Source of the DNA: Adhaeribacter aerolatus | GTDB lineage: Bacteria > Bacteroidota > Bacteroidia > Cytophagales > Hymenobacteraceae | NCBI RefSeq assembly: GCF_007991635.1 | Contig: NZ_BJYS01000001.1 | Coordinates: 372,001 to 436,000, forward strand | Length of the DNA: 64,000 nt | Direction of reading: 5' to 3' | Part shown: piece by piece, positions 1-64,000 of the stretch | Position numbering within the stretch: position 1 is the stretch's first letter | Layout of the letters: each line of letters opens with the position of its first letter | Made by a program: the position numbers and the translations under genes | The notes under the pieces: generated by a model | Told to the model about the DNA's origin: nothing | The model's database searches: none | Seen by the model: only the letters and a program-made list of their open reading frames with translations

Positions 1-810
1 ACAGGTTTTGAGACCACCCTGGGCTGTTACCCGGATGCGGTTGCAGGTACCGCAGAAGGTGCGGGTATAAGCGGCAATGATACCAATATTTCCCGGGTGT
101 CCTGGAATGGCATAATGTACGGCGGTGGCATTGGGTGCATCGGCTATTTTGGTTATACCGGGGTATACCACCTGTAGCTCATCCAGTATCCGGAGGTAAT
201 TCCAGGTTAGGCTCGGGTGATTATTGGCGCCACCGTTAAAAGGCATTTCTTCGATAAACCGCATCGATACCGGATACTTCTCGGTTAAATGGGCCAGCGG
301 AATGATATCTTCGGTGTTCTGGCCTTCCATTACCACCGCATTTATCTTTACCCGAATGTTGTGCTGCAGCAAGGCATGGAAAGTATCCATTACCCGGTCT
401 AGCTCATCGCGGCGCGTAATTTTAAAAAACCGCTCCCTGTCCAGGCTGTCCAAGCTTAAGTTAACTGATTTTATACCGAGCTTCTTCAATTCTGGCACCA
501 GTGGGGCAGTGAGTACGCCATTGGTGGTAATATGAATTTCCTCGATGCCCGGAATGGCTTTGATGCGCCACAAAAATGAAAGCAAATCTTTCCGGAGAAA
601 CGGCTCGCCGCCGGTAATACGCACCTTCCGGATACCCATTTCGGCTAAAACCCGCAGCATGCGTTCCATTTCTTCGTAGGTCAGCAGTTGCTTTTTGGGC
701 AAATAGTCGATGCCTTCTTCGGGCATGCAATAAAAACAGCGCAGGTTGCACCTATCGGTTACCGCTAACCGCACATAATCTAAAACCCGGCCGTGATTAT
801 CAACTATCAT
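1..810 (-). CDS. moaA: GTP 3',8-cyclase MoaA, C-terminus cut by window edge
   Basis: Radical SAM enzyme that starts molybdenum cofactor synthesis by converting GTP to 3',8-cyclo-GTP, working with MoaC. The minus-strand frame opens with ATG at 810-808 (MIVDNHGRVLDYVRLAVTD) and stays open to base 1, giving 270 residues. The radical SAM cluster motif CNLRCFYC places cysteines at 21, 25 and 28. The second [4Fe-4S] cluster is also visible near the edge: FCGTCNRIRVTAQGG with C253 and C256, and C270 as the last residue. About 55-60 C-terminal residues, usually ending in a GG, lie outside the window. It is divergent from moaD. Identification is certain; only the end is missing. Confidence 0.97.
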   Translation of the reverse strand, partial: MIVDNHGRVLDYVRLAVTDRCNLRCFYCMPEEGIDYLPKKQLLTYEEMERMLRVLAEMGIRKVRITGGEPFLRKDLLSFLWRIKAIPGIEEIHITTNGVLTAPLVPELKKLGIKSVNLSLDSLDRERFFKITRRDELDRVMDTFHALLQHNIRVKINAVVMEGQNTEDIIPLAHLTEKYPVSMRFIEEMPFNGGANNHPSLTWNYLRILDELQVVYPGITKIADAPNATAVHYAIPGHPGNIGIIAAYTRTFCGTCNRIRVTAQGGLKTC

Positions 811-843
811 GTATTAATTCTGCTCCCCTTCTCCAAAACTTAC

Positions 844-866
844 AGCCTGGAACTTAAGTTCAGGCT
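844..866. promoter_or_regulatory. Hairpin between divergent moaA and moaD
   Basis: AGCCT and AGGCT flank GAACTT and AAGTTC, giving an 11-bp stem with one bulged G, followed on the plus strand by TTTTAA. It lies about 33 bases upstream of the moaA start on the minus strand and 70 upstream of moaD. It could be an old terminator or a structured leader. It does not resemble the much larger known Moco RNA motif. Confidence 0.35.
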
Positions 867-936
867 TTTAACATTTATATAGCACAAGTTAACTTAAAAT
901 TAAATAAATTGTATCAAAATAGCGTTTTTATTGAAT

Positions 937-1179
937 ATGCAGGTTAAAATAGCATTATTTGGCATTACCAAAGAAATAATCGGCGCTTCTAAACTGAATT
1001 ACCAGTTAAGCGAAACGGCCGATGTGAATCAGTTGTTAAATAATCTGAGAGCCGATTACCCGGCGCTACAAAAGCTCTCCTCATTGATGATAGCCGTTAA
1101 CGATGACTATGCCACACCCGAACAGACTTTATCTGCCCACGACGAAATTGCTCTGATTCCTCCGGTTTGTGGTGGGTAA
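937..1179 (+). CDS. moaD: Molybdopterin synthase small subunit MoaD
   Basis: Ubiquitin-fold sulfur carrier. Its C-terminal Gly-Gly is adenylated and thiocarboxylated and donates sulfur to precursor Z in the MoaD-MoaE complex. The frame ends in PPVCGG, the diagnostic MoaD tail, and the length (80 residues) is normal. An in-frame TTG lies two codons upstream at 931, but ATG at 937 gives the family-like start MQVKIALFG. No Shine-Dalgarno sequence is seen, as is usual in this phylum. moaE follows after 94 bases on the same strand. Confidence 0.93.
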   Translation: MQVKIALFGITKEIIGASKLNYQLSETADVNQLLNNLRADYPALQKLSSLMIAVNDDYATPEQTLSAHDEIALIPPVCGG

Positions 1180-1273
1180 TAATTTGCGTTAATTAGACTC
1201 TTAGATATTCGATTGTTAGATTCTAAAATCCCTATCGAATAATCGAAAATCGAACCCCAAATAATCTAAAACT

Positions 1274-1684
1274 ATGATAGCCATAACCGAAGGACCAATA
1301 AATACGCAGGCGGTAATAGATGCGGTACAAGCTGATGGCGCTGGCGCCATAAACGTGTTTATTGGGACGGTGCGTAACCAGACGCAGGCAAAGCCGGTTA
1401 TTCAGTTAGATTTTGAGGCGTATGATTCAATGGCGGTAAAGAAAATGCAGGAAATTGCAAACCAGGCCGCTGAACGCTGGCCCATTCAGAAAGTTGCTAT
1501 TGTGCACCGGAAGGGCACTTTACAAATTGGCGAAGCCGCCGTGGTTATTGCCGTTTCTACCCCGCACCGCAAAGCTTCTTTTGAAGCCTGCGAATACATT
1601 ATAGATACCCTCAAACAAGTAGTGCCTATCTGGAAAAAAGAAAAATTTGAAGATGGCGATGTGTGGGTTGCTGCGCACCCGTAG
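1274..1684 (+). CDS. moaE: Molybdopterin synthase catalytic subunit MoaE
   Basis: Large subunit of molybdopterin synthase, which inserts two sulfurs from MoaD thiocarboxylate into precursor Z. It is 136 residues, the usual size. Family marks are FIGTVRN near residue 29, the PHR segment at 98-100 and PIWKKE near 118-123, which contains the catalytic lysine (about K121). It follows moaD, so the two subunits are probably made together. It converges on the PemK-like toxin gene, whose stop lies only 17 bases away. Confidence 0.96.
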   Translation: MIAITEGPINTQAVIDAVQADGAGAINVFIGTVRNQTQAKPVIQLDFEAYDSMAVKKMQEIANQAAERWPIQKVAIVHRKGTLQIGEAAVVIAVSTPHRKASFEACEYIIDTLKQVVPIWKKEKFEDGDVWVAAHP

Positions 1685-1701
1685 AAAAATGCTATGACAT
1701 T

Positions 1702-2025
1702 TTATTTGTTCAGCTGAAACAGTTGGATTAAGCTTTTATTCAACACTGATATTTCTGCAACAGAAAGATTTCCTAATCTACCTATTACTAATTCAACATC
1801 AAGAGTAGCTAATTTATTAAGCCGAACCAAAGAGGTTTTCTTAAGCCCATTATCGTGGCTTGGCTCGAGCTTTAAATCATATTCCGTTTGCCACGAGAGT
1901 TGAGACGTTATAAAAGCTACTGTGACATCGGTAACAGTAGTTATTAACACTAAAGCCGGTCTATTTTTTTGTCCTGATAGGTCAGTAAAAGGAAATGGTA
2001 TAAGTACAATATCGCCTTTTTTCAC
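1702..2025 (-). CDS. PemK/MazF-family toxin, probable mRNA endoribonuclease
   Basis: 107 residues, typical of PemK/MazF toxins. The N-terminus MKKGDIVLIPFPFTDLSGQK with NRPALVL following is the family signature (start strand, S1-S2 loop, and the RPALV strand). Such toxins cleave mRNA and are held inactive by a protein antitoxin. Its ATG overlaps the stop of the upstream 75-residue gene by 4 bases (ATGA), the usual antitoxin-first order. The pair sits inside the molybdenum cofactor cluster, which suggests insertion. Activity is not shown by sequence alone. Confidence 0.85.
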   Translation of the reverse strand: MKKGDIVLIPFPFTDLSGQKNRPALVLITTVTDVTVAFITSQLSWQTEYDLKLEPSHDNGLKKTSLVRLNKLATLDVELVIGRLGNLSVAEISVLNKSLIQLFQLNK

Positions 2026-2249
2026 TTATATCTTTCTTTTAAATCTTCTTCATCATATAAATCTTCTTCATCCTTCAGAAAGTCAAAAGATTTATTATCG
2101 GCTACTAAATGCTGAATGCCTTTGGTAATAACTTGGTCATCTAACTTGCTTAATAAAAATTCAGTAAAGTCTGATACCTCTTTTATCTTCTGTTCAGGAA
2201 GTTTAGCAAGATTATCTATTGTTCTTTCTATTAATGATTGTTTTGTCAT
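2022..2249 (-). CDS. Probable antitoxin partner of the PemK/MazF-like toxin
   Basis: 75 residues, acidic at the C-terminus (DEEDLYDEEDLKERYK). The segment LAKLPEQKIKEVSDFTEFLL resembles the helical core of DUF2281-type antitoxins. Translationally coupled to the downstream toxin by a 4-base overlap. The function is inferred mainly from position, size and composition. The charged tail would be the toxin-wrapping part in related systems. Confidence 0.72.
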   Translation of the reverse strand: MTKQSLIERTIDNLAKLPEQKIKEVSDFTEFLLSKLDDQVITKGIQHLVADNKSFDFLKDEEDLYDEEDLKERYK

Positions 2250-2309
2250 AAAAAGTTAAATTATAAATAAACGTCATTCTTTGATATATATTCTTTACTC
2301 AAATTATCT

Positions 2310-3477
2310 TCATCTTATTGCTTCATCATCTAACTCCCGAACCGTTTGCTCGTAAGCCACTAGGTCGTTTACATTACGTAGTTCCCCAACGTTCGGAATA
2401 GTTAAAAGCTTGACATCCGAATTGATAAGAGCCTTGCGGGGGCAGGAATAACCTAAACTTAAAAACTGCAAAAGCTGGGCATAGCTGCGCGGCTCCCAAA
2501 TCGTGAGCAAAGGCTCCGGAAATTTGCCTTCCGTATCGTAAAAAGCGGTAGCCATTTTGGTAGAGTCGCGGTGCTGCACTAAATATTCTAAAGTGTCAGT
2601 AGTTAAAAATGGTAAATCGCAGGCCACCGTCAGCCAGGCAGCGTTAGGGTTACTTTGTAGCGCCGTTAAAATACCGCCCTTCGGACCGAGGTTCAGAAAT
2701 TTATCTTCTAAATAAGGCAGCTTACCCGCTACTTCGCTTACCTGGGTCGCATTGCACGACACGTAAACTTCGGTGCAATACTTACTTAATAGCTGGTGTA
2801 CGTGGGTGCGCTGGTCGAGCCCGTGGTATTGGAGCAGTCCTTTATCCTGTTGCATCCGGGTACTTTTGCCACCAGCCAGTACCAACCCATGCAGCGGCGG
2901 TATAGTTGCCAAGTAATAATCCGCAACAAAAGCAGCAATTTGTGCAGTATCTTCTATCCGGTAAACCGGAATTTGGGCAAAATCTACTACTTGGTTTTGA
3001 ATAAAAGCGGGTATTTCCGTTATGCCCGCCTGTAATAATATTAGTTTTACCCGGGTAAGTTTATCCAGCTTTTTATCGAGTGGTTTAGCCGGATCTATCA
3101 CAATAATCTGGGCCTGTGCCGGAAAATGATTACCATTTACCAACACTAAATCGGCCTGCCGGAACAAGGCTTCTCTTTCGTATTCATTCCAGCCTACTTT
3201 GCTATCAAAACGCTGAAAAGTAATTTTATCGGTGTACTCCATAGCGGCCCCGTGCCCCAGCGCAGAACTTAAATCTTGGCCGGTGATTGCTTCGGCATCG
3301 GCACTTTTGTGGTCGGCATCTACGTAAGCAATTTTTACCTTATCAGCCAAAGCTTGTGTAATGGCGAAAGCCAGCTTTTTAATATTGCCGCAGGGAGTTC
3401 CCAAAATGGCTAGCTCGGCGCGGCCAAAGTAACCGATATTTGGCCGGGCCAGTTGGGTATGTTTCTGGTGCGGCGCT

Positions 3478-3497
<20 letters not shown>
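2310..3497 (-). CDS. Fusion protein: degenerate MobB-like domain plus MobA-type nucleotidyltransferase
   Basis: 395 residues. The C-terminal half (about 200-395) is a MobA-type molybdenum cofactor guanylyltransferase: LAGGKSTRMQQDKG at 207-220 is the nucleotide-binding signature and ACDLPFL the metal-binding motif. The N-terminal half (about 18-195) has the size and order of MobB, but where MobB carries a P-loop GxxxxGKT there is GTPCGNIKK at 33-41, lacking the GK[ST]. So the domain is probably not a working GTPase, or not MobB at all. It overlaps moaC by 20 bases, so it should be in the same transcript. Role: attaching GMP to molybdopterin for bis-MGD enzymes (known for MobA, inferred here). 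Confidence 0.85.
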
Positions 3498-3966
<469 letters not shown>

Positions 3967-4012
3967 TTCAGGTAATAAGCTGGTTTAAATTACTAAGTAA
4001 GGCAATATTCTG

Positions 4013-4951
4013 CTATATAAAACTAAGCGGATTACGGGACGGTACATGGGTTATTTTAATGCCGGGTACTTTTGGTTTTAACCAGGCTACCAGCCATTCG
4101 GCGCCGGGCTCTTCGCTCACGGCATGGCCCAACAGTACCAACGCCAGTTTATCTCCTTTGGCCCGGGCATCCCGCACATATTCTACTGTCTCCCATTCCT
4201 GCGCCTCGCCACATATAATTACATCGGGCTTCTCCTTCATTATTTCTTCAATATGTCTTGTGCCGCCCGAAGCACCCGGCAAAAGTAATATACGCGCACA
4301 ACTTTGCGACAGATCGCCTATATACCGTACCGTCTGAATACCAAGCTTTTCTTTCGAGTGTGCGATTAATGCCTGCAACGAAATAGCAGGAATTACAAAA
4401 CGATTACGGATGTCCGGGTTGTAATATTTCTGCCAGCCCAAGGCCGCTACCAAGCCGGTCTGTACCCCATCCGGCTTATGGCTATGAATATAATCATGAT
4501 TCCGCCAAACGGCAATATTATGCTTTTTTAGCAAATCAGCTTTATACCGGTAAACAGCATCCTGCTCCAGCCAGGCGGTGTCATCCTGGTGATTATAATA
4601 GGTAGGTTCATGCGCAATAATAAAGTTAGCCCCTACATCAACCGCTTTCCGGATTACCTCTACCGTAGCGAACATAGTAGTTACTATGCCCGTTACTTTT
4701 GTGTCTAAACTGCCGGCTTTTAAGGTATCTACGGTTTTATCGAAAGGTGCGCCGGGCACTTCTTGCAGGAACAAATCTATAATCTGCTTAACCGTTATAG
4801 TTTTATTCTGGCGGAACAAATCTCCGGCCGTTGTTATAACAGGCGTGGTTATCAGCATAGAGGCACCAATGGTTTTGCCCAAAGAGGTTATAAATTTTCT
4901 TCTTCCGGGCTGGTTATAAGCAGCATTTAAATCCTTTATATATAATTTCAT
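4013..4951 (-). CDS. Nif3-like (DUF34) dinuclear-metal protein with a twin-arginine-type signal
   Basis: 312 residues. Nif3/DUF34 marks are IIAHEPTYYNH (H114, H121) and, near the end, LLGHAVSEEPGAEW (H276 and following glutamates), which in the family bind two metals. Family members are usually cytosolic with unclear function (annotated as GTP cyclohydrolase 1 type 2). Here residues 16-42 read GRRKFITSLGKTIGAS followed by a hydrophobic stretch, which looks like a Tat export signal. The gene lies just upstream of moaC on the same strand. Export is inferred; an internal start would leave a normal Nif3 core. Confidence 0.82.
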   Translation of the reverse strand: MKLYIKDLNAAYNQPGRRKFITSLGKTIGASMLITTPVITTAGDLFRQNKTITVKQIIDLFLQEVPGAPFDKTVDTLKAGSLDTKVTGIVTTMFATVEVIRKAVDVGANFIIAHEPTYYNHQDDTAWLEQDAVYRYKADLLKKHNIAVWRNHDYIHSHKPDGVQTGLVAALGWQKYYNPDIRNRFVIPAISLQALIAHSKEKLGIQTVRYIGDLSQSCARILLLPGASGGTRHIEEIMKEKPDVIICGEAQEWETVEYVRDARAKGDKLALVLLGHAVSEEPGAEWLVAWLKPKVPGIKITHVPSRNPLSFI

Positions 4952-5729
4952 TTCTGCACCTGATTTTAAATTAACCTTTCATTCGGTATAATTTAGTAGA
5001 ACTTACGCAAAATATATCTAAATCCGCCCCAACTATAATATTAGAGCAGTGCCGATATCCGAGGATAACAATGTGGCAATTTACTCCTAAACTTTCAGGA
5101 GGCAGCAAAAACGGCGTTACGGGTAAAGATGCTACCGAGTTCTTTCTTGCCGCTTAACCTCCTGCACCTTTATACCTCTGCGTTAGGTCTATTTAAGTAC
5201 CTATTTCGGAATATTATAATTTTAACGACAGTTTATAAGGAATACAACGCTGGAATGATTGCGCCCCCAATTAGGACTATTGGCCGACACCCAAGATCTT
5301 ACTTATATGATAAAATTCAGGCTTTTAACAAACCTACCCAATAATTACCGGCTTCTGCTTCAATTTGCTTAATTTATTTTACTCCGCACTCGTGCTGAGG
5401 GTTAAAATGGTGTTATGCGATAAGTAACCTAAGATAACCGCCTGCGGAGGCTGCTTTCCGGATCCGAAGTGGTACAATTTAAAGGAGCCGGTACTTGGAA
5501 AAAGGCCTTCGCCTTTGGTCTGTTCCAGAAAATTCAACCTATGTACCAGAAGTTATCACAAAACCAGCTGTTCAAACTGCTGAATTTCTGAATAGGACAA
5601 AAAATATAAAATACCTACATTTCGGTATGGCAATATTTAAAATATATAAATATCTTTATGCCAGAATATTTTTAGAGTACTCTCCTCCCAATATTTAAAG
5701 CAGATTTATTACTCTTTATATAATCATAC
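4952..5729. other. Gene-poor stretch between the Nif3-like gene and the DUF3857 pair
   Basis: AT-rich DNA of about 780 bases with stop codons in all frames and no credible full gene. Two short plus-strand frames (5129-5344 and 5495-5698) have no family-like features. A stop-bounded segment at 5433-5591 looks like the tail of a lost gene and is listed separately. Confidence 0.6.
5433..5591 (+). pseudogene. Possible 3' remnant of a lost gene
   Basis: A start-less frame of 52 codons runs from just after a stop to TGA at 5589-5591. It reads as protein-like sequence (RRLLSGSEVVQFKGAG, then KKAFAFGLFQKIQPMYQKL) with balanced composition and locally higher GC than its flanks. I do not recognise the family. 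It could equally be a chance open frame; the call rests on composition only. Confidence 0.25.
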
Positions 5730-7706
5730 ATGCAAAAACGTTTACTCTTACCTTTTTTTCTGCTGTTTTTTATGAAAGCCAATGCCCAGGATAGCGGGTT
5801 TGCTTTTGGCCAGATAAGCCTCCCGGACCTTCAGATGAAGGTTTACAACCCGGATTCATCGGCCAGCGCCTTGGTTTTACAGGAATTCGGCGAGTCGCGC
5901 ATCGACAATGACAATGATTATAATTTATTGCACGATTATCACGTAAAAATAAAAATTCTCAGCAGCCAGGGCTTTGACCAGGCTAATATTCAGGTGCCGC
6001 TTTACAAACAGAACGGTAAAACCGAGAAAGTATCACGGATTCAGGCTTCTACGTTTAACCTAGTTAACGGAAAATTAGAAGAAACCAAGTTCGATAGCCG
6101 TAAAACATTTACCGAAAACAAAAATAAATACCTGGATTTGGTAAAGTTTACTCTGCCCAATATTCAGGTGGGCAGTATTATTGAGGTGCGCTATACGCTG
6201 GAATCGCCGTTTATTTTCAATTTTAAACCGTGGGAGTTCCAGGCCGATATTCCGAAAATCCACAGCGAATACTGGGCAAAAATACCCGGCAATTACCACT
6301 ACAATATGACCCTGCGCGGCACGCAGAAGCTGTATAAGCAAGATTCTGAAATTATTAAAGATTGCTTTACCCCCGGCGGTGGCCGGAAAGCAGACTGTGC
6401 CTTGTATAAATTCGCGATGCAAAATATTCCGGCTTTTGTGGAAGAAGAATATATGACCGCTAAGAGCAACTTCTTGTCCGGTGTTTTTTTTGAGTTAAAG
6501 GAAGTGCATTATTTTGATGGCCGCAAAGAAAAACTGACTAAAGAATGGAAAGATGTGGACCTGGAAATGCGCAACGATGCCAAGTTTGGCACCCAGCTAC
6601 GCAAAGGCAAAGAGGTGTTCCGCGACCATTTAACACCATTACTGGCCACCGAAACCGATTCGCTGCAAAAAGCCCGGAAGGTTTTCGACTTTATTAAGGG
6701 GTGGTATAAATGGAACGACACCTATGGCAAGTTTAGCGAGCTGGGCATTAAGAAAGCCTTCGACAGTAAAACCGGTAACGTGGGCGATATTAATTTATCG
6801 TTAATTGCCGCCTTAAATATGGCCGGCTTTAAAACCGAGCCGGTTATTCTTTCTACCCGCGAGAATGGTTTACCCATCGATATACACCCGGTTATCAGCG
6901 ATTTTAATTATGTAGTAGCCCGGGTTAAAATTAACGGCAAAAGCTACCTGCTCGATGCTACCGATCCATTTGTGTCGTTTGGCATGGTACCCATTCGCTG
7001 CCTCAACGGCAAAGGCCGCGTGTTTCCCGAAAAAGGCCCCTCGTCCTGGCTGGAAATTGTACCTACCGATAAATTAAAGCAAACCACTTACATGGACCTG
7101 AGCCTGCAACCCGATGGCAGCTTTAAAGGCAAAGTAGTAAGCTCGACCTTAGGGTACGATGCCTTGCAGGAGCGCAAGCGCATTACTTCTTACAACAACC
7201 ACGACGAATACATCGAAGCCCTCGACGAAAAATGGAGTAAAATTAAAATTCTGAAATACGACATTAAGAATCTGGAAACGCTGGACCAGGCCCTGTCACA
7301 AACCTTTGAGGTAGAAATAGAAGGCTTCGATAATTTAAATAAAAATAAGCTGTTCCTGAATCCTTTTTTCCTGGAGAACTGGGAGAAGAACCCGTTTACG
7401 GCCAAGGAGCGCACCTACCCGGTAGATTTGGGCGCGCCCATCGAAACCATGTTAACCATTAACCTGCAATACCCCACCGAATTCCAGTTGGGCGGCTTGC
7501 CTGCGCCAATTACCCTGGCACTACCCAACGGTGGCGGCCGGTTTATGTTTCAGGTGCAAAGTTTAGGAGATAAAGTGGTGCTCAACAGCCTTATCTCGCT
7601 AAGCAAACCGGTTTACAGTCCCGAAGAATACGGCTACCTGAAAGAGCTGTTTAGCAAAATTGTGCAGTCTTACCAAACCAACCTGGTATTTAATAGAAAA
7701 TCGTAA
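5730..7706 (+). CDS. DUF3857 protein with inactive transglutaminase-like domain
   Basis: 658 residues with a signal peptide (MQKRLLLPFFLLFFMKANAQ), so probably periplasmic. The first half is a DUF3857 beta-rich domain, followed at about 305-410 by a transglutaminase-like fold. The canonical GDC catalytic motif reads GDI here (G352-D353-I354), and the His segment is also altered (SDFNYVVARV), so it is probably not a cysteine-dependent enzyme. The LLDATDP motif is kept. It overlaps the next gene by one base (TAATG), so the two are co-translated. The physiological role of these proteins is unknown. Confidence 0.82.
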   Translation: MQKRLLLPFFLLFFMKANAQDSGFAFGQISLPDLQMKVYNPDSSASALVLQEFGESRIDNDNDYNLLHDYHVKIKILSSQGFDQANIQVPLYKQNGKTEKVSRIQASTFNLVNGKLEETKFDSRKTFTENKNKYLDLVKFTLPNIQVGSIIEVRYTLESPFIFNFKPWEFQADIPKIHSEYWAKIPGNYHYNMTLRGTQKLYKQDSEIIKDCFTPGGGRKADCALYKFAMQNIPAFVEEEYMTAKSNFLSGVFFELKEVHYFDGRKEKLTKEWKDVDLEMRNDAKFGTQLRKGKEVFRDHLTPLLATETDSLQKARKVFDFIKGWYKWNDTYGKFSELGIKKAFDSKTGNVGDINLSLIAALNMAGFKTEPVILSTRENGLPIDIHPVISDFNYVVARVKINGKSYLLDATDPFVSFGMVPIRCLNGKGRVFPEKGPSSWLEIVPTDKLKQTTYMDLSLQPDGSFKGKVVSSTLGYDALQERKRITSYNNHDEYIEALDEKWSKIKILKYDIKNLETLDQALSQTFEVEIEGFDNLNKNKLFLNPFFLENWEKNPFTAKERTYPVDLGAPIETMLTINLQYPTEFQLGGLPAPITLALPNGGGRFMFQVQSLGDKVVLNSLISLSKPVYSPEEYGYLKELFSKIVQSYQTNLVFNRKS

Positions 7707-9631
7707 TGGCTAAATTTATTCTTCTTTGCCTGCTTTGGGGTGCGGCCTGTATTAACCTGGCCGTGGCTGCCCCTCCCGCTCCTTACGATGCAGCCGCTAT
7801 TCCTAAAACGTTGCAAGCTTACGCCAACGCGGTAGTGCGGCTGCAGGAAAGTACCACCGAAGTTAAAGATTTAGACCAGGTAATATTCCGTTACAAAGAG
7901 GCGATTACCATCCTGAACAGCAATGGGGCCGAATACGCCGACATAGCCGTTTATTACGATAAGTCGCGACAACTCAAGAACCTGAAAGGTGCTATTTATG
8001 ACAATAACGGCAAACTGATTAAAAAATTAGCCACCTCCGATTTTCAGGATGTAAGCGCCATTAGTAGTATTTCGCTGTTCGAAGACAACCGCGTGAAACA
8101 TTATACCCCGCGGGTAAATTTTTACCCGTATACCGTAGAGTACGAATACGAGCTTCGCTTTAAGCATTCTTTTTATTTTCCGGATTGGCAGCCCCAGAAA
8201 GCCCTGGATATTGCGGTAGAAAACAGCACCTATAAATTTACTTCCAAACCAGATTTTAAAACCCGGCTAAAAGAGTTTAACCTGCCTGCGCCCCGCAAAG
8301 AAACCAGCACGGCGGATGGTACCATTTTAGAATGGAGCGCCCAGCAAATGCCGGCCCGCAAAAGCGAACCATACAGTCCGCCAGCCCGCGAATTTATAAC
8401 CATGGTGGAGATTGCCCCGGTTACTTTTTCGTACGAAGGCATTTCGGGTAAATTTACCAACTGGCAGGAATACGGCAAATGGGCCTACGATAATCTCTTG
8501 CAGGGCCGCGATAAATTACCCCCGGCTACTGTAGCCGCCATAACCGAACTGGTTAAAAACACACCTACACCGGAAGAAAAAATCCGAAAAATTTACGAAT
8601 ATACGCAGCAAAAGAACCGCTACATTAGTGTGCAGATTGGTATTGGCGGTTTACAACCCATGAAAGCCGAAGAAGTAGATCGGCTGGGTTACGGCGATTG
8701 CAAGGCGCTTACCAATTACACCCGCAGCTTACTGGCCGCGGCCGGCATCAAAGCCTATTATACTGAAGTAAATGCCGGCGCCGATAAAAAAAGTTATTTA
8801 CCCGATTTTGCGAGTGCTTTCCAGGGCAACCATGCCATTTTGTGCGTGCCGGTAGCCCAGGACACTATTTGGCTGGAGTGCACCAGCCGCGAAGCGCCCA
8901 TGGATTACATGGGTACTTTTACCGATAACCGCCGGGTTTTGCTCTACACCGAAAACGGCGGCGTAATTGCCCGTACCAAAGGGTACCCCCCGGAGCAAAG
9001 CCGGCAAATCCGGAAAGCAACGTTTACCCTCGACGAAAAAGGTTCGCTACAGGGTAGCCTGGAAACCGAATTTCAGGGAACACAGTACGACAACCGCGAT
9101 CATCTTATCCTGAAAACCGGTAAAGAAAAGCTTGATTTGGTTAAAGAAATTTACCCTATCAACAACCTGGAAATAGCCAAATATTCGCTGGAGGCCCAAA
9201 AAGCCGGTACACCGCGCCTGACCGAAAAAATGGAGATAAAAGCGCCTGGTTACGGAAATACCGATAATAACATGTTGGTAGTACCGGTGTATAACCTGAC
9301 CCGTAATTTAAATGTGCCGAAAGAAGTCCGGAACCGGAAACAACCCGTAACCATTAACCGCGGCTTTTACGACGAAGATGAGATAATTTTTAACGTACCT
9401 GCTACCTTTAAGCCCGAGTACCTACCCGAAGCCGTTAACATCGAAAACGAGTTTGGTTATTACCGGACTGCGCTTACTTTTAGTTCCGGGAAACTGACTT
9501 ACAGCCGGAAGCTTTTATTAAAAGAGGGCACCTTTAAGCCCGAAGCCTACGACACTTTTCATACGTTCCTGAAAAAAGTTTATACCGCTGACACTCAAAA
9601 GTTTGTACTAACAAAACAACCGGCCGGCTAA
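7706..9631 (+). CDS. DUF3857 / transglutaminase-like protein with intact catalytic cysteine
   Basis: 641 residues with signal peptide (MAKFILLCLLWGAACINLAVAA). DUF3857 domain at about 50-270, transglutaminase-like core at about 280-400 with GYGDCKALTNY (catalytic C332) and GNHAILCVP, which holds the matching histidine. A beta-rich C-terminal region follows. It is a paralogue of the upstream gene, overlapping it by one base. The intact site suggests an acyl-transfer or peptidase-type activity in the periplasm; the substrate is unknown. Confidence 0.85.
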   Translation: MAKFILLCLLWGAACINLAVAAPPAPYDAAAIPKTLQAYANAVVRLQESTTEVKDLDQVIFRYKEAITILNSNGAEYADIAVYYDKSRQLKNLKGAIYDNNGKLIKKLATSDFQDVSAISSISLFEDNRVKHYTPRVNFYPYTVEYEYELRFKHSFYFPDWQPQKALDIAVENSTYKFTSKPDFKTRLKEFNLPAPRKETSTADGTILEWSAQQMPARKSEPYSPPAREFITMVEIAPVTFSYEGISGKFTNWQEYGKWAYDNLLQGRDKLPPATVAAITELVKNTPTPEEKIRKIYEYTQQKNRYISVQIGIGGLQPMKAEEVDRLGYGDCKALTNYTRSLLAAAGIKAYYTEVNAGADKKSYLPDFASAFQGNHAILCVPVAQDTIWLECTSREAPMDYMGTFTDNRRVLLYTENGGVIARTKGYPPEQSRQIRKATFTLDEKGSLQGSLETEFQGTQYDNRDHLILKTGKEKLDLVKEIYPINNLEIAKYSLEAQKAGTPRLTEKMEIKAPGYGNTDNNMLVVPVYNLTRNLNVPKEVRNRKQPVTINRGFYDEDEIIFNVPATFKPEYLPEAVNIENEFGYYRTALTFSSGKLTYSRKLLLKEGTFKPEAYDTFHTFLKKVYTADTQKFVLTKQPAG

Positions 9632-9684
9632 ATTAAGCGTTGGTTCTGCCTTCCGGCCCTATACTATATTCCCAACATCTCTGC

Positions 9685-9739
9685 TAACCAGCACAGTAGA
9701 AAATATATCATACAAACAAGTTTCCGACAGTGCTGGTTA
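9685..9739. repeat. Inverted repeat downstream of the DUF3857 pair
   Basis: TAACCAGCAC at 9685-9694 and GTGCTGGTTA at 9730-9739 are exact inverse copies separated by 35 bases. It may form a weak transcript end between the DUF3857 pair and mscL. No T-run follows. Confidence 0.4.
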
Positions 9740-9865
9740 CAGGAAAGACACAGCATCAGCAGAAAGTTTCAGGCTCCTTCTGCTAAAAAGAATTTATTTT
9801 TATTCCGGAATTTATATATATTAGGGTCAGATCTCTTCTACCTAAACCTTAAAAACAAAAGAATT

Positions 9866-10288
9866 ATGAGCCTGATTTCGGAATTTAAACAGTTTGCCGT
9901 TAAAGGCAACGTAATTGATTTAGCCGTGGCCGTAGTAATTGGCGCCGCTTTTGGCGCTATTGTTACCTCTTTGGTAAATGATATTGTTATGCCGCCCATT
10001 GGTATGGTTACTGGTGGCGTAGATTTTACCGACCTGAAACTGCAGCTTTCGGATCCGGTAATGGAAGGTGACCGGGTAGTGAAAGAAGGTGCCTCTATTA
10101 ATTACGGCAATTTCATTCAAACCTTAGTTAACTTCCTGATTATTGCCCTGGCCATATTTTCGATGGTAAAGGCCATTAATGCCATGAAACGCAAAGAAGA
10201 AGCCGCACCGGAAACACCAACGCCCAGCAAAGAAGAGCTTTTATTAACCGAAATCCGGGATTTATTACGCGACCGCAAAACGCTTTAA
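9866..10288 (+). CDS. mscL: Large-conductance mechanosensitive channel MscL
   Basis: 140 residues. It opens under membrane tension to release solutes during osmotic downshock, and forms a homopentamer in the inner membrane. The N-terminal helix and first membrane segment are typical ([38 protein letters not shown] read as overlapping motifs), the second membrane segment is [15 protein letters not shown], and the charged C-terminal helix [14 protein letters not shown] closes the pentamer bundle. It stands alone and ends before a strong convergent terminator. Confidence 0.97.
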
Positions 10289-10374
10289 TCTGATCTGGCC
10301 GGCAGCATTAAAAATTAAGGCTGCCTGGGAAGATAAGCCAGGGTGTGTTAGGGCCCGATACTTGTAGCAAAACC

Positions 10375-10425
10375 GCTAATAACCAATACGGGCAGCCTTA
10401 TGAGCTGCCCGTATTGGTTATTAGC
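10375..10425. terminator. Bidirectional terminator between mscL and the LytTR regulator
   Basis: A perfect 22-bp stem (10375-10396 with 10404-10425) and 7-base loop lies between convergent genes. Stem starts GCTAATAACCAATACGGGCA. It has no long T-run, but its position and stability fit a transcript end for both directions. Confidence 0.75.
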
Positions 10426-10457
10426 AAATATAAATATACCCTTCAGAGGTGCTTGCT

Positions 10458-11219
10458 TTAAGCGTTAAGCCATTCTTTAAAGCGGGTAACTTTGTCCAGG
10501 CTCACAAATACCTCGGCACCCGGTGTGGGCTGCAACTCTACCTGTAGCTTGCTTTTGGGGTACACATGTATATTTTCGATGGCCGATAGCTTTACAATAA
10601 ACTGCCGGTTTATCCGGAAAAACACTTTCGGGTCGAGCTGCTCCGATAACTGATCCAGGCTGAAATCGACGGGATATTTGGCTTTCTTTTCGGTAACCAG
10701 GCAAACAATACCTTCGTCGGCATGGAAATAGGCCACCTCTTCAATCGGAATGGTTTTGATTTTCTGACCGGCCACAATCGAGAAGCGGCTGCGGTACTCC
10801 GGTTCTTTCTTCTTAATTATCTGGTACAGGGTCTGCATATCAACTGGTTTGTTTTCGGCAGGATTTACCCAGACCTTGTATTTTTCGAGGCTCCGCTCCA
10901 GTTCTTCCAGCGTTACGGGCTTCAGCAAATAATCGATGCTTTTGAGCCGGAAGGCTTTAATGGCGTATTCGTCGAAAGCCGTAGTAAATACAATAGGCGA
11001 GTTTACCTGTACCTGGTCGAAAATATTAAAGCTCAGGCCATCTTCCAGGTGAATATCCAGAAATATTAAATCCGGGTCTTCATTATTATTAAGCCACTCC
11101 ACCGACTCCTCTACCGACTCTAATTTGGCCACTACTTCTATCGTGGGGTCAATCTTCTGAATCATACCCTCCAGCCGCAGCGCCGCTAATTCCTCATCTT
11201 CTATAATAACAACATTCAT
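10458..11219 (-). CDS. LytTR-family response regulator
   Basis: 253 residues. An N-terminal receiver domain carries the acidic pair at E7-D8 and phospho-acceptor D55 (LIFLDIHLEDG). The C-terminal LytTR DNA-binding domain covers about 145-250 (IPIEEVAYFHADEGIVCLVT, then FFRINRQFIVKLSAIENI). It is downstream of a LytS-type sensor kinase on the same strand with a 97-base gap, its presumed partner. Target genes are not evident. Confidence 0.93.
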   Translation of the reverse strand: MNVVIIEDEELAALRLEGMIQKIDPTIEVVAKLESVEESVEWLNNNEDPDLIFLDIHLEDGLSFNIFDQVQVNSPIVFTTAFDEYAIKAFRLKSIDYLLKPVTLEELERSLEKYKVWVNPAENKPVDMQTLYQIIKKKEPEYRSRFSIVAGQKIKTIPIEEVAYFHADEGIVCLVTEKKAKYPVDFSLDQLSEQLDPKVFFRINRQFIVKLSAIENIHVYPKSKLQVELQPTPGAEVFVSLDKVTRFKEWLNA

Positions 11220-11316
11220 TTTAAATCTTTTAATGCTAGTTTGTTTCTAAGTCTTTTCCGTTATATGCAAAAGCCTGACTTATGATGCTTCTGCATATTT
11301 TAAGTAATAAAAGCTG

Positions 11317-12420
11317 CTACACCGATTGCAGCAGCGGAATTTTGGTCACATAGCTCTTGCCTTCTACCCCAAAATGCGTGGGTTTATCGGTTAAGTAGCC
11401 GTACCGGTTTGTAATATTGCGTAACCCCACACCTGTCGAAATCATTTTGTCGTCGCGTACCTGCAGGTTATTGGTTACGCACAGGTAATCGTTCTCATCC
11501 ACAAAAATATCAATGTGCAGCGGCGACTTCTTCGACAGTACATTGTGCTTAATGGCATTTTCGATGAGCAGTTGCAAGGTTAAAGGCGGCAACAGCCAGT
11601 GCAGCCGGTCGGCGGGCAAATTAATATTTAACTTCAGCTTATCTTTAAACCGGATGTCGATCAGAAACAGGTACGCATGTATAAATTCGAGCTCGGTTTT
11701 GAGTAGCACCATATCGTCGGCTTTGTGTTCCAGCACGTACCGGTAAGCTTTTGACAGTTGCTCGGTAAACTTCTCGGCCATATCGGGGTCCAGCGGAATA
11801 AGCGAGGTTAGCACGTTGAGGCTGTTAAATAAAAAGTGCGGGTTTACCTGGCTCTTGAGGGTATCGAACTGGGCCTGGGCAATTTCTTTCTGCATTTTTT
11901 CGGCTTGCAGGCTGGCCTGGTGAATATTTTTAAAAATGTGAAAACTGGTAAGAATGCCGTAATACAAAGCCGAGACCAGCACCAGCATGATAAAACTTAA
12001 CCGCAGTTCGGCGGCATCGCTCAGGGGGCTGATAAAAACATCACCAAACAATAATCTGGCTGGCAAAAAACTAACCAGCACAAACACCAGCAGGCTGTAA
12101 ACTTTAAACAAGACCAGGCCGACAATGTATTTCTCGGCATTCATTTGCCATTTCGGAAAGCGCCGGTCCAGAAAAGTAATGATGCGGATGTAGCCTTCGT
12201 AAAACAAATAGAACATGACGAAACTATTTGCCAGGTCGAAAAGCAAATGTTCGGTTTGGTACAAAAAGTAGCCAAACAAGAGGTACGCCAGCAGAAAAGT
12301 CCAGACGATAGCGAGCACCAGGGCCGCCCCTATTTTAAAAGCTAAATGCCGCATGATTACATTAGTTCTTTTCCGCATTAATTTAACTTTCATTTTTATA
12401 TTTTGAGAATTATGCGGCAC
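11317..12420 (-). CDS. LytS-type sensor histidine kinase (His_kinase family)
   Basis: Up to 367 residues. Four or so membrane segments fill about 25-170, followed by a short coiled coil and the phospho-acceptor box QVNPHFLFNSLNVL, then an HATPase domain with LQLLIENAIKHN as N-box and GVGLRNITNRY as G-box. Candidate ATG starts lie at codons 1, 10, 15 and 23. The later ones leave the first membrane helix intact, so the exact start is open. Partner of the adjacent LytTR regulator. Confidence 0.92.
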   Translation of the reverse strand: MPHNSQNIKMKVKLMRKRTNVIMRHLAFKIGAALVLAIVWTFLLAYLLFGYFLYQTEHLLFDLANSFVMFYLFYEGYIRIITFLDRRFPKWQMNAEKYIVGLVLFKVYSLLVFVLVSFLPARLLFGDVFISPLSDAAELRLSFIMLVLVSALYYGILTSFHIFKNIHQASLQAEKMQKEIAQAQFDTLKSQVNPHFLFNSLNVLTSLIPLDPDMAEKFTEQLSKAYRYVLEHKADDMVLLKTELEFIHAYLFLIDIRFKDKLKLNINLPADRLHWLLPPLTLQLLIENAIKHNVLSKKSPLHIDIFVDENDYLCVTNNLQVRDDKMISTGVGLRNITNRYGYLTDKPTHFGVEGKSYVTKIPLLQSV

Positions 12421-13252
12421 TAAAGTTCATTTTTTTAAAAAACCTCTTCATTCCTCCGGAAAAATAAAATCTGGATATCGCCATTTAGCAACTAATATTT
12501 ATATGCCTGCCAAGTTTTATGTTACGCTTCGTTTCCTTAAAAGTACCGGCGTTTTACATCTGGTTTGCCGCACAACCTAAAAAGAAAATACTAGGCTTTT
12601 AATCCTTAAATCCTGAATGCGCCTTTTTAGCTAATTAAATTAAGGGCTTGCCTTCCGGACAAGAACGCCTGTAAAAATTAAAAATATAGGCTGAAAAAAG
12701 AACTAACCCGCCATTGTGCCCACCAGCCTAAAGCTAATGGGGAAAAACTTGCTTTTTCGGTTCGGATTCGGGAGAAAGGTTTGGCAATTGACGTTACCGG
12801 GTGCCCACTGCACCCGGAATGCGGTACCAGAACCGGGGAAATTTATTTAAATAATTTCCCCCGGTTACAGGATTCACCAAACAAAACAAACACAAGAAGA
12901 AAAATTCAATTTAGATTTTGGTACTACCAATGCCAAACCCTCTTGCTCCTTGCCCTAATCTAATTCCGCTGGTTTAGCTCCTCTAACACTTTTACTAATT
13001 CGTGTAAAGATGTCGCCAAAGGGGCATCTTTTAAAATTTATCTGGCTGAATGGCCGAAGCCGCCCGCTGAATGACGGAAATAGGCGGCTGAAAATACCAC
13101 CGGTTTGGCAAGTTATTTACCGCTTATCTTTAAAAGAATATTTTATCGTAAAAGACTAGAGCGGGCAGCTAAAACAAGCTTTTAAAAACGGTAAAAATTC
13201 TTAAATTAGCATTGGCTGGTGTTCCTGAGAAAAGTCTTTGGGTTATAAAATT
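12421..13252. other. Gene-free intergenic region, about 830 bases
   Basis: Separates the divergent LytS-type kinase and the hydrolase. The only frame of note (12781-12963) starts with TTG and has no protein-like features. I see no RNA gene or clear repeat. Confidence 0.6.
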
Positions 13253-14134
13253 ATGTCGGCATTACTACAAGTAACCAAAACTGTAATATTGTCCAGTGGC
13301 TTAAAACTGGGTGTGGCTATTTCGGGCCGTCCTACTGGCAGGCCTATTATGTTTTTTCATGGTTTAGGCGCTTCCCGGCAAGCCGTACACCCCGATGCCA
13401 CCCTGGCTGATGCTTTAAATGCCCGTGTAATTTCTTTCGACCGGCCGGGAATTGGTTTATCAGACTACCGGGGCGCTTATACGTTGCAGGATTTTGCCGA
13501 TAATGTAGCCGAAGCGCTGGGATTGCTGGAGATTAAAGATAAAGTTTCGGTACTGGGTTGGTCGGGCGGCGGTCCTTACGCCATGGCTTTCGCACAGCGG
13601 TATCCCGACCTGACCCGGAATTTGGGATTGGCCAGCAGCAGCATTCCTTTTTACGGTCCTGGTGCGCGCAAAGCACTTACTCCACACTGGAAAACCATCC
13701 GGTGGTTAAACAATTATACCCCCTGGATCAGCCGGCTATTTTTCCGGAATATCAGTTCTAAACTAAAAAAAGCGCCGGATAAATTTATTTCCAGAACCAT
13801 CGAAAACCTGCCGGCACCCGACCGCACCTTACTTTTCCTTAACCCACAACTGGCAAGCATGTTTCAGCAGACGGCCCTGGATGTTTATGACCAGGGAGCC
13901 GAAGGTATTTACCAGGATGCCCGCACCATTTCGGGACCGTGGGGCTTTCACCCGGAAGATATTACCGTGCCTACTTACCAATGGCACGGCAGCTTAGATA
14001 AATTATGGCCCTTGCCGGCAGCTTATTTCCTGGACCAGCGTCTGCCGCACAATACCCTTAAAATATTTAAGAACGAAGCCCACCTGCTTTACCTGAACCA
14101 TTGGCAGGAAATTATTAAAACGCTGCAATCCTGA
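13253..14134 (+). CDS. Alpha/beta hydrolase
   Basis: 293 residues from ATG 13253 (MSALLQVTKTVILSSG); a TTG five codons upstream at 13238 is in frame but less likely. Alpha/beta hydrolase motifs are FFHGLGASR (oxyanion HG), the nucleophile elbow GWSGGGP with S104, the acid in WHGSLDKLWPL, and the histidine in NEAHLLYLNH. No signal peptide is visible, so it is probably cytosolic. Substrate unknown. No operon partners. Confidence 0.88.
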   Translation: MSALLQVTKTVILSSGLKLGVAISGRPTGRPIMFFHGLGASRQAVHPDATLADALNARVISFDRPGIGLSDYRGAYTLQDFADNVAEALGLLEIKDKVSVLGWSGGGPYAMAFAQRYPDLTRNLGLASSSIPFYGPGARKALTPHWKTIRWLNNYTPWISRLFFRNISSKLKKAPDKFISRTIENLPAPDRTLLFLNPQLASMFQQTALDVYDQGAEGIYQDARTISGPWGFHPEDITVPTYQWHGSLDKLWPLPAAYFLDQRLPHNTLKIFKNEAHLLYLNHWQEIIKTLQS

Positions 14135-14799
14135 AGTTGTAAATATTAAGCTACCATCTTTAAAAGGAAGGAAGTTGAATAGATAAATTATTTCGCCCTT
14201 TCTGGTCTTTGATCTGGTCTTTATTATACATTTAATTAAACATCAAGCCCCTATTTTCCAGCTAAACGTGCACGTTGGGTCCTCCCGAGCCTGCCGAGGG
14301 ATCTATTAATACTTAAATAAGAGAATTACAAAAGATGGTGCTTTGGTCAAACAGATAAAAGAGATTGGTTCTGTATTTATTTCTCTGATTTAAAACTGTT
14401 GCCATAATAAACCTTTACTAATGTTGCTGTAATTGTTCCCCCGATAAGCTCGTGATGACGGGTTGCAAAGGCAGTTTCTAAAGTATAAAGGCCTAAAATT
14501 TACGAAAGGAAAAAGTCTATTACCAGAAGTTAGCTTTTTCAGCAAATTATATATTGTCGATTTCACAAAACTAAATCTACAATATTTCTTTAATAATTCG
14601 CTTAACAACAGCAACATGCATACTTAAAAACAACATTCTAAAAGTCCTGAAATCCAGAATTAATGCTGGCGCATGCCAGTCGTGCGTATTATATTGGGCT
14701 TTAACCGGGCAGTAGTTCAGGCGGTATATGGTTAAATAAACCGGCCGGAATGGAATCTGTCCTGATTTTTACCTAGATTAATCGCTCAATTGGCTACAA
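14135..14799. other. Gene-free intergenic region, about 665 bases
   Basis: AT-rich with a short minus-strand frame (14390-14617) that looks like chance. Nothing else was recognised. Confidence 0.55.
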
Positions 14800-17274
14800 A
14801 TGGAATACCTGATACTGGTGGTGCTGCTTTTATCGCTGCTCATTATACTGCGCAGATTAACGGATAAAACCCAGGAACTGCACGCCCGCTTCGACCAACT
14901 AAAGCAGGAAATAGATGATTTAAAAGCCGCGGCTAATTCCGGCCCGGCCCCGAAACCTACCACGGCTAATGAAAAGCCGCCATTGGCTACCCGGCAAGCA
15001 GCTTTTACCGCCGAAACTAATTTACCAACCACGGCAAAATCAACCCTGCCCGTACCCGCGTCGTCCATATTTACTCCAGCCCCACGGCCCGAGCCAGGTT
15101 TGCCGGATAAGCCGGTTACCCCCGAACAGAAAAAGCCGGAGCCGGTTTTCGCCGAGCCACAACTTAATTTCTTCCAAAGGTTTTTACAGAACAACCCCGA
15201 CCTGGAAAAATTTATCGGCGAGAACCTGATAAATAAAATAGGAATTGCCATTTTGGTGCTGGGCATTGGCTACTTTGTAAAATTTGCGATTGATCAGGAC
15301 TGGATAAACGAAATCGGGCGGGTATTTATCGGTATTCTGGCGGGTGGTTTGCTCATTGGGCTGGCCCACCGGCTGCGCCATACCATACCGGCATTCAGTT
15401 CGGTGCTGGTAGGCGGCGGACTCGCGGTGCTGTACTTTACCATTGCTATTGCCTTCCACGAGTACGGCATATTTAGCCAGACGGCGGCTTTCCTGCTCAT
15501 GGTGGTTATTACTGGTTTTTCCATTCTGTTATCAGTATCGTATAACCGGGTAGAACTGGCCGTAATTGCCATTATTGGCGGTTTTGCTACGCCCTTCTCG
15601 CTGAGTACCGGCGAAGGCAATTACCAGGTATTATTTATTTACATCCTTATTCTGAACACGGGTATGCTGGTGCTGGCTTATTTAAAAGGCTGGCGCATTA
15701 TTAACCTCATTGCCTATATTTTTACGGTTATTTTGTACGGCGGCTGGCTTTCTACAAGGGTGGTAGGCGTTAAAGATGCGCCTTATCTGGGGGCCCTGGT
15801 TTTCGGCACGTTGTTTTACATCATCTTTTTCCTGATGAATATAATTAACAACCTGAAAGAAAAAGCCCGCTTCTCAGCCGCCGAAATTTCTATTTTGCTC
15901 AGCAATACCTTTTTGTATTTTGCAGCGGGCATGCTGGTGCTGGGCCAATGGCAGGGTGGTTTGTACCGGGGCTTGTTTACAGTGGCTATTGCGGTATTTA
16001 ATTTTGGCTTTGCCTTTGCTTTGTTCCGCAATCAGAAAGCCGACCGTAACCTGATTTACCTGCTCATTGGTTTGGTTATCACGTTTATCAGTCTGGCCGT
16101 ACCCATCCAACTCGAAGGCAATTATATTACCCTGTTCTGGGCTTTAGAAGCGGTATTGCTGTTGTGGCTGGCCCAGAAATCGGGATTGCGCTTGGTAAGT
16201 GTCGGCTCGGTGGTCGTAATGGGCTTAATGCTCATTAGCCTCGTTATGGATTGGCTGTACCTGTACCTCGATTATAAACCCCGTACTGCAAACCTCCCGG
16301 TACTTTTAAACAAAGCTTTTATTACCAGCTTTATTTCTATTGTAAGCTTAATCGCCACCCGGTACCTGCTGCAAAAACAAACCGAGCCCATTCAATTCCG
16401 GTGGTTTAGTTTGCCGGTAGCCGGCTATGCCCGCGCGCTTAGTTTGATTTTAACGGTGGTGTTGTATTTAGCACTGGCATTGGAATTGAGTTATCAGCTA
16501 AATATTTACGTGGCTTCGGCACCGGCCCGCAGCATTATTTCGGGCGCTTACAACCTGGCTTTTATTACAGGTTTATTTTTGTTCGCGCGGTACCAGCGCC
16601 AGCCGACGCACCTGGCCATTATTATGCTACTGGGCTTGCTTGGACTGGCCGCTTATGTTACGCTTTACAGTTCGTCGGTAATGGATTTATTGGAGTCGCA
16701 TTTGTTGTACAATGCGCCTGGCATGGTGGGCTTTTACCTGCATTACATTAGTTTTCTGTTGGTAGCGGTTATTATGTTTTTCCTTTACCGGAATCGCGCT
16801 GTACTGACGCCCTTCTCGCTAAAAGCTCCTACCCTGATGCTCTGGCTGCTGACTTTTGTGTTGGTATATGCCGCCAGCGCTGAGTTACTGTATCAAGTTA
16901 TTTATTTTAAATTTCCGGCTACCAACCTCACGGGTTTATCGCCGGAAGTACAATCGGCGGCTTACGAGCGGTTTGAGCAGTTGGTGCGCCAAAGCAATAA
17001 AGTGGGCTTCCCGATTTTGTGGGGCATCTGTGCTTTTGCGCTGATGTACTTTGGGTTGCAAAAGAAAATTAAAACCTTACGCATTATTTCACTTTCGTTG
17101 TTCACGCTTACCCTCCTGAAATTGTTTATTTACGATATCCGGGGCATTTCGGAAGGCGGTAAAATTGCGGCCTTTATTTCGCTGGGCGTGCTGCTGCTGG
17201 TAATTTCGTTTATGTACCAGAATATTAAACGGTTAATTCTGGCCGATGAAACCCCGGCCCCCGAAAAAGAATAG
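14800..17274 (+). CDS. DUF2339 polytopic membrane protein
   Basis: 824 residues. An N-terminal membrane anchor is followed by a coiled coil (LTDKTQELHARFDQLKQEID), a proline-rich linker to about 125, the segment FFQRFLQNNPDLEKFIGENLINKIG typical of DUF2339 (read in parts), then some 20 or more membrane segments to the end. The function of DUF2339 proteins is unknown. The next gene starts 2 bases after its stop and encodes the DUF3999 partner often found beside it, so a membrane complex is plausible. Confidence 0.9.
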   Translation: MEYLILVVLLLSLLIILRRLTDKTQELHARFDQLKQEIDDLKAAANSGPAPKPTTANEKPPLATRQAAFTAETNLPTTAKSTLPVPASSIFTPAPRPEPGLPDKPVTPEQKKPEPVFAEPQLNFFQRFLQNNPDLEKFIGENLINKIGIAILVLGIGYFVKFAIDQDWINEIGRVFIGILAGGLLIGLAHRLRHTIPAFSSVLVGGGLAVLYFTIAIAFHEYGIFSQTAAFLLMVVITGFSILLSVSYNRVELAVIAIIGGFATPFSLSTGEGNYQVLFIYILILNTGMLVLAYLKGWRIINLIAYIFTVILYGGWLSTRVVGVKDAPYLGALVFGTLFYIIFFLMNIINNLKEKARFSAAEISILLSNTFLYFAAGMLVLGQWQGGLYRGLFTVAIAVFNFGFAFALFRNQKADRNLIYLLIGLVITFISLAVPIQLEGNYITLFWALEAVLLLWLAQKSGLRLVSVGSVVVMGLMLISLVMDWLYLYLDYKPRTANLPVLLNKAFITSFISIVSLIATRYLLQKQTEPIQFRWFSLPVAGYARALSLILTVVLYLALALELSYQLNIYVASAPARSIISGAYNLAFITGLFLFARYQRQPTHLAIIMLLGLLGLAAYVTLYSSSVMDLLESHLLYNAPGMVGFYLHYISFLLVAVIMFFLYRNRAVLTPFSLKAPTLMLWLLTFVLVYAASAELLYQVIYFKFPATNLTGLSPEVQSAAYERFEQLVRQSNKVGFPILWGICAFALMYFGLQKKIKTLRIISLSLFTLTLLKLFIYDIRGISEGGKIAAFISLGVLLLVISFMYQNIKRLILADETPAPEKE

Positions 17275-17276
17275 TC

Positions 17277-18518
17277 ATGCAAAAATTAGCCGGTATATTG
17301 TTGAGTTTGCTATTGGGGGTGCAGGTGGCGTTTGGGCAGGAGTTCCGGCACCAGGCCAGTTTGCCGCCGGTAGCTACCGATGGCTTTTATAAAATTGCGG
17401 TTACGCCGGCAGTAGCGGCCTGGGTTAAGAATAATTTGGCCGATATCCGCTTGTACGATTCGGCACGGCGCGAAGTGCCTTACCTGCTGGAGCGGGAGCA
17501 GCCTGTACAAACCCGCCAATTATTTAGGGCGTACGAAATTGTGCAGAAAACCAGCGTACCCGGCGGCAATACCACGCTGGTTTTACGCAACCCCGGCCGA
17601 AGCAAAATAAACAACATCAGCCTGCTCCTGAAAAACACCAACGTGCGCAAAAAAGCCAGCCTCAGCGGCAGCAACGATGCCCGAACCTGGTACGGCCTCG
17701 AAGACCAGTATGACTTGTACTCGTTGTACAGCCGGGCCGCTACCGTCCGGGTAAACCTGCTTAATTTCCCCTTGAGCGATTACGAATATTACCAGCTCAT
17801 CATCAACGACTCCACAAGTGCGCCACTTAATATTTTGTCAGCGGGTTATTACGATACCTTTTCCGAAAGTGGCAAATATACCGCCGTTCCTGACGTACAG
17901 TTTAGCCAAACGGACAGCGCCGAACTCAAACAAACTTTTATTTTCTTTAGAAACCCTGTTCCGGTGTTTGCCGATAAACTACAATTGGAGATAACCGGCC
18001 CTGTGTACTACTGGCGCGAAGCTACGCTTTACGCGGCGCAGTTCCGGAAAAAACGCCGCCGTAAAACTTACAAAACCTACGAGCCTGTCGCCACTTTCCG
18101 GCTGCAATCAGACCAGGAAAACGCCTTTACTTTAAATAACTTTAAATCCGATGATTTTTATTTGGTAGTTAATAACCAGGACAGCCCACCGCTGCGCATC
18201 AAAAATATTCAGTTTTATTTCCGAAATACTTACCTCATAGCGCCGCTGCAAAAAGGCCAGGCTTACCACCTGGCATTCGGCAACGAAGCCGTATCGCCAC
18301 CCCATTACGACTTAGCCTACTTTAAAGATAGTATCTCGGCTGCGTTACCCATTATTACCCCCACGCGCCTTCGAGCATTAGCCGCCCCTGACGAGAAAAA
18401 AACGGCCACTATTTTTAAAGACAAAAATATTATCTGGGCTGCTATTCTGCTGGTTATCGGGCTATTGGGTTTTATGACTTACCGGCTGTTGCAGGAAACC
18501 GGCAAAAAGCCGCAATAA
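17277..18518 (+). CDS. DUF3999-like exported protein
   Basis: 413 residues. Signal peptide MQKLAGILLSLLLGVQVAFG, a beta-rich body with DIRLYDSARREVPYLLE early (a DUF3999 hallmark), and one C-terminal membrane helix (IIWAAILLVIGLLGFMTYRL). The arrangement suggests a periplasmic domain anchored by its C-terminus. It is directly downstream of the DUF2339 gene, so the two probably work together. Function unknown. Confidence 0.85.
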   Translation: MQKLAGILLSLLLGVQVAFGQEFRHQASLPPVATDGFYKIAVTPAVAAWVKNNLADIRLYDSARREVPYLLEREQPVQTRQLFRAYEIVQKTSVPGGNTTLVLRNPGRSKINNISLLLKNTNVRKKASLSGSNDARTWYGLEDQYDLYSLYSRAATVRVNLLNFPLSDYEYYQLIINDSTSAPLNILSAGYYDTFSESGKYTAVPDVQFSQTDSAELKQTFIFFRNPVPVFADKLQLEITGPVYYWREATLYAAQFRKKRRRKTYKTYEPVATFRLQSDQENAFTLNNFKSDDFYLVVNNQDSPPLRIKNIQFYFRNTYLIAPLQKGQAYHLAFGNEAVSPPHYDLAYFKDSISAALPIITPTRLRALAAPDEKKTATIFKDKNIIWAAILLVIGLLGFMTYRLLQETGKKPQ

Positions 18519-18571
18519 GTAATAAGGCCAGAAACTATTTGCCAGAGGGGCGGATGCGAAACGGCCTAGCT

Positions 18572-18594
18572 CCCCTCCTTTTTTCAAGGAGGGG
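18572..18594 (+). terminator. Terminator after the DUF2339-DUF3999 operon
   Basis: CCCCTCCTT and AAGGAGGGG form a perfect 9-bp stem with a 5-base loop, and the downstream DNA is T-rich (GGTTTTATTTTAATTTTT). It lies between convergent genes. Confidence 0.65.
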
Positions 18595-18646
18595 CAGGGG
18601 TGGTTTTATTTTAATTTTTACCGAGAAGTTAAATCGTCTGCAATAA

Positions 18647-19120
18647 TTATTTAAAAGGCACCATCTCCGCCCAGAGCCGGTCGAACTCGCGACTGAAGTC
18701 TTTTACCAAAGCTTTATCATCGGAGGTAATCAGGTTTTCATGGTTATACAGGGCGGCGCTGCGGGTCCAGTTGTAGCTGCCAGTCAGAACAATTTCATTA
18801 TCCAGAATGGCAAATTTGTGGTGCATGTGGTTGGGTGTGTTATCAATCCGCACCGGAATACCGGCCTGCGCCAACTCCCGTATATCGGAGCCTCTATCAA
18901 ATAGCTTTTCGTTATCGGTGAGGATTTTAACCGGTATGCCCTTGCGGTGCGCCTGCAAAATAGCCCGGGTAATCCGGTCGTCGGAAATCGTAAACACGCA
19001 AATTTTAATTGACCGCTGCGCCTTGTTTATACCCGTGATAATCGCGTTTAAACAAGTTTCACCGGGGCTGAAGTAGGCGTGGGAAGTTACTTTTGTAGAA
19101 CTGCGGAATAAGGAAAACAT
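18647..19120 (-). CDS. Small phospholipase D-superfamily protein with one HKD motif
   Basis: 157 residues. The only HKD motif is HHKFAILDNEIVLTGSYNWT, preceded by the usual strand pattern (AQRSIKICVFTISDD). Single-HKD proteins such as the nuclease Nuc and mitochondrial PLD act as homodimers on DNA or phospholipids; the same arrangement is inferred here. No signal peptide is visible. It stands alone, convergent with DUF3999. Nuclease and lipase roles cannot be told apart from sequence. Confidence 0.86.
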   Translation of the reverse strand: MFSLFRSSTKVTSHAYFSPGETCLNAIITGINKAQRSIKICVFTISDDRITRAILQAHRKGIPVKILTDNEKLFDRGSDIRELAQAGIPVRIDNTPNHMHHKFAILDNEIVLTGSYNWTRSAALYNHENLITSDDKALVKDFSREFDRLWAEMVPFK

Positions 19121-19164
19121 ATTTGGTATCTTTCGCGGTAAATTAGCTTAAGATATTTATAAAG

Positions 19165-19437
19165 ATGGCACTTTTAGTTCTTACGTACGAATATAACCAG
19201 GAAGCAGAAGGTTTTTCGATAACCTGCCTGGATACCGATGAAATATATACCCACTGCTACCGGGAAGAAGATATAGAAGCAACAACCATTGAAGCCAGTA
19301 AATTAGTTCTGGAAGATTATATCGGTCAGATAGTGCCTTTAAAGAACTTTACGCAACACGTCACTTTAGAAAAAAATCAGTTCCGGTTAGTTTTCGACAC
19401 AACTACAGGTAAGCATTTACCTTTACTTTCTACTTAG
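19165..19437 (+). CDS. Small hypothetical protein, 90 residues
   Basis: Not recognised. It starts at ATG 19165 and is acidic in the middle (YREEDIEATTIEASKLVLEDY). A near-consensus -7 element TATCTTTC lies at about 19125-19132, giving a short leader. Codon use matches neighbouring genes better than the AT-rich patch that follows, so it is probably a real resident gene. Confidence 0.6.
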   Translation: MALLVLTYEYNQEAEGFSITCLDTDEIYTHCYREEDIEATTIEASKLVLEDYIGQIVPLKNFTQHVTLEKNQFRLVFDTTTGKHLPLLST

Positions 19438-19662
19438 AATTTAATAAATATGAATACATTTATTTAAGGGGCTTCCTGCATAAGCAGCGGTCTTTTACAT
19501 GAAAATAAACCTCCAAATTTTAATTACACCAATTACTTTTTGGTTTACGCTATTCAGGAGAATGACTTTACGGCGATGCATATAAACCACTTCGGCGAAC
19601 CTAGGTATAACTGAAGATACTTGTTATTAATCAAAATCACTTAGTTAAAAAAATATAAAGTT

Positions 19663-19962
19663 ATGAAAAGACATATATCAGATATTACAGACATTGAATT
19701 AGAGGGAGTAGTAAAATCTATATTCCCAAGTGCTTTCGATAATGATGTAGTATGTAGATTTAACCATGAAAGTAATGCTAAAGTAATTAACTATACTACC
19801 CTTAATGGGAAATATGAATTCTTAATTAGGTATTCTGATAACACATTTAACTTTTATTACTTTGAGAATGGCAATGGATCTAAAATAACGCCAGAAGAAT
19901 ATAATGCTATTGAATTTCAGCTTAAGCAGTTAGGATTTAATGTTCCAAAGGCAGAACAATAG
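19663..19962 (+). CDS. Small hypothetical protein in AT-rich patch
   Basis: 99 residues, ATG start MKRHISDITDIELEGVVKSI. Not recognised. The composition is clearly more AT-rich than most genes here, as for the next two genes, which suggests a shared foreign origin. No membrane segment or signal peptide is visible. It could be a small accessory protein of the same acquired set. Confidence 0.55.
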   Translation: MKRHISDITDIELEGVVKSIFPSAFDNDVVCRFNHESNAKVINYTTLNGKYEFLIRYSDNTFNFYYFENGNGSKITPEEYNAIEFQLKQLGFNVPKAEQ

Positions 19963-20183
19963 AACTCTAATAAGGACTTTTCGAGTACTACAACAGCTTA
20001 GCAAGATAGATATTTAGTAATAAAGTATAATTCAAATAGTACCAGAAAAAGCTAAAAACAGGTCTACTCAGAACACTGTACACATTTTCTCCGCTAACGA
20101 GTAATATCCTAAATAGATGCGGAAAGTTTGTTTCTTTATATTTAACAGAAAGATAAAATTTAAGCATTATTAAAATTGCCTCA

Positions 20184-20681
20184 ATGATGAATAAAAAACA
20201 GGTAATGATTGACCTATATTTTGAAGCTGGTGCAGGGCTTTATGATAGCCAAGTTATTGAATACAATTTTAAGTACTTAATATATTTATTAAGTAAAACG
20301 CAGTTGTGGGATGGAGACCGTGAAACAGCAAAATCTATCCTAGATGGGAAAACTAAGCATACTCTTGGACAATTATTTAAGTTCTTAAGAGATAAAAGAA
20401 TATTATTCCTACCTGATACAGAAGAAAGGTTAGAGGATGCGCTTGCTGCTAGAAATAATCTTATACATGAATATTTAGCAAAAAATGTTGCGTTGATGAT
20501 GACAAAAGAAGGTCGCCACCAAATGATAAAGGAAATAATCGAACTCAGAAAGCGAATACAACAAGGTAATAAATCAGTTTCTGAACTTATAGAAGCCTTA
20601 CTAGAACCTTCGGTAGGAAAAGACAAATTAGCTGCTATAGATGAAGATTTAGAAAAGCAATTTGAAAAAGAGAATTGGTAA
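20184..20681 (+). CDS. HEPN-like helical protein
   Basis: 165 residues, almost all helical. The segment LAARNNLIHEYLAK holds R90-N-N-L-I-H95, which fits the R(N/H/D)xxxH catalytic signature of HEPN domains, many of which are RNases in toxin-antitoxin and defence systems. Start MMNKKQVMIDLYFEAG. AT-rich like its neighbours. No classic nucleotidyltransferase (MNT) partner is adjacent, so the partner, if any, would be the 99-residue gene before it or the hexapeptide protein after it. The fold is inferred from the motif and helicity; the function is unproven. Confidence 0.65.
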   Translation: MMNKKQVMIDLYFEAGAGLYDSQVIEYNFKYLIYLLSKTQLWDGDRETAKSILDGKTKHTLGQLFKFLRDKRILFLPDTEERLEDALAARNNLIHEYLAKNVALMMTKEGRHQMIKEIIELRKRIQQGNKSVSELIEALLEPSVGKDKLAAIDEDLEKQFEKENW

Positions 20682-20795
20682 TAACTTACATATCTCCCCT
20701 TTATAATTCTATGATACTTGATTAATTTAATAAACATTCGAAGCCACGGAAATATTTATAAATATTTAATTCAAATCATTTAAATTTTTGAAAAA

Positions 20796-21677
20796 ATGGA
20801 AAATAGGCCTCATACAAAAGATATCAAAAAAGTAAAACTACATATAGGAGGGGGGAAATATGAAGCCTTCAGCCTCTCAGATAAAAATGAATTCGCAAAA
20901 AGGAATATTATAATTGCTGACTCAGCTATTATTCAAGATCCTTGGCATCAAATAACTGAGTATACTGATACAGTGCATATGGTTATCATCGATGATGGAG
21001 TCCGAATTGGAGAAAATACCGAAATCAAGTTTGGTGCCTCTATTGGATGTGGTAGCTACATTGGGGATTTTGTTAAGATTGGCAACTTCGTAATAATTGA
21101 GGATGGCGTTTCAATCGATAATGACACAAGAATTGGAGATAACGCCAAAATCAGAAAAAAGTCCTTAATTGATGATAGTGTTTCAATTGCATCAGGTGTT
21201 CGTATTGGGTGTAACACCATAATCAAAGGTGGTGTTACCATCCATATTAGCACTCATCTTGGAGATGATGTCTATATTGGATTTTCTGCTGAAATTGGAG
21301 GGTACACACAAATCGAACAAAAAGTCAAAATTGGAGAGTATGCTCGCATTGGAACTTGTGCCCGGATTCAAAGTAATACCAGTATAAAAGATAATACGAT
21401 AATAGGATATGGTGCTAGAATTACAAATAAAGATAATCCAAAAGGCTTATTAATTACTGGATTTAAGGCCCCACTTTCTTATTGGGGGGAAGACAAAGTA
21501 GCAATTGGAACTAAACATTATACTTTTTCAGAATGGGATGAATTGATTAAGACGAATACTCAAGGATATTATTATAATACACCACAATATCAGATAAGCA
21601 TATCGGAAATGAAAGATTATGATAATTGTATACAGCTTATAAAGCAATTCCATAAACTTTATGGATTTACTATTTAG
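20796..21677 (+). CDS. Hexapeptide-repeat (left-handed beta-helix) protein, transferase-like
   Basis: 293 residues. From about 60 to 215 runs a series of hexapeptide repeats ([IV]G[DE]xxxI type: RIGENTEI, SIGCGSYIGDFVKIG, RIGDNAKI, YIGFSAEIGGYTQI, KIGEYARIG), giving roughly 9-10 coils of a left-handed beta-helix, as in acyl- and acetyltransferases. No clear acyltransferase signature or catalytic histidine stands out, so it may be structural or catalytic. The C-terminal 80 residues are mixed. AT-rich and probably acquired with the two genes upstream. Confidence 0.75.
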   Translation: MENRPHTKDIKKVKLHIGGGKYEAFSLSDKNEFAKRNIIIADSAIIQDPWHQITEYTDTVHMVIIDDGVRIGENTEIKFGASIGCGSYIGDFVKIGNFVIIEDGVSIDNDTRIGDNAKIRKKSLIDDSVSIASGVRIGCNTIIKGGVTIHISTHLGDDVYIGFSAEIGGYTQIEQKVKIGEYARIGTCARIQSNTSIKDNTIIGYGARITNKDNPKGLLITGFKAPLSYWGEDKVAIGTKHYTFSEWDELIKTNTQGYYYNTPQYQISISEMKDYDNCIQLIKQFHKLYGFTI

Positions 21678-21834
21678 AATCTAGTATCTTAATGTTGTAC
21701 CATATAATAAAGTAAAGTATTTAAATGTATGTAGCACCCACCTGCCACCCATTACAATGTCTCTAAACCGGTGATAGTGAATATTGAAATCACCCTTATA
21801 AATCACCTTCCTCCTACCCCATAAAATTTAATAA

Positions 21835-21865
21835 CCTGAAGTTTACCCATAACAGGAACTTCAGG
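21835..21865. terminator. Hairpin between convergent genes
   Basis: CCTGAAGTT and AACTTCAGG form a perfect 9-bp stem with a 13-base loop between the hexapeptide gene and the convergent oxidoreductase. No T-run follows on the plus strand. Likely a transcript end. Confidence 0.45.
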
Positions 21866-21892
21866 CTGTAAATAATTAAAGCTATACTAAAA

Positions 21893-22924
21893 TCAAAAAG
21901 TATACATCTTCCCTTCCTTAGCCGATTGGTAAACGGCCAGAATAATTTCTACGGCTTTGCGGGCTTCGGTGCCGTCTATTTCAAAGGGTCGGTTTTCGTC
22001 GAGGGCGGCGATAAAGGCAGCGAAGTTTTTGGCGTGTGGTTCAAACGGAATAGCTGAGGGGTCGGAGGCGCCGCCGGTGGTTTCGTTCCGGAACCTGGTT
22101 AAAACGGCGTTGTCTTCTTCGGTCTGGTCGGCAAATTCCCAAACGGTAAAGCTGTTTTCTACCAGCACGGCGGTTCCGCGGGTGCCGGTAATTTCGATGC
22201 GGCGGAGCTGGCCGGGGAAAGATGCCGTTGAACCGTAAATAGAACCCAAAGCATTATTTTTAAACTGCACCACGGCCGTGGCGGTGTCTTCTACTTCAAT
22301 AGCGTGGGCAATGGTAGCGGTATAGGCCTGTAAAGAAGCGAGCGGCCCCATTACATACTGCAACATATCTACCATGTGAATCGACTGGTTCATGAGCGCG
22401 CCGCCGCCGTCCATTTTCCAGGTGCCGCGCCAGCTGCCGGCGTAATATTCGGGTTTGCGCCACCAGGGCACTTGCACCGCCGCATGGCTGATTTTGCCAA
22501 AGCGACCGGATTCTACGGTTTGCTTTAACAACTGCACGGCATCGTTAAACCGGAAATTAAATACCGCGCCTAGCTGGGTACCAGCTGCTTTATGGGCGGC
22601 AATCATCTGATCGATGCGGTCGAGGGTAATTTCTACGGGCTTTTCTACAATGGTGTGTTTACCGTATTGGGCAGCCATTATAGCGGGTTCCATGTGCACG
22701 CCGCTGGGCGTAGCAATGGTTACAATATCTATATCGGGCGAAGACAGCATTTCTTCGTTGCTCCCGAAGGCTTTGCAGTTATATTTTTCGGCTACCAAGC
22801 GGGTTTGCTCCGGCACATCGCTGCAAATGCCGGCCAGGTTGGCGTTTGGTAAACTTTGAATAGCCTTCGCATGAAAGTTCGCAATCATACCAGCCCCAAC
22901 GATACCAAAATTCCATTTTTTCAT
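21893..22924 (-). CDS. Gfo/Idh/MocA-family NAD(P)-dependent oxidoreductase
   Basis: 343 residues. N-terminal Rossmann fold with GIVGAGMIANFHAKAI at about 7-22 and the EKPVE motif near 93-97 that carries the family lysine. The C-terminal domain has the GGGALMNQSIHMVDMLQYV helix, including the catalytic-region histidine. Members oxidise sugars, inositols or glycosides; the substrate cannot be read from sequence. No signal peptide, so probably cytosolic. It stands alone. Confidence 0.92.
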   Translation of the reverse strand: MKKWNFGIVGAGMIANFHAKAIQSLPNANLAGICSDVPEQTRLVAEKYNCKAFGSNEEMLSSPDIDIVTIATPSGVHMEPAIMAAQYGKHTIVEKPVEITLDRIDQMIAAHKAAGTQLGAVFNFRFNDAVQLLKQTVESGRFGKISHAAVQVPWWRKPEYYAGSWRGTWKMDGGGALMNQSIHMVDMLQYVMGPLASLQAYTATIAHAIEVEDTATAVVQFKNNALGSIYGSTASFPGQLRRIEITGTRGTAVLVENSFTVWEFADQTEEDNAVLTRFRNETTGGASDPSAIPFEPHAKNFAAFIAALDENRPFEIDGTEARKAVEIILAVYQSAKEGKMYTF

Positions 22925-23152
22925 ATTTTACTTATTTAGTGGTGTAATAAATTTAGCATTAAGCAAGGTTTAATCTAAAACCTGGGCGCATTTATATGCA
23001 GTTTTAAGCCCATATTAAAAGGCAAATAACTTTAAAATATTATTTAAACCAAATATTAACCGCTCCGGGTACCGTTTAACAAGTGGCTACCAGAATAAAA
23101 GAACCATCGGCTAAAAGCCTGCGTATCTTAATTTTCTCTTAAATCAGCATAG

Positions 23153-23632
23153 ATGAAAACAAGTACGAAAACATATTTACGCATCCTGGGATTGGGTGCA
23201 GTAGCGGGTATGCGGGCCATGGCGGCGCCGGCGCTATTGAGTCATTTATTGGTAAAATCGCCGGCCGGCGAACTGAATTTTTCGCGGCTGCATTATTTGC
23301 AATTACCCAAAGTAGCCAACGGCTTAAAACTGGCCGCCGGCGCAGAAGTGCTCGGCGACAAAATGCCTTTTACACCCAACCGAACCGTTCCGGCCCAACT
23401 GGGTGCCCGTATTTTATCGGGTGCGATGGCGGGTGCGACGGTGGCTTTGGCTAACAAGCAAAATAAGTTTGGTGGGTTTTTACTGGGAGGATTGGCAGCG
23501 GCCGCCGCAACTTATGTTTTCTTTTCGCTCCGGAAAAAACTGGTACAAACTACGGGTTGGCCCGATACTACTATTGCCCTGATGGAAGATACTTTGGCTT
23601 TAGCCGGTGGCTACGCCATTGCCAAAGGCTAG
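23153..23632 (+). CDS. DUF4126-like small membrane protein
   Basis: 159 residues. The opening YLRILGLGAVAGMRAMAAPALLSH and the GLKLAAGAEVLGDKMPFTPNR segment match the DUF4126 pattern of small membrane proteins. Two or three further hydrophobic stretches follow (AGATVALA, GGFLLGGLAAAAATYVFF). Function unknown. Single gene, with a hairpin terminator just after the stop. Confidence 0.72.
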   Translation: MKTSTKTYLRILGLGAVAGMRAMAAPALLSHLLVKSPAGELNFSRLHYLQLPKVANGLKLAAGAEVLGDKMPFTPNRTVPAQLGARILSGAMAGATVALANKQNKFGGFLLGGLAAAAATYVFFSLRKKLVQTTGWPDTTIALMEDTLALAGGYAIAKG

Positions 23633-23637
23633 TAAAA

Positions 23638-23679
23638 GCCTGTTCCGGCAACCGGTTTACTTCCAATGCCGGAACAGGC
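23638..23679 (+). terminator. Hairpin after the DUF4126-like gene
   Basis: GCCTGTTCCGGC and GCCGGAACAGGC form a perfect 12-bp stem with an 18-base loop, starting 5 bases after the stop codon. Confidence 0.6.
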
Positions 23680-23748
23680 AACAACTATAATATTCCTTAA
23701 ATCTACTCCTGGTTTAGTTTATCCGGAGCCTGAATATTACAAAGCGGT

Positions 23749-24675
23749 TTACTTAACCGTTACCAGGCTCCCCTTTAACTTTTCCCGCCTTTTTAATTGT
23801 TTTTTCAGCACCGGGTACAGAAAAACTGCTCCCAGCATAATTAAGGCGCCGGCGTAAAAGCCACCGGACATTTGTTCTTTGCTCCCGAAAATAAATACGG
23901 CCATCAGCACCCCATAAATAGGTTCTAAATTGGTAACCAGCGCCACCTGAAAAGCCGATAATTCTTTCATGACCCAAATATTGGCTACGTAGGCAACGCC
24001 GGTGCACAGCGTACCCAGAATAAAGAGATAAAACAGGTCGGAGAAGCTTAAAGCCAGGCCGGCATTAAAACCACCGGTAACCAGCAAATAGACAGATACC
24101 CACAGCCAGGCACTCAAAATTTCGTAAAAACAAATAACCGTGGCTTCGTTTTTGTTGACTAGCTTACCGTTTACAATATTAAACAATGCGCCGCAAAAGG
24201 CACTAAGCAGGCCCAACATGGTACCCCATACATAACGGTTCTCGAATTTAAAAATAAGGTAAATACCCGCCATAATGAGCAGCCCAATACCCACCTCCAG
24301 ACTGGAAATCCGGCGACGTTTAAACAGCGGCTCCAGCAAGGCGGTAAACAACGTTAAAGCCGAAAAGCAGACCAGTGTAATGGAAACGGTAGCGGCTTTA
24401 ATAGAGGCGAAAAAAGATAGCCAGAAAGCAGCTAAAATAGCGCCGGTAAAGAATAAATGCAGCAATGCTGGCCGGCCTATTCTTAAACGCGTGCGGGTTA
24501 ATTTTAAATACCCATACAAGGTTATTACCCCAATAACTAAGCGATACCAAACCAGGTGGGTAGACGACATACTAATGAGCGCGCCCAGTATACCGGTAAA
24601 GCTCATCAGCACCACGGCCAGATTTAAAATAATAAGGTTTTTAAAAGACGCTGTTTTTGCCGATACCTGTAACAT
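23749..24675 (-). CDS. EamA/DMT-family transporter
   Basis: 308 residues with ten hydrophobic segments in two homologous five-helix halves, the EamA layout. The second half holds NLEPIYGVLMAVFIFG, which is the conserved helix 9 motif of EamA carriers. Inner membrane exporter or importer of metabolites or amino acids; the substrate is unknown. It lies next to a Crp-like regulator gene, also on the minus strand and 90 bases upstream. A near-consensus -7 element (AATCTTTG on the minus strand, 24712-24719) precedes it. Confidence 0.9.
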   Translation of the reverse strand: MLQVSAKTASFKNLIILNLAVVLMSFTGILGALISMSSTHLVWYRLVIGVITLYGYLKLTRTRLRIGRPALLHLFFTGAILAAFWLSFFASIKAATVSITLVCFSALTLFTALLEPLFKRRRISSLEVGIGLLIMAGIYLIFKFENRYVWGTMLGLLSAFCGALFNIVNGKLVNKNEATVICFYEILSAWLWVSVYLLVTGGFNAGLALSFSDLFYLFILGTLCTGVAYVANIWVMKELSAFQVALVTNLEPIYGVLMAVFIFGSKEQMSGGFYAGALIMLGAVFLYPVLKKQLKRREKLKGSLVTVK

Positions 24676-24765
24676 TTGCTTTAACTATTATTCCTGGAAT
24701 TATATCCGGCGCAAAGATTATTCAGGTGCCGCAGCTTTCTTTTAACAAATGTTAAAAAGTAGTAC

Positions 24766-25332
24766 TTATTTCATTTTTGTGCGGATGCGGCTTAGGGTTA
24801 CCTGCGTAACCCCCAGGTAAGAGGCAATATGGCCCAACTGTACCCGTTGCAGCAAACCCGGATTCTCCGCCAATAAATCCTGGTATTTTTCGTGGGCGGT
24901 TTTAAAAAGCTGCGAAATCAGCAGCTGTTCGGTTTTAATCAGTTCCAGTTCAGCGAGTTTTCGACCCCAGTTGGCCAGTTCCAAATCGGTTTGAAAAAGC
25001 GCCTGCATGGAGGCCTGGTCAATACTAAAAAGTATGCAGTCTTCGAGCAACTCAATGGTACCATAGCCGGGTTTGTTTGCGATGTAGCCGTTGTAAGAAC
25101 TAATAAAACTACCTTCGGCGCCAAACCAGAAAGTAATTTCCTTGCCGTCTTTGTAGCAAAAAGAGCGGGCAATGCCTTTCTCCATAAAATAAAGTTTGTT
25201 AGCCACCGTACCCTCCCGCACCAGAATATAGCCTTTCGGCAACGATAAGGCTTGCAGTTTTGCAATTAATTTACCCAGCGCCGCACCCGATAACGGATAT
25301 ACTTCCTTTAACTTAACTAAAACTTTTTCCAA
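24766..25332 (-). CDS. Crp/Fnr-family transcription regulator
   Basis: 188 residues from a TTG start (25332-25330); there is no in-frame ATG upstream. Cyclic-nucleotide-binding fold at about 15-120 (LPKGYILVREGTVANKLYFM, then GIARSFCYKDGKEITFWF), C-terminal helix-turn-helix with LGHIASYLGVTQVTLSRIRT. No Fnr-type cysteines are present and the Arg/Ser cAMP contacts are not evident, so the ligand is unknown. It may control the EamA gene downstream. Confidence 0.88.
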   Translation of the reverse strand: MEKVLVKLKEVYPLSGAALGKLIAKLQALSLPKGYILVREGTVANKLYFMEKGIARSFCYKDGKEITFWFGAEGSFISSYNGYIANKPGYGTIELLEDCILFSIDQASMQALFQTDLELANWGRKLAELELIKTEQLLISQLFKTAHEKYQDLLAENPGLLQRVQLGHIASYLGVTQVTLSRIRTKMK

Positions 25333-25352
25333 GTTTATGATTTAAAATTGCC

Positions 25353-25360
25353 CAAATTTA
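25353..25360 (-). promoter_or_regulatory. Bacteroidota -7 element upstream of the Crp-like gene
   Basis: TAAATTTG on the minus strand matches TAnnTTTG and would start transcription about 14 bases before the TTG start codon, which supports that start. Confidence 0.5.
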
Positions 25361-25520
25361 AAACACGTTATTTCTTACCCCGAAGTCAATAGGGTACCAA
25401 TCCGCAAAAGATTTTTGAGCAGTAAGATTATTTCTACTTTATGCTTTAAACAAGCACCGGTACTGACCTTAAAATGCAATTAAGACAAACCCAAGTTTAA
25501 ATAAAGCTAAAATTTAACTT

Positions 25521-26231
25521 TTATCGTTGGCTGGCAAAAACTTTTTTGAGCAAGGCAGTGGTACGGGCCTGCGGATTCTGGCGAATATTTTTCTCTTCCT
25601 GTGCCACCATTAAAAACAAACCATCCAGCGCTTTAGTAGTGGCGTAGTCGTCGAGGCTGGGGTTTACTTTTTTTACCAATGGAATTTTGTTGTAGGTATT
25701 TACCAGACTGCTATAGTACTGGGTGGCATTTACCTTGGCCAGCGACTGCTGGATAATAGGCTTAAACTTTTGCGTAAGTTCAGCGGAGGTCGTTTTTTTC
25801 AGGTATTGCGTAGCAGCATCGGGCTGACCTTTTAAAATACCAAAAGCATCTTGTATGGTCATTTGTTTGATAGCCGATACAAAAACCGGTTTGGCTTCTT
25901 TGGCGGCATCTTCGGCAGCGCGGTTCAGGGCCAGCACAAATTTATCAACTTCGGCACCCATTCCTATTTGCCGCAGTTTTGTTTCTACATTTCTTACTTC
26001 TGGCGGAAAAGGAATTTTTATTTGAGGGTTCTGATAATAACCATCTACCTGCGATACCAAATCGCTGCCTTTAGCGGCCCCCAGTATTAAGGCCTCCTTT
26101 AAACCCGCTCCCGCTTCTTCGCCGGAAAGCGAACTTTGGGTTACCGCCTGCTTAATTTTATTTAAATTAATCTGGGCCGTTACTCCGGTTCCGGTTAAAA
26201 CCAAAGCTATTATAATTACTAGTTGCTTCAT
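25521..26231 (-). CDS. DUF4197 exported protein
   Basis: 236 residues with signal peptide (MKQLVIIIALVLTGTGVTAQ). The conserved DUF4197 segments are visible: GLKEALILGAAKGSDLVSQ, DGYYQNPQIKIPFPPEVRNV and ATTKALDGLFLMVAQEEKNIRQNP. The protein is almost all helical and probably periplasmic. The function of DUF4197 is unknown. Single gene. Confidence 0.9.
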   Translation of the reverse strand: MKQLVIIIALVLTGTGVTAQINLNKIKQAVTQSSLSGEEAGAGLKEALILGAAKGSDLVSQVDGYYQNPQIKIPFPPEVRNVETKLRQIGMGAEVDKFVLALNRAAEDAAKEAKPVFVSAIKQMTIQDAFGILKGQPDAATQYLKKTTSAELTQKFKPIIQQSLAKVNATQYYSSLVNTYNKIPLVKKVNPSLDDYATTKALDGLFLMVAQEEKNIRQNPQARTTALLKKVFASQR

Positions 26232-26674
26232 GCGAAATATTCTTTTAACCCGTTAACTGGTATTATTTATAGTGGCGGTGCCTCACGGCATTAATTTTAG
26301 GCCCTGAAGCCTGATTTAAAGTCTATAAAACCGTGCCTGTTTTGGGTAAAAGCGGAAATTTATATAATTTATGAAGAGACATCAACTTGTATCGTTACGT
26401 TTTCAGTGGTAAACGGAACAAATTGAATCTTAACGAGCCACATGTCTATGAAAAAAATATTAGCTTAAGAATGTAGCCGACCGCCGGTAAGGTGAGCAGG
26501 GTGAAAGTCTGAAAACTATTTTGTCTAAATGCACTTTAGGAATTAAGACCCTCTGTTAAGTAAATTGTATTAAAATTAACACTAATAGTTTAGTTTATTA
26601 TACTTGTCGTGTAAATAACAGGCAATTCCTCCGGCCAAAGACGATGTTTACTCTTGGGTTATTGCGTTGCTTGA
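26232..26674. other. Gene-free intergenic region, about 440 bases
   Basis: Lies between the DUF4197 gene and the downstream end of the DUF433/DUF5615 pair. No open frame, hairpin or repeat of note was seen. Confidence 0.5.
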
Positions 26675-27028
26675 TTAATATGGTCGCTGTCGGATGTTGT
26701 TTTCTTCAACAACAGTAAAAATATTTTCCAATTTAATCTTATTCGCTTTTATTAGTTCTATTAATAAATCTCCAGCAAAAGATGGGGTAGTTCCTTTAAA
26801 CCTAAAAAATACAACTGCTGGGGGATTTTGATTACCGTATCGAAAGATTAACTCGCCATAGTCCTTATCAAAAGTTAAGATTATCAGCTTTTCTTTTTGG
26901 GCAATCCGGATAACTTCTCTATCTGCTACTCCAGGGGTATTTTCTGCAATACTTATTATTTCTATTCCTGCTGCCCGCAACGCTTTGATGCTAGGAGCAG
27001 GAAAATTTTCATTGGCAAGAAATTGCAT
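26675..27028 (-). CDS. DUF5615 PIN-like toxin
   Basis: 117 residues. The pattern FLANENFPAPSIKALRAAGIE, then DREVIRIAQKEKLIILTFDKDYGELIF is that of DUF5615 (VapC-like PIN fold), with acidic residues E7, D36 and D56-D58 region as likely metal ligands. Its start overlaps the stop of the upstream DUF433 gene by one base (TAATG). Such pairs are proposed type II toxin-antitoxin modules with the PIN protein as RNase; activity is inferred. Confidence 0.85.
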   Translation of the reverse strand: MQFLANENFPAPSIKALRAAGIEIISIAENTPGVADREVIRIAQKEKLIILTFDKDYGELIFRYGNQNPPAVVFFRFKGTTPSFAGDLLIELIKANKIKLENIFTVVEENNIRQRPY

Positions 27029-27264
27029 TAGGCAGATTTAGGTAACGGAAAGAAAAATTCATGTTGTATGCAATCCTTTAAATAGCCAAATACTGCTTTT
27101 AAGTTTTGCTCTGTTAGTTGGGGGTAACTTTCCAGAATTTGCTTATCTGTCCAGCCCGTAGCCAAAAGTTCAAGAATCAATTCTACGGATACTCTTGTTC
27201 CTTTGATTATCGGTTTTCCGAGTAAAACGTCTTTATCTGATATTATATGTTCTTGCCAGTTCAT
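27028..27264 (-). CDS. DUF433 antitoxin
   Basis: 78 residues. It carries the DUF433 pattern: GKPIIKGTRVSVELILELLATGWTDKQILESYP with LTEQNLKAVFGYL, a winged-helix-like DNA-binding fold. It precedes the DUF5615 toxin by a one-base overlap, the usual order. It probably binds the operon promoter and neutralises the toxin (family knowledge). Confidence 0.85.
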   Translation of the reverse strand: MNWQEHIISDKDVLLGKPIIKGTRVSVELILELLATGWTDKQILESYPQLTEQNLKAVFGYLKDCIQHEFFFPLPKSA

Positions 27265-27503
27265 AACCTAAAAATACGAAGTTCTTCTTAAACCGATGTG
27301 TCTTTTTACATGGAATAAAATGGTTGATCAATGGTAAATTCTTATACACTATAGTTATTGTTGGCAGGGTTTTATTTTTTTATTTGCTGATTTAAGAGGA
27401 GTAAACCATGGGAAACTACCTTAGATTCTTTAAAATAAAGCTTTTTTAACGATGTGTTAAGTAACTATCCCAAAACCCCCTTTAGCCTTTGATCAAACAA
27501 AAA

Positions 27504-28172
27504 TTATCTTATTCTAAACCCAACCTCAAAAACAAGCAACCCAAATTTATCGTCCTGCACGTTTTGCAAATCACCTTTTAACCGGTCTAATAGCCCGTGT
27601 TCGTACCGAACATTAAATAGCTTTTTATTTGATTTATAAGATAACTCAATTGGCAAAACTGGTACAAAACGTTTATAATAATTATTAACTGCCACCAGCT
27701 TTTTAGAATCATAAACCTGAGGCAACCGTGATAAAGAAACTAATAATATTTGTGTGCCTAAACCTGTACCAACCGAAATTTTGGGTGTTAAAAAATAGTT
27801 TACGGAAACAGTCAGCCCAATAGCATAATCAGAAGACCCGGCCACCAACCTATTCAACGGGTTACCCACATCATCCACTATATAAAGCGGTTCATCCCAG
27901 TAAGTGTGCTTCGATAAATTTGCCTGACCTTTGAGCATAAGGTTATTCTTAACGGATTTAAAGGCAGCAAGCCCTACGCCCATTCCACCAATCAGCACTT
28001 TCGAATCGGTTTCTTTGTCGTAACCCAATATGGGGTAAACACCTTTTTCCGGATTGTTTATTGGCAGATATAAATTACCATTAAGCGTGATAAAATATTC
28101 GTACTTAGCAGTCTGGCCAACTGCCTGGGTTGCCAGCAACAGAAATGAAAACACAAAAAAGTAAAGCCTCAT
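27504..28172 (-). CDS. Hypothetical outer-membrane beta-barrel protein
   Basis: 222 residues with signal peptide (MRLYFFVFSFLLLATQAVGQ). The mature part alternates polar and hydrophobic residues in short strands and ends FGLLVFEVGFRIR, the aromatic-ended last strand of a barrel. Fits a small 8-strand barrel. It overlaps the upstream lipoprotein gene by 4 bases, so the two are made together. Function unknown. Confidence 0.68.
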   Translation of the reverse strand: MRLYFFVFSFLLLATQAVGQTAKYEYFITLNGNLYLPINNPEKGVYPILGYDKETDSKVLIGGMGVGLAAFKSVKNNLMLKGQANLSKHTYWDEPLYIVDDVGNPLNRLVAGSSDYAIGLTVSVNYFLTPKISVGTGLGTQILLVSLSRLPQVYDSKKLVAVNNYYKRFVPVLPIELSYKSNKKLFNVRYEHGLLDRLKGDLQNVQDDKFGLLVFEVGFRIR

Positions 28173-28501
28173 TCTCCTAGTTTTATTAATTTTTGTTTAA
28201 CAACCTGATTATTGGCCTTCAGAATTACCTGGTAATTTCCTACCGGTTCACCCTGTAAATTAACAGTGTAGGTTTGTTGTCCTTGGTTATCTTTTTTATC
28301 CAGTATAACTTCGCCTTTGGTATTAAAAACCTGCAAAGTAAAAGCCTGATTAACTTGCCCCCTTACCGAAATATTAGCCATCTGTACTGCTGGGTTTGGG
28401 TAAACACTTAACTGATGGTTTACCGGTTGTACATCTGGTTTGTCGTTACAGCCGGTTAGCGTTAAAACGCCCATAAAAAAGGTGATGATTCTCTTACTCA
28501 T
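28169..28501 (-). CDS. Small lipoprotein made almost wholly of a T9SS type A-like domain
   Basis: 110 residues. Lipoprotein signal with lipobox LTGC (C18). The mature part is a T9SS type A sorting-like domain: LSVYPNPAVQMANISV, FTLQVFNTKGEVILD, then GNYQVILKANNQVVKQKLIKLG. Normally this domain sits at the end of large secreted proteins, where it is the export signal. Here it is essentially the whole protein and is lipid-anchored, so it is probably not exported by T9SS. Co-transcribed with the barrel protein. Confidence 0.72.
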   Translation of the reverse strand: MSKRIITFFMGVLTLTGCNDKPDVQPVNHQLSVYPNPAVQMANISVRGQVNQAFTLQVFNTKGEVILDKKDNQGQQTYTVNLQGEPVGNYQVILKANNQVVKQKLIKLGE

Positions 28502-28583
28502 TTTATCTTTCTCTAATTATTATGCTTCTCTACCAAAAACCTGGTTCATCAATAATAGAAACTTAAGTTTTCTGAATTTCTCA

Positions 28584-28628
28584 TAAAAAAACCAAGCCAC
28601 CTATTTAGAGGTTAAGTGGATTGGTTTT
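28584..28628 (-). terminator. Terminator of the S41 peptidase gene
   Basis: On the minus strand AAACCAAtCCAC...ACCT pairs with AGGTGGcTTGGTTTT, followed by a run of T. It starts 34 bases after the stop of the S41 peptidase gene. Confidence 0.72.
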
Positions 28629-28661
28629 GATAATTTGTTAAAAAAGGAGGAATAAAAGCTG

Positions 28662-30317
28662 TTATTTCTTCTGCAAGAGCAAGGCAAACTGCCGGTGCTG
28701 CATTTCGGCTTGCTTTAGTTGCTTCAAAGCCTGCTGAAACTCTTCGTCCTGGTCGTGCAGAATGGGGAAGGAACCCTCCGGGCCAAAAGTATTGCGGGCA
28801 ATGTACGCCTTAATACTGTTCTTGAGCAGCCCTTTGGAACGGCTAAACTCCTGTGCCTTATAATTTATCTTTAAGGCGGTAGCCTCCTGCACCAGTTGCT
28901 GCAGCATTTGGTCGGTTATGGTAAAAGAAGCCCGGAACTGCCGGAAATCCATCTTTTTCAGTTCTTTTTCGTGATCGCGGTAGTAGTTCAGGGCAAATTC
29001 GCGCACCAGGTTTTTGGCATTTAACTGGTTCAGGTAATTGGTTACCAGGGCGGTATCGCGGGCTACAAACACATCGGGCATAATACCGCCGCCACCGTAA
29101 ACAATCCGGCCATTATTGGTTTTGTATTTCAAAGAATCTACAAAGTGAATGCTATCCGGGTGAAAATATTCGCCGCGCTCGTATCGTTTCGAAATATCGA
29201 GTTCGTAATCTTCGGCGCCATTGGCATATGGCTTCTGAATAGAGCGGCCGCTGGGCGTGTAGTACCTGGAAATAGTCAGGCGTAGTTCCGAGCCATCGTT
29301 CAGCGAAATAGGCATTTGCACCAGGCCTTTGCCAAAAGAACGGCGGCCCACAATTAAAGCCCGGTCGTTGTCCTGTAGGGCCCCGGCCAATATTTCTGAA
29401 GCCGAAGCGCTGCCTTCGTCTATTAAAACCACCAGTAAGCCTTCTTCAAACTCACCTTTTACGCGGGCATACGTTTCAGAATCGTATTTAGTGCCTTTGC
29501 CGTTGGTGTATACAATTTTTTTGTTGCCGCTGATAAATTCGTCGGCCATTTTGGTGGCTTTATCCATGTAGCCGCCGGGGTTGCCGCGCAAATCCAGCAC
29601 GAGGCGCTGCATGCCTTCTTTTTTCAGCTTAATTAAAGCAGCTTTAAATTCGTCGTAAGTGTTGGCGGCAAAACGGTTTACTTTAATGTAACCGGTTAAG
29701 TCATCTACCATGTAGCTCACATCTACCGAAACAGTAGGAATACGGTGACGGGCTACTACAAAATTCATTGGGCTTTTCTTGTTCTTGCGAATTACCGTCA
29801 GGTTTACTTTGGTTCCTTTGGGGCCGCGTAGTTTTTCGAAAATATTATGAGTGGTTATGCCTACGCCGGCAATATTCTGGCCATCTACTTTAATTATTTT
29901 ATCGCCGGCCTGCAGGCCAACCGCCGCGGCCGGACCGCCGCTTAAAGGAGCTATTACATGAATGGTATCCCGGAAAATATTGAATTCTACCCCAATGCCT
30001 TCGTAATCGCCTTCGAGGTAAGAACGGGCCATATCCATTTCGGCCGCCGGAATATAGGTGGTATGGGGGTCCAGCTTTTCGAGCATACTCGAAATAGCAA
30101 AATCCGATAAGTCTTCAATATTCACGGAGTCTACGTAATCACGGTCTACGTAACTCAAGATGTCGCGGAATTTAAGATACCCTTTGGCCGTGGCCTGTGC
30201 CCCTTGGGTAGAACCCCGGAAACTGCTCGACCCAATCAGGATACCAGCCGCCAATGCCAAGGCCAGAAAAAAAGGTAATCTTATCTGAAAAGTAGAATTT
30301 GTAGAAGTTTCACCCAT
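28662..30317 (-). CDS. S41-family C-terminal processing peptidase
   Basis: 551 residues. An N-terminal membrane anchor or signal (LPFFLALALAAGILIGSS) is followed by a PDZ domain (about 100-190, YEGIGVEF through AGDKIIKVDGQNI) and the S41 protease domain. The catalytic dyad is S305 (EGSASASEILAGAL) and K330 (RRSFGKGLVQ), 25 residues apart as in Prc/CtpA. A C-terminal region of about 150 residues follows. Periplasmic protease acting on C-termini. It has its own promoter and terminator. Confidence 0.94.
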   Translation of the reverse strand: MGETSTNSTFQIRLPFFLALALAAGILIGSSSFRGSTQGAQATAKGYLKFRDILSYVDRDYVDSVNIEDLSDFAISSMLEKLDPHTTYIPAAEMDMARSYLEGDYEGIGVEFNIFRDTIHVIAPLSGGPAAAVGLQAGDKIIKVDGQNIAGVGITTHNIFEKLRGPKGTKVNLTVIRKNKKSPMNFVVARHRIPTVSVDVSYMVDDLTGYIKVNRFAANTYDEFKAALIKLKKEGMQRLVLDLRGNPGGYMDKATKMADEFISGNKKIVYTNGKGTKYDSETYARVKGEFEEGLLVVLIDEGSASASEILAGALQDNDRALIVGRRSFGKGLVQMPISLNDGSELRLTISRYYTPSGRSIQKPYANGAEDYELDISKRYERGEYFHPDSIHFVDSLKYKTNNGRIVYGGGGIMPDVFVARDTALVTNYLNQLNAKNLVREFALNYYRDHEKELKKMDFRQFRASFTITDQMLQQLVQEATALKINYKAQEFSRSKGLLKNSIKAYIARNTFGPEGSFPILHDQDEEFQQALKQLKQAEMQHRQFALLLQKK

Positions 30318-30370
30318 ATAACCAACATTAGGATTTTTCTCATAAAAAAGCCGAATTAATCAGCTCTTAA

Positions 30371-30378
30371 CAAAGATA
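30371..30378 (-). promoter_or_regulatory. Bacteroidota -7 promoter element for the S41 peptidase gene
   Basis: TATCTTTG on the minus strand, 54 bases upstream of the ATG. A TTG about 22 bases further upstream can serve as the -33 element. Confidence 0.62.
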
Positions 30379-30979
30379 TGTAAAATATAATTATTCCTAA
30401 CAATGAAGGAACAAATTTTTTAATAATTTTTCACACAAAACTAAAACCAAGCTTAAAAGCTTTAAAAACCCGTTTTAGCAATTCCAACCTTCTATCTTTT
30501 CTACCAACAAAATTTATGTATATAAAAATACACATAACATAACTATAGCATTATTAAGTAACATATATTGAATTTATCTACAATCATACTACTCCAGTGA
30601 AGCTTTTATAAATTATTTAATACTTAAAATAGTAAAATATTATAAACAAACTATGTAAAATAATAAATTCGGCTAACCTTTTCGGCTACCTTACCGGGTA
30701 TATACCTTCAACTACGTTTCTGTATTACTTACAACAGGCACCAGTGTTGGTTACAAATATTTAAACCGGCCAGCGGGCTATTTTATTTTAGCTTTAAATT
30801 ATTAATCTGGTATCTAGACTTTTACCTTTATTTCGGCCATCGGGTTTGACCTTAATATATCATTGACCTTTTAAATATTTTTAGTTTTTGGACTGAATTA
30901 ATTTATAGCTAGGTTATTGGCCGGCGCCGGGTTTACGCACAGAACAGTGTGATTCTTACCAAACTAAAAAAATAGTGTT
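30379..30979. other. AT-rich gene-free region, about 600 bases
   Basis: Between the divergent S41 peptidase gene and ruvX. It is strongly AT-rich, with no open frame or RNA recognised beyond the two promoters at its edges. Confidence 0.55.
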
Positions 30980-30987
30980 TACCTTTG
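30980..30987 (+). promoter_or_regulatory. Bacteroidota -7 promoter element for ruvX-def
   Basis: TACCTTTG matches TAnnTTTG. Transcription would begin near 30994, just before the TTG at 31003. This makes the in-frame TTG at 30985, which lies inside the element, an unlikely start. Confidence 0.6.
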
Positions 30988-31002
30988 CAGAAATTTACGG
31001 CA

Positions 31003-31419
31003 TTGGGAAGAATTATCGCCATTGATTACGGGAATAAACGGGTAGGCGTGGCCGTTACGGATCCGCTTAAACTGATTGCTACGCCCCTGGATACGGTGCA
31101 TGCCAAAGATATTATTTCTTTCCTGAAAAAATATGTGGCGCAGGAACCCGTAGAAACCATTGTAGTAGGGATGCCCCGGACCCTGGAAAATACGCCTACC
31201 GATGTAACCAGCGCAGTGGTGGGCTTTGTGCGAAAACTGAAAAAAGAAATTCCCGAAATACCCGTTTTTACCATCGATGAGCGTTTTACTTCCCGGATGG
31301 CTTTTCAGGCCATGCTCGATGGCGGCGTAAAAAAGAAAGACCGCCAGAACAAAGCCACCGTAGATAAAGTAAGTGCTACTATTATTTTGCAATCTTATTT
31401 AGCTCAAAATAACCTATGA
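31003..31419 (+). CDS. ruvX: Putative pre-16S rRNA nuclease / Holliday junction resolvase RuvX (YqgF)
   Basis: RNase H-fold nuclease of the YqgF family, tied to 16S rRNA 5' maturation and, by some, to Holliday junctions. Motifs: IIAIDYGNKRVGVAVTDP with the first catalytic Asp, TIVVGMPRTL, and TIDERFTSRMA with the E, and DK near the end (KATVDKVSATIIL). I start it at TTG 31003 (MGRIIAIDYG, the family's usual start, 138 residues). TTG 30985 would add six residues but falls in the promoter. It overlaps def by 4 bases. Confidence 0.9.
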   Translation: MGRIIAIDYGNKRVGVAVTDPLKLIATPLDTVHAKDIISFLKKYVAQEPVETIVVGMPRTLENTPTDVTSAVVGFVRKLKKEIPEIPVFTIDERFTSRMAFQAMLDGGVKKKDRQNKATVDKVSATIILQSYLAQNNL

Positions 31420-31982
31420 TATACCCGATTGTTGCCTACGGCGACCCGGTTTTAAAAGCCAAAGGCCAAGATATTCCGCAGAATTTTCCGGACCTGCAAA
31501 AGCTAATCGACGACATGTACGAAACCATGTACAATGCGCACGGCGTAGGCCTGGCCGCGCCCCAAATCGGGAAAAGCATCCGGCTGTTTGTCATCGACTC
31601 GGCCCCGTTTGAAGAAGACGAGGAAAAGAAAAAACTCTCTGTTAAAAAAGCGTTTATTAACCCGCAAATAATAAAGGAAGAAGGCGATGAGTGGGCTTTT
31701 GAAGAAGGTTGCTTAAGTATTCCGGGGGTACGCGAAGATGTGTTCCGGCCCGAGCGTGTTACCATCCGCTACCGCGACGAGCAATGGCAGGAACACGAAC
31801 AGGTGTTCGACGGTATGGTGGCCCGTATTATTCAGCACGAGTACGACCACATCGAAGGCATTTTGTTCACCGACCATTTATCGGGCTTTAAAAAACGCCT
31901 GCTCAAAGGCCGACTAACCAAAATAACCAAAGGCGACGTAGACGCCGATTATCGTATGAAATTTCCGGGCGCAAAACGGTAA
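31416..31982 (+). CDS. def: Peptide deformylase
   Basis: 188 residues. Removes the N-formyl group from new proteins in the cytosol. All three metal/active-site motifs are present: GVGLAAPQ (43-50), EEGCLSIPG (C99 metal ligand) and QHEYDH (H141, E142, H145). An acidic insertion FEEDEEKKKL between motifs 1 and 2 is typical of Bacteroidota. Translationally coupled to ruvX by ATGA overlap. Confidence 0.97.
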   Translation: MIYPIVAYGDPVLKAKGQDIPQNFPDLQKLIDDMYETMYNAHGVGLAAPQIGKSIRLFVIDSAPFEEDEEKKKLSVKKAFINPQIIKEEGDEWAFEEGCLSIPGVREDVFRPERVTIRYRDEQWQEHEQVFDGMVARIIQHEYDHIEGILFTDHLSGFKKRLLKGRLTKITKGDVDADYRMKFPGAKR

Positions 31983-32036
31983 TTCTTTTGCGCTGAAAGC
32001 TCATTATTTAATAGGTGAAGGAACACACTCTCCTGT

Positions 32037-32088
32037 TATTCAGGAGGAAACTTTTTGGCAGATAACCAACAAGTTTCCTCCCGGAATA
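32037..32088. repeat. Long imperfect hairpin between def and the cyanophycinase gene
   Basis: TATTC-a-GGAGGAAACTT pairs with AAGTTTCCTCC-cg-GAATA, 16 bp in total with a 17-base loop. It sits between convergent genes and may act as a terminator, or be a copy of a dispersed palindromic element. It has no T-run on either side. Confidence 0.5.
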
Positions 32089-32219
32089 CTTGTATTCCCA
32101 GAATGACAAATGTGAGTATTACAAGCATAAACAAATATTTACCTGAAGTGGCTCATAATATTAAGCAGCATCCTTATTCCTTGCTCCTTTTACCAACATC
32201 CAACTACTAACAGCCAAAT

Positions 32220-33029
32220 CTAAAACACTTTAGCCGGCTCGTACTTAATCTTTTTGTTTTTCAGGCAATATTGATGGCCCTCTACTAACAAGTGCATCAC
32301 CAGGTGCTCTACAGCAATAGGCAAACCAGGTGCTACTTCGTGGATGTTCGAATATTTAATTTCGGCGCCATCGATGATGGTAACCACCCCAATCCCGAAA
32401 ACTTCTACCAAATTACCTTCCCGGATAATGACGCCCGTTTCTTCGCCGAGGCCAATGCCAATATATTCCGGATGCTGCGATACCGCAATCGATAAACGGC
32501 CAAAACGGCCACGTTCGGTAAAATGGGTATCGATGTAAACTTTTTTTATAAACGACAAGCCGGCACTGGTTTTGGTCCGGCCTTTTTCCAAAGAGTAAGG
32601 GCCATAACCTTCGTAAATCATTCTATCCGACATAGCCGCCGACCCGGCGCTCGTACCCGCAATTATTAAATCTTCGTGCATGTATCGCTCTTTCATGAGC
32701 TTGTGCACCTGGGTATCCTTCAGAAACTTTAAAATACGCCGCTGGTCGCCGCCGGTAAAGAAAATAACATCGGCGTTTTTAATCCGGTGCAGATAATCAG
32801 GCTGGTCGGCTTCATTTTCTTCGTCGATGTGCATATACCGGACGTTAGGTTGCCCCAGTTCTTCAAAAGCCTCTACATACGCCAGCCCTGACTCATGCGG
32901 TTCCGGGGCTGCTGTGGTTATCACCTCTATAGCGGCTTTGCCGTGGCAATGCTCCGAGTGAATCAGTTTTAGCAGCACATCGTCGCCGCCGCCGCCCAGG
33001 GCTATGAGGGTACCTTTGGGTTTATTCAT
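32220..33029 (-). CDS. Cyanophycinase (peptidase family S51)
   Basis: 269 residues. Hydrolyses multi-L-arginyl-poly-L-aspartate to beta-Asp-Arg dipeptides in the family. Marks are the FFTGGDQRRIL segment, the nucleophile motif GTSAGSAAM (S127), and THFTERGRFGRLS with the conserved histidine. It is a cytosolic CphB-type size with no signal peptide. No cyanophycin synthetase is in the window, so it might act on scavenged polymer or a related beta-aspartyl substrate. Confidence 0.9.
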   Translation of the reverse strand: MNKPKGTLIALGGGGDDVLLKLIHSEHCHGKAAIEVITTAAPEPHESGLAYVEAFEELGQPNVRYMHIDEENEADQPDYLHRIKNADVIFFTGGDQRRILKFLKDTQVHKLMKERYMHEDLIIAGTSAGSAAMSDRMIYEGYGPYSLEKGRTKTSAGLSFIKKVYIDTHFTERGRFGRLSIAVSQHPEYIGIGLGEETGVIIREGNLVEVFGIGVVTIIDGAEIKYSNIHEVAPGLPIAVEHLVMHLLVEGHQYCLKNKKIKYEPAKVF

Positions 33030-33120
33030 GCTTTAATATTAATGATTCTTTTGGCGTAATACTTTTTTACCGGCTGTCAAAATCTTATAACATTTTGGCA
33101 GGATGCTGTAACACGAACCT

Positions 33121-33128
33121 GTACGTAC
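33121..33128 (+). promoter_or_regulatory. Palindrome in the copA promoter spacer
   Basis: GTACGTAC is a perfect 8-bp palindrome located 5 bases upstream of the -7 element, that is, in the spacer where MerR-type regulators bind. It may be an operator for a metal-responsive regulator; no regulator gene is adjacent. Confidence 0.3.
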
Positions 33129-33133
33129 GAGAC

Positions 33134-33141
33134 TATCTTTG
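33134..33141 (+). promoter_or_regulatory. Bacteroidota -7 promoter element for copA
   Basis: TATCTTTG matches TAnnTTTG. Transcription would start near 33148, about 20 bases before ATG 33170, which favours that start over the TTG at 33095. Confidence 0.6.
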
Positions 33142-33169
33142 TAAAAGTAAAAAAAGAGAGAAAAATAAG

Positions 33170-35416
33170 ATGGAAACTGCCGATATAGAAACTGCCAGCA
33201 CCGTTAAATCCACTTTCCCGATAGGCGGCATGACTTGTGCCTCCTGTGCGGTAAGCGTAGAATCGATGCTGAAATCCCAGCCGGGGGTGCTGGACGCCAA
33301 CGTGAGTTACCCCAACCGATCCGCCGAAGTAACTTACCAGCCAGACCGGATTAATTTAAAGAACATGCAGCAAGTGGTGAGCCAGATTGGTTACGAACTG
33401 CTGCCCGACACCGCCAATGCGGCCGCCGAACTGGAAGAGACCGAAAGAAAACACTACCAGAAAATAAAGTCCAGAACCATTGCGGCCTTTATTTTAACGC
33501 TGCCCGTGGTAGTCATTGGTATGTTCTTTCACCACGGTTTTCCGGGTTCTAACTTAATTATGCTGGTGCTCACAGGCCTGGTAATATTCTGGTTCGGCCG
33601 CGATTTCTTCAGCAGTGGGTTTAAGAAAGCCCGCCATTTATCGGCGAATATGGATACGCTGGTAGCGCTGAGTACCGGGGTGGCTTTCCTGTTCAGTGCT
33701 TTTAATACGCTTTACCCGGAATATATGCTTAGCCGGGGTTTAACGCCGCAGGTATATTTTGAGTCGGCGGCAGCTATTATTGCCTTTATTCTGACGGGTA
33801 AATTAATGGAAGAACGGGCCCGGGTGAGCACGTCGGCGGCCCTGAAAAAATTAATTGGCCTGCAACCCAAAACCGTGCGGGTGTTGCGCGAGGATGACAC
33901 CGAGGCGGAAATACCGGTAGAACAGGTACAACCGCAGGATCGCATTCGCATCCGACCCGGCGAAAAAATACCCGTAGATGGCGTGATACATTTCGGCGAA
34001 TCTTTCGTGGACGAAAGCATGATTACCGGCGAACCCGTAGCCCAACCTAAAAAGCCGGGGGCCAAAGTTTTTGCCGGTACCGTAAACCAGAAAGGCAGTT
34101 TTGAGCTGCTGGCCCAGAAAACCGGCAGCCAGACTTTGCTGGCTCAGATTATTAAAACCGTACAGCAGGCCCAGGCCAGTAAACCGCCGGTGCAAAAGCT
34201 GGTAGATAAAATTGCCGGCATATTTGTGCCGGTGGTCATTCTAATTGCACTCGTTAGCTTTGCCGCTTGGTATTTTTCGGGCGTAGAAAATAACCTGACT
34301 TACGCCCTGCAAGCCATGATTACGGTGTTAATTATTGCCTGTCCGTGTGCCTTGGGTCTGGCTACGCCTACCGCCATTATGGTAGCCGTTGGTAAAGGCG
34401 CCGAAAATGGCATATTAATTAAAGACGCGCAAAGCCTGGAAACCGCTCATAAAGCCACCGCGATTGTACTGGATAAAACCGGCACCCTTACCAAAGGTCA
34501 GCCCGAAGCACAGGAGATTATCTGGGCGCAGCCTGGCCTGGATGAAGGAAAAATTAAAGGTATTATGCTGGCCATGGAAAAACAATCGGAACACCCGCTG
34601 GCCGATGCCATTATCCGGAAATTAGAAGCCGAAGACGCGAAGCCGGTACCCGTAGAAAAATTCGAAAGCCTTACCGGCAAAGGCGTTCGGGCCGTTTTCG
34701 CCGGCGAAGTCTATTACATTGGTAATCGCCAATTAATGCGGGAAGCTGGCGTGGCGCTACCGGCAGCGCAGCTAAAAATAGCCGAAGAACAAGCTGCCCT
34801 GGCGAAAACAGTAATCTATATGGGCCAGGCGACACAATTAGTGGCTATGATTCCGGTTACCGACCCGATAAAAGAGACCTCGGCGGAAGCGGTTAAAGCG
34901 CTGCAGGCATTAAATCTGCAAGTGCATCTGCTCACCGGCGATAACGTGCAAACGGCGCAATCTATTGGCAAACAGGTAAATATTACCCACGTTACTGCCG
35001 AAGTATTGCCTACCGAAAAAGCCGCCTATGTGCAACAGCTACAAGCCCAGGGCCACGTAGTAGCCATGGTTGGCGACGGCATAAACGACTCCCCGGCCCT
35101 GGCGCAAGCCGATGTTGGATTGGCCATGGGCAAAGGTACCGATATTGCCATGGAATCGGCCGACATGACGTTGATGCAATCAGACCTGCGGCATATTTTA
35201 ACGGCCATTCGCCTGTCGCACGCTACCGTACGCACCATCCGCCAGAATTTATTCTGGGCCTTTATTTATAACGTAATCGGTATTCCCGTTGCGGCCGGGC
35301 TTTTATACCCGTTCTTCGGCTTTTTACTAAGTCCCATGCTGGCAGGCGCGGCTATGGCTTTAAGTTCGGTTTCGGTGGTAACCAATAGCCTGCGCTTACG
35401 GAATGCCAAGTTGTAA
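33170..35416 (+). CDS. copA: Copper-exporting P1B-type ATPase CopA
   Basis: 748 residues from ATG 33170; the longer frame from TTG 33095 would begin upstream of the probable promoter. One N-terminal HMA domain with GGMTCASC (C23, C26), eight membrane segments, the transport-site motif C391-P-C393 (IACPCALGLATPT), phosphorylation motif DKTGTLTKG (D435), SEHPLADAI and GDGINDSPALAQADVGLAMG. Pumps Cu(I) out of the cytosol. A small HMA protein follows 246 bases downstream, with a MITE-like repeat between. Confidence 0.95.
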   Translation: METADIETASTVKSTFPIGGMTCASCAVSVESMLKSQPGVLDANVSYPNRSAEVTYQPDRINLKNMQQVVSQIGYELLPDTANAAAELEETERKHYQKIKSRTIAAFILTLPVVVIGMFFHHGFPGSNLIMLVLTGLVIFWFGRDFFSSGFKKARHLSANMDTLVALSTGVAFLFSAFNTLYPEYMLSRGLTPQVYFESAAAIIAFILTGKLMEERARVSTSAALKKLIGLQPKTVRVLREDDTEAEIPVEQVQPQDRIRIRPGEKIPVDGVIHFGESFVDESMITGEPVAQPKKPGAKVFAGTVNQKGSFELLAQKTGSQTLLAQIIKTVQQAQASKPPVQKLVDKIAGIFVPVVILIALVSFAAWYFSGVENNLTYALQAMITVLIIACPCALGLATPTAIMVAVGKGAENGILIKDAQSLETAHKATAIVLDKTGTLTKGQPEAQEIIWAQPGLDEGKIKGIMLAMEKQSEHPLADAIIRKLEAEDAKPVPVEKFESLTGKGVRAVFAGEVYYIGNRQLMREAGVALPAAQLKIAEEQAALAKTVIYMGQATQLVAMIPVTDPIKETSAEAVKALQALNLQVHLLTGDNVQTAQSIGKQVNITHVTAEVLPTEKAAYVQQLQAQGHVVAMVGDGINDSPALAQADVGLAMGKGTDIAMESADMTLMQSDLRHILTAIRLSHATVRTIRQNLFWAFIYNVIGIPVAAGLLYPFFGFLLSPMLAGAAMALSSVSVVTNSLRLRNAKL

Positions 35417-35423
35417 AAGCGCT

Positions 35424-35550
35424 CTATAGCGTGGAAGTTACTTCCGCGCCTAGCCAAAAATACATTACTTATGATGTTACTGTTGGAATGGAAAGGAATA
35501 CTTCAAAAAAGAAATATCAAGAAGTCACGGAAGTAACTTCCGCGCCATAG
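35424..35550. mobile_element. MITE-like element of about 127 bp between copA and the HMA gene
   Basis: The ends are inverted repeats: 35424-35450 and 35524-35550 match at 23 of 27 positions after inversion, with outer ends CTAT and ATAG. Each arm carries a near-palindrome at its centre, GGAAGTTACTTCC on the left and its reverse complement GGAAGTAACTTCC on the right. No open frame inside. No target duplication is evident. Confidence 0.55.
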
Positions 35551-35662
35551 TGGGGGCCATGATAGGGCCAAAGTAGAATTAAGGCGGCAACATACGAAAA
35601 TCGAAGAATCAAACTTTATCAGAACCAATCGTTAAATAAATTTAAAACAAATAATTTTTATC

Positions 35663-35899
35663 ATGAAAACGCTAAAATTTAAAACCAACATAAACTGCGG
35701 CGGCTGTATTGCCAATGCCAAACCTTACCTCGATGCCGTTGAAAATGTGCAGGAATGGCACGTAGACACGAATAATCCGGATAAAATACTAACGGTGAAA
35801 GGTGAAGCCGTGAGCGCGGAGCAAGTAATCGAAAAGGTAAAGAAAGCCGGCTATAACATAGAAGAGAAAAAAAGCTTGCTCGGTGGCCTTTTCGGGTAA
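35663..35899 (+). CDS. Small heavy-metal-associated (HMA) protein, CopZ-like
   Basis: 78 residues with the ferredoxin-like HMA fold. The metal site is NCGGC (C12, C15), in place of the more common MTCxxC, and the core KILTVKGEAVSAEQVIEKVKKAGY is normal. It probably carries Cu(I) in the cytosol to CopA encoded upstream. The unusual CGGC sequence and lack of the MT pair mean another metal is possible. Confidence 0.85.
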   Translation: MKTLKFKTNINCGGCIANAKPYLDAVENVQEWHVDTNNPDKILTVKGEAVSAEQVIEKVKKAGYNIEEKKSLLGGLFG

Positions 35900-36002
35900 G
35901 TGAATTAAACCCAACGGCAGCGCTACGGAGTATAAGCAGGTATTTATGCCGTAGCCGCCGTCTGGTTTTAAACTATGGCGGTATATTTTAAAATTACAGC
36001 CC

Positions 36003-37337
36003 ATGATTATAGAACAATTTGAAGATAAAGGTCTGGCTCATTATTCTTATACCATTATGAGTGAGGGCCAGATTGCTATTGTAGACCCGGCCCGCGACCC
36101 GCAACCTTATTACGAGTACGCCAACCTGCACGACTCCCGTATTGTAGCCGTTATCGAAACCCATCCGCACGCCGACTTTGTGAGCAGCCACTACGAAATT
36201 AGCACCACCAAAGAAGCCCCTATTTACACCAGCAAATTAACCAAAGCAACTTATCCGCATAAAACCTTCGACGATGGTGATTCATTTAAACTCGGCGACA
36301 TTACCTTACACGCTCTCAATACGCCCGGCCATTCGTCGGATAGTATTTCGGTACTGGCTAAAGATGAAACCAGCAAAGCTTACGCTTTATTTTCGGGTGA
36401 TACGTTGTTTGTGGGGGATGTAGGCCGGCCGGATTTACGGGAAGATAAAGAAAAGCCCGAGACTTCCCGCGAATCCCTGGCCCGGGCTCTTTATCATACT
36501 ACCCGGAATAAATTAATGGATTTACCTGATGAGGTTATTTTGTACCCGACTCATGGCGCCGGTTCGTTGTGCGGCAAAGCCATCAGCAGCAATCCTAGCA
36601 GCACCCTGGGCGTAGAAAAACAAACCAATCCGGCCCTGAAAGAAATGTCGGAAGAGGAATTTGTTCAGTATTTACTGGCGGAGCAGCCTTTTATACCAGC
36701 GTATTTTGTTTACGATGTAGCCTTAAACAGAAAAGGCGCACCCGACTTTAAAGCCAGTGTTCGCTCGGTGCCACTTCTGCCGCCCGATTATACCTTAGAA
36801 AAAGGGGCGCTTGTGATTGATACGCGACCAGCCCCCGATTTTAAAGAAAATCATGTACCAGGGGCCATAAACTTGCCAAACGAAACAAAATTTGAAACCT
36901 GGCTGGGCACACTGGTAAGACCCAACGAGCTATTTTACCTGGTAGCGGCCGATGAAGCAACCCAAAAAGAAGTAATTTGTAAAGCCGCCAAAATTGGCTA
37001 CGAAACCAGCATTGCCGGTGCGCTGGTAAACCCCAACTGCGCCACTGAAGCCAGTGCCGTCACCAATCTCAACGACTTCCGCCAATATCCCGAGCGGTTT
37101 ACCATTGTAGATGTGCGCAACCCCGATGAAGTAAAAGCCCAAAAGCCCTTTCCGCAGAGTTTGGCTATTCCTTTGCCAGAATTACGCGATCGGTACCAAG
37201 AGATTCCGACAAATAAACCAATTATGGTACATTGTGCCAGCGGGTACCGTTCAGCGGCCGGCAGCAGCCTGTTGGCTCGTAAAATCCGCAACCTACCTGT
37301 GTACGATCTTGGGGAGACAATTCAGGAGTATATTTGA
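36003..37337 (+). CDS. Metallo-beta-lactamase fold protein with two rhodanese domains
   Basis: 444 residues. The metallo-hydrolase domain (about 1-240) has THPHADF (H54, H56, D58, with F59 at the usual second-metal His position), GHSSDSI, FSGDTLFVGDVGRPDL and TLYPTHGAG-type segments, like persulfide dioxygenases. A first rhodanese domain (about 250-345) lacks the active cysteine. The second (about 350-444) keeps it: MVHCASGYRSA, C411. Probably oxidises or transfers persulfide sulfur. It follows the HMA gene by 103 bases. Confidence 0.88.
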   Translation: MIIEQFEDKGLAHYSYTIMSEGQIAIVDPARDPQPYYEYANLHDSRIVAVIETHPHADFVSSHYEISTTKEAPIYTSKLTKATYPHKTFDDGDSFKLGDITLHALNTPGHSSDSISVLAKDETSKAYALFSGDTLFVGDVGRPDLREDKEKPETSRESLARALYHTTRNKLMDLPDEVILYPTHGAGSLCGKAISSNPSSTLGVEKQTNPALKEMSEEEFVQYLLAEQPFIPAYFVYDVALNRKGAPDFKASVRSVPLLPPDYTLEKGALVIDTRPAPDFKENHVPGAINLPNETKFETWLGTLVRPNELFYLVAADEATQKEVICKAAKIGYETSIAGALVNPNCATEASAVTNLNDFRQYPERFTIVDVRNPDEVKAQKPFPQSLAIPLPELRDRYQEIPTNKPIMVHCASGYRSAAGSSLLARKIRNLPVYDLGETIQEYI

Positions 37338-37345
37338 AATTTTTA

Positions 37346-37395
37346 TTTAAATACAAATGCGTTATTTATAAATAAATAACGCATTTGTATTTAAA
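37346..37395 (+). terminator. Long perfect hairpin after the MBL-rhodanese gene
   Basis: A perfect 23-bp AT-rich stem (37346-37368 with 37373-37395) and 4-base loop begins 9 bases after the stop codon. It lies upstream of pntA and separates the two transcription units. Confidence 0.7.
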
Positions 37396-37494
37396 AGTCT
37401 TTAGTATTTCTAAATACTTGCTGTTCAAATTACAATATTTACTTAACTTGAGGCCGAAATAATCATTAACTGATATTATTAAACCACAAGTGCC

Positions 37495-38634
37495 TTGAAA
37501 ATTTCTATCCCTAAAGAAACCAAGCTATTCGAAAACCGGGTTGCCATTACCCCTGATGTGGTTAAGACTTTAACCAAAGTAGGTTTTACATGCTTCGTTG
37601 AAAAGAACGCGGGTGTAAATTCCAACTTTCTGGATGAGTCCTACTCGCAGGCAGGCGCTACCATTGTGGCTGATCCCGTGCAATTGTATGGCCAAGCCGA
37701 TGTTGTGCTAAAAGTAAATGCACCCACCCCCGCCGAAGCCCGCTTAATGAAAGATGGCGCTATTCTGATTTCTTTCTTGTATGCCTATACAGTACCGGAC
37801 TTAGTGCAGGTGCTCCGCGAAAAACAAATTTCGGCTTTCTCGATGGATGCTGTTCCACGGATTTCGCGAGCGCAGAAAATGGATGCTTTAAGTTCACAGG
37901 CTAACCTGGGTGGTTATAAAGCGGTACTGCTGGGCGCTAATGCCCTGGGTAAAATATTCCCGTTGATGATGACGGCTGCCGGTACCATTACCCCAGCCAA
38001 AGTGTTAATATTTGGGGCCGGTGTAGCTGGCTTGCAGGCCATTGCTACTGCCCGCCGCCTGGGCGCGGTGGTAGAAGTTACCGATGTACGTCCCGAAACC
38101 AAAGAACAGGTAGAGTCGCTGGGCGGCCGTTTCCTGGAAGTAAAATCCGATGAAGGGGTAAAAACCGAAGGCGGCTACGCCAAAGAAGTTTCGGCCGAGT
38201 ATTTACAGAAACAGCAGGAACTGATTAAAAGCCGCATTGTAGATGCCGACCTGGTTATTACCACAGCGCTGGTGATTGGTAAAAAAGCCCCGGTACTGGT
38301 TACCGAAGAAATGGTACGTTCCATGAAACCGGGTTCGGTAATCGTAGATATGGCCGTAGAATCGGGCGGAAACTGCGCTCTGAGCGAAATAAACGAAACC
38401 GTAGTAAAGCACCACGTAACCATTATCGGCGAATCTAATTTGCCAGCCTTGTTGCCGGTTAATGCCAGCGAACTGTATGCCCGCAACATCAGCACCCTGC
38501 TGCTGCACCTGGCTACCAAGGATGGTTTTAAATGGGAAATAGACGAAGAAATCACCAAAGGCTCGCTCATAACCCACCAAGGCCAACTGGTGCACGGCTT
38601 CACCAAAAACATCCTGGAAAAAGCAACAGCTTAA
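37495..38634 (+). CDS. pntA: NAD(P) transhydrogenase alpha subunit, soluble NAD(H)-binding part
   Basis: 379 residues, starting with TTG (MKISIPKETKLFENRVAITP, a family-perfect start). The NAD(H) site is in LIFGAGVAGLQAIATARRLGAVVEV, with the RQD-loop-like DVRPETKEQVESLGGRFLEV. This is the short form that lacks the membrane domain, encoded separately downstream, as in Rhodospirillum. With pntAB and pntB it makes the proton-translocating transhydrogenase that supplies NADPH. Confidence 0.95.
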   Translation: MKISIPKETKLFENRVAITPDVVKTLTKVGFTCFVEKNAGVNSNFLDESYSQAGATIVADPVQLYGQADVVLKVNAPTPAEARLMKDGAILISFLYAYTVPDLVQVLREKQISAFSMDAVPRISRAQKMDALSSQANLGGYKAVLLGANALGKIFPLMMTAAGTITPAKVLIFGAGVAGLQAIATARRLGAVVEVTDVRPETKEQVESLGGRFLEVKSDEGVKTEGGYAKEVSAEYLQKQQELIKSRIVDADLVITTALVIGKKAPVLVTEEMVRSMKPGSVIVDMAVESGGNCALSEINETVVKHHVTIIGESNLPALLPVNASELYARNISTLLLHLATKDGFKWEIDEEITKGSLITHQGQLVHGFTKNILEKATA

Positions 38635-38812
38635 TTTGAGTATTGTGCTAATGTGATAATATGCTAATTAAAAAAGCTTAAAATTAAGAACTGATTTTTA
38701 AGCTGTAAGGTCATTACCTTGCGGCTATTTATCACAAACAAGTACCTATAATACTTACTACCAGGTAAATTATTTAAACCAATGTAGAGAAAGAATCAGC
38801 CTGATAAGCCTA

Positions 38813-38820
38813 TTCCTTTG
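38813..38820 (+). promoter_or_regulatory. Near-consensus -7 element in the pntA-pntAB gap
   Basis: TTCCTTTG differs from TAnnTTTG by one base. The 244-base gap between pntA and pntAB is large for one complex, so a secondary promoter here is plausible. Confidence 0.3.
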
Positions 38821-38878
38821 CAAAAAATCATCAGTTGTTAAACTTAAAACTAATCACTTAAAACTTACAACCTAAAAT

Positions 38879-39172
38879 ATGTCGATCGAAAATTTAATTG
38901 TACTGCTTTACGTACTGGTATTGGCCAGTTACGTGGGCTTTGAGTTAATTGCCAAAGTGCCCCCTACTTTGCACACCCCGCTCATGTCGGGTTCCAATGC
39001 TATTTCGGGAATTACCATTGTCGGAGCCATTATTTGTTCCGGTCCGCTGCCCGGCGAATTTCCCTTGAGTAAAATATTAGGCATCATCGCACTGTTTTTT
39101 GCCACCCTCAACGTAGTTGGCGGGTACGTGGTTACCGACCGCATGCTCCAGATGTTCAAGAAAAAGAAATAA
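38879..39172 (+). CDS. pntAB: NAD(P) transhydrogenase alpha subunit, membrane part
   Basis: 97 residues with three to four membrane helices: LIVLLYVLVLASYVGFELIA, ISGITIVGAIIC and ILGIIALFFATLNVVGGYVV. The motif PTLHTPLMSGSNAISGI is the conserved loop of this subunit. It forms the proton channel with PntB, whose gene begins 15 bases downstream. Confidence 0.95.
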   Translation: MSIENLIVLLYVLVLASYVGFELIAKVPPTLHTPLMSGSNAISGITIVGAIICSGPLPGEFPLSKILGIIALFFATLNVVGGYVVTDRMLQMFKKKK

Positions 39173-39187
39173 AGGAGACTACCCTAC

Positions 39188-40591
39188 ATGAATCAGCAAT
39201 TACTTACAATTATCATTCAGTTATCTTACCTGGTAGCTTCGGTGCTGTTTATTATCGGCATTAAAATGCTGGGCAAAACCCACACCGCCCGCCGGGGCAA
39301 TATTTATTCGGCCGTAGCCATGTTTATTGCCATTGTGGCTACCCTGCTGGTACGCGATGTATTGAGTTACACCGAAATTTTTGTTACCATTTTGGTCGGT
39401 TCGGCCGTGGGAACGTACGTGGCTAAAAAAGTAGAAATGACTCAAATGCCCGAAATGGTGGCACTTTTTAATGGTTTCGGCGGTATCAGTTCGGTACTGG
39501 TAGCTACTTCAGAGTACTGGCGTATGGCCCACGATGCCAATATTGCCATGCCCCTGGTAACCGGCATTACGGTCGTACTCAGCGTTATTATTGGTGCAGT
39601 TACGTTTACAGGCTCGATGGTGGCTTACGGCAAGCTTTCGGGCAAAGTAAACGGCAATGCCATTACCTTTAGCGGCCAGCACGCTTTTAACGCCATCCTG
39701 TTTTTAGCGATGCTGGTGGCCAGTATATTCCTGGTGCTCGATCCTAATAACGATATTTACATGTACGTGGTGTTGGCTATTGGTTTGTTATTGGGCATCT
39801 TAACTGTAATTCCGATTGGCGGGGCCGACATGCCGGTCGTTATTTCGCTCCTGAACTCTTACTCGGGCGTTGCGGCCTGCTTTACGGGTTTTGTCCTGAA
39901 CAACCAGGTATTAATTATTTCGGGGGCACTGGTAGGTGCTTCGGGTATAATCCTGACCCAGATTATGTGTAAGGCCATGAACCGTTCGCTGGTGAGTGTA
40001 TTACTGGGCGGCTTTGGTCAGGGCACCACCGCGGCAGCAGGTGGCAGCGCTTCCGATATTCAGGTAAAAGAAGTAGGCGTAGAAGAAGCTGCTATGATTT
40101 TCGATTCGGCCTCGTCGGTAATAATTGTGCCGGGTTACGGCATGGCCGTGGCGCAAGCCCAGCACATTGTACGGGAAATGACCGAGCTGCTCGAAAAAAA
40201 GAATATTACAGTAAAATTCGCGATTCACCCGGTAGCCGGCCGGATGCCGGGCCACATGAACGTACTCCTCGCCGAAGCCAACGTACCGTACGACAAGCTC
40301 ATTGAAATGGAAAATATTAACGATGAGTTCTCCAATACCGACGTGTGTTTGATTATTGGAGCCAACGACGTGGTTAACCCGGCTGCCCGTACCAACCCGG
40401 CTAGCCCGATTTACGGGATGCCTATTTTAAATGCGGATAAAGCCCGTACCGTTATTATTAGCAAACGCAGTATGGCCTCTGGTTACGCCGGCATCGAAAA
40501 CGAATTATTCGGTTACCCCAATGCGCTGATGCTCTTCGGCGATGCTAAAGCCACTATTACCAAAGTGGTAGGCGAACTGAAAGAGATGTAA
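39188..40591 (+). CDS. pntB: NAD(P) transhydrogenase beta subunit
   Basis: 467 residues. Eight to nine membrane helices occupy the first 280 or so residues, and the NADP(H)-binding domain III the rest, with VPGYGMAVAQAQH, PVAGRMPGHMNVLLAEA and CLIIGANDVVNPAA. Couples hydride transfer from NADH to NADP+ to inward proton flow. Last gene of the operon, ending in a clear terminator. Confidence 0.97.
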   Translation: MNQQLLTIIIQLSYLVASVLFIIGIKMLGKTHTARRGNIYSAVAMFIAIVATLLVRDVLSYTEIFVTILVGSAVGTYVAKKVEMTQMPEMVALFNGFGGISSVLVATSEYWRMAHDANIAMPLVTGITVVLSVIIGAVTFTGSMVAYGKLSGKVNGNAITFSGQHAFNAILFLAMLVASIFLVLDPNNDIYMYVVLAIGLLLGILTVIPIGGADMPVVISLLNSYSGVAACFTGFVLNNQVLIISGALVGASGIILTQIMCKAMNRSLVSVLLGGFGQGTTAAAGGSASDIQVKEVGVEEAAMIFDSASSVIIVPGYGMAVAQAQHIVREMTELLEKKNITVKFAIHPVAGRMPGHMNVLLAEANVPYDKLIEMENINDEFSNTDVCLIIGANDVVNPAARTNPASPIYGMPILNADKARTVIISKRSMASGYAGIENELFGYPNALMLFGDAKATITKVVGELKEM

Positions 40592-40626
40592 ATAATTACA
40601 ACCAGGAATTAAGTAATACCAATCTT

Positions 40627-40663
40627 TATCCCGATTAGCAGAAAGTTAATCGGGATATTTTTT
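40627..40663 (+). terminator. Rho-independent terminator of the pnt operon
   Basis: TATCCCGATTA (40627-40637) pairs with TAATCGGGATA (40647-40657), with a 9-base loop and a run of T after it. Confidence 0.85.
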
Positions 40664-40714
40664 ACTTCATTATTAGGTGATTTTTTTTAAAAACCAACAT
40701 CGTACATAAAGAAT

Positions 40715-41119
40715 TTAATAATCCGAATGCCGAATGCGGCCGCGGCTGGCTTTTTTGTCGGCATGTTTCTTCTTAGTGGCAATCCGTTCCTGCTGGGCTG
40801 CCCGCGAGGGTTTGGTGGCTTTCCGGACTTTCTGCTTCGCAAAAGCTTTAGCCAGCAACTCGTAAAATTTCTGAATACAATTTTCTTTGTTAGCCAATTG
40901 GCTCCGTTCGGTTTGGCAAATTAGCTGCAGATAACCTTCCTGGGTGATGTAATTACTTAGTTTTTCGTGTACCAGGGCTTTTTCTTCTGTTGTTAAGAGT
41001 TCTGAATTATCCACGTGAAACCGTAATTCCACTTTGGAAGAAACCTTGTTTACATTTTGCCCGCCGGGACCGCCGCTGCGCGAGGTCCGGTATTCAAATT
41101 CTCTTGAAAAATCTTCCAT
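40715..41119 (-). CDS. arfB: Alternative ribosome-rescue factor ArfB (peptidyl-tRNA hydrolase, RF-like)
   Basis: 134 residues. The N-terminus carries the GGQ release motif (SRSGGPGGQNVNKV, G19-G20-Q21) of class I release factors, followed by a basic C-terminal tail (RKATKPSRAAQQERIATKKK), which in ArfB/YaeJ enters the empty mRNA channel. Frees stalled ribosomes on mRNAs lacking a stop codon. Single gene. Confidence 0.94.
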   Translation of the reverse strand: MEDFSREFEYRTSRSGGPGGQNVNKVSSKVELRFHVDNSELLTTEEKALVHEKLSNYITQEGYLQLICQTERSQLANKENCIQKFYELLAKAFAKQKVRKATKPSRAAQQERIATKKKHADKKASRGRIRHSDY

Positions 41120-41360
41120 AAATATGTACAGGTTCCAAGCCTGCTATTCAGAAATAGCATTACGCAATATTTTAAATATTTATCGTACGGGTAAAATATT
41201 TCTACTGCCGGCGTAAATGCAATTATCGTTAATTCCTTTATTGCTCCGCCTGCTTTTGCTGGTTTACGCCTGGTTCATCAGCCTAACTGCCAGGAAAGGA
41301 AAACAAAGTTACCATTTTGCGGCCAATACCGTATTTCTTCATTCGAAAGAACCCTTATTT

Positions 41361-42404
41361 ATGAGAAGAGTATGTAGTCTGTGTTTGCTGTCTATGTTTT
41401 GTAGCAGTTTATTTTCTTCTTGCCAGGAAAACAAAAGCCGGCAAACAGCGACAAACCGTTCCCAATCAGCCCAGAAAATGCAAGTAACTATCTTAAATAA
41501 AATTCTTTACCAGGATATTCCGTCGGCTTCGGGCATGGAATTGATAGAAAACAACCTTTACGTGATAGGAGACGATTCGCCGTTTTTGTATGTACTGGAT
41601 GCCGACAGCCTGAAACTGACGGGAAAAATAGAACTCTTCCGCACAACCGACTTCCGTACCGGCCGCATACCCAAAGCCTTAAAACCCGACCTGGAATGTT
41701 TAACCACCCTTACAATTGCCGGCGAAACCCACCTGGTAGCTTTTGGCTCCGGTTCGGCTTCCAACCGTGCAAAATGCTACACGATAAAACCTTCTGTAAT
41801 GGCAGAAGCAAACGCCGAAGTAAAGGAATATTCGCTGGAGAAATTATACACTGCCCTGCAACAGGATACCGCTTTGTTAAGCGGCGATTTATTAAACCTG
41901 GAAGCGGCGGCGGTTACGCCTGATAACAGATTAATTTTGCTGCAGCGGTCTGCCAACATCGGCCCTAATGCGCTTCTACAAATCAATAGCCAGGAGTTTA
42001 TACAGCACCTCACTGGCAACCAAACGTCATTGCCGTCTTACACCATCTTTCCTTTTAATTTACCCGAACTGGCCGGTTCTAAAGCCCGGTTCTCCGGCGC
42101 TTATATTTTTGACGATAAAATATTTTTTACGGCTTCCGTCGAAAACACCACCGATGCCATACTGGACGGTGAAGTAATGGGCAGTTTTATAGGCTGGATT
42201 AATATTTCGGAAATAAAAGCAAGCACCGGATCGCAACCGCTGCAAACCGCGCTTATTACCGACCAGAGCGGCCAGCCGTACAAGGGTAAAGTAGAGTCGC
42301 TGGTAATTCAGGAGAAAGAAAACCAGCACACCTACCGGGGCTTGGCTATTACCGATAACGACAACGGCGAATCAGAATTATTGCAGTTCCAAATAAGTAT
42401 TTAA
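41361..42404 (+). CDS. Probable lipoprotein, DUF6929-like beta-propeller-type protein
   Basis: 347 residues from ATG 41361 (MRRVCSLCLLSMFCSSLFSSCQEN), which gives a lipoprotein signal ending FSSC. The longer frame from 41217 would put 48 odd residues before it. The body has repeated beta-strand motifs (NNLYVIGDDSPFLYVLD, ETHLVAFGSGSASNRAKCY, YRGLAITDNDNGESELLQF) as in DUF6929 proteins, with DxN and GDD loops. Function unknown, outer membrane or periplasmic location inferred. Confidence 0.72.
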   Translation: MRRVCSLCLLSMFCSSLFSSCQENKSRQTATNRSQSAQKMQVTILNKILYQDIPSASGMELIENNLYVIGDDSPFLYVLDADSLKLTGKIELFRTTDFRTGRIPKALKPDLECLTTLTIAGETHLVAFGSGSASNRAKCYTIKPSVMAEANAEVKEYSLEKLYTALQQDTALLSGDLLNLEAAAVTPDNRLILLQRSANIGPNALLQINSQEFIQHLTGNQTSLPSYTIFPFNLPELAGSKARFSGAYIFDDKIFFTASVENTTDAILDGEVMGSFIGWINISEIKASTGSQPLQTALITDQSGQPYKGKVESLVIQEKENQHTYRGLAITDNDNGESELLQFQISI

Positions 42405-42416
42405 AATATTTTCTGA

Positions 42417-43415
42417 TTAGCTAATAGGTACTTTGCGCAGAATGGCTTCTATAAAATCTTTGGTTTTAATTTCTTCGGCTTCGGCTTCGTAGTTTAAAAT
42501 AATGCGATGGTTTAGTACATCCAGGGCTACGTCTTTAATGTCTTCGGGTAATACGTAATCGCGTTCATCGAAAAAAGCTACGGCCTTGGCCGCCAGGTTT
42601 AAGGCAATACTGGCCCGCGGCGAAACCCCGAACTGAATGTAATCCGCAAATTCAACTAAATCGTAGTCGGCGGGGCGGCGGGTGGCAAATACCAGTTCTA
42701 TAATATAACGTTCCAGCGTTTCGGAAATCTGCACCTGGTTAATTTCGTGCCGGATGGCGAAAATATCGGCTTTGGTAAGCACCGTATTTACGTGGCTGTC
42801 GAACGACATATTGGCCATGCGCCGCATTACCTCCAGTTCATCGGCTTTAGATAAATAATTCACAAATACCTTCATCATAAACCGGTCGACCTGCGCTTCG
42901 GGCAAAGGATAAGTACCTTCCTGCTCTACCGGATTTTGGGTAGCCAGTACCAGAAACGGCAAATCGAGCTTAAAAGTAGTTTCGCCAATGGTAACCTGTT
43001 TTTCCTGCATGGCCTCCAACAGCGCCGATTGCACCTTAGCCGGCGAACGGTTTACTTCATCGGCCAGCAACAAATTGGCAAATATGGGCCCCTTCTTTAC
43101 TTCAAACGCCGAAGAGTTCTGGTTGTAAATCATGGTGCCAATCAGGTCCGAAGGCAATAAATCGGGGGTAAACTGAATGCGCTGGAAATCGAGGTGCAGC
43201 ACTTTGGAAAGCGTGTTAATAGTTAGGGTCTTGGCCAGCCCCGGCACACCTTCGAGCAAAATATGACCGTTGGTAAAGAGTCCGATCAGCAGCCGGTTTA
43301 CCATGTATTGTTGCCCCACAATAACTTTACCTACCTCCGCAAATACCTGCCTTATTTTAAGCTGTTGCTCCCGGATACGCTCCTGGTACGATACTTCTTC
43401 TGTCTCCATATTCAA
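42417..43415 (-). CDS. MoxR-family AAA ATPase
   Basis: 332 residues. Walker A GVPGLAKT (56-63), Walker B LLADEVNR, and ATQNPVEQEGTYPLPEAQ for the sensor 1 region are the MoxR hallmarks. MoxR proteins act as chaperone-like ATPases with von Willebrand (VWA) proteins and DUF58 proteins; none of these is next to it here. Converges closely on the lipoprotein gene (12-base gap). Confidence 0.93.
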   Translation of the reverse strand: MNMETEEVSYQERIREQQLKIRQVFAEVGKVIVGQQYMVNRLLIGLFTNGHILLEGVPGLAKTLTINTLSKVLHLDFQRIQFTPDLLPSDLIGTMIYNQNSSAFEVKKGPIFANLLLADEVNRSPAKVQSALLEAMQEKQVTIGETTFKLDLPFLVLATQNPVEQEGTYPLPEAQVDRFMMKVFVNYLSKADELEVMRRMANMSFDSHVNTVLTKADIFAIRHEINQVQISETLERYIIELVFATRRPADYDLVEFADYIQFGVSPRASIALNLAAKAVAFFDERDYVLPEDIKDVALDVLNHRIILNYEAEAEEIKTKDFIEAILRKVPIS

Positions 43416-43457
43416 TTAAAACTTTTGTATGGTTTGGCACCTGTTTTTAAACCAGCT

Positions 43458-43856
43458 CTACCATTTCTTAAAAATAAAAAAGACCGCGAGTACCAGTAAC
43501 CCAAAGCCTACTAAGTGGTTCCAGGCCAATTTATCGGTTCTAAAAATAAACACGGTAATTAGGGTGAATACCACCAGCGAAATAGCCTCCTGAATGGTTT
43601 TAAGTTCGAATAAAGAGAAGGGCCCACCGTTTTCGCGGAACCCAATTTTATTCGCCGGTACCTGAAACACATACTCGAAAAATGCCAGCCCCCAGCTAAT
43701 TAAAATAATAACCCACAAACCAGCCTGCTGCAACCAACCCAGTTTCTTAAATTGCAAATGCCCATACCAGGCAAACGTCATAAAAACGTTTGATAGTATC
43801 AGGAGTAAAATGGTATAAATTCCTTTCAAAATAACAGGCTGGTTGTGCCGGAACAT
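43458..43856 (-). CDS. DUF486 small membrane protein
   Basis: 132 residues with four membrane helices. The segments LSNVFMTFAWYGHL, SWGLAFFEYVFQVPANKIG and LKTIQEAISLVVFTLITVFIF match DUF486, sometimes placed in the DMT superfamily. Function unknown. A -7 element TAATTTTG (43877-43884, minus strand) lies just upstream. Confidence 0.87.
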   Translation of the reverse strand: MFRHNQPVILKGIYTILLLILSNVFMTFAWYGHLQFKKLGWLQQAGLWVIILISWGLAFFEYVFQVPANKIGFRENGGPFSLFELKTIQEAISLVVFTLITVFIFRTDKLAWNHLVGFGLLVLAVFFIFKKW

Positions 43857-44204
43857 AAAAACTTATTCCGGGTCTGCAAAATTATAAAGTTCTGACATAT
43901 TTTGCGCTTTTTACCGCATTAACCAGATTGCACGTGGCAAATGGTTACCTCATTAGAGACGGGCGCCAGATTAGAGACATAAAAGGAGGGCAAGCGTTTA
44001 ATTTGAAATAATATTAATCCCGAAAAAATAGCGGGCGCTGCTAAAAACCAGAAGTAAAACCAGTAATAGCAATATTATTGATAAAGATGCTGGCTGTTTT
44101 TAAGTAAGAGGTCAAGATCAGGCAAGCAGATAGAAAAGAAATAATCCTTAAAAGTAATACTGGTCACTTTATTTCTGGCAATCATCAGGCGTATAGCTGT
44201 GGGC
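43857..44204. other. Short gene-free stretch, about 350 bases
   Basis: Between DUF486 and the downstream end of the 137-residue protein gene. It holds the DUF486 promoter element at its left edge. Nothing else was recognised. Confidence 0.5.
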
Positions 44205-44618
44205 TTAACGCATTCTTTCCAGCAAACGGGAAGCTCTTTCGAGTTTAAGCACCTGAATTATTTCGCGAATGGCATCGAACTGGCCACGCCGCATTAAGTG
44301 TAAGAGCAACAAAACGATGTTATAACCGGTTTCGCCTTCGCTGTTACTTACAATAGCCATAAAGCCAAAAATCAATAACTCGGCCTTTTCTTTGGCTTCA
44401 TTTTCGGGCAATGTTCCAAGCTCGTTTCGTAATTTATAGCTTATGCGCTCCCGGAAATCCTGGATATTGCGAGCTTCCGGATGGGTTTGCAAATAAGTTG
44501 AAAACAACAACTCAACTACCTCATCGGTTTTACCTTCTTTCAAAAAAGATTGTACTTGAACAATCAGCTTTTCGTAAGCCATTTCCTTATGGTTAAAGCC
44601 AGATAAATATTTACCCAA
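44205..44618 (-). CDS. Hypothetical helical protein
   Basis: Up to 137 residues; a start at codon 13 (MAYEKLIVQV, 44582) is equally possible. All helical and charged, with no membrane segment or recognised motif. Typical host codon use and an intact frame support a real gene. Not recognised. Confidence 0.6.
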   Translation of the reverse strand: MGKYLSGFNHKEMAYEKLIVQVQSFLKEGKTDEVVELLFSTYLQTHPEARNIQDFRERISYKLRNELGTLPENEAKEKAELLIFGFMAIVSNSEGETGYNIVLLLLHLMRRGQFDAIREIIQVLKLERASRLLERMR

Positions 44619-44957
44619 ACCGGAGGTTTAAACCTTTACTGCCAACAGAAAGGCAGCATAAAACTGATTTTTTCAAGTTCGGGTTATAGGAGCCAAATAC
44701 AGCCTGATAAAATAATCAGAGCCAACAGAGAAGAGTTAAATTTTAGTTAAAATAAAGAAAATTCTCCTAAAAAACAATTTCTACGGACTTTTAATTTGTA
44801 TTCAGGCAGAGATTAAGAATTGGCCGGCTAAAGAATCAGGTTATCTTTTGAGCAATTTTCCGACCCTGTAACAGCGATGGCATTATAGGTTCCACCGCCT
44901 ACTTGCGCGGAACTGCTTATAGGCAACCACAACCTTAATGGAATAAGAGCATAGGCC
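44619..44957. other. Gene-free stretch, about 340 bases
   Basis: Between two minus-strand genes. AT-rich, with no motif recognised. Confidence 0.5.
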
Positions 44958-45455
44958 TTACATAATATCTATGGTAATTTCGAAACTCTTGATGGGTTTA
45001 TTTTCCTGATCTACGCTGTTGCTATTTTGCTCTAACATAACGGTGTAGGAGCCCCATTGGTACGTGGTTTGGCTTAAGCCTTTGGCATTTTTAGACGAAA
45101 CTTTCCGCATATTTTTACTCGTTATCTGTCTTTTTAACGCTTCAAAAGTCTTGGCATCCAGGGTAGCGTAAGAGAGTCGGCGGCATTTATTATCTTTATA
45201 AAAATAAACCAGCCAGTTTTGGGCAAACTGGTCCGCTTTAGACAAAGCTGAATGTTTCCAGGTAAGCCGGCCGGCTGTGGTTTCGGTCGGGACTTTGGCT
45301 TCACTTAAAATCCATTTTTTTTCTGCTACATAACTACTTACCGCCGCCGAATCGCGTTTGGTTAAACTTACCAGTTGCTCAAAACCAAAAACTTGTCCGA
45401 AAGATGGAACAGAGAAAACGAAAAACAAACTAACTACCAGAAGTAAACGCATCAT
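44958..45455 (-). CDS. Hypothetical exported protein
   Basis: 165 residues with signal peptide (MMRLLLVVSLFFVFSVPSFG). The rest is a small mixed domain without recognised motifs. A -7 element TAACTTTG lies at 45473-45480 (minus strand), about 18 bases upstream of the start, which supports expression. Function unknown. Confidence 0.62.
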   Translation of the reverse strand: MMRLLLVVSLFFVFSVPSFGQVFGFEQLVSLTKRDSAAVSSYVAEKKWILSEAKVPTETTAGRLTWKHSALSKADQFAQNWLVYFYKDNKCRRLSYATLDAKTFEALKRQITSKNMRKVSSKNAKGLSQTTYQWGSYTVMLEQNSNSVDQENKPIKSFEITIDIM

Positions 45456-45472
45456 TAAATATAATTAACACC

Positions 45473-45480
45473 CAAAGTTA
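45473..45480 (-). promoter_or_regulatory. Bacteroidota -7 element for the exported protein gene
   Basis: TAACTTTG on the minus strand matches TAnnTTTG and gives a short leader to ATG 45455. Confidence 0.5.
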
Positions 45481-46016
45481 ATCCTTTTAAATAAAACAGA
45501 GCAACTATTTAGCCTAAATAAATTGTAAAAATCCAATAATTCCAAAATCAGGAAATAAAATTATATATTTATCTAATTTTGGAATTTATCAGGTTGTTAA
45601 ATCTTTAATCGCGTTAAATAGATAAGGAATAGCCTGGTTCAGTTCTTCTGTAAACTGCCTAGGTTAAACTTTTAAACATTAAGTCAGCAAACTTACCCAC
45701 AGAAAATAACCTGTTTAAGGCAATTGGGTAAAACTTTTTACAGTTCTGATTCTAATACTCATTCTAAGTATTTTTAATACTTAGTCTTGCATTATTCTAA
45801 AAAACTACTGGATTTTTCTTATCTTACACTTTAATCTAATTTTAAATTAGGAGCTAAAGCTGTTCTTTCTACAATAACCCTGAACAATTCGTAGCTTTTA
45901 AGCGCAGTTGCTGGAGCTTGAAGGCAGTAAATTACCATAGCACGGCTAAGTCGGGTCTGCATTTTATGTCTGAGCAGAAATAATTAAAAAGAAAAAGCAG
46001 GTACACATAAAAAGGT
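45481..46016. other. AT-rich gene-free region, about 540 bases
   Basis: Between the divergent exported protein and LuxR-type genes. No reading frame or RNA recognised. Confidence 0.5.
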
Positions 46017-46805
46017 ATGAATGAACATCTGAATAGCGGGCAGCCTTCGTTAAAGAAGATATTAGAGCGGTACCAGCAAAGCAAACCCGGCACTTCTTTA
46101 GAGGAATATGAGTTTTTGCTTAACCGCAACCCACTTCTAGAGAAAATATTTATCGGTGCCGATTGTGCCGTGGCTATCTTTGATGCAAGCCAGACCAATT
46201 ACCTGTATATAAGTTATAAGCTGGAACAATTGTTGGGTTACTCGGCCAATGTTTATCACCAGGGGGGCTTATGCTTTACATTATCTAAAATTCACCCCGA
46301 TGATGTAATGAGCCTGCTGGGCATCTTAGAAAAGGAAATCTCTTACATCGCTGATTTGGTGCCGGCTCAACGGCTGGAATATCGTTCCAGCTATGACTAT
46401 CGCATTCAAAAATCTAATGGCAACTACATCCGGGTACTGCAACGCAACCTCGTTTTAAACCTCGATACTGCCGATAACATGCTGCACGTGCTGGTTGTGT
46501 TAACCGATATTACTCATCTAAAAAAAGATCATACCAAAATCCTCCACATTATAAACAAGCAAGATACCGGCTTTGCCTACCTCTACAACCTGACCGATCA
46601 ACGGATTATAAAAGATACTTTTTTAAGTAAACGGGAGAAGGAAATTCTTAAACTATTGGGGAAGGGATATTCCAGTAAAGAAGTAGCAGACGAACTGTTT
46701 ATCAGCATTCATACCGTAGAAACCCACCGGCGCAATATGCTCGAAAAAACAAATATAAAAGATACTTCCTGCCTGGTTCATTTTGCTATTCTGGCTGGGT
46801 TTTAA
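46017..46805 (+). CDS. LuxR-type transcription regulator with PAS-like sensor domain
   Basis: 262 residues. A PAS-like fold at about 45-180 (YLYISYKLEQLLGYSANVYH, then IHPDDVMSLL and VVLTDITHLKKD) is followed by a LuxR-type helix-turn-helix at about 200-258 (LSKREKEILKLLGKGYSSKEVADELFISIHTVETHRRNML, quoted in part). No receiver domain is present, so it probably responds to a small ligand or redox cue. Single gene, targets unknown. Confidence 0.87.
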   Translation: MNEHLNSGQPSLKKILERYQQSKPGTSLEEYEFLLNRNPLLEKIFIGADCAVAIFDASQTNYLYISYKLEQLLGYSANVYHQGGLCFTLSKIHPDDVMSLLGILEKEISYIADLVPAQRLEYRSSYDYRIQKSNGNYIRVLQRNLVLNLDTADNMLHVLVVLTDITHLKKDHTKILHIINKQDTGFAYLYNLTDQRIIKDTFLSKREKEILKLLGKGYSSKEVADELFISIHTVETHRRNMLEKTNIKDTSCLVHFAILAGF

Positions 46806-47809
46806 TATCTGGCTAAACTCACATATAGGAAAATACAATATATACAAAATGTAATTATACAGATGAGCTCTATATTTTGGCTATTGCCGGCTGAAGAAAG
46901 AGCATTCATGCCTGTATGGTAGCATTATAGTTGAAGTAGCAATAATTAATCAATAAAGAAAAGTTTAAAACAATTCACAAAATACTTATACTTAGTATTT
47001 TATTTAGGTACTAGAGTAGTTACCTTTACCGATATTACTGCAGGAAATAATAATTGAAGCTGCTTTTTTAAAGGGAGAAGAGACAGCTACCAACACTACC
47101 GGTTCTTAGCTTTAATAGTATAGGCTGCTAAGATATTTACCGATGATCTGATAAATTAACACCAAATTTTCACTTATATTTTTTAAAATTCACTGCTGCT
47201 TAAGCAACTATAACCAAGGTTAAAATCCTATTTTGGTATGGGAGATGTGCTTAAAGAGCAAAACCTGGAAAAACACGTCCTTAAAAGTTAATTCGCATAA
47301 AAGTTATTCTTTTGGCCATGGAAGCGCGGCAATCTTAATTGCCTGAAGCGCAAATGCCTTAAATATTTAGCTACTGCACCACTTGCCTGCTATTTACCCT
47401 TAATAGCAATGGCTTTACACTCAGGCTTAATCCGCCAAATCTTAATCCGCCAAATCTTAATCCGCCAAATCCTCCTAATTAAAATAGGCTACCTATTTTC
47501 CTGCGTCCGGAAGCAGGCAAGCTGTACCCGGTTCCTCTCTTGCCATCTAGCTTGTCTTATATTTTTTATCATTTACCTATTTTATCATTTGCCCAAAATG
47601 TTAATCAGTTTTAAACATTTAACCTGTTTCGTAAGTAATCGCCGCTGCTATTGATAAGTTATAATTGCCCGCACCGCATGAAAACCAGAGTACAGGCCGG
47701 CGAATTAAGAAACAGATTAAACTCACTAAATATCTTTAAAACACAGTTATTCATAATTTTTTACAAGAGTTCTTTTTACAAGAGTACTTCACCAATTAAA
47801 AACAAGATC
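46806..47809. other. Gene-poor region of about 1 kb
   Basis: AT-rich, with no credible gene. It holds a 3-copy 15-bp tandem repeat (47426-47470) and, just before the next gene, a 10-bp direct repeat TTACAAGAGT at 47761-47770 and 47776-47785. A frame at 47409-47654 is created largely by the tandem repeat and is rejected. Confidence 0.55.
47426..47470 (+). repeat. Tandem repeat, 3 copies of 15 bp
   Basis: CTTAATCCGCCAAAT occurs three times head to tail without a mismatch. Confidence 0.85.
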
Positions 47810-48628
47810 ATGAAAACATCAGAAAAAACCAGCATAAATAAAATCAAATTCCTGATTCCCGCCCTAATGCTAAGCTTAGTGCTGTTATTAGCCGAATCAG
47901 CCATGGCTCAGGCTCCTACTAAGAATAAAAAGGTCGATAAAATTCCGCATGCCGAGTTAAAAGAAGCAAAAGTAATAGCCCGGGTTACTACCAACGTACA
48001 AGAAATTGCGCCTATGAGAGTTAAGCTGAATGTACTAAATCCCACCGGCAAAACTGTTCGTATCTCTATTCTCGATTACGCAAACCTACCGGTGTATCAG
48101 GAGTCTTTTACCGGAAGAGAGTATAACAAAATTTTAAATTTTACTTCTACTGCTGCCGGCCGGTATATGCTTCGGATTACCGGGCCCAAACAGGTGGAAA
48201 TCCGGCGTTTTGCCATTAACAGCAACTTTAACCGTAACCTAACACCTTCGCCAATGGAAAATCACAATCCTGCTGAGGTAATGGCGGCTATCTACCAAAA
48301 CGAAAAAAATAAGATTGTACTGCACGTAGTAAATAATACGGGGAAACCAATAAGTTACGTTTTACGGAACAGTAACCAAGAGGTGTCATACCGGGGTGTA
48401 ATAAGAGCAGCTACATTCAGTAAACTTTTTGATTTCACTGAATTAGGCGACGGCAACTACTCTTTTGAAGTACAGAATCAATCGCAGAAGGCAGCATATC
48501 GAACATTTGCTCTGCATACTGCTTATGATCGTTCCTTTGCCTGGACTGATAAACGCGGCCGGCCGCTTAAAGCAGTTGGTTCATCGCCCATATCACTCAG
48601 AACCAATACCCTCAGAACCAATGATTAA
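47810..48628 (+). CDS. Exported protein with two repeated beta-sandwich-like domains
   Basis: 272 residues from ATG 47810, which begins a clean signal peptide ending SAMAQA; the longer frame from TTG 47651 is not credible. The mature part has two related segments of about 85 residues: MRVKLNVLNPTGKTVRISIL...YMLRITGPKQVEIRRFAI and KIVLHVVNNTGKPISYVLRN...YSFEVQNQSQKAAYRTFAL. They resemble the fold of T9SS sorting domains. No T9SS tail is visible. Function unknown. Confidence 0.72.
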   Translation: MKTSEKTSINKIKFLIPALMLSLVLLLAESAMAQAPTKNKKVDKIPHAELKEAKVIARVTTNVQEIAPMRVKLNVLNPTGKTVRISILDYANLPVYQESFTGREYNKILNFTSTAAGRYMLRITGPKQVEIRRFAINSNFNRNLTPSPMENHNPAEVMAAIYQNEKNKIVLHVVNNTGKPISYVLRNSNQEVSYRGVIRAATFSKLFDFTELGDGNYSFEVQNQSQKAAYRTFALHTAYDRSFAWTDKRGRPLKAVGSSPISLRTNTLRTND

Positions 48629-48648
48629 AACTTAGCGGGCAAATAGAC

Positions 48649-48684
48649 AAACCAGTTGGCGGTATAACAACAGCCAACTGGTTT
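48649..48684 (+). terminator. Terminator after the two-domain exported protein gene
   Basis: AAACCAGTTGGC and GCCAACTGGTTT form a perfect 12-bp stem with a 12-base loop, followed by TTGTGTTTT. Confidence 0.72.
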
Positions 48685-49473
48685 TGTGTTTTAAGCACTT
48701 TTTTCTTTTGTAATTACTACTCAGAACCTTAATACAGCATAAGGCAAAGAAACAATCAAGTGTTAATCTACTAAACTAATCCGGCGTTTACTTGTACGCG
48801 GGCCTTGTTGCCATAAGGCCATTTTCTATCTTTAAACCTTCCGAATTATTATGCAGCAGGCGTGCCCCAAAACGCATTACAGCTTTTCAAATTCTACTCA
48901 CCACCTATTCAAATCCTCTCCCCTGATACTGCTCACCTTAATTTCTGTGTAGGGGCTGATTATAAAAAATGCAACCGCTCCTTATTCCTCCCTCCTCCTT
49001 ATATTTTCTTATCTCTTCATTTCAGGTCTAAAGGCAAATAGGCGTAAAAGCAGTAGCTACAAATACGCTGGAAGAAGAAACATAAAGCTGCCCCAGCTAC
49101 AGCAATTTATTGCCGCCCACATCAACGCCTTCCGCATAAACGGTCCTATTTCCACTCAACAGCTTACCTGGCAGTACTACCTACAAATAGGTAAAATTCT
49201 TGTTTATTAAATTATATGTAGGTTTTTTAAACTTTTATTCTCTATATTTTGCCTGTTCCTTATTTTACCCGCAAAAAGAGGATTTTATAGATATGAAAAA
49301 ATTGTAACAAAGCAGCTAATTCTCCCGCAAACCTGTATAAACAGATATTAAACCAACAAAGCAGCTTTTTCAATAAACAATATATTAATGTATAAATATA
49401 AATTTTTTAATCTGAATATATAAATTATTACATTTATCTGTCCTTACTTTTTCTAATTTAAAATTTAAACACG
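48685..49473. other. Gene-free region of about 790 bases upstream of the subtilase
   Basis: AT-rich. A minus-strand stop-bounded segment around 49120-49190 reads LPGKLLSGNRTVYAEG, which could be a relic, but is too short to call. No RNA or regulatory motif recognised. Confidence 0.5.
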
Positions 49474-52400
49474 ATGAAACACAATCTACTTCGAGGGGTC
49501 CGGTATGTCTTTTACGCCGGATTGTTTTACTTTCAGATACAAACGGGCTATACCCAATCTCCTAAATATACCGATGGCAATAAATACAAAGTTTCGGCCG
49601 ATCTGCGGGAGCTAAATAATGCGCCCGTTAATGCCCGGATGCGAAAAGCACTGACTGGACCACAAAAATTAGATTTGCTCCAGATAGAGGATGGTTATGT
49701 AGCCATTGATGCAGTAGCTGAGGGAACAGATGGGCAAGCGTTACTGCGTCAGCTTGAAAGCTTAGGTTTAAAAAAAGGTGTCTTTTACAAGCGGATTGTT
49801 TCGGGCTATTTTCCTGTAGATAAAATAGATGAACTGGAACAGGTAAAAGCCCTGCACAAGGTTTCGCCGGCTTATAAATTGCAGCATGGTGCCGGCGCAG
49901 TAACTACCCAGGGCGAAGCAGCCTTAGCCGCCGACAAAGCCCGTCAGCAATTTAAGGTTTCGGGCGTTGGTTCTAAAGTTGGGGTTATTTCGGATTCGTA
50001 CAGCTCCGACCCTGCCGGGGTAGCTGCCGGTATTTCTTCCGGCGACTTACCCGCCGATGCCCAGATTTTATTAGATGCAGTAGGCGGAACAGATGAAGGG
50101 CGAGGTATGGCCGAAATAATACACGATGTAGCGCCAGGCGCTAAAATTGCTTTCCATACGGCACTGGGAGGCCAGGCTGTTTTCGCCAATGGTATTCAGA
50201 AACTGGCCCAGGCAGGGTGCAATATTATTGTTGATGATGTTATCTATTACGGCGAGCCCATGTTCCAGGATGGCATAATTGCCCAGGCAGTGGACGAAGT
50301 AGTAAAAAAAGATATAGCCTATTTTAGTGCGGCGGGTAATAATAACCGGCAATCGTACCAATCTCCTTTCCGTAATTCGGGCCAGGAAGTTGTTGCAAAT
50401 GGTATTAACTTTGGCGTGGCCCACGACTTTGGCAATGGTGATATTACCCAAACTATCCAGATTCCGGCGGGTGGCACCTTCGTAATCCCTTTTCAATGGG
50501 ACGATCCTTTTTACTCGGTTAGTGGCGGAACCGGGGCCCGAAGCGATTTAGACGTACTGGTGTTCTTCAATGGCAGCCTTTTAATAAATTTGTCGTCTAC
50601 GGAGTATAACATTAACCGCGATCCCTACGAAATTGTGGGCGTATCTAACCCTTTTCCCACAGACATCAATATTGAAATTGTAATTACTAAATTCGAAGGG
50701 CCTGATCCCCGCATAATAAAATGGATAGACTTTGGAGAAGGCACGCCCCTGGAGCATCATACCAAAAGTTCTACTATTTACGGCCATTCTAATGCCCAGG
50801 GGGCAATTACAGTTGGGGCTACGGCCTGGTTTAATACGCCGGGGTTTAATCCCAATCTTACCCGGCCGGTAATAAATAGTTTCTCATCTGCCGGCGGCAC
50901 ACCCATTCTTTATACATCCGCTGGCCAACGAACCGCTCCTAATATCAGACAGAAGCCAGAGGTAGTAGGTCCGGATGGGGGCAACACAACTTTTTTCGGG
51001 AACGACCATTCCGAAGATGCAGACACTTTTCCTAACTTTTTTGGGACCTCAGCCGCCGCTCCACACGTAGCCGCCGTAGCCGCTTTAATGCAGGAATCCC
51101 GCCGCAACAGCCTGAGCCCAGCCGCCATTGCCAAGAATTTAATAAGCTCCGCCATTGACATGAATGATCCGCTGACACCCGGCTTCGACACGGGTTTCGA
51201 TTATCAGACCGGTTATGGTTTTGTGCAAGCCACCAAAGCCCTAGAAACTACCCTAACTTACGGCTGCAACCTTTCGCTTACTACCAAAGTAACGCAGGCG
51301 CAGCCCGGCTGGAACTGGCCCAACGGTGTAGGCGCCATAGATTTAACAGTTTTGGGAGGAACAGGCCCGTATACTTATCGCTGGAACTCCGGTACCGCTA
51401 CCGAAGACCTGCCCAAAGCGACCCCGGGCTTGTATAGTGTAACTGTGACCGATGCTACCGGCTGCTCGGCTACCACCACGGTAAATGTGGGTGTTATAGA
51501 TACCCCGCTAACCGTAACCTCTTCGCATACGAATGTGTCGCGTTACGGGGCGGCAGATGGCTCTATAGATTTATCGGTAATTGGCGGTACCGGCCCTTAT
51601 ACTTTTAAATGGAATGCCGGCGCAGCAAACGAAGATTTGTCCCGCGTTACCCACGGCCTCTACACCGTTTGGGTAATAGATGCTACCGGCGATTCGGCCT
51701 ATACCGCTGTTTATGTATCGGCTTACAAAGAGCCGTTGGCCTTACAAACCGCTCATAACCCAGCTTCCCGCTCGGGTGCCGACGATGGCTCGATAGATTT
51801 AACCGTTATTGGGGGTGTAGCGCCATATACCTACCGCTGGAATGCCGGCGTAGCTACCGAAGACTTACCCAGGGCCACGCCGGGCCTTTATACCGTAACC
51901 GTTACCGATGCCACCGGTGCTACTGTTACTACTTCGGTTTATGTGTCAGTAAAAGGCCAGCCACTCGCCTTGCGAGCATCTCATACCGATGCTTCCGATT
52001 GGGGAAAAGATGATGGGTCGATAGATTTAACTATCGTGGGCGGAGTAGCCCCTTATAAGGTTAAGTGGAATGCTGGCAGCGCGATGGAGGATTTGCCGCG
52101 GGTGTTACCCGGCATTTACAAGGTAACCGTAACTGATGCCAAAGGCGCAACCGCAACCCTTACCGTGGAGGTGGGTGTGCGGGGAACCAAATCACTCTTA
52201 GCGGCCCGCAAACCCGATACGGCTCTAGCTTTAAACACCAATCCGGATAAAAAAACCAGCCTAACCGCGTATCCGAACCCGGTTAATAATAAAGCAACCA
52301 TTGCGGTAACGTTAAGCCAAAGCGGTGATTATGCGCTGGAGGTATACGATTTAAAAGGCAGTTTAATAAAAACGCTGAAACAAGGCAAGGCTCAGGCCGG

Positions 52401-52509
52401 CAAAACGGTAGAAGCCGAATGGGAACCCCAAACTACGGCCAAAGGCATCTACCTATTGCGCCTGAAAACTCAGCACGAAGTACAAAACCTGCGCTTAATG
52501 GTAAACTGA
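49474..52509 (+). CDS. T9SS-exported S8 (subtilisin-like) peptidase with SprB repeats
   Basis: 1011 residues. After an N-terminal signal the subtilase triad is D174 (VGVISDSY), H217 (EIIHDVAPG) and S526 (FFGTSAAAPHVAAVAALM), with the oxyanion Asn in AAGNN near 290. Four SprB-type repeats of about 75-80 residues follow (about 605-905), each with YxxxWNxGxAxEDL and GLYxVTVTDA. A type A sorting domain ends the protein (TAYPNPVNNKATIAV to NLRLMVN). Probably anchored on the cell surface by the type IX pathway. The target is unknown. Confidence 0.92.
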   Translation: MKHNLLRGVRYVFYAGLFYFQIQTGYTQSPKYTDGNKYKVSADLRELNNAPVNARMRKALTGPQKLDLLQIEDGYVAIDAVAEGTDGQALLRQLESLGLKKGVFYKRIVSGYFPVDKIDELEQVKALHKVSPAYKLQHGAGAVTTQGEAALAADKARQQFKVSGVGSKVGVISDSYSSDPAGVAAGISSGDLPADAQILLDAVGGTDEGRGMAEIIHDVAPGAKIAFHTALGGQAVFANGIQKLAQAGCNIIVDDVIYYGEPMFQDGIIAQAVDEVVKKDIAYFSAAGNNNRQSYQSPFRNSGQEVVANGINFGVAHDFGNGDITQTIQIPAGGTFVIPFQWDDPFYSVSGGTGARSDLDVLVFFNGSLLINLSSTEYNINRDPYEIVGVSNPFPTDINIEIVITKFEGPDPRIIKWIDFGEGTPLEHHTKSSTIYGHSNAQGAITVGATAWFNTPGFNPNLTRPVINSFSSAGGTPILYTSAGQRTAPNIRQKPEVVGPDGGNTTFFGNDHSEDADTFPNFFGTSAAAPHVAAVAALMQESRRNSLSPAAIAKNLISSAIDMNDPLTPGFDTGFDYQTGYGFVQATKALETTLTYGCNLSLTTKVTQAQPGWNWPNGVGAIDLTVLGGTGPYTYRWNSGTATEDLPKATPGLYSVTVTDATGCSATTTVNVGVIDTPLTVTSSHTNVSRYGAADGSIDLSVIGGTGPYTFKWNAGAANEDLSRVTHGLYTVWVIDATGDSAYTAVYVSAYKEPLALQTAHNPASRSGADDGSIDLTVIGGVAPYTYRWNAGVATEDLPRATPGLYTVTVTDATGATVTTSVYVSVKGQPLALRASHTDASDWGKDDGSIDLTIVGGVAPYKVKWNAGSAMEDLPRVLPGIYKVTVTDAKGATATLTVEVGVRGTKSLLAARKPDTALALNTNPDKKTSLTAYPNPVNNKATIAVTLSQSGDYALEVYDLKGSLIKTLKQGKAQAGKTVEAEWEPQTTAKGIYLLRLKTQHEVQNLRLMVN
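51330..52190 (+). repeat. Four SprB-type coding repeats in the subtilase
   Basis: Tandem coding repeats of about 220-230 bp, each encoding the WNxGxAxEDL and GLYxVTVTDA motifs. The second copy differs most (YTVWVIDATGDSAYTAVYV). DNA similarity makes recombination possible. Confidence 0.75.
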
Positions 52510-52537
52510 TTATTGGTTTAGCGTATAAGTAAACGCT

Positions 52538-52571
52538 ACAAAAGCCGTTTGCGCCTGCAAACGGCTTTTGT
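52538..52571 (+). terminator. Terminator of the subtilase gene
   Basis: A perfect 15-bp stem (ACAAAAGCCGTTTGC with GCAAACGGCTTTTGT) and 4-base loop starts 29 bases after the stop codon. Confidence 0.78.
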
Positions 52572-52765
52572 ATTTCACAGCTCCTCTAATAATAATTATA
52601 AATTAAAATGCCATCTGCTTCTTTCATACCATAAGAATTTGCCACCTGCTACCAGTTTAGCTATAGCGTAACCGGTGGTTACAATAAAGACAAGTTGGTA
52701 GCATATCTAAGCTGGGGCCCAATCTTTATGTAAAACAGAAATAATACCGGTATAATATTTACCCT

Positions 52766-52799
52766 AAAAACAAAAGCCCCGGACTTTTACCCCGAGGCT
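52766..52799 (-). terminator. Terminator of hemA
   Basis: On the minus strand AGCCtCGG pairs with CCGgGGCT, followed by TTTTGTTTTT. It starts 27 bases after the hemA stop. Confidence 0.75.
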
Positions 52800-52825
52800 C
52801 CATTATCAGAACTAAAACAATACTT

Positions 52826-54085
52826 TTACGCGGTTTGCTTTTCCAGGTTAAATAAAGCTTGTAATCCTTCGATCAGAGTCTCCGACTCGCCCCGCTGGCA
52901 GGCCGCTTTCAACTCCAAAACAGGTAACTTCACAATTTTTTGCAAAATATTGCGGGTTACTTCTTCGAGTAAATCTTTTTCTACAGCACCCAGGTTTTTC
53001 ATATAGCGGGCAATTTCCTGCTGCCGTATTTGCTCCAGGGTATTTTTAAACTGCTGTACGGCCGGTGAAATAGCCATTTCCTTAGTCCAGGCATTAAATT
53101 CAGCCATGGCTTCAGAGATTATTACCTCAACCTGAGGCACAGCGGCCAGGCGTTTTTCCAACGCTACCGTGGCCCGGTTCCGAATGCTGTCGATGTTGTG
53201 TACCGAGGCGCCGGGTAGTTGCGCAATGGCACTATCGATGCTGCGCGGCATTGATAAATCTATATAACTTTTCGGAGTAATTTCCTGGTTAGCCACAGCC
53301 GCGGCACCAATAAAAAAGCAATCGCCGGGCACCGACGAAATTACAACATCGGCTGCTTTTATCTCGTCCCAAACCGTTTCCCAAGGAGCAACTACCTGGT
53401 TACACTCCTCTGCTAGAGCTACTGCTTTGTTGTACGTCCGGTTAGTAATAACTACATTTTTCAGGTCGGTTTTTACAAAATTACGGCACACGGTTGCGCC
53501 AATATCGCCGAGGCCAATCATGAGCACCCGCGGGTTTGGTATATTTTTAGTTAATTCCTCAACTAACTCTACGGTAGCATAAGCTACCGAGGCGGCACCA
53601 TCGCGGAAGGAAGTTTCGTTGGCAACGCGTTTATTCGCAAAAAAAATGGTGTGCAGCAAACGGTGCAGAAACGGTCCGGCCATCTCGGCATCGGCAGCCC
53701 ACTGGTAGGCATGTTTTACCTGGTTCATTATTTGCATATCACCTGCCACCTGCGACTCCAGCCCCAACGTAACCCGGAACAAATGCTGCACCGCCAGGTT
53801 AGCTTCGGTTATGTGCCGGAAGTAAGGCGTTATTTTTTTTACACCTATAAAGCCTTTTTGCATGGCCAGTAATTTCAACATTTCCTGGTTATAGTCTTTA
53901 TCGGCTACATAGTATATTTCGGTGCGGTTGCAGGTAGAAAGTACCAGCGCTTCGCGTACCGGGGTAAATTCTTTTATTCCCTCCAATAAATTCCGACAGG
54001 CGTTTTCGTTCAGCGAAACCATTTCGCGGATATCTATCGGGGCATTTTTATAAGATAATGTCAGGACTTTAAACTGATTCGGCAT
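52826..54085 (-). CDS. hemA: Glutamyl-tRNA reductase
   Basis: 419 residues. Makes glutamate-1-semialdehyde from Glu-tRNA with NADPH, the first step of haem synthesis from glutamate. The active-site cysteine is C52 (LSTCNRTEIYYV). The N-terminal catalytic domain, the Rossmann NADPH domain (LMIGLGDIGATVCRNF) and the C-terminal dimerisation helix are all present. It is divergent from hemJ, which works later in the same pathway. Confidence 0.96.
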   Translation of the reverse strand: MPNQFKVLTLSYKNAPIDIREMVSLNENACRNLLEGIKEFTPVREALVLSTCNRTEIYYVADKDYNQEMLKLLAMQKGFIGVKKITPYFRHITEANLAVQHLFRVTLGLESQVAGDMQIMNQVKHAYQWAADAEMAGPFLHRLLHTIFFANKRVANETSFRDGAASVAYATVELVEELTKNIPNPRVLMIGLGDIGATVCRNFVKTDLKNVVITNRTYNKAVALAEECNQVVAPWETVWDEIKAADVVISSVPGDCFFIGAAAVANQEITPKSYIDLSMPRSIDSAIAQLPGASVHNIDSIRNRATVALEKRLAAVPQVEVIISEAMAEFNAWTKEMAISPAVQQFKNTLEQIRQQEIARYMKNLGAVEKDLLEEVTRNILQKIVKLPVLELKAACQRGESETLIEGLQALFNLEKQTA

Positions 54086-54245
54086 ATCTGTAATTATTCG
54101 TTACAAATTTCTGCCAAAACCGGGCCCAAAAACATGATCCAGGTCAACTTTCGGACAGATGTTTATCACTTCCGCCGCAGAAAATAAATTTTTAAAACAA
54201 CCACATTGCCAAATGCTATGTAATATTGAAGGAATATTTAACAGC

Positions 54246-54776
54246 ATGTCGTTTTTATACATCAAAGCCCTGCATATAATTTTTGTGGTTACCTGGTTTG
54301 CCGGGTTGTTTTACATGCCCCGGTTGCTTATTTATTTTGCCGAAGCCCAGGCCAAGCCCGAACCCGAAAAATCAATTCTGCAAAATCAATATAAACTAAT
54401 GCAGCGGCGCCTGTGGTACGGCATTACGTGGCCATCGGCAATAATTACCCTCATTATGGGCCTGAGCACCTGGTATCTGTATGGCGCTACGCCGGGCTGG
54501 CTGCACCTAAAATTATTATTTGTGCTGGGCTTGTACGGCTATCATATTTATACGCACCGCATTTTTAAACAACAGCAACAAGGCGTGGTCTCCTGGTCGT
54601 CTACGAACTTGCGCATCTGGAACGAAGTAGCCACCATTTTCCTCTTTGCCATCGTGTTTTTGGTTATTTTAAAAAACGGATTAGGTATGGCTTATGGGTT
54701 AATTGGCTTAGCCGCTTTAATATTTGTTTTGCTGTTGGCTATAAGGGTTTATAAAATTGTGCGGGAGAAAGCATAA
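54246..54776 (+). CDS. hemJ: HemJ-type protoporphyrinogen oxidase
   Basis: 176 residues from ATG 54246 (MSFLYIKALHIIFVVTWFAG), the usual start with the conserved His10; the longer frame from 54159 has a non-conserved extension. Four to five membrane helices, with GLYGYHIYTHRIFKQQQQ and the C-terminal FLFAIVFLVILKN segment typical of HemJ. Oxidises protoporphyrinogen IX to protoporphyrin IX. Divergent from hemA. Confidence 0.9.
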   Translation: MSFLYIKALHIIFVVTWFAGLFYMPRLLIYFAEAQAKPEPEKSILQNQYKLMQRRLWYGITWPSAIITLIMGLSTWYLYGATPGWLHLKLLFVLGLYGYHIYTHRIFKQQQQGVVSWSSTNLRIWNEVATIFLFAIVFLVILKNGLGMAYGLIGLAALIFVLLLAIRVYKIVREKA

Positions 54777-55051
54777 GTGAAGTGTACTCAGGCTGGATTG
54801 TTTAACCTTTGAAAGATTACATCTTTCAATGTGCAAGTGCTAACTAGATTTAGAAGCCTAAGTTTGCTCCAGGCCGCGAGGCCCCGTTTGGTCATTCGGG
54901 CTGCTCATCTTCCCTTTCCTCCTGCGTCGGAAATCCTCGGCACCAGAAACCCAGAAGAGAATCTCCCAAAAGGCCCTCATCGCCCAAACTGATGTCGTTG
55001 CCAGTAGCTACATGCTAACTTTTGAATTTGAGGTTATTTGTACAGTTAAAA
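54777..55051. other. Intergenic DNA upstream of the MITE-like element
   Basis: No gene. The segment around 54860-55000 is GC-richer than its surroundings and may be a relic of unknown origin. Confidence 0.4.
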
Positions 55052-55350
55052 TTATACATGGTTATGCGTAGAGTTAGCGTAGCGCTCTACGCACTTTTCG
55101 GAAAGCCAATCTCTGATTGGCGTTACCTGAATAATACTAACTGCGACTAAGCCATTTTCTGGAGTTTTAATATCAATGTAGCAGACGCATCTGTTCTGCG
55201 CAAGTCATATACCACTATTTATTATCTGCCTTTTAGATCGAATTTATTAAACCAGTACTTATTTCTTATTAATTAAATACGCCAATCAGAGATTGGCTTT
55301 ACAGAAAATGCGTAGAGCGCTACGCTAACTCTACGCATAGCCATGTATAA
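55052..55350. mobile_element. MITE-like element of 299 bp with nested palindromes
   Basis: The ends are 72-bp inverted repeats (55052-55123 and 55279-55350), identical at nearly all positions. Each arm holds two hairpins of its own: TGCGTAGAG...CTCTACGCA (9-bp stem, 11-base loop; left 55065-55093, right 55309-55337) and GCCAATC-3-GATTGGC (left 55105-55121, right 55281-55297). The 155-bp centre has no reading frame. Its right end is 19 bases after the stop of the receiver-Crp gene. Confidence 0.75.
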
Positions 55351-55368
55351 CCAGGAATAAAATAGCTT

Positions 55369-56430
55369 TTAATTCCGCAGGCGGGCCAGCTTGTCTGAAT
55401 TTAAGATAACTATTTTGCCGCCGTTAATATCAATTAGTTTTTCGTCTTTGAAATCGGCGAGGGTGCGGATAACGGTTTCTTTGGAGGCGCCCACAATATT
55501 GGCCAAATCTTCGCGCGAAATGGTTACCTGGAAATTCTTGCCTTTGTCTTGCTGGTACTGTTTTTCGACGAGCAACAACGACTCGGCTACCCGTTTGCGC
55601 ACGGAGTTATAAGCCAGTTTTAACAGACGCTCTTCTTTGTCGGCGAGGTTATCCGATAATATTTTGATGAATTTATTCGCAACATCGCGGTTGTTATAGA
55701 GCAACGAAAAAAAGTCTTCTTTCGGAATCAGGCAAATTTCGGAATCTTCCAGCGCCACCGCCGATTCGCGGTAAGGCTGGTCTTCGAGCAAATCTACGTA
55801 CCCGATAAAATCTCCGGCTTTGTACAGGCTGGTAATATATTCGCGGCCTTCGGCATTGGTTTTGTAGGTTTTAACTTTGCCTTTGTTCAGAAAAAACAAC
55901 GCATTGGGGTAATTACCTTCGGCAAAAAGCGGCTGTTTTTTTCGGACTTGGGATATTTTCCGTTCGTCAGTTAATAATTTATTCAAATCTTCCAGGCCGC
56001 GGGCTTCCTGAATAAAATTGTTCAGGCCTTCGGCGTTTTTCTGAAAATCAACTTTTAATATCTGGTTTTTTTTCAGCCGCATTTCTATGGCGTCCAGCAG
56101 TTCCAGGTCGTCGAAAGGCTTTATTAAATAATCATCCGCGCCCAAGTTCATACCTTTTCTAAAATCTTCTTTTTCGGATTTGGCGGTTAGAAATATAAAC
56201 GGAATACCCGAGGTAGCCGGATTTTTGCCGAGCATGTGCAACACGCCGTAGCCATCCAGTTGGGGCATCATAATATCACAGATAATCAGATCAGGTAATT
56301 CGGCTTTGGCTAATTCCACCCCTACTTTGCCGTTTTCGGCTTCTAGTACGGTGTAATTGGCCAAGGTTAGTATTTCGGCAATATTTTCGCGGATGTCCTG
56401 GCTATCTTCTATCAGCAATATTTTGGTCAT
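55369..56430 (-). CDS. Fusion regulator: receiver, cNMP-binding and Crp-type DNA-binding domains
   Basis: 353 residues. Receiver domain at 1-120 with D52 as phospho-acceptor (LIICDIMMPQLDGYG), a cyclic-nucleotide-binding fold at about 160-275 (RKKQPLFAEGNYPNALFFL, AGDFIGYVDLLEDQPYRESA) and a Crp helix-turn-helix at about 300-350 (ISREDLANIVGASKETVIRTLADF). A two-component output protein that acts through a Crp-type DNA-binding domain. The receiver-kinase gene starts 4 bases upstream, so it is co-transcribed. Confidence 0.92.
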   Translation of the reverse strand: MTKILLIEDSQDIRENIAEILTLANYTVLEAENGKVGVELAKAELPDLIICDIMMPQLDGYGVLHMLGKNPATSGIPFIFLTAKSEKEDFRKGMNLGADDYLIKPFDDLELLDAIEMRLKKNQILKVDFQKNAEGLNNFIQEARGLEDLNKLLTDERKISQVRKKQPLFAEGNYPNALFFLNKGKVKTYKTNAEGREYITSLYKAGDFIGYVDLLEDQPYRESAVALEDSEICLIPKEDFFSLLYNNRDVANKFIKILSDNLADKEERLLKLAYNSVRKRVAESLLLVEKQYQQDKGKNFQVTISREDLANIVGASKETVIRTLADFKDEKLIDINGGKIVILNSDKLARLRN

Positions 56431-56434
56431 AGTT

Positions 56435-57661
56435 TTAGGCGTTTTGCGGTATGGTTATGGTAAAAGTGGTGCCTTGGTTCAGTTCGCTGGTATAATCGAG
56501 CGTCCCCTGCATAATATCTACGTATCTTTTTACAATATTTAATCCCAGGCCGGTTCCCTGAATGTTGGTTACATTCTGCGCCCGGAAAAAGGGGGTAAAC
56601 AAATGTGTTTTATCAGCGTCCGGAATACCAATTCCCTGGTCTTTCACTTGTAACGTTAAGGTTTTATCGGTTAGTTTGGTATTCAGGAAAATATCTTTGC
56701 CCTCTCCCGAATATTTACTGGCGTTGGACAGTAAGTTAAATAAAATATTTTTTAATAAATTTTTATCCAGGTTAACTTCGGTTTTATCGCCGGTATGCTC
56801 GTAATAAATGCGCTGACCAGCCTTAATTACCCCTTGCATTTCTTCGGTTATATCGGTGGTGAAGGCTACCAAATCAAACGCCGAAGGCACGTTGTAAATT
56901 TTACCTTCTTCGATGCGGCTGATAGAAAGAAAATCGTTGAGGATAGAAGTTAAATTACTCACCGCCGATTTAATACGTTCCACGTGCTTCAGGCGCTTAT
57001 CATCATCTTCGGTGGTTTTGTATTTCGATATTAACGAAGCCGAGGAAAGCACGGTACTCAAGGGCGTGCGGAACTCGTGCGAGGCAATGGTTACAAAGCG
57101 GGATTTTAGCTCGTGCAATTCTTTTTCTTTCTGCAAAGCTTTCCGGATTTCTATCTGCGCCTGGTAAAGCGTTTTATTCGTGTGCTCCAGTTTCTGAATC
57201 GCTTCGCCTAGTTCGCGGGTGCGTTCGGCCACCCGCTCTTCCAGTTCGGCGTTTAGTTTCCGGATTTCGGCCAGGTTTTTACTGTGCTCAATGCTGTATC
57301 GGATAGACCGCTCCAGATCGTACTGGTTAAAAGTGCCTTTTACCAAATAATCTGAAACCCCAACCCGCATGGCTTTTTCATCGGTTTCGCGGTCGCTCTG
57401 GCCGGTAAGTAGAATAAAGGGTGCTTCCACGCCCTGCTCAATGGCTTTGGTTATAAGTTCCAGCCCATTTTCGGCTCCTAACCTAAAATCGACCAGATAA
57501 ATATTGTGTCTTTTCTCGTTGATAATGGCCAGCGCCTCCTCAAAAGAAGAAACCCATTCGAGTTGGTAAAGCCGTCCCGGAATATCCTGAATAATATCCT
57601 GGGTTATGATATAATCATCTTCATCATCGTCGACCAGCAAGATTTGGATCTTATCAGACAT
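56435..57661 (-). CDS. Receiver-histidine kinase hybrid
   Basis: 408 residues. Receiver domain with D58 (IYLVDFRLGAENG), a coiled coil at about 125-185 (KLNAELEERVAERTRELGE), HisKA with H195 (FVTIASHEFRTPLS) and HATPase with ILFNLLSNASKYSGEGK and GTGLGLNIVKRYVD. The receiver is at the N-terminus, so the protein probably relays input from another kinase to its own kinase domain. Followed within 4 bases by the receiver-Crp fusion. Confidence 0.93.
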   Translation of the reverse strand: MSDKIQILLVDDDEDDYIITQDIIQDIPGRLYQLEWVSSFEEALAIINEKRHNIYLVDFRLGAENGLELITKAIEQGVEAPFILLTGQSDRETDEKAMRVGVSDYLVKGTFNQYDLERSIRYSIEHSKNLAEIRKLNAELEERVAERTRELGEAIQKLEHTNKTLYQAQIEIRKALQKEKELHELKSRFVTIASHEFRTPLSTVLSSASLISKYKTTEDDDKRLKHVERIKSAVSNLTSILNDFLSISRIEEGKIYNVPSAFDLVAFTTDITEEMQGVIKAGQRIYYEHTGDKTEVNLDKNLLKNILFNLLSNASKYSGEGKDIFLNTKLTDKTLTLQVKDQGIGIPDADKTHLFTPFFRAQNVTNIQGTGLGLNIVKRYVDIMQGTLDYTSELNQGTTFTITIPQNA

Positions 57662-57692
57662 CTTTTTAGCGATTAGCTTTTAGTGATTAGAA

Positions 57693-57825
57693 ATTAGTTG
57701 TTAGTGATTAGTTAAAAGAATGATTAGAAGTTAGTATTCAATATTATCAGATTGCTACAATCTAAATAATTGAATTAGCAATAGCTTCTTTTCCAATATC
57801 TAAAACCTAATTACTAACAACTAAT
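57693..57825. repeat. Inverted repeat between response regulator genes
   Basis: ATTAGTTGTTAGTGATTAG at 57693-57711 and its inverse at 57807-57825 match at 18 of 19 bases. The surrounding DNA has several TTAGTGATTAG-like words. It could be a small palindromic element or a weak terminator. Confidence 0.45.
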
Positions 57826-57839
57826 AACTTACTACTATC

Positions 57840-58292
57840 TCACATCTTCGGCAGTTCTACTATCTCGAACCAATATTTGGTAACGGTTTTCATTACTTCT
57901 ACCAGGGCCGAGAAGGTAACCGGTTTGGTAATAAAAGAGCTTACGCCCAAATCATAGGTTTTCAGAATATCTTCTTCGGCTTTGGAGGTTGTAAGCACCA
58001 CTACCGGAATAGCCCGCAGGTGCGCATCGGCTTTAATCTCTTTTAAAGCTTCACGCCCGTCTTTTTTGGGCATATTTAAATCCAGCAAAATCAGGCCCGG
58101 TGTAGGAAATTTCTCCTTGTCGGCGTATTTTCCGTGGTTTTTGAGGTAATCTACCAATTCCTGCCCGTTTTCAACGAATTCCATTTTATTCGTCAACCGG
58201 CTTTCTTCCAGCGCTTCTTTTACCAGCATCCGGTCTTCCGGGTCATCATCGGCAATTAATATCACTATCGTTTTCTTATTTTTTGCGATCAT
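57840..58292 (-). CDS. Single-domain response regulator (Rcp1-type)
   Basis: 150 residues, one receiver domain and no output domain. Phospho-acceptor in LILLDLNMPKKDG, then VVLTTSKAEEDI with T/S and K in KPVTFSALVEV. Rcp1-type receivers partner kinases with the SSHDLQEPLRKI box, and the gene just upstream encodes such a kinase, 3 bases away. It is probably a phosphate relay to the receiver-kinase downstream. Confidence 0.93.
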   Translation of the reverse strand: MIAKNKKTIVILIADDDPEDRMLVKEALEESRLTNKMEFVENGQELVDYLKNHGKYADKEKFPTPGLILLDLNMPKKDGREALKEIKADAHLRAIPVVVLTTSKAEEDILKTYDLGVSSFITKPVTFSALVEVMKTVTKYWFEIVELPKM

Positions 58293-58295
58293 ATA

Positions 58296-59885
58296 CTAGA
58301 TAGTTTTTTCCTTCGGTTGTTTAAGCGCCAGGGTTATAATAAAACGAGTACCCACGCCCGGCTGGCTTTTGGCAGTTATATCGCCGCCGTGCCGGATGGC
58401 AATTTTGCGGCAGATGGCCAAACCAATGCCCGACCCTTCGTACTTATGGCCTTCCAGCCGCTGAAATATATTAAAAATCCGATCAAGATATTTCTCGTCG
58501 AAGCCAATGCCGTTGTCTTCCACGTAAATATCGGTTACTTCGTCGCCGGGAGTGGCCGTTAAATGAGCTTTTTTTTGAATGTGCTTCGCGTAAATATTAA
58601 TAATAGGTTTTTCATTTTCTTTCCGGAACTTGATGGCATTGCTAACCAGGTTCTGAAACAATTGCCGCATTTGCGTGGGTTCGGCTTCTATTACGGGCAA
58701 TGGCGATCTGATTATTTCGGCGTGGGTGCGCTCTATCAAAATCTCTAAATCCGAAAGCACCTCGGTTAGCACTTGGTCCAGGCTTACGGACATAAACGGT
58801 TTGGCTTTGGTGGTAACCCGCGAGAACGAGAGCAAATCATTAATCAGGTTTTGCATCCGCGACGCCGCATTCATCATGCGTTCGAGGTAATCTTTGCCTT
58901 GTTCGCTTAAGTTTTGCTGGTCTTTGGTTTTTAGCCGGTCGCCGAAGGCCTGAATTTTACGTAGTGGCTCCTGCAAATCGTGCGACGAAACGTAGGCAAA
59001 ATCCTGTAGTTCCAGGTTACTCCGCTCCAGTTCGGCGGCGTAGCGGCGCAGGCGTTCTTCGTTCAGTTTTTGTTGGGTAATATCGTGCACAAAACCGGTA
59101 TAAACCGTCCGGTCGGCCAGCTTCACTTCGCTAATACTTAAAAAGAACGGGAAAATACTGCCATCCTTGCGCATACCGGTAACCTCGCGGCCAATACCAA
59201 TTATGCGTCGCTGGCCGGTCTGGTGGTAATGTTCCATGTAACCATCGTGGTTGCTCTGGTCGGGTTCGGGCATCAGCATGTTTACGCTTTTGCCCAGCAA
59301 CTCGCCGGCCTCGTAGCCAAACAGCCGGGCGGCCGATGGGTTTACCATTTCCATAATGCCGCGTTTATCAATGGTAATAATACCGTCTACGGCGGCGTGG
59401 ATAATGGCATTAATTTTATTTTCGCTTTCGCGGAGCGCATCTTCGGCTTTTTTCAGTCCGGTTATATCGTGAATAATACCGGTAAATATTTTTTTATTTT
59501 TGAGTTTAACCTCACTAATACTCAACAGAAACGGGAAAACCGTACCATCCTTTTTCCGGCCCAGCACCTCCCGGCCTTTGCCAATTATCTGCGGAATACC
59601 CGTACGATGATAATTCTGAATGTAAGAATCATGCTGGCTGTGGTCGGGTTCCGGCATTAATATTTTAACGTTTAGCCCAATTATTTCGTCCGGAGCAAAG
59701 CCAAATATACGGGCAGCGGCTGGGTTCACCGTTTCAATAATACCTTTGTCATCGATGGTAATAATACCGTCTATGGCTGTATCTATAATGGCTTGCAGCC
59801 GCGATTGGGTTTCAAAATCTTCCTGTCCTAAAGTATGCGTCACGCTTATGATTTTAGGTAAAAATATATACTTCTCCTTCGCCAA
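58296..59885 (-). CDS. Tandem FixL-like PAS histidine kinase, possible haem oxygen sensor
   Basis: 529 residues. Two PAS domains (about 25-140 and 155-270) that resemble each other, then HisKA with H302 (FAYVSSHDLQEPLRKI) and HATPase (LFQNLVSNAIKFRKE, GSGIGLAICRKI). Both PAS domains carry the FixL-type segment: HDSY (H85) with R105, and HDGY (H213) with R233, matching the haem ligand H200 and distal R220 of Bradyrhizobium FixL by spacing of exactly 20. FixL's R206 is N91 or H219 here. No membrane segment. The response regulator follows 3 bases later. Confidence 0.9.
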   Translation of the reverse strand: MAKEKYIFLPKIISVTHTLGQEDFETQSRLQAIIDTAIDGIITIDDKGIIETVNPAAARIFGFAPDEIIGLNVKILMPEPDHSQHDSYIQNYHRTGIPQIIGKGREVLGRKKDGTVFPFLLSISEVKLKNKKIFTGIIHDITGLKKAEDALRESENKINAIIHAAVDGIITIDKRGIMEMVNPSAARLFGYEAGELLGKSVNMLMPEPDQSNHDGYMEHYHQTGQRRIIGIGREVTGMRKDGSIFPFFLSISEVKLADRTVYTGFVHDITQQKLNEERLRRYAAELERSNLELQDFAYVSSHDLQEPLRKIQAFGDRLKTKDQQNLSEQGKDYLERMMNAASRMQNLINDLLSFSRVTTKAKPFMSVSLDQVLTEVLSDLEILIERTHAEIIRSPLPVIEAEPTQMRQLFQNLVSNAIKFRKENEKPIINIYAKHIQKKAHLTATPGDEVTDIYVEDNGIGFDEKYLDRIFNIFQRLEGHKYEGSGIGLAICRKIAIRHGGDITAKSQPGVGTRFIITLALKQPKEKTI

Positions 59886-59928
59886 TCAAGGTTTCGGCCT
59901 TAATCTTCTGTTTCATGACAATAATCAT

Positions 59929-59966
59929 CCGCCGACCTGCCCGCGATCATCACGCCAGGCTGGCGG
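59929..59966. repeat. GC-rich imperfect hairpin in front of the kinase gene
   Basis: CCGCCGACCTGC and CCAGGCTGGCGG, 38 bases end to end, pair with two or three mismatches. It stands out from the AT-rich intergenic DNA between the kinase and uspA-like genes, so it may be a copy of a dispersed REP-like sequence. Confidence 0.4.
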
Positions 59967-60082
59967 TTTTCCTAATTTTGTCTGGTCAGTAAAAGCTGTC
60001 TGATTAAATAAATAGCTTACCCGTTTTATTTAATTACCTGTTGATGGCTGTGTAGAATTTAAAGATGGCTTTGCTTTAGGTT

Positions 60083-60901
60083 ATGAAAAACATTTTAGTT
60101 CCGACCGATTTTTCTAAAAATGCGTCTGATGCCGCGCACTATGCCGCCGCATTAGCTAATATTACCGGCGCGCGCCTCTTATTGTTTCATGCTTACCACG
60201 TAAGTGTAGCGCTGGCCGATGCGGCAGATCTGTCGATAGACCTGGATTTAGAAAATTTCGAGAATTTTAACCAGACCCAGATTGATAAATTAGCTTATGA
60301 GTTGCACCTGACCCATGGCATTTCGGTTACCCGCATTATGCGGCCCGGGTTTGCCGCCGATGAAATTCCGACTATTGCCCATCGCCTGAAAGCCGATTTA
60401 GTAGTAATGGGTTTGAGAGGCAAAGGGCAGGCAGCAGGTTCTAAGGTAGGCCAGATTACGGCGGCTATTATACAGGAAAGCAAAGTACCGGTGTTATGCG
60501 TGCCGGCTGGTTTAACTTTTGGTTCTTATGCCCCCTTTAATTTCCGCTACCAACTCTACGCCACGGTTACACAACCCGAATTTAATATCAGGCAAAAGCT
60601 GAATAATTTATTTGGCGCTTCGGTAGCATTAACACCCGACCCCCTTCCTACAACAAATTTACAAACAGTATCGCCGACGGCCGCCTTGCCCCAGGTCCAA
60701 GAACATCCGGCTGTAGGTTCCGGCTCCGGCAATCTTCTTCTAATTGAAGATATCCCGGTCATTAATCATTCGGATTCTGGCTTGCTGGTTATTAGTGCCG
60801 ATAAAAATACCTGTAAGCAAATTGCCGTAAGCAATTTTCTGGCAAGTTACGTAGAGGGGCAGCTACAAATGCCGGTTTTGGTTTTACCCGATGAGTCTTA
60901 A
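60083..60901 (+). CDS. Universal stress protein (UspA) family protein
   Basis: 272 residues. The N-terminal 150 residues form a UspA domain (MKNILVPTDFSKNASDAAHY, then ADLVVMGLRGKGQ). The ATP-binding G-x2-G-x9-G-S/T pattern is only partly kept (MGLRGKGQAAGSKVGQIT), so ATP binding is uncertain. The C-terminal part, about 120 residues, looks like a degenerate second domain. It is divergent from the PAS kinase cluster and may belong to the same stress response. Confidence 0.82.
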   Translation: MKNILVPTDFSKNASDAAHYAAALANITGARLLLFHAYHVSVALADAADLSIDLDLENFENFNQTQIDKLAYELHLTHGISVTRIMRPGFAADEIPTIAHRLKADLVVMGLRGKGQAAGSKVGQITAAIIQESKVPVLCVPAGLTFGSYAPFNFRYQLYATVTQPEFNIRQKLNNLFGASVALTPDPLPTTNLQTVSPTAALPQVQEHPAVGSGSGNLLLIEDIPVINHSDSGLLVISADKNTCKQIAVSNFLASYVEGQLQMPVLVLPDES

Positions 60902-60913
60902 ACAATGGTAAGC

Positions 60914-60984
60914 GGTAAAAAAAAGAGCGCCTGTTAGGTAAAAAAAAGAGCGCCTGTTATAAAAATAACAGGCGCTCTTTTTTT
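60914..60984. terminator. Terminator with a duplicated 5' arm
   Basis: A 23-bp unit (60914-60936 and 60937-60959, exact tandem copies) contains AAAAAAAGAGCGCCTGTTA; the matching arm TAACAGGCGCTCTTTTTTT is at 60966-60984. Either copy can pair with it: the near copy with a 6-base loop, the far copy with 29. It works for both strands, ending uspA-like transcripts and the small gene at 61006. Confidence 0.8.
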
Positions 60985-61005
60985 AAATTAATTTAAGCCG
61001 GGCTG

Positions 61006-61194
61006 TTAAACCCAAATATTATGCTTCTTGTTTTTAGTGGGAGCAGCAACATCTTTAATATAAAGAAACCTACTAGAATGTGAATACCCCTCGTTCCAAC
61101 CTTCGCCGGCCGGAATGGTGTAATTATCCGCGTCCGCAAATAATAAATTTTTCTTCTTTTTAGACTCTTCTTTGTTGATACTAGCAGCTAACAT
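61006..61194 (-). CDS. Small hypothetical protein with its own promoter and terminator
   Basis: 62 residues, lysine-rich and hydrophilic (MLAASINKEESKKKKNLLF, then DNYTIPAGEGWNEGYSHSS). Not recognised; no signal peptide. It is likely real because a -7 element (61296-61303) lies upstream on the minus strand and a strong terminator begins just 22 bases after its stop. The leader would be about 95 bases. Confidence 0.6.
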   Translation of the reverse strand: MLAASINKEESKKKKNLLFADADNYTIPAGEGWNEGYSHSSRFLYIKDVAAPTKNKKHNIWV

Positions 61195-61295
61195 TTCTTA
61201 ATTTATTTATTATCGTTATATACAAACTGTAGTGAAATATGCTATACGTATAATTGCGAATTTTGATGCTTGCCGTTTCGTTCGGTTCTGCTCTG

Positions 61296-61303
61296 CAAAG
61301 ATA
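61296..61303 (-). promoter_or_regulatory. Bacteroidota -7 promoter element for the 62-residue gene
   Basis: TATCTTTG on the minus strand with TTGTTTG directly upstream, followed by GCAGAGC. Near-perfect match to TAnnTTTG. Confidence 0.62.
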
Positions 61304-61472
61304 CAAACAATATTTTATTTTATTGCGATATTGTATAAAAAACGCTAATAATTTTAAAAAAGTTTCATAAATATTAACCTTGTATTAAATATTTTTTATA
61401 AACCTTATCTTTAACTCTTTACCGTAAGATATTAATAACCAATTAGTTATTAAAATATTAAAATTAAAATAA

Positions 61473-62411
61473 TTATTTATAATATCCGGAGGGCCTGAAA
61501 GTAAACTGTTTGCTAAAATCCTGAAGTTCATCGGTTAAGCTTACGGCCGGATAAACCGAAACAGCGCTTAGCTTATTGTTTGGATTAATAAATAAGGTCC
61601 GGGATTTCCGATCCTGTAGGATAAACAGCATTTCCAGGTTGGGGTAAATATCCTTAACTGCATCGGCTACATCCATTATGCTCAGGTTTTTATCTACCAA
61701 ATTAAACACCCCCGGTGTCAGGTTAATATTTATCAAATTTGCCAAATCGCGGCCTACTTTGTCGATGTGTACGAAAGCCCGCTGCTGCAAACCACTCCCC
61801 TGCACGGTAATCCGGTTGGTAAAATGGGCGTCGAACATAAATTTATTTATAACCGCATCGAAACGCAGACTGCGGTTGTAGCCATACACGTTGCCGCACC
61901 GGATAACATAAGTTTGCATACGGTCGGATAAGCGGCTAATCATTTTTTCGCCGTTGTGCTTAGATATACCATAGTAGGTACGCGGTTGCGGCGGCGTATC
62001 TTCTTCAATTTGCTCTTCTGAAGCACCGTATACCGAACTGGAACTTAAATATACCACTTTCTGCACCTTGCTGTTTTCCAGGGCATAGCTCAATTCGGCC
62101 GAGCCCCAATGATTTACCTGCTCAAACATATGCGGATCGTCGTTAGAGAAAGTGGTAAGCACTTTGGCGGCTAAATGATAAACCACGTCTACTTCGGCAA
62201 TTACCTTGCGTAGTTTATACGAGTCCAGAATATCGCCCAACACAAACTTAATGCGCTGATCAGGTAATTTATTATGCCCTAAAAAGAGGTTAAAATTTTT
62301 CCGGCTTAGGTTATCGTAAATAATTATTTCGGTTACGGCCGGGTCTTGGAGGAGTTGATGGGTAAGTTCGGTGCCGATATAGCCGGCACCGCCTGTTATT
62401 AGTATCTTCAT
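61473..62411 (-). CDS. NAD-dependent epimerase/dehydratase (SDR family)
   Basis: 312 residues from ATG 62411 (MKILITGGAGYIGTELTHQL); a longer frame would extend into cysH. Extended SDR features: GGAGYIG nucleotide loop, VYLSSSSVYG with the catalytic Ser, and YYGISKHNGEKM with the YxxxK pair. Acts on a nucleotide-sugar in most family members; substrate unknown. It begins 2 bases after the cysH stop, so it is translated with it. Why a sugar enzyme shares the sulfur operon is unclear. Confidence 0.9.
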   Translation of the reverse strand: MKILITGGAGYIGTELTHQLLQDPAVTEIIIYDNLSRKNFNLFLGHNKLPDQRIKFVLGDILDSYKLRKVIAEVDVVYHLAAKVLTTFSNDDPHMFEQVNHWGSAELSYALENSKVQKVVYLSSSSVYGASEEQIEEDTPPQPRTYYGISKHNGEKMISRLSDRMQTYVIRCGNVYGYNRSLRFDAVINKFMFDAHFTNRITVQGSGLQQRAFVHIDKVGRDLANLININLTPGVFNLVDKNLSIMDVADAVKDIYPNLEMLFILQDRKSRTLFINPNNKLSAVSVYPAVSLTDELQDFSKQFTFRPSGYYK

Positions 62412-62413
62412 TC

Positions 62414-63091
62414 TTATTTTTGAATCAGTTGGGTATGCAGGCCGCACTCGGTTTTGTTGGTACCAAACCAGCGGCCGCTGCGGTCATCGAGCAGCGCGTT
62501 TACATCTACTTTCCGGGTGCAAGGCTCACAGCCAATGCTCATGTACCCTTCGCCTTCCAGCGGGTGCTTGGGCAATTTAAATTCCCGGATATAATCGTAA
62601 ACCATTTTGCTCGTCCAGCCCAGCATGGGGTGGAACCGGATAACACCGTTGGGCGCTTTTTCTTCGCGCCGCATTTGCGCCCGCACTTTGCTCTGGTCGC
62701 CGCGTACGCCGCTAATCCACACATCAAAGCTAGCCAGAATAGGCTCTAAGGGCTGAATTTTATTTAAGTAGCAGCAGTAATCCGGATCAGAAGTAAACAG
62801 CAACTGGCCATTGGCATCGCGCTGCTGGTTACGGGGCACCGCCGAGTACAAATCGGTAATATGTAAGCCCAGCATATCTTGCACCTGCTCCCGGAAACTC
62901 AATGTTTCGGGGAAATGGTAACCCGTGTTTAAAAAATAAACCGGCGTTTCGGGCGCTACCCGGCTAAGAATATGCAGCAAAGGCATACTGTTGGTTTGCA
63001 GGGAGGAAGAGGCAAATATTTTTAAGCCCCGTTCTTTGTACACATCCAAATCCTGCTTAATTTCTGCTACGAGCGTTTCGAAATTATTCAT
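62414..63091 (-). CDS. cysH: Assimilatory adenylylsulfate / phosphoadenylylsulfate reductase
   Basis: 225 residues. Reduces activated sulfate to sulfite with a thiol donor. It has the four cysteines of the [4Fe-4S]-type enzyme (C106-C107 and C188-x-x-C191) and the catalytic cysteine in KTECGLH (C216). This suggests APS rather than PAPS as substrate. Other motifs: FLNTGYHFPETL and ISGVRGDQSKVRA. Second gene of an operon led by a rhodanese gene, with a leader that looks like a cysteine attenuator. Confidence 0.95.
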   Translation of the reverse strand: MNNFETLVAEIKQDLDVYKERGLKIFASSSLQTNSMPLLHILSRVAPETPVYFLNTGYHFPETLSFREQVQDMLGLHITDLYSAVPRNQQRDANGQLLFTSDPDYCCYLNKIQPLEPILASFDVWISGVRGDQSKVRAQMRREEKAPNGVIRFHPMLGWTSKMVYDYIREFKLPKHPLEGEGYMSIGCEPCTRKVDVNALLDDRSGRWFGTNKTECGLHTQLIQK

Positions 63092-63179
63092 CTTATTAAT
63101 TATTAGCCGCTTTCAAATTAGTAAAGCGATTTATCTATGTCGGCCAGAAGCTTTTCTATTAGTCGCTGGCCAGTTATTA

Positions 63180-63497
63180 TCAGTATTTCGGTACCGAAGG
63201 GTCGATCTCATCGGACCAAGCCAGGATACCACCTTTTAAATTATATAAATTGGTAAAACCGTATCTCGATTCGAGGGCTGCAATGGCGTTGCCGCTGCGG
63301 GCACCGCTTCTACAATGCACCACTACTTGTTTGTCGCGCGCAATTTTATCGGTGTTGGCTTCTACCTGCCCCAGCGGAATCAGTTCGCCTTGTAAGTTGG
63401 CAATCTGGTACTCGTGCGGTTCGCGCACATCAATTAATTGAAAGTCGGCTTTCTCGTCTATCAGTTTTTTCAACTCCTGAACGGTAACTTCTTTCAT
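63180..63497 (-). CDS. Single-domain rhodanese (sulfurtransferase)
   Basis: 105 residues, one rhodanese domain with the active-site loop HCRSGARSGNA (C62) and LIDVREPHEY at the start. Moves sulfane sulfur between thiols in the cytosol. First gene after the cysteine leader; 88 bases upstream of cysH. Probably handles persulfide made during sulfur assimilation. Confidence 0.93.
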   Translation of the reverse strand: MKEVTVQELKKLIDEKADFQLIDVREPHEYQIANLQGELIPLGQVEANTDKIARDKQVVVHCRSGARSGNAIAALESRYGFTNLYNLKGGILAWSDEIDPSVPKY

Positions 63498-63553
63498 GTG
63501 GCTATGGGTTAATTTTTTGAGGTTAATGGTTGCATTTACTTAAAAATAAGGCA

Positions 63554-63584
63554 CAAAAAAAGCCTCCCCGCATACGGAGAGGCT
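63554..63584 (-). terminator. Attenuator terminator of the rhodanese-cysH operon
   Basis: On the minus strand the 5' arm AGCCTCTCCG (63575-63584) pairs with CGGGGAGGCT (63561-63570), 10 bp with one G-T pair and a 4-base loop, followed by seven T. It lies between the cysteine leader and the rhodanese start, 57 bases before the ATG, so it acts as a premature stop. Confidence 0.85.
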
Positions 63585-63641
63585 CTATTCCTATATAAAT
63601 GGCTAGTATTCTAAATCACACCGACCATAAGCCTTTCCGTA
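63573..63641 (-). promoter_or_regulatory. Antiterminator pairing within the cysteine leader
   Basis: On the minus strand TACGGAAAGGCT (63630-63641, codons 24-28 of the leader frame) can pair with AGCCTCTCCGTA (63573-63584), the 5' arm of the terminator: 11 of 12 bases, one A-C mismatch. The two structures exclude each other. It starts about 14-23 bases downstream of the cysteine codons, so a ribosome stalled there leaves it free, while one at the stop covers it. Confidence 0.75.
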
Positions 63642-63712
63642 CACGGCACAGCCATGCAACAGCAACAAGTTGCGGGCATCATGGGTGTAGGTAAAAGGTT
63701 CTGCGTCTGCAT
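63611..63712 (-). CDS. Cysteine-rich leader peptide, 33 residues
   Basis: ATG at 63712-63710, TAG at 63613-63611. The peptide starts MQTQNLLPTPMMPA and holds T-C-C-C-C-M at 15-20, with a further Cys at 24. Four consecutive Cys codons (TGT TGC TGT TGC) are very rare by chance. It follows a promoter by a short leader, precedes a terminator, and is upstream of cysteine-pathway genes. It is too short for standard gene finders. Likely role: a sensor of Cys-tRNA level through ribosome stalling. Confidence 0.75.
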   Translation of the reverse strand: MQTQNLLPTPMMPATCCCCMAVPCTERLMVGVI

Positions 63713-63731
63713 TATTTGTTCTTTATTCGCA

Positions 63732-63739
63732 CAAAGCTA
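63732..63739 (-). promoter_or_regulatory. Bacteroidota -7 element for the leader-rhodanese-cysH operon
   Basis: TAGCTTTG on the minus strand matches TAnnTTTG. Transcription would start near 63725, about a dozen bases before the leader ATG. Confidence 0.6.
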
Positions 63740-64000
63740 AGTACTAACTTTTAATTAAAAAAATAAGTGCCGGATTATTTAACTCAACAAATATGATGCT
63801 GAAAATATTCCTTTGGCGGCTATCTTTTCTTTTAATTGCTTAAATAGCTAAAAGGTATACCATTCTGCGTTAAATAAGTTTAATATTTTTAGGTAAAACC
63901 ACTAAATAATTTAAACATTCTGCCTTCACCTGGCAGTTAATTAATTTTACAAATAAAACCACCGTTTAACAAAGAAGATTTGTTGTACCTGAAAGGTTCG
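63740..64000. other. AT-rich end of the window
   Basis: No gene, hairpin or repeat recognised. The gene that ends or starts beyond the window cannot be seen. Confidence 0.5.

Follow-up and report, generated by a model that had tools for sequence, protein, structure and literature searches.

Introduction

The trp, his, leu, and ilv leaders of Proteobacteria are the classical examples of amino acid attenuation. In these systems, a short leader frame with a run of codons for the end product is combined with an intrinsic terminator and with an antiterminator that excludes it. Leaders of the trp and ilv type have also been described in Actinobacteria, according to excerpts of PMC1262725. A 2010 survey stated that, to its authors' knowledge and leaving ermC aside, Proteobacteria and Actinobacteria were the only groups in which leader-peptide systems were established prior to the Firmicutes case that it presented (excerpts of PMC2965389). 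A transcriptome study of Flavobacterium points to leader-peptide attenuation upstream of amino acid operons, and the excerpts of that paper do not name cysteine (PMC9723704).

Two described systems involve cysteine. First, by comparing genomes, Seliverstov et al. (2005) predicted leader candidates with runs of Cys codons upstream of cys operons in Actinobacteria (excerpts of PMC1262725); the preliminary description of the locus that we analyze here also mentions cysteine-rich leader peptides for actinobacterial sulfur genes. These candidates share the short Cys-run frames with our locus but, in the same excerpts, are without conserved terminator hairpins. Second, the poly-Cys leaderless short ORFs of mycobacteria (Canestrari et al. 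2020) act on translation, according to excerpts of PMC9031893 and PMC13236596. As in our locus, contiguous Cys codons lie in a short upstream frame, and cysteine is proposed to be sensed through the speed of the ribosome. The mycobacterial control is on translation, whereas our locus has, judging from its sequence, an intrinsic terminator and a segment that is complementary to it.

The preliminary description knew of no established case with this layout in Bacteroidota. In the open-licence literature, as far as titles and the beginnings of abstracts go, we likewise found no paper on a cysteine attenuator from Bacteroidota. Surveys by Lyubetsky and co-workers reportedly may touch on attenuators in Bacteroidetes.

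Results

Layout of the leader locus

The window is the whole stretch of 64,000 nucleotides that we analyzed, from Adhaeribacter aerolatus (genome G000), a member of the Hymenobacteraceae in the order Cytophagales. Its features are listed in Table 1. The promoter element, the 33-codon frame with Cys codons at positions 16-19 and 24, the terminator with its seven T, and the rhodanese, cysH, and epimerase genes are all where the preliminary description placed them. On the minus strand, the leader begins with an ATG at 63712 and ends with a TAG at 63613-63611; Cys 24 is at 63643-63641.

Table 1. Features of the window locus and positions of related serial loci
Feature	Position	Strand	Basis or remark
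-7 promoter element TAGCTTTG, Bacteroidota type	63732..63739	-	Sequence
Leader ORF MQTQNLLPTPMMPATCCCCMAVPCTERLMVGVI, 33 codons (interval including stop)	63611..63712	-	Sequence; G005 and G001 have leaders like it
Putative control codons, four consecutive Cys (16-19)	63656..63667	-	Cys 17-19 invariant in 11 aligned leaders
Candidate region 1 AACCTTTTACC, would pair with region 2 without a ribosome	63690..63700	-	Predicted fold
Region 2, putative 5' half of antiterminator; core TACGGAAAGGCT at 63630-63641	63629..63646	-	Complementarity and folding
Intrinsic terminator hairpin, -18.9 kcal/mol	63560..63585	-	Sequence and fold
Region 3, 5' arm and loop of terminator hairpin, putative 3' half of antiterminator	within 63560..63585	-	
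Terminator U tract, seven T	63555..63561	-	Sequence
Rhodanese-domain gene	63180..63497	-	Pfam PF00581
cysH, phosphoadenylyl-sulfate (or adenylyl-sulfate) reductase	62414..63091	-	NCBIfam NF002537, 218 bits (cut-off 154)
NAD-dependent epimerase/dehydratase family gene, last in apparent operon	61473..62411	-	Also after cysH in six other Adhaeribacter
cysQ, 3' end, cut by window edge; precedes leader	63937..64000	-	TIGR01331, 279 bits on L152:5941-6705
Serial leader pairs before cysM in Adhaeribacter	L146:8162-8478, L147:8605-8922, L148:8286-8602, L149:6254-6571		Second leader reads CCCCCAC
Second locus of window genome, serial pair before NirA-type reductase	L184:1690-2035 (G000:C25)		

The consensus of the -7 element in Bacteroidota is TAnnTTTG. 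In the window, TAGCTTTG lies 19 nt ahead of the leader ATG, which suggests that the mRNA has a short 5' untranslated region; the mycobacterial frames, in contrast, are leaderless, according to the excerpts cited above. Known families did not account for the leader. Across the whole window, no Rfam match reached its gathering score (the best sub-threshold match had 25.8 bits, as compared to 54), and the NCBIfam leader-peptide models gave no families for three of the leaders at E values of up to 10, so we ruled out both a known RNA family and a known leader-peptide model.

Might the hairpin act on translation instead? The closest cysteine system known to us does so (PMC9031893 and PMC13236596, in excerpts), and if the window locus worked in the same way, a stalled ribosome would open a structure that hides the next start codon and the hairpin would not be a terminator. 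The leader and its Cys run would look alike under either mechanism. However, the hairpin is shaped like an intrinsic terminator (-18.9 kcal/mol and seven T), it does not contain the ATG of the rhodanese gene, and the U tract ends 57 nt before that ATG. Also, terminators start 24-42 nt past the leader's stop codon in 26 of 29 leaders, and in tandem arrays what follows the first hairpin is a further leader and not a protein-coding gene. We consider translational attenuation to be very unlikely.

Another alternative is that the hairpin does no more than terminate cysQ constitutively, given that this gene is directly upstream on the same strand, and that the Cys frame is a chance ORF. Against this, about 350 nt separate the end of cysQ from the hairpin, and both the promoter element and the leader lie in this interval.

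Tests against chance

Frames with four Cys codons do arise by chance: we examined 71 distinct runs of four Cys codons in the window's genome, and 14 of these fall within bounded frames that start with ATG and have no more than 60 codons. But among those 14, only the window leader is followed by a strong terminator by our script's rule (the next best had -7.0 kcal/mol). One of the other 13 frames, before a siroheme reductase gene, is followed by a hairpin with an interrupted U tract, which the script missed and which we saw by eye.

As the preliminary description reported, TACGGAAAGGCT (63641-63630) is complementary to AGCCTCTCCGTA (63584-63573), in the 5' arm of the terminator, at 11 of 12 bases. 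The helix can extend further, by pairing of CCGTGTACGGAAAGGCTT (63646-63629) with AGCCTCTCCGTATGCGG (63584-63568). The complementarity between the segment after the Cys run and the terminator arm was equalled in just 4 of 500 dinucleotide shuffles, and in 6 of 500 when we repeated the test, and the folding of the leader region had a z score of -2.67, with 1 of 200 shuffles as good. The pause or protector hairpin (1:2) of the window did not stand out, as 433 of 500 shuffles were as good; in three of the other 11 leaders tested, 6-14 of 500 were.

The census of the window's own genome, together with the reverse-strand and shuffle controls at cysM and at the siroheme reductase gene (sir), above which Cys-run leaders recur (see below), led us to rule out a chance frame. 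The complementarity beyond that of shuffles also argues against a chance ORF behind a cysQ terminator, and we view that alternative as extremely unlikely.

A predicted switch between terminator and antiterminator

We propose that the window locus is, very probably, a cysteine-sensing, ribosome-mediated transcription attenuator. The support for this reading is good and is comparative in kind. Transcription would start just ahead of the leader frame. If Cys-tRNA is charged, the ribosome would pass codons 16-19 and reach the stop codon, where it would occupy the stretch between region 2 and the terminator; with region 2 unable to pair forward, the hairpin at 63585-63560 would form and RNA polymerase would stop. 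If cysteine is scarce, the ribosome would stall in the Cys run and region 2 (63646-63629) would be free to pair with the terminator's 5' arm and loop, which would allow transcription into the rhodanese-cysH-epimerase genes. For window RNA that is not being translated, the folds predict the terminator as the default.

We examined this proposal by folding the RNA with the ribosome's position masked. The footprint of a ribosome extends about 15 nt upstream; downstream, we masked 15 nt past the A-site codon, which is an assumption. For the window leader, the predicted probability of the terminator was 0.01, 0.08, 0.03, or 0.98 with the ribosome on Cys 16, 17, 18, or 19, and it was 0.99 with the ribosome at the stop codon and 0.95 with no ribosome. 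In other words, the antiterminator is predicted for a ribosome on Cys 16, 17, or 18 and the terminator for a ribosome that is on Cys 19, at the stop, or absent. If the RNA ends before region 4, the antiterminator is predicted with the ribosome on Cys 19 as well.

These folds agree with the earlier proposals that the terminator and antiterminator exclude each other and, for the first three of the four Cys codons, that stalling would leave the segment free. A further proposal, that a ribosome at the stop codon would cover the segment, needs to be modified. Region 2 ends 14 nt ahead of the stop codon, so a ribosome there would only touch its end and would otherwise sit in the loop of the antiterminator. 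This should have the same effect as covering region 2, and the terminator is the predicted outcome with a ribosome at that position. The placement of region 2 inside the leader frame is a difference from classical attenuation. Otherwise, the frame, Cys run, terminator, and putative antiterminator have the classical geometry that the preliminary description recognized, with the switch itself predicted by folding only.

Across leaders, an equilibrium switch was predicted in 13 of 37, as compared to 18 of 1110 versions with the segment shuffled; these 37 leaders were chosen after inspection, and related leaders are not independent. The other 24 leaders had no equilibrium switch in the masked folds. 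These may rely on co-transcriptional folding or antitermination, or they may have no such mechanism, and they are the main weakness of the attenuator reading. Also, the terminator was not favored without a ribosome in 5 of the 37 leaders. In the complementarity test, 11 of 12 Adhaeribacter leaders had a match between the sequence after the Cys run and the 5' arm of the terminator that was reached by 8 or fewer of 500 shuffles. With leaders from several families, 18 of 29 had a match that was reached by 25 or fewer of 500 shuffles, and 11 failed.

Conservation within Adhaeribacter

All seven of the Adhaeribacter genomes that we examined keep the frame, the Cys run, and the terminator between cysQ and the next gene. 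(An eighth genome, G006, is 78% complete and is outside this count.) The next gene varies: it is a stand-alone rhodanese in the window's genome and in G005, and a MoeB-rhodanese (MoeZ-like) protein in G001. In G002, G003, G004, and G007, the leaders are at the same place and are followed by cysM, a JAMM-type protease, a ThiS-like protein, MoeZ, cysH, and the epimerase (we assigned the names JAMM and ThiS partly by eye). This full operon of the sister species resembles the CysM-CysO-Mec cysteine pathway of mycobacteria. The leaders of G005 and G001 are also carried by Adhaeribacter rhizoryzae DK36 and Adhaeribacter aquaticus DSM 16391. A further leader in G001, MILPLKDLTCCCCMQVCNC, precedes a gene that is weakly similar to O-acetylhomoserine/O-acetylserine sulfhydrylase.

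The window's rhodanese is 67-75% identical to the C-terminal part of the MoeB-rhodanese proteins of five relatives; by this similarity, it corresponds to the C-terminal domain of the MoeZ-like protein that other Adhaeribacter encode, but as a protein by itself. It looks like the MoeZ domain that was left after the loss of cysM, the JAMM protein, ThiS, and the MoeB half (compare L150 and L146).

When we aligned 11 leaders from the genus, only the start codon and three Cys codons (17-19) were invariant across leader types. Between the window's genome and G005, a one-base indel after the Cys run shifts the reading frame and changes the peptide, and the RNA segments are unchanged. Covarying antiterminator pairs, which the preliminary description had suggested as a check, were absent within the genus: among the 11 aligned leaders, neither the antiterminator nor the terminator had a compensatory pair with both sides changed. 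The bases of the genus alignment do pair in 89.0% and 94.9% of cells, which is above slid versions of the alignment, but without covariation. The pairing is instead supported by its constant geometry and, in some other families, by antiterminator letters that change along with those of the terminator and remain complementary, as in G249 (CGGAAAGA vs. TCTTTCCG) and ahead of the reductase of G369 (AAGGAAGGCT).

Leaders before cysM and siroheme reductase genes

We then considered genomes from other families, of which f1-f22 belong to the window's order and f23 and f26 only to its class. Frames with CCC or CCCC followed by a terminator, which had been suggested as something to look for upstream of sulfate assimilation operons in Cytophagales, turned up in several families.

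First, 10 of 311 genomes of the order contain orthologues of cysM (E values of up to 1e-95). A short frame with CCC or longer is present within about 600 nt upstream of cysM in nine of the ten, as compared to none of ten on the reverse strand and 8 of 1000 shuffles. Each of the nine frames has a terminator behind it. These nine include two from Adhaeribacter, and three have GTG or TTG starts; they are from families f1, f9, f14, and f18. The longest run, MVKSVMNLMGNAKAAAACCCCCCSAPSPYRKEIPIHCA in G249, has six Cys. A CCCCC leader precedes cysM in both G369 and G380, and G369 also has a nine-Cys leader, MNCFNNCCCNCCCCCEIQQLKEGFIRTD, before its siroheme reductase gene (stretches L186, L158, and L187 are from these two genomes). 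The sole exception, with no CCC frame upstream of cysM, is G207, where two serial Cys leaders stand ahead of the siroheme reductase gene instead. Scans of two families found cysM orthologues in 3 of 18 and in 1 of 11 genomes, all of which were already counted.

Second, NirA-type siroheme reductase had a match in 151 of 301 genomes. Solved relatives of this protein are annotated both as nitrite reductases and as sulfite reductases. Our sample for this gene comprised 30 loci and 60 stretches that were hand-chosen for their spread across families; one stretch, L371, is without upstream DNA, which leaves 89 regions from 88 genomes. A Cys leader with a terminator was found in 13 of the 89 regions, as compared to none of 89 on the reverse strand and 2 of 445 shuffles. 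The other 76 regions had no Cys leader with a terminator by the script's rule. We judged two of the 13 matches (in G324 and G261) to be chance. By family, the 13 matches are 3 of 6 in f1, 1 of 3 in f4, 1 of 8 in f5, 3 of 6 in f14, 2 of 16 in f15, 2 of 12 in f18, and 1 of 11 in f19; none of the 27 regions from f11, f16, f20, and f22 had such a leader.

Six of seven genomes from family f23 (L196-L201, but not L203) have a terminator 17-33 nt ahead of the reductase start. Ahead of the terminator are short frames with mixed Met and Cys codons, which we picked by eye; two of these six leaders pass the complementarity test. (The six are counted among the 29 leaders of that test and are outside the 37 leaders of the switch test.) The mixed frames are possibly joint sensors of methionine and cysteine. 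In f26, none of 14 loci had such a leader.

Four of the siroheme reductase leaders (L329, L333, L339, and L342), which come from families f4 and f14, have in common the motif (K/R)RCxCWxWCC, in which Trp is included. This suggests either a constraint on the peptide or a mixed sensor of Cys and Trp.

The motif is also a hint in favor of a different view of the poly-Cys peptides, namely, that they are sensed by their chemistry (binding of metal, redox, or arrest of the nascent chain) and not through the supply of Cys-tRNA; runs of three to six Cys could bind a metal. On the other hand, little but the start codon and the three Cys is held constant between leader types, and past the Cys run a frameshift distinguishes two close species. 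In addition, the first genes after the leaders are cysM, a rhodanese or MoeZ followed by cysH, a gene similar to O-acetylhomoserine/O-acetylserine sulfhydrylase, or a sulfite or nitrite reductase, although many of the loci were found by searching for these same genes. Sensing by peptide chemistry thus seems very unlikely to us as compared to attenuation by the supply of Cys-tRNA.

Putative attenuators in series

Paired leaders, each with its own terminator, are present at ten loci in eight genomes from four families. Five pairs precede cysM (in G002, G003, G004, and G007 from f1 and in G211 from f9), and five precede the siroheme reductase gene (in G000, G003, and G007 from f1, G207 from f5, and G389 from f18). 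In G002, the two leaders before cysM are MKIKNNLFTGIYAAACCCCARLVPAERFAV and MNKQLIFNFAACCCCCACPWEGLDAPAC, with close relatives in G003, G004, and G007. The pair in G000 is a second locus in the window's own genome, and its second terminator has an interrupted U tract.

Of 27 first or only leaders, 12 have the -7 consensus in the 60 nt ahead of them (16-28 nt from the start codon), and none of the ten second leaders has it; the background is 0.043 per 60 nt. Because the consensus precedes first leaders and not second ones, we suggest that the pairs have one promoter and two tests in series, so that RNA polymerase would face two cysteine tests. Tandem attenuators are known from the mgtCBR operon of Salmonella, in which a single mRNA leader contains two short ORFs that affect transcription, according to excerpts of PMC3641672. 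Those ORFs respond to two different signals (ATP and proline), whereas both members of the pairs described here are coded for Cys.

Searches beyond known genes

A covariance model built from nine leaders, with the leaders of G000 and G005 held out, gave the window leader a score of 53.6 bits. However, a stretch of G380 without a Cys leader (L157) scored 52.2 bits with the same model, so the score alone is weak evidence. An order-wide search with a covariance model had matches in 232 of 390 genomes. Among the matches listed, we read 19 loci: two had Cys leaders (L158 and L171), and the rest, including L157, looked like ordinary terminators or coding sequence. Of 11 stretches around further matches, we read seven (all but L189, L191, L193, and L194); Cys leaders were seen in L184, L186, L187, and L190 and not in L185, L188, or L192. 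The leaders that these matches led to include ones ahead of cysM and ones ahead of the NirA-type siroheme reductase gene.

We also used pattern searches. An order-wide gapped pattern allowed too short a gap and missed the window leader itself, so its lack of leaders says nothing. A pattern scan by family, across 204 genomes, had 14 matches, of which we judged four to be leaders. Finally, a scan of the genome collection returned 64 stretches, 46 of them inside long frames by the script's rule. The remaining 18 comprise three Adhaeribacter leaders, three Firmicutes leaders, one candidate from Mucilaginibacter, and 11 that we took for chance.

The three Firmicutes leaders (L074, L090, and L102) contain TCCCCM and, when the DNA and translations are read by eye, are followed by terminator-like hairpins. 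Again by eye, such leaders precede cysteine synthase in an uncultured Firmicutes bacterium and in Enterococcus innesii, and a MetQ-like binding protein in Fructilactobacillus sanfranciscensis. The candidate from a Mucilaginibacter metagenome-assembled genome (L131, around 6650-6749) is the leader MSTLKFLQQKNSIRCYAQITTCCCCMCRC, ahead of genes that we named by eye as a porin-like gene, a substrate-binding protein, and an ABC permease; no strong terminator was seen there.

Discussion

The window locus is of a known kind, classical attenuation, with which it shares the short frame with a run of end-product codons, the intrinsic terminator, and the putative antiterminator that would exclude it. It differs in that the amino acid is cysteine, in that the organism belongs to the Bacteroidota, and in that two devices for a single amino acid can follow one another. 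The combination of cysteine with intrinsic terminators, the phylum, and the serial pairs with a single signal are what we consider to be new. The window leader is not an isolated case, as might have been supposed from the preliminary description: it belongs to a group that recurs in Cytophagales, in part as serial copies, and that perhaps reaches a second order.

A broader view, which we judge to be about equally likely to be right or wrong, is that some of the Cytophagales, and perhaps also a second order of the class, control cysteine synthesis (cysM or cysH, and sulfite reductase) through leader peptides and not only through a protein regulator; that the serial pairs of several families multiply the chances of passing and thereby give a steeper response; and that the TCCCCM leaders ahead of cysteine synthase in two Firmicutes suggest more than one origin.

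A cysteine sensor that is read by the ribosome could control sulfate assimilation without a protein factor. If this is correct, then cysteine would join the amino acids that are under true transcription attenuation, and the serial pairs would be a natural system for asking what two similar attenuators in a row achieve.
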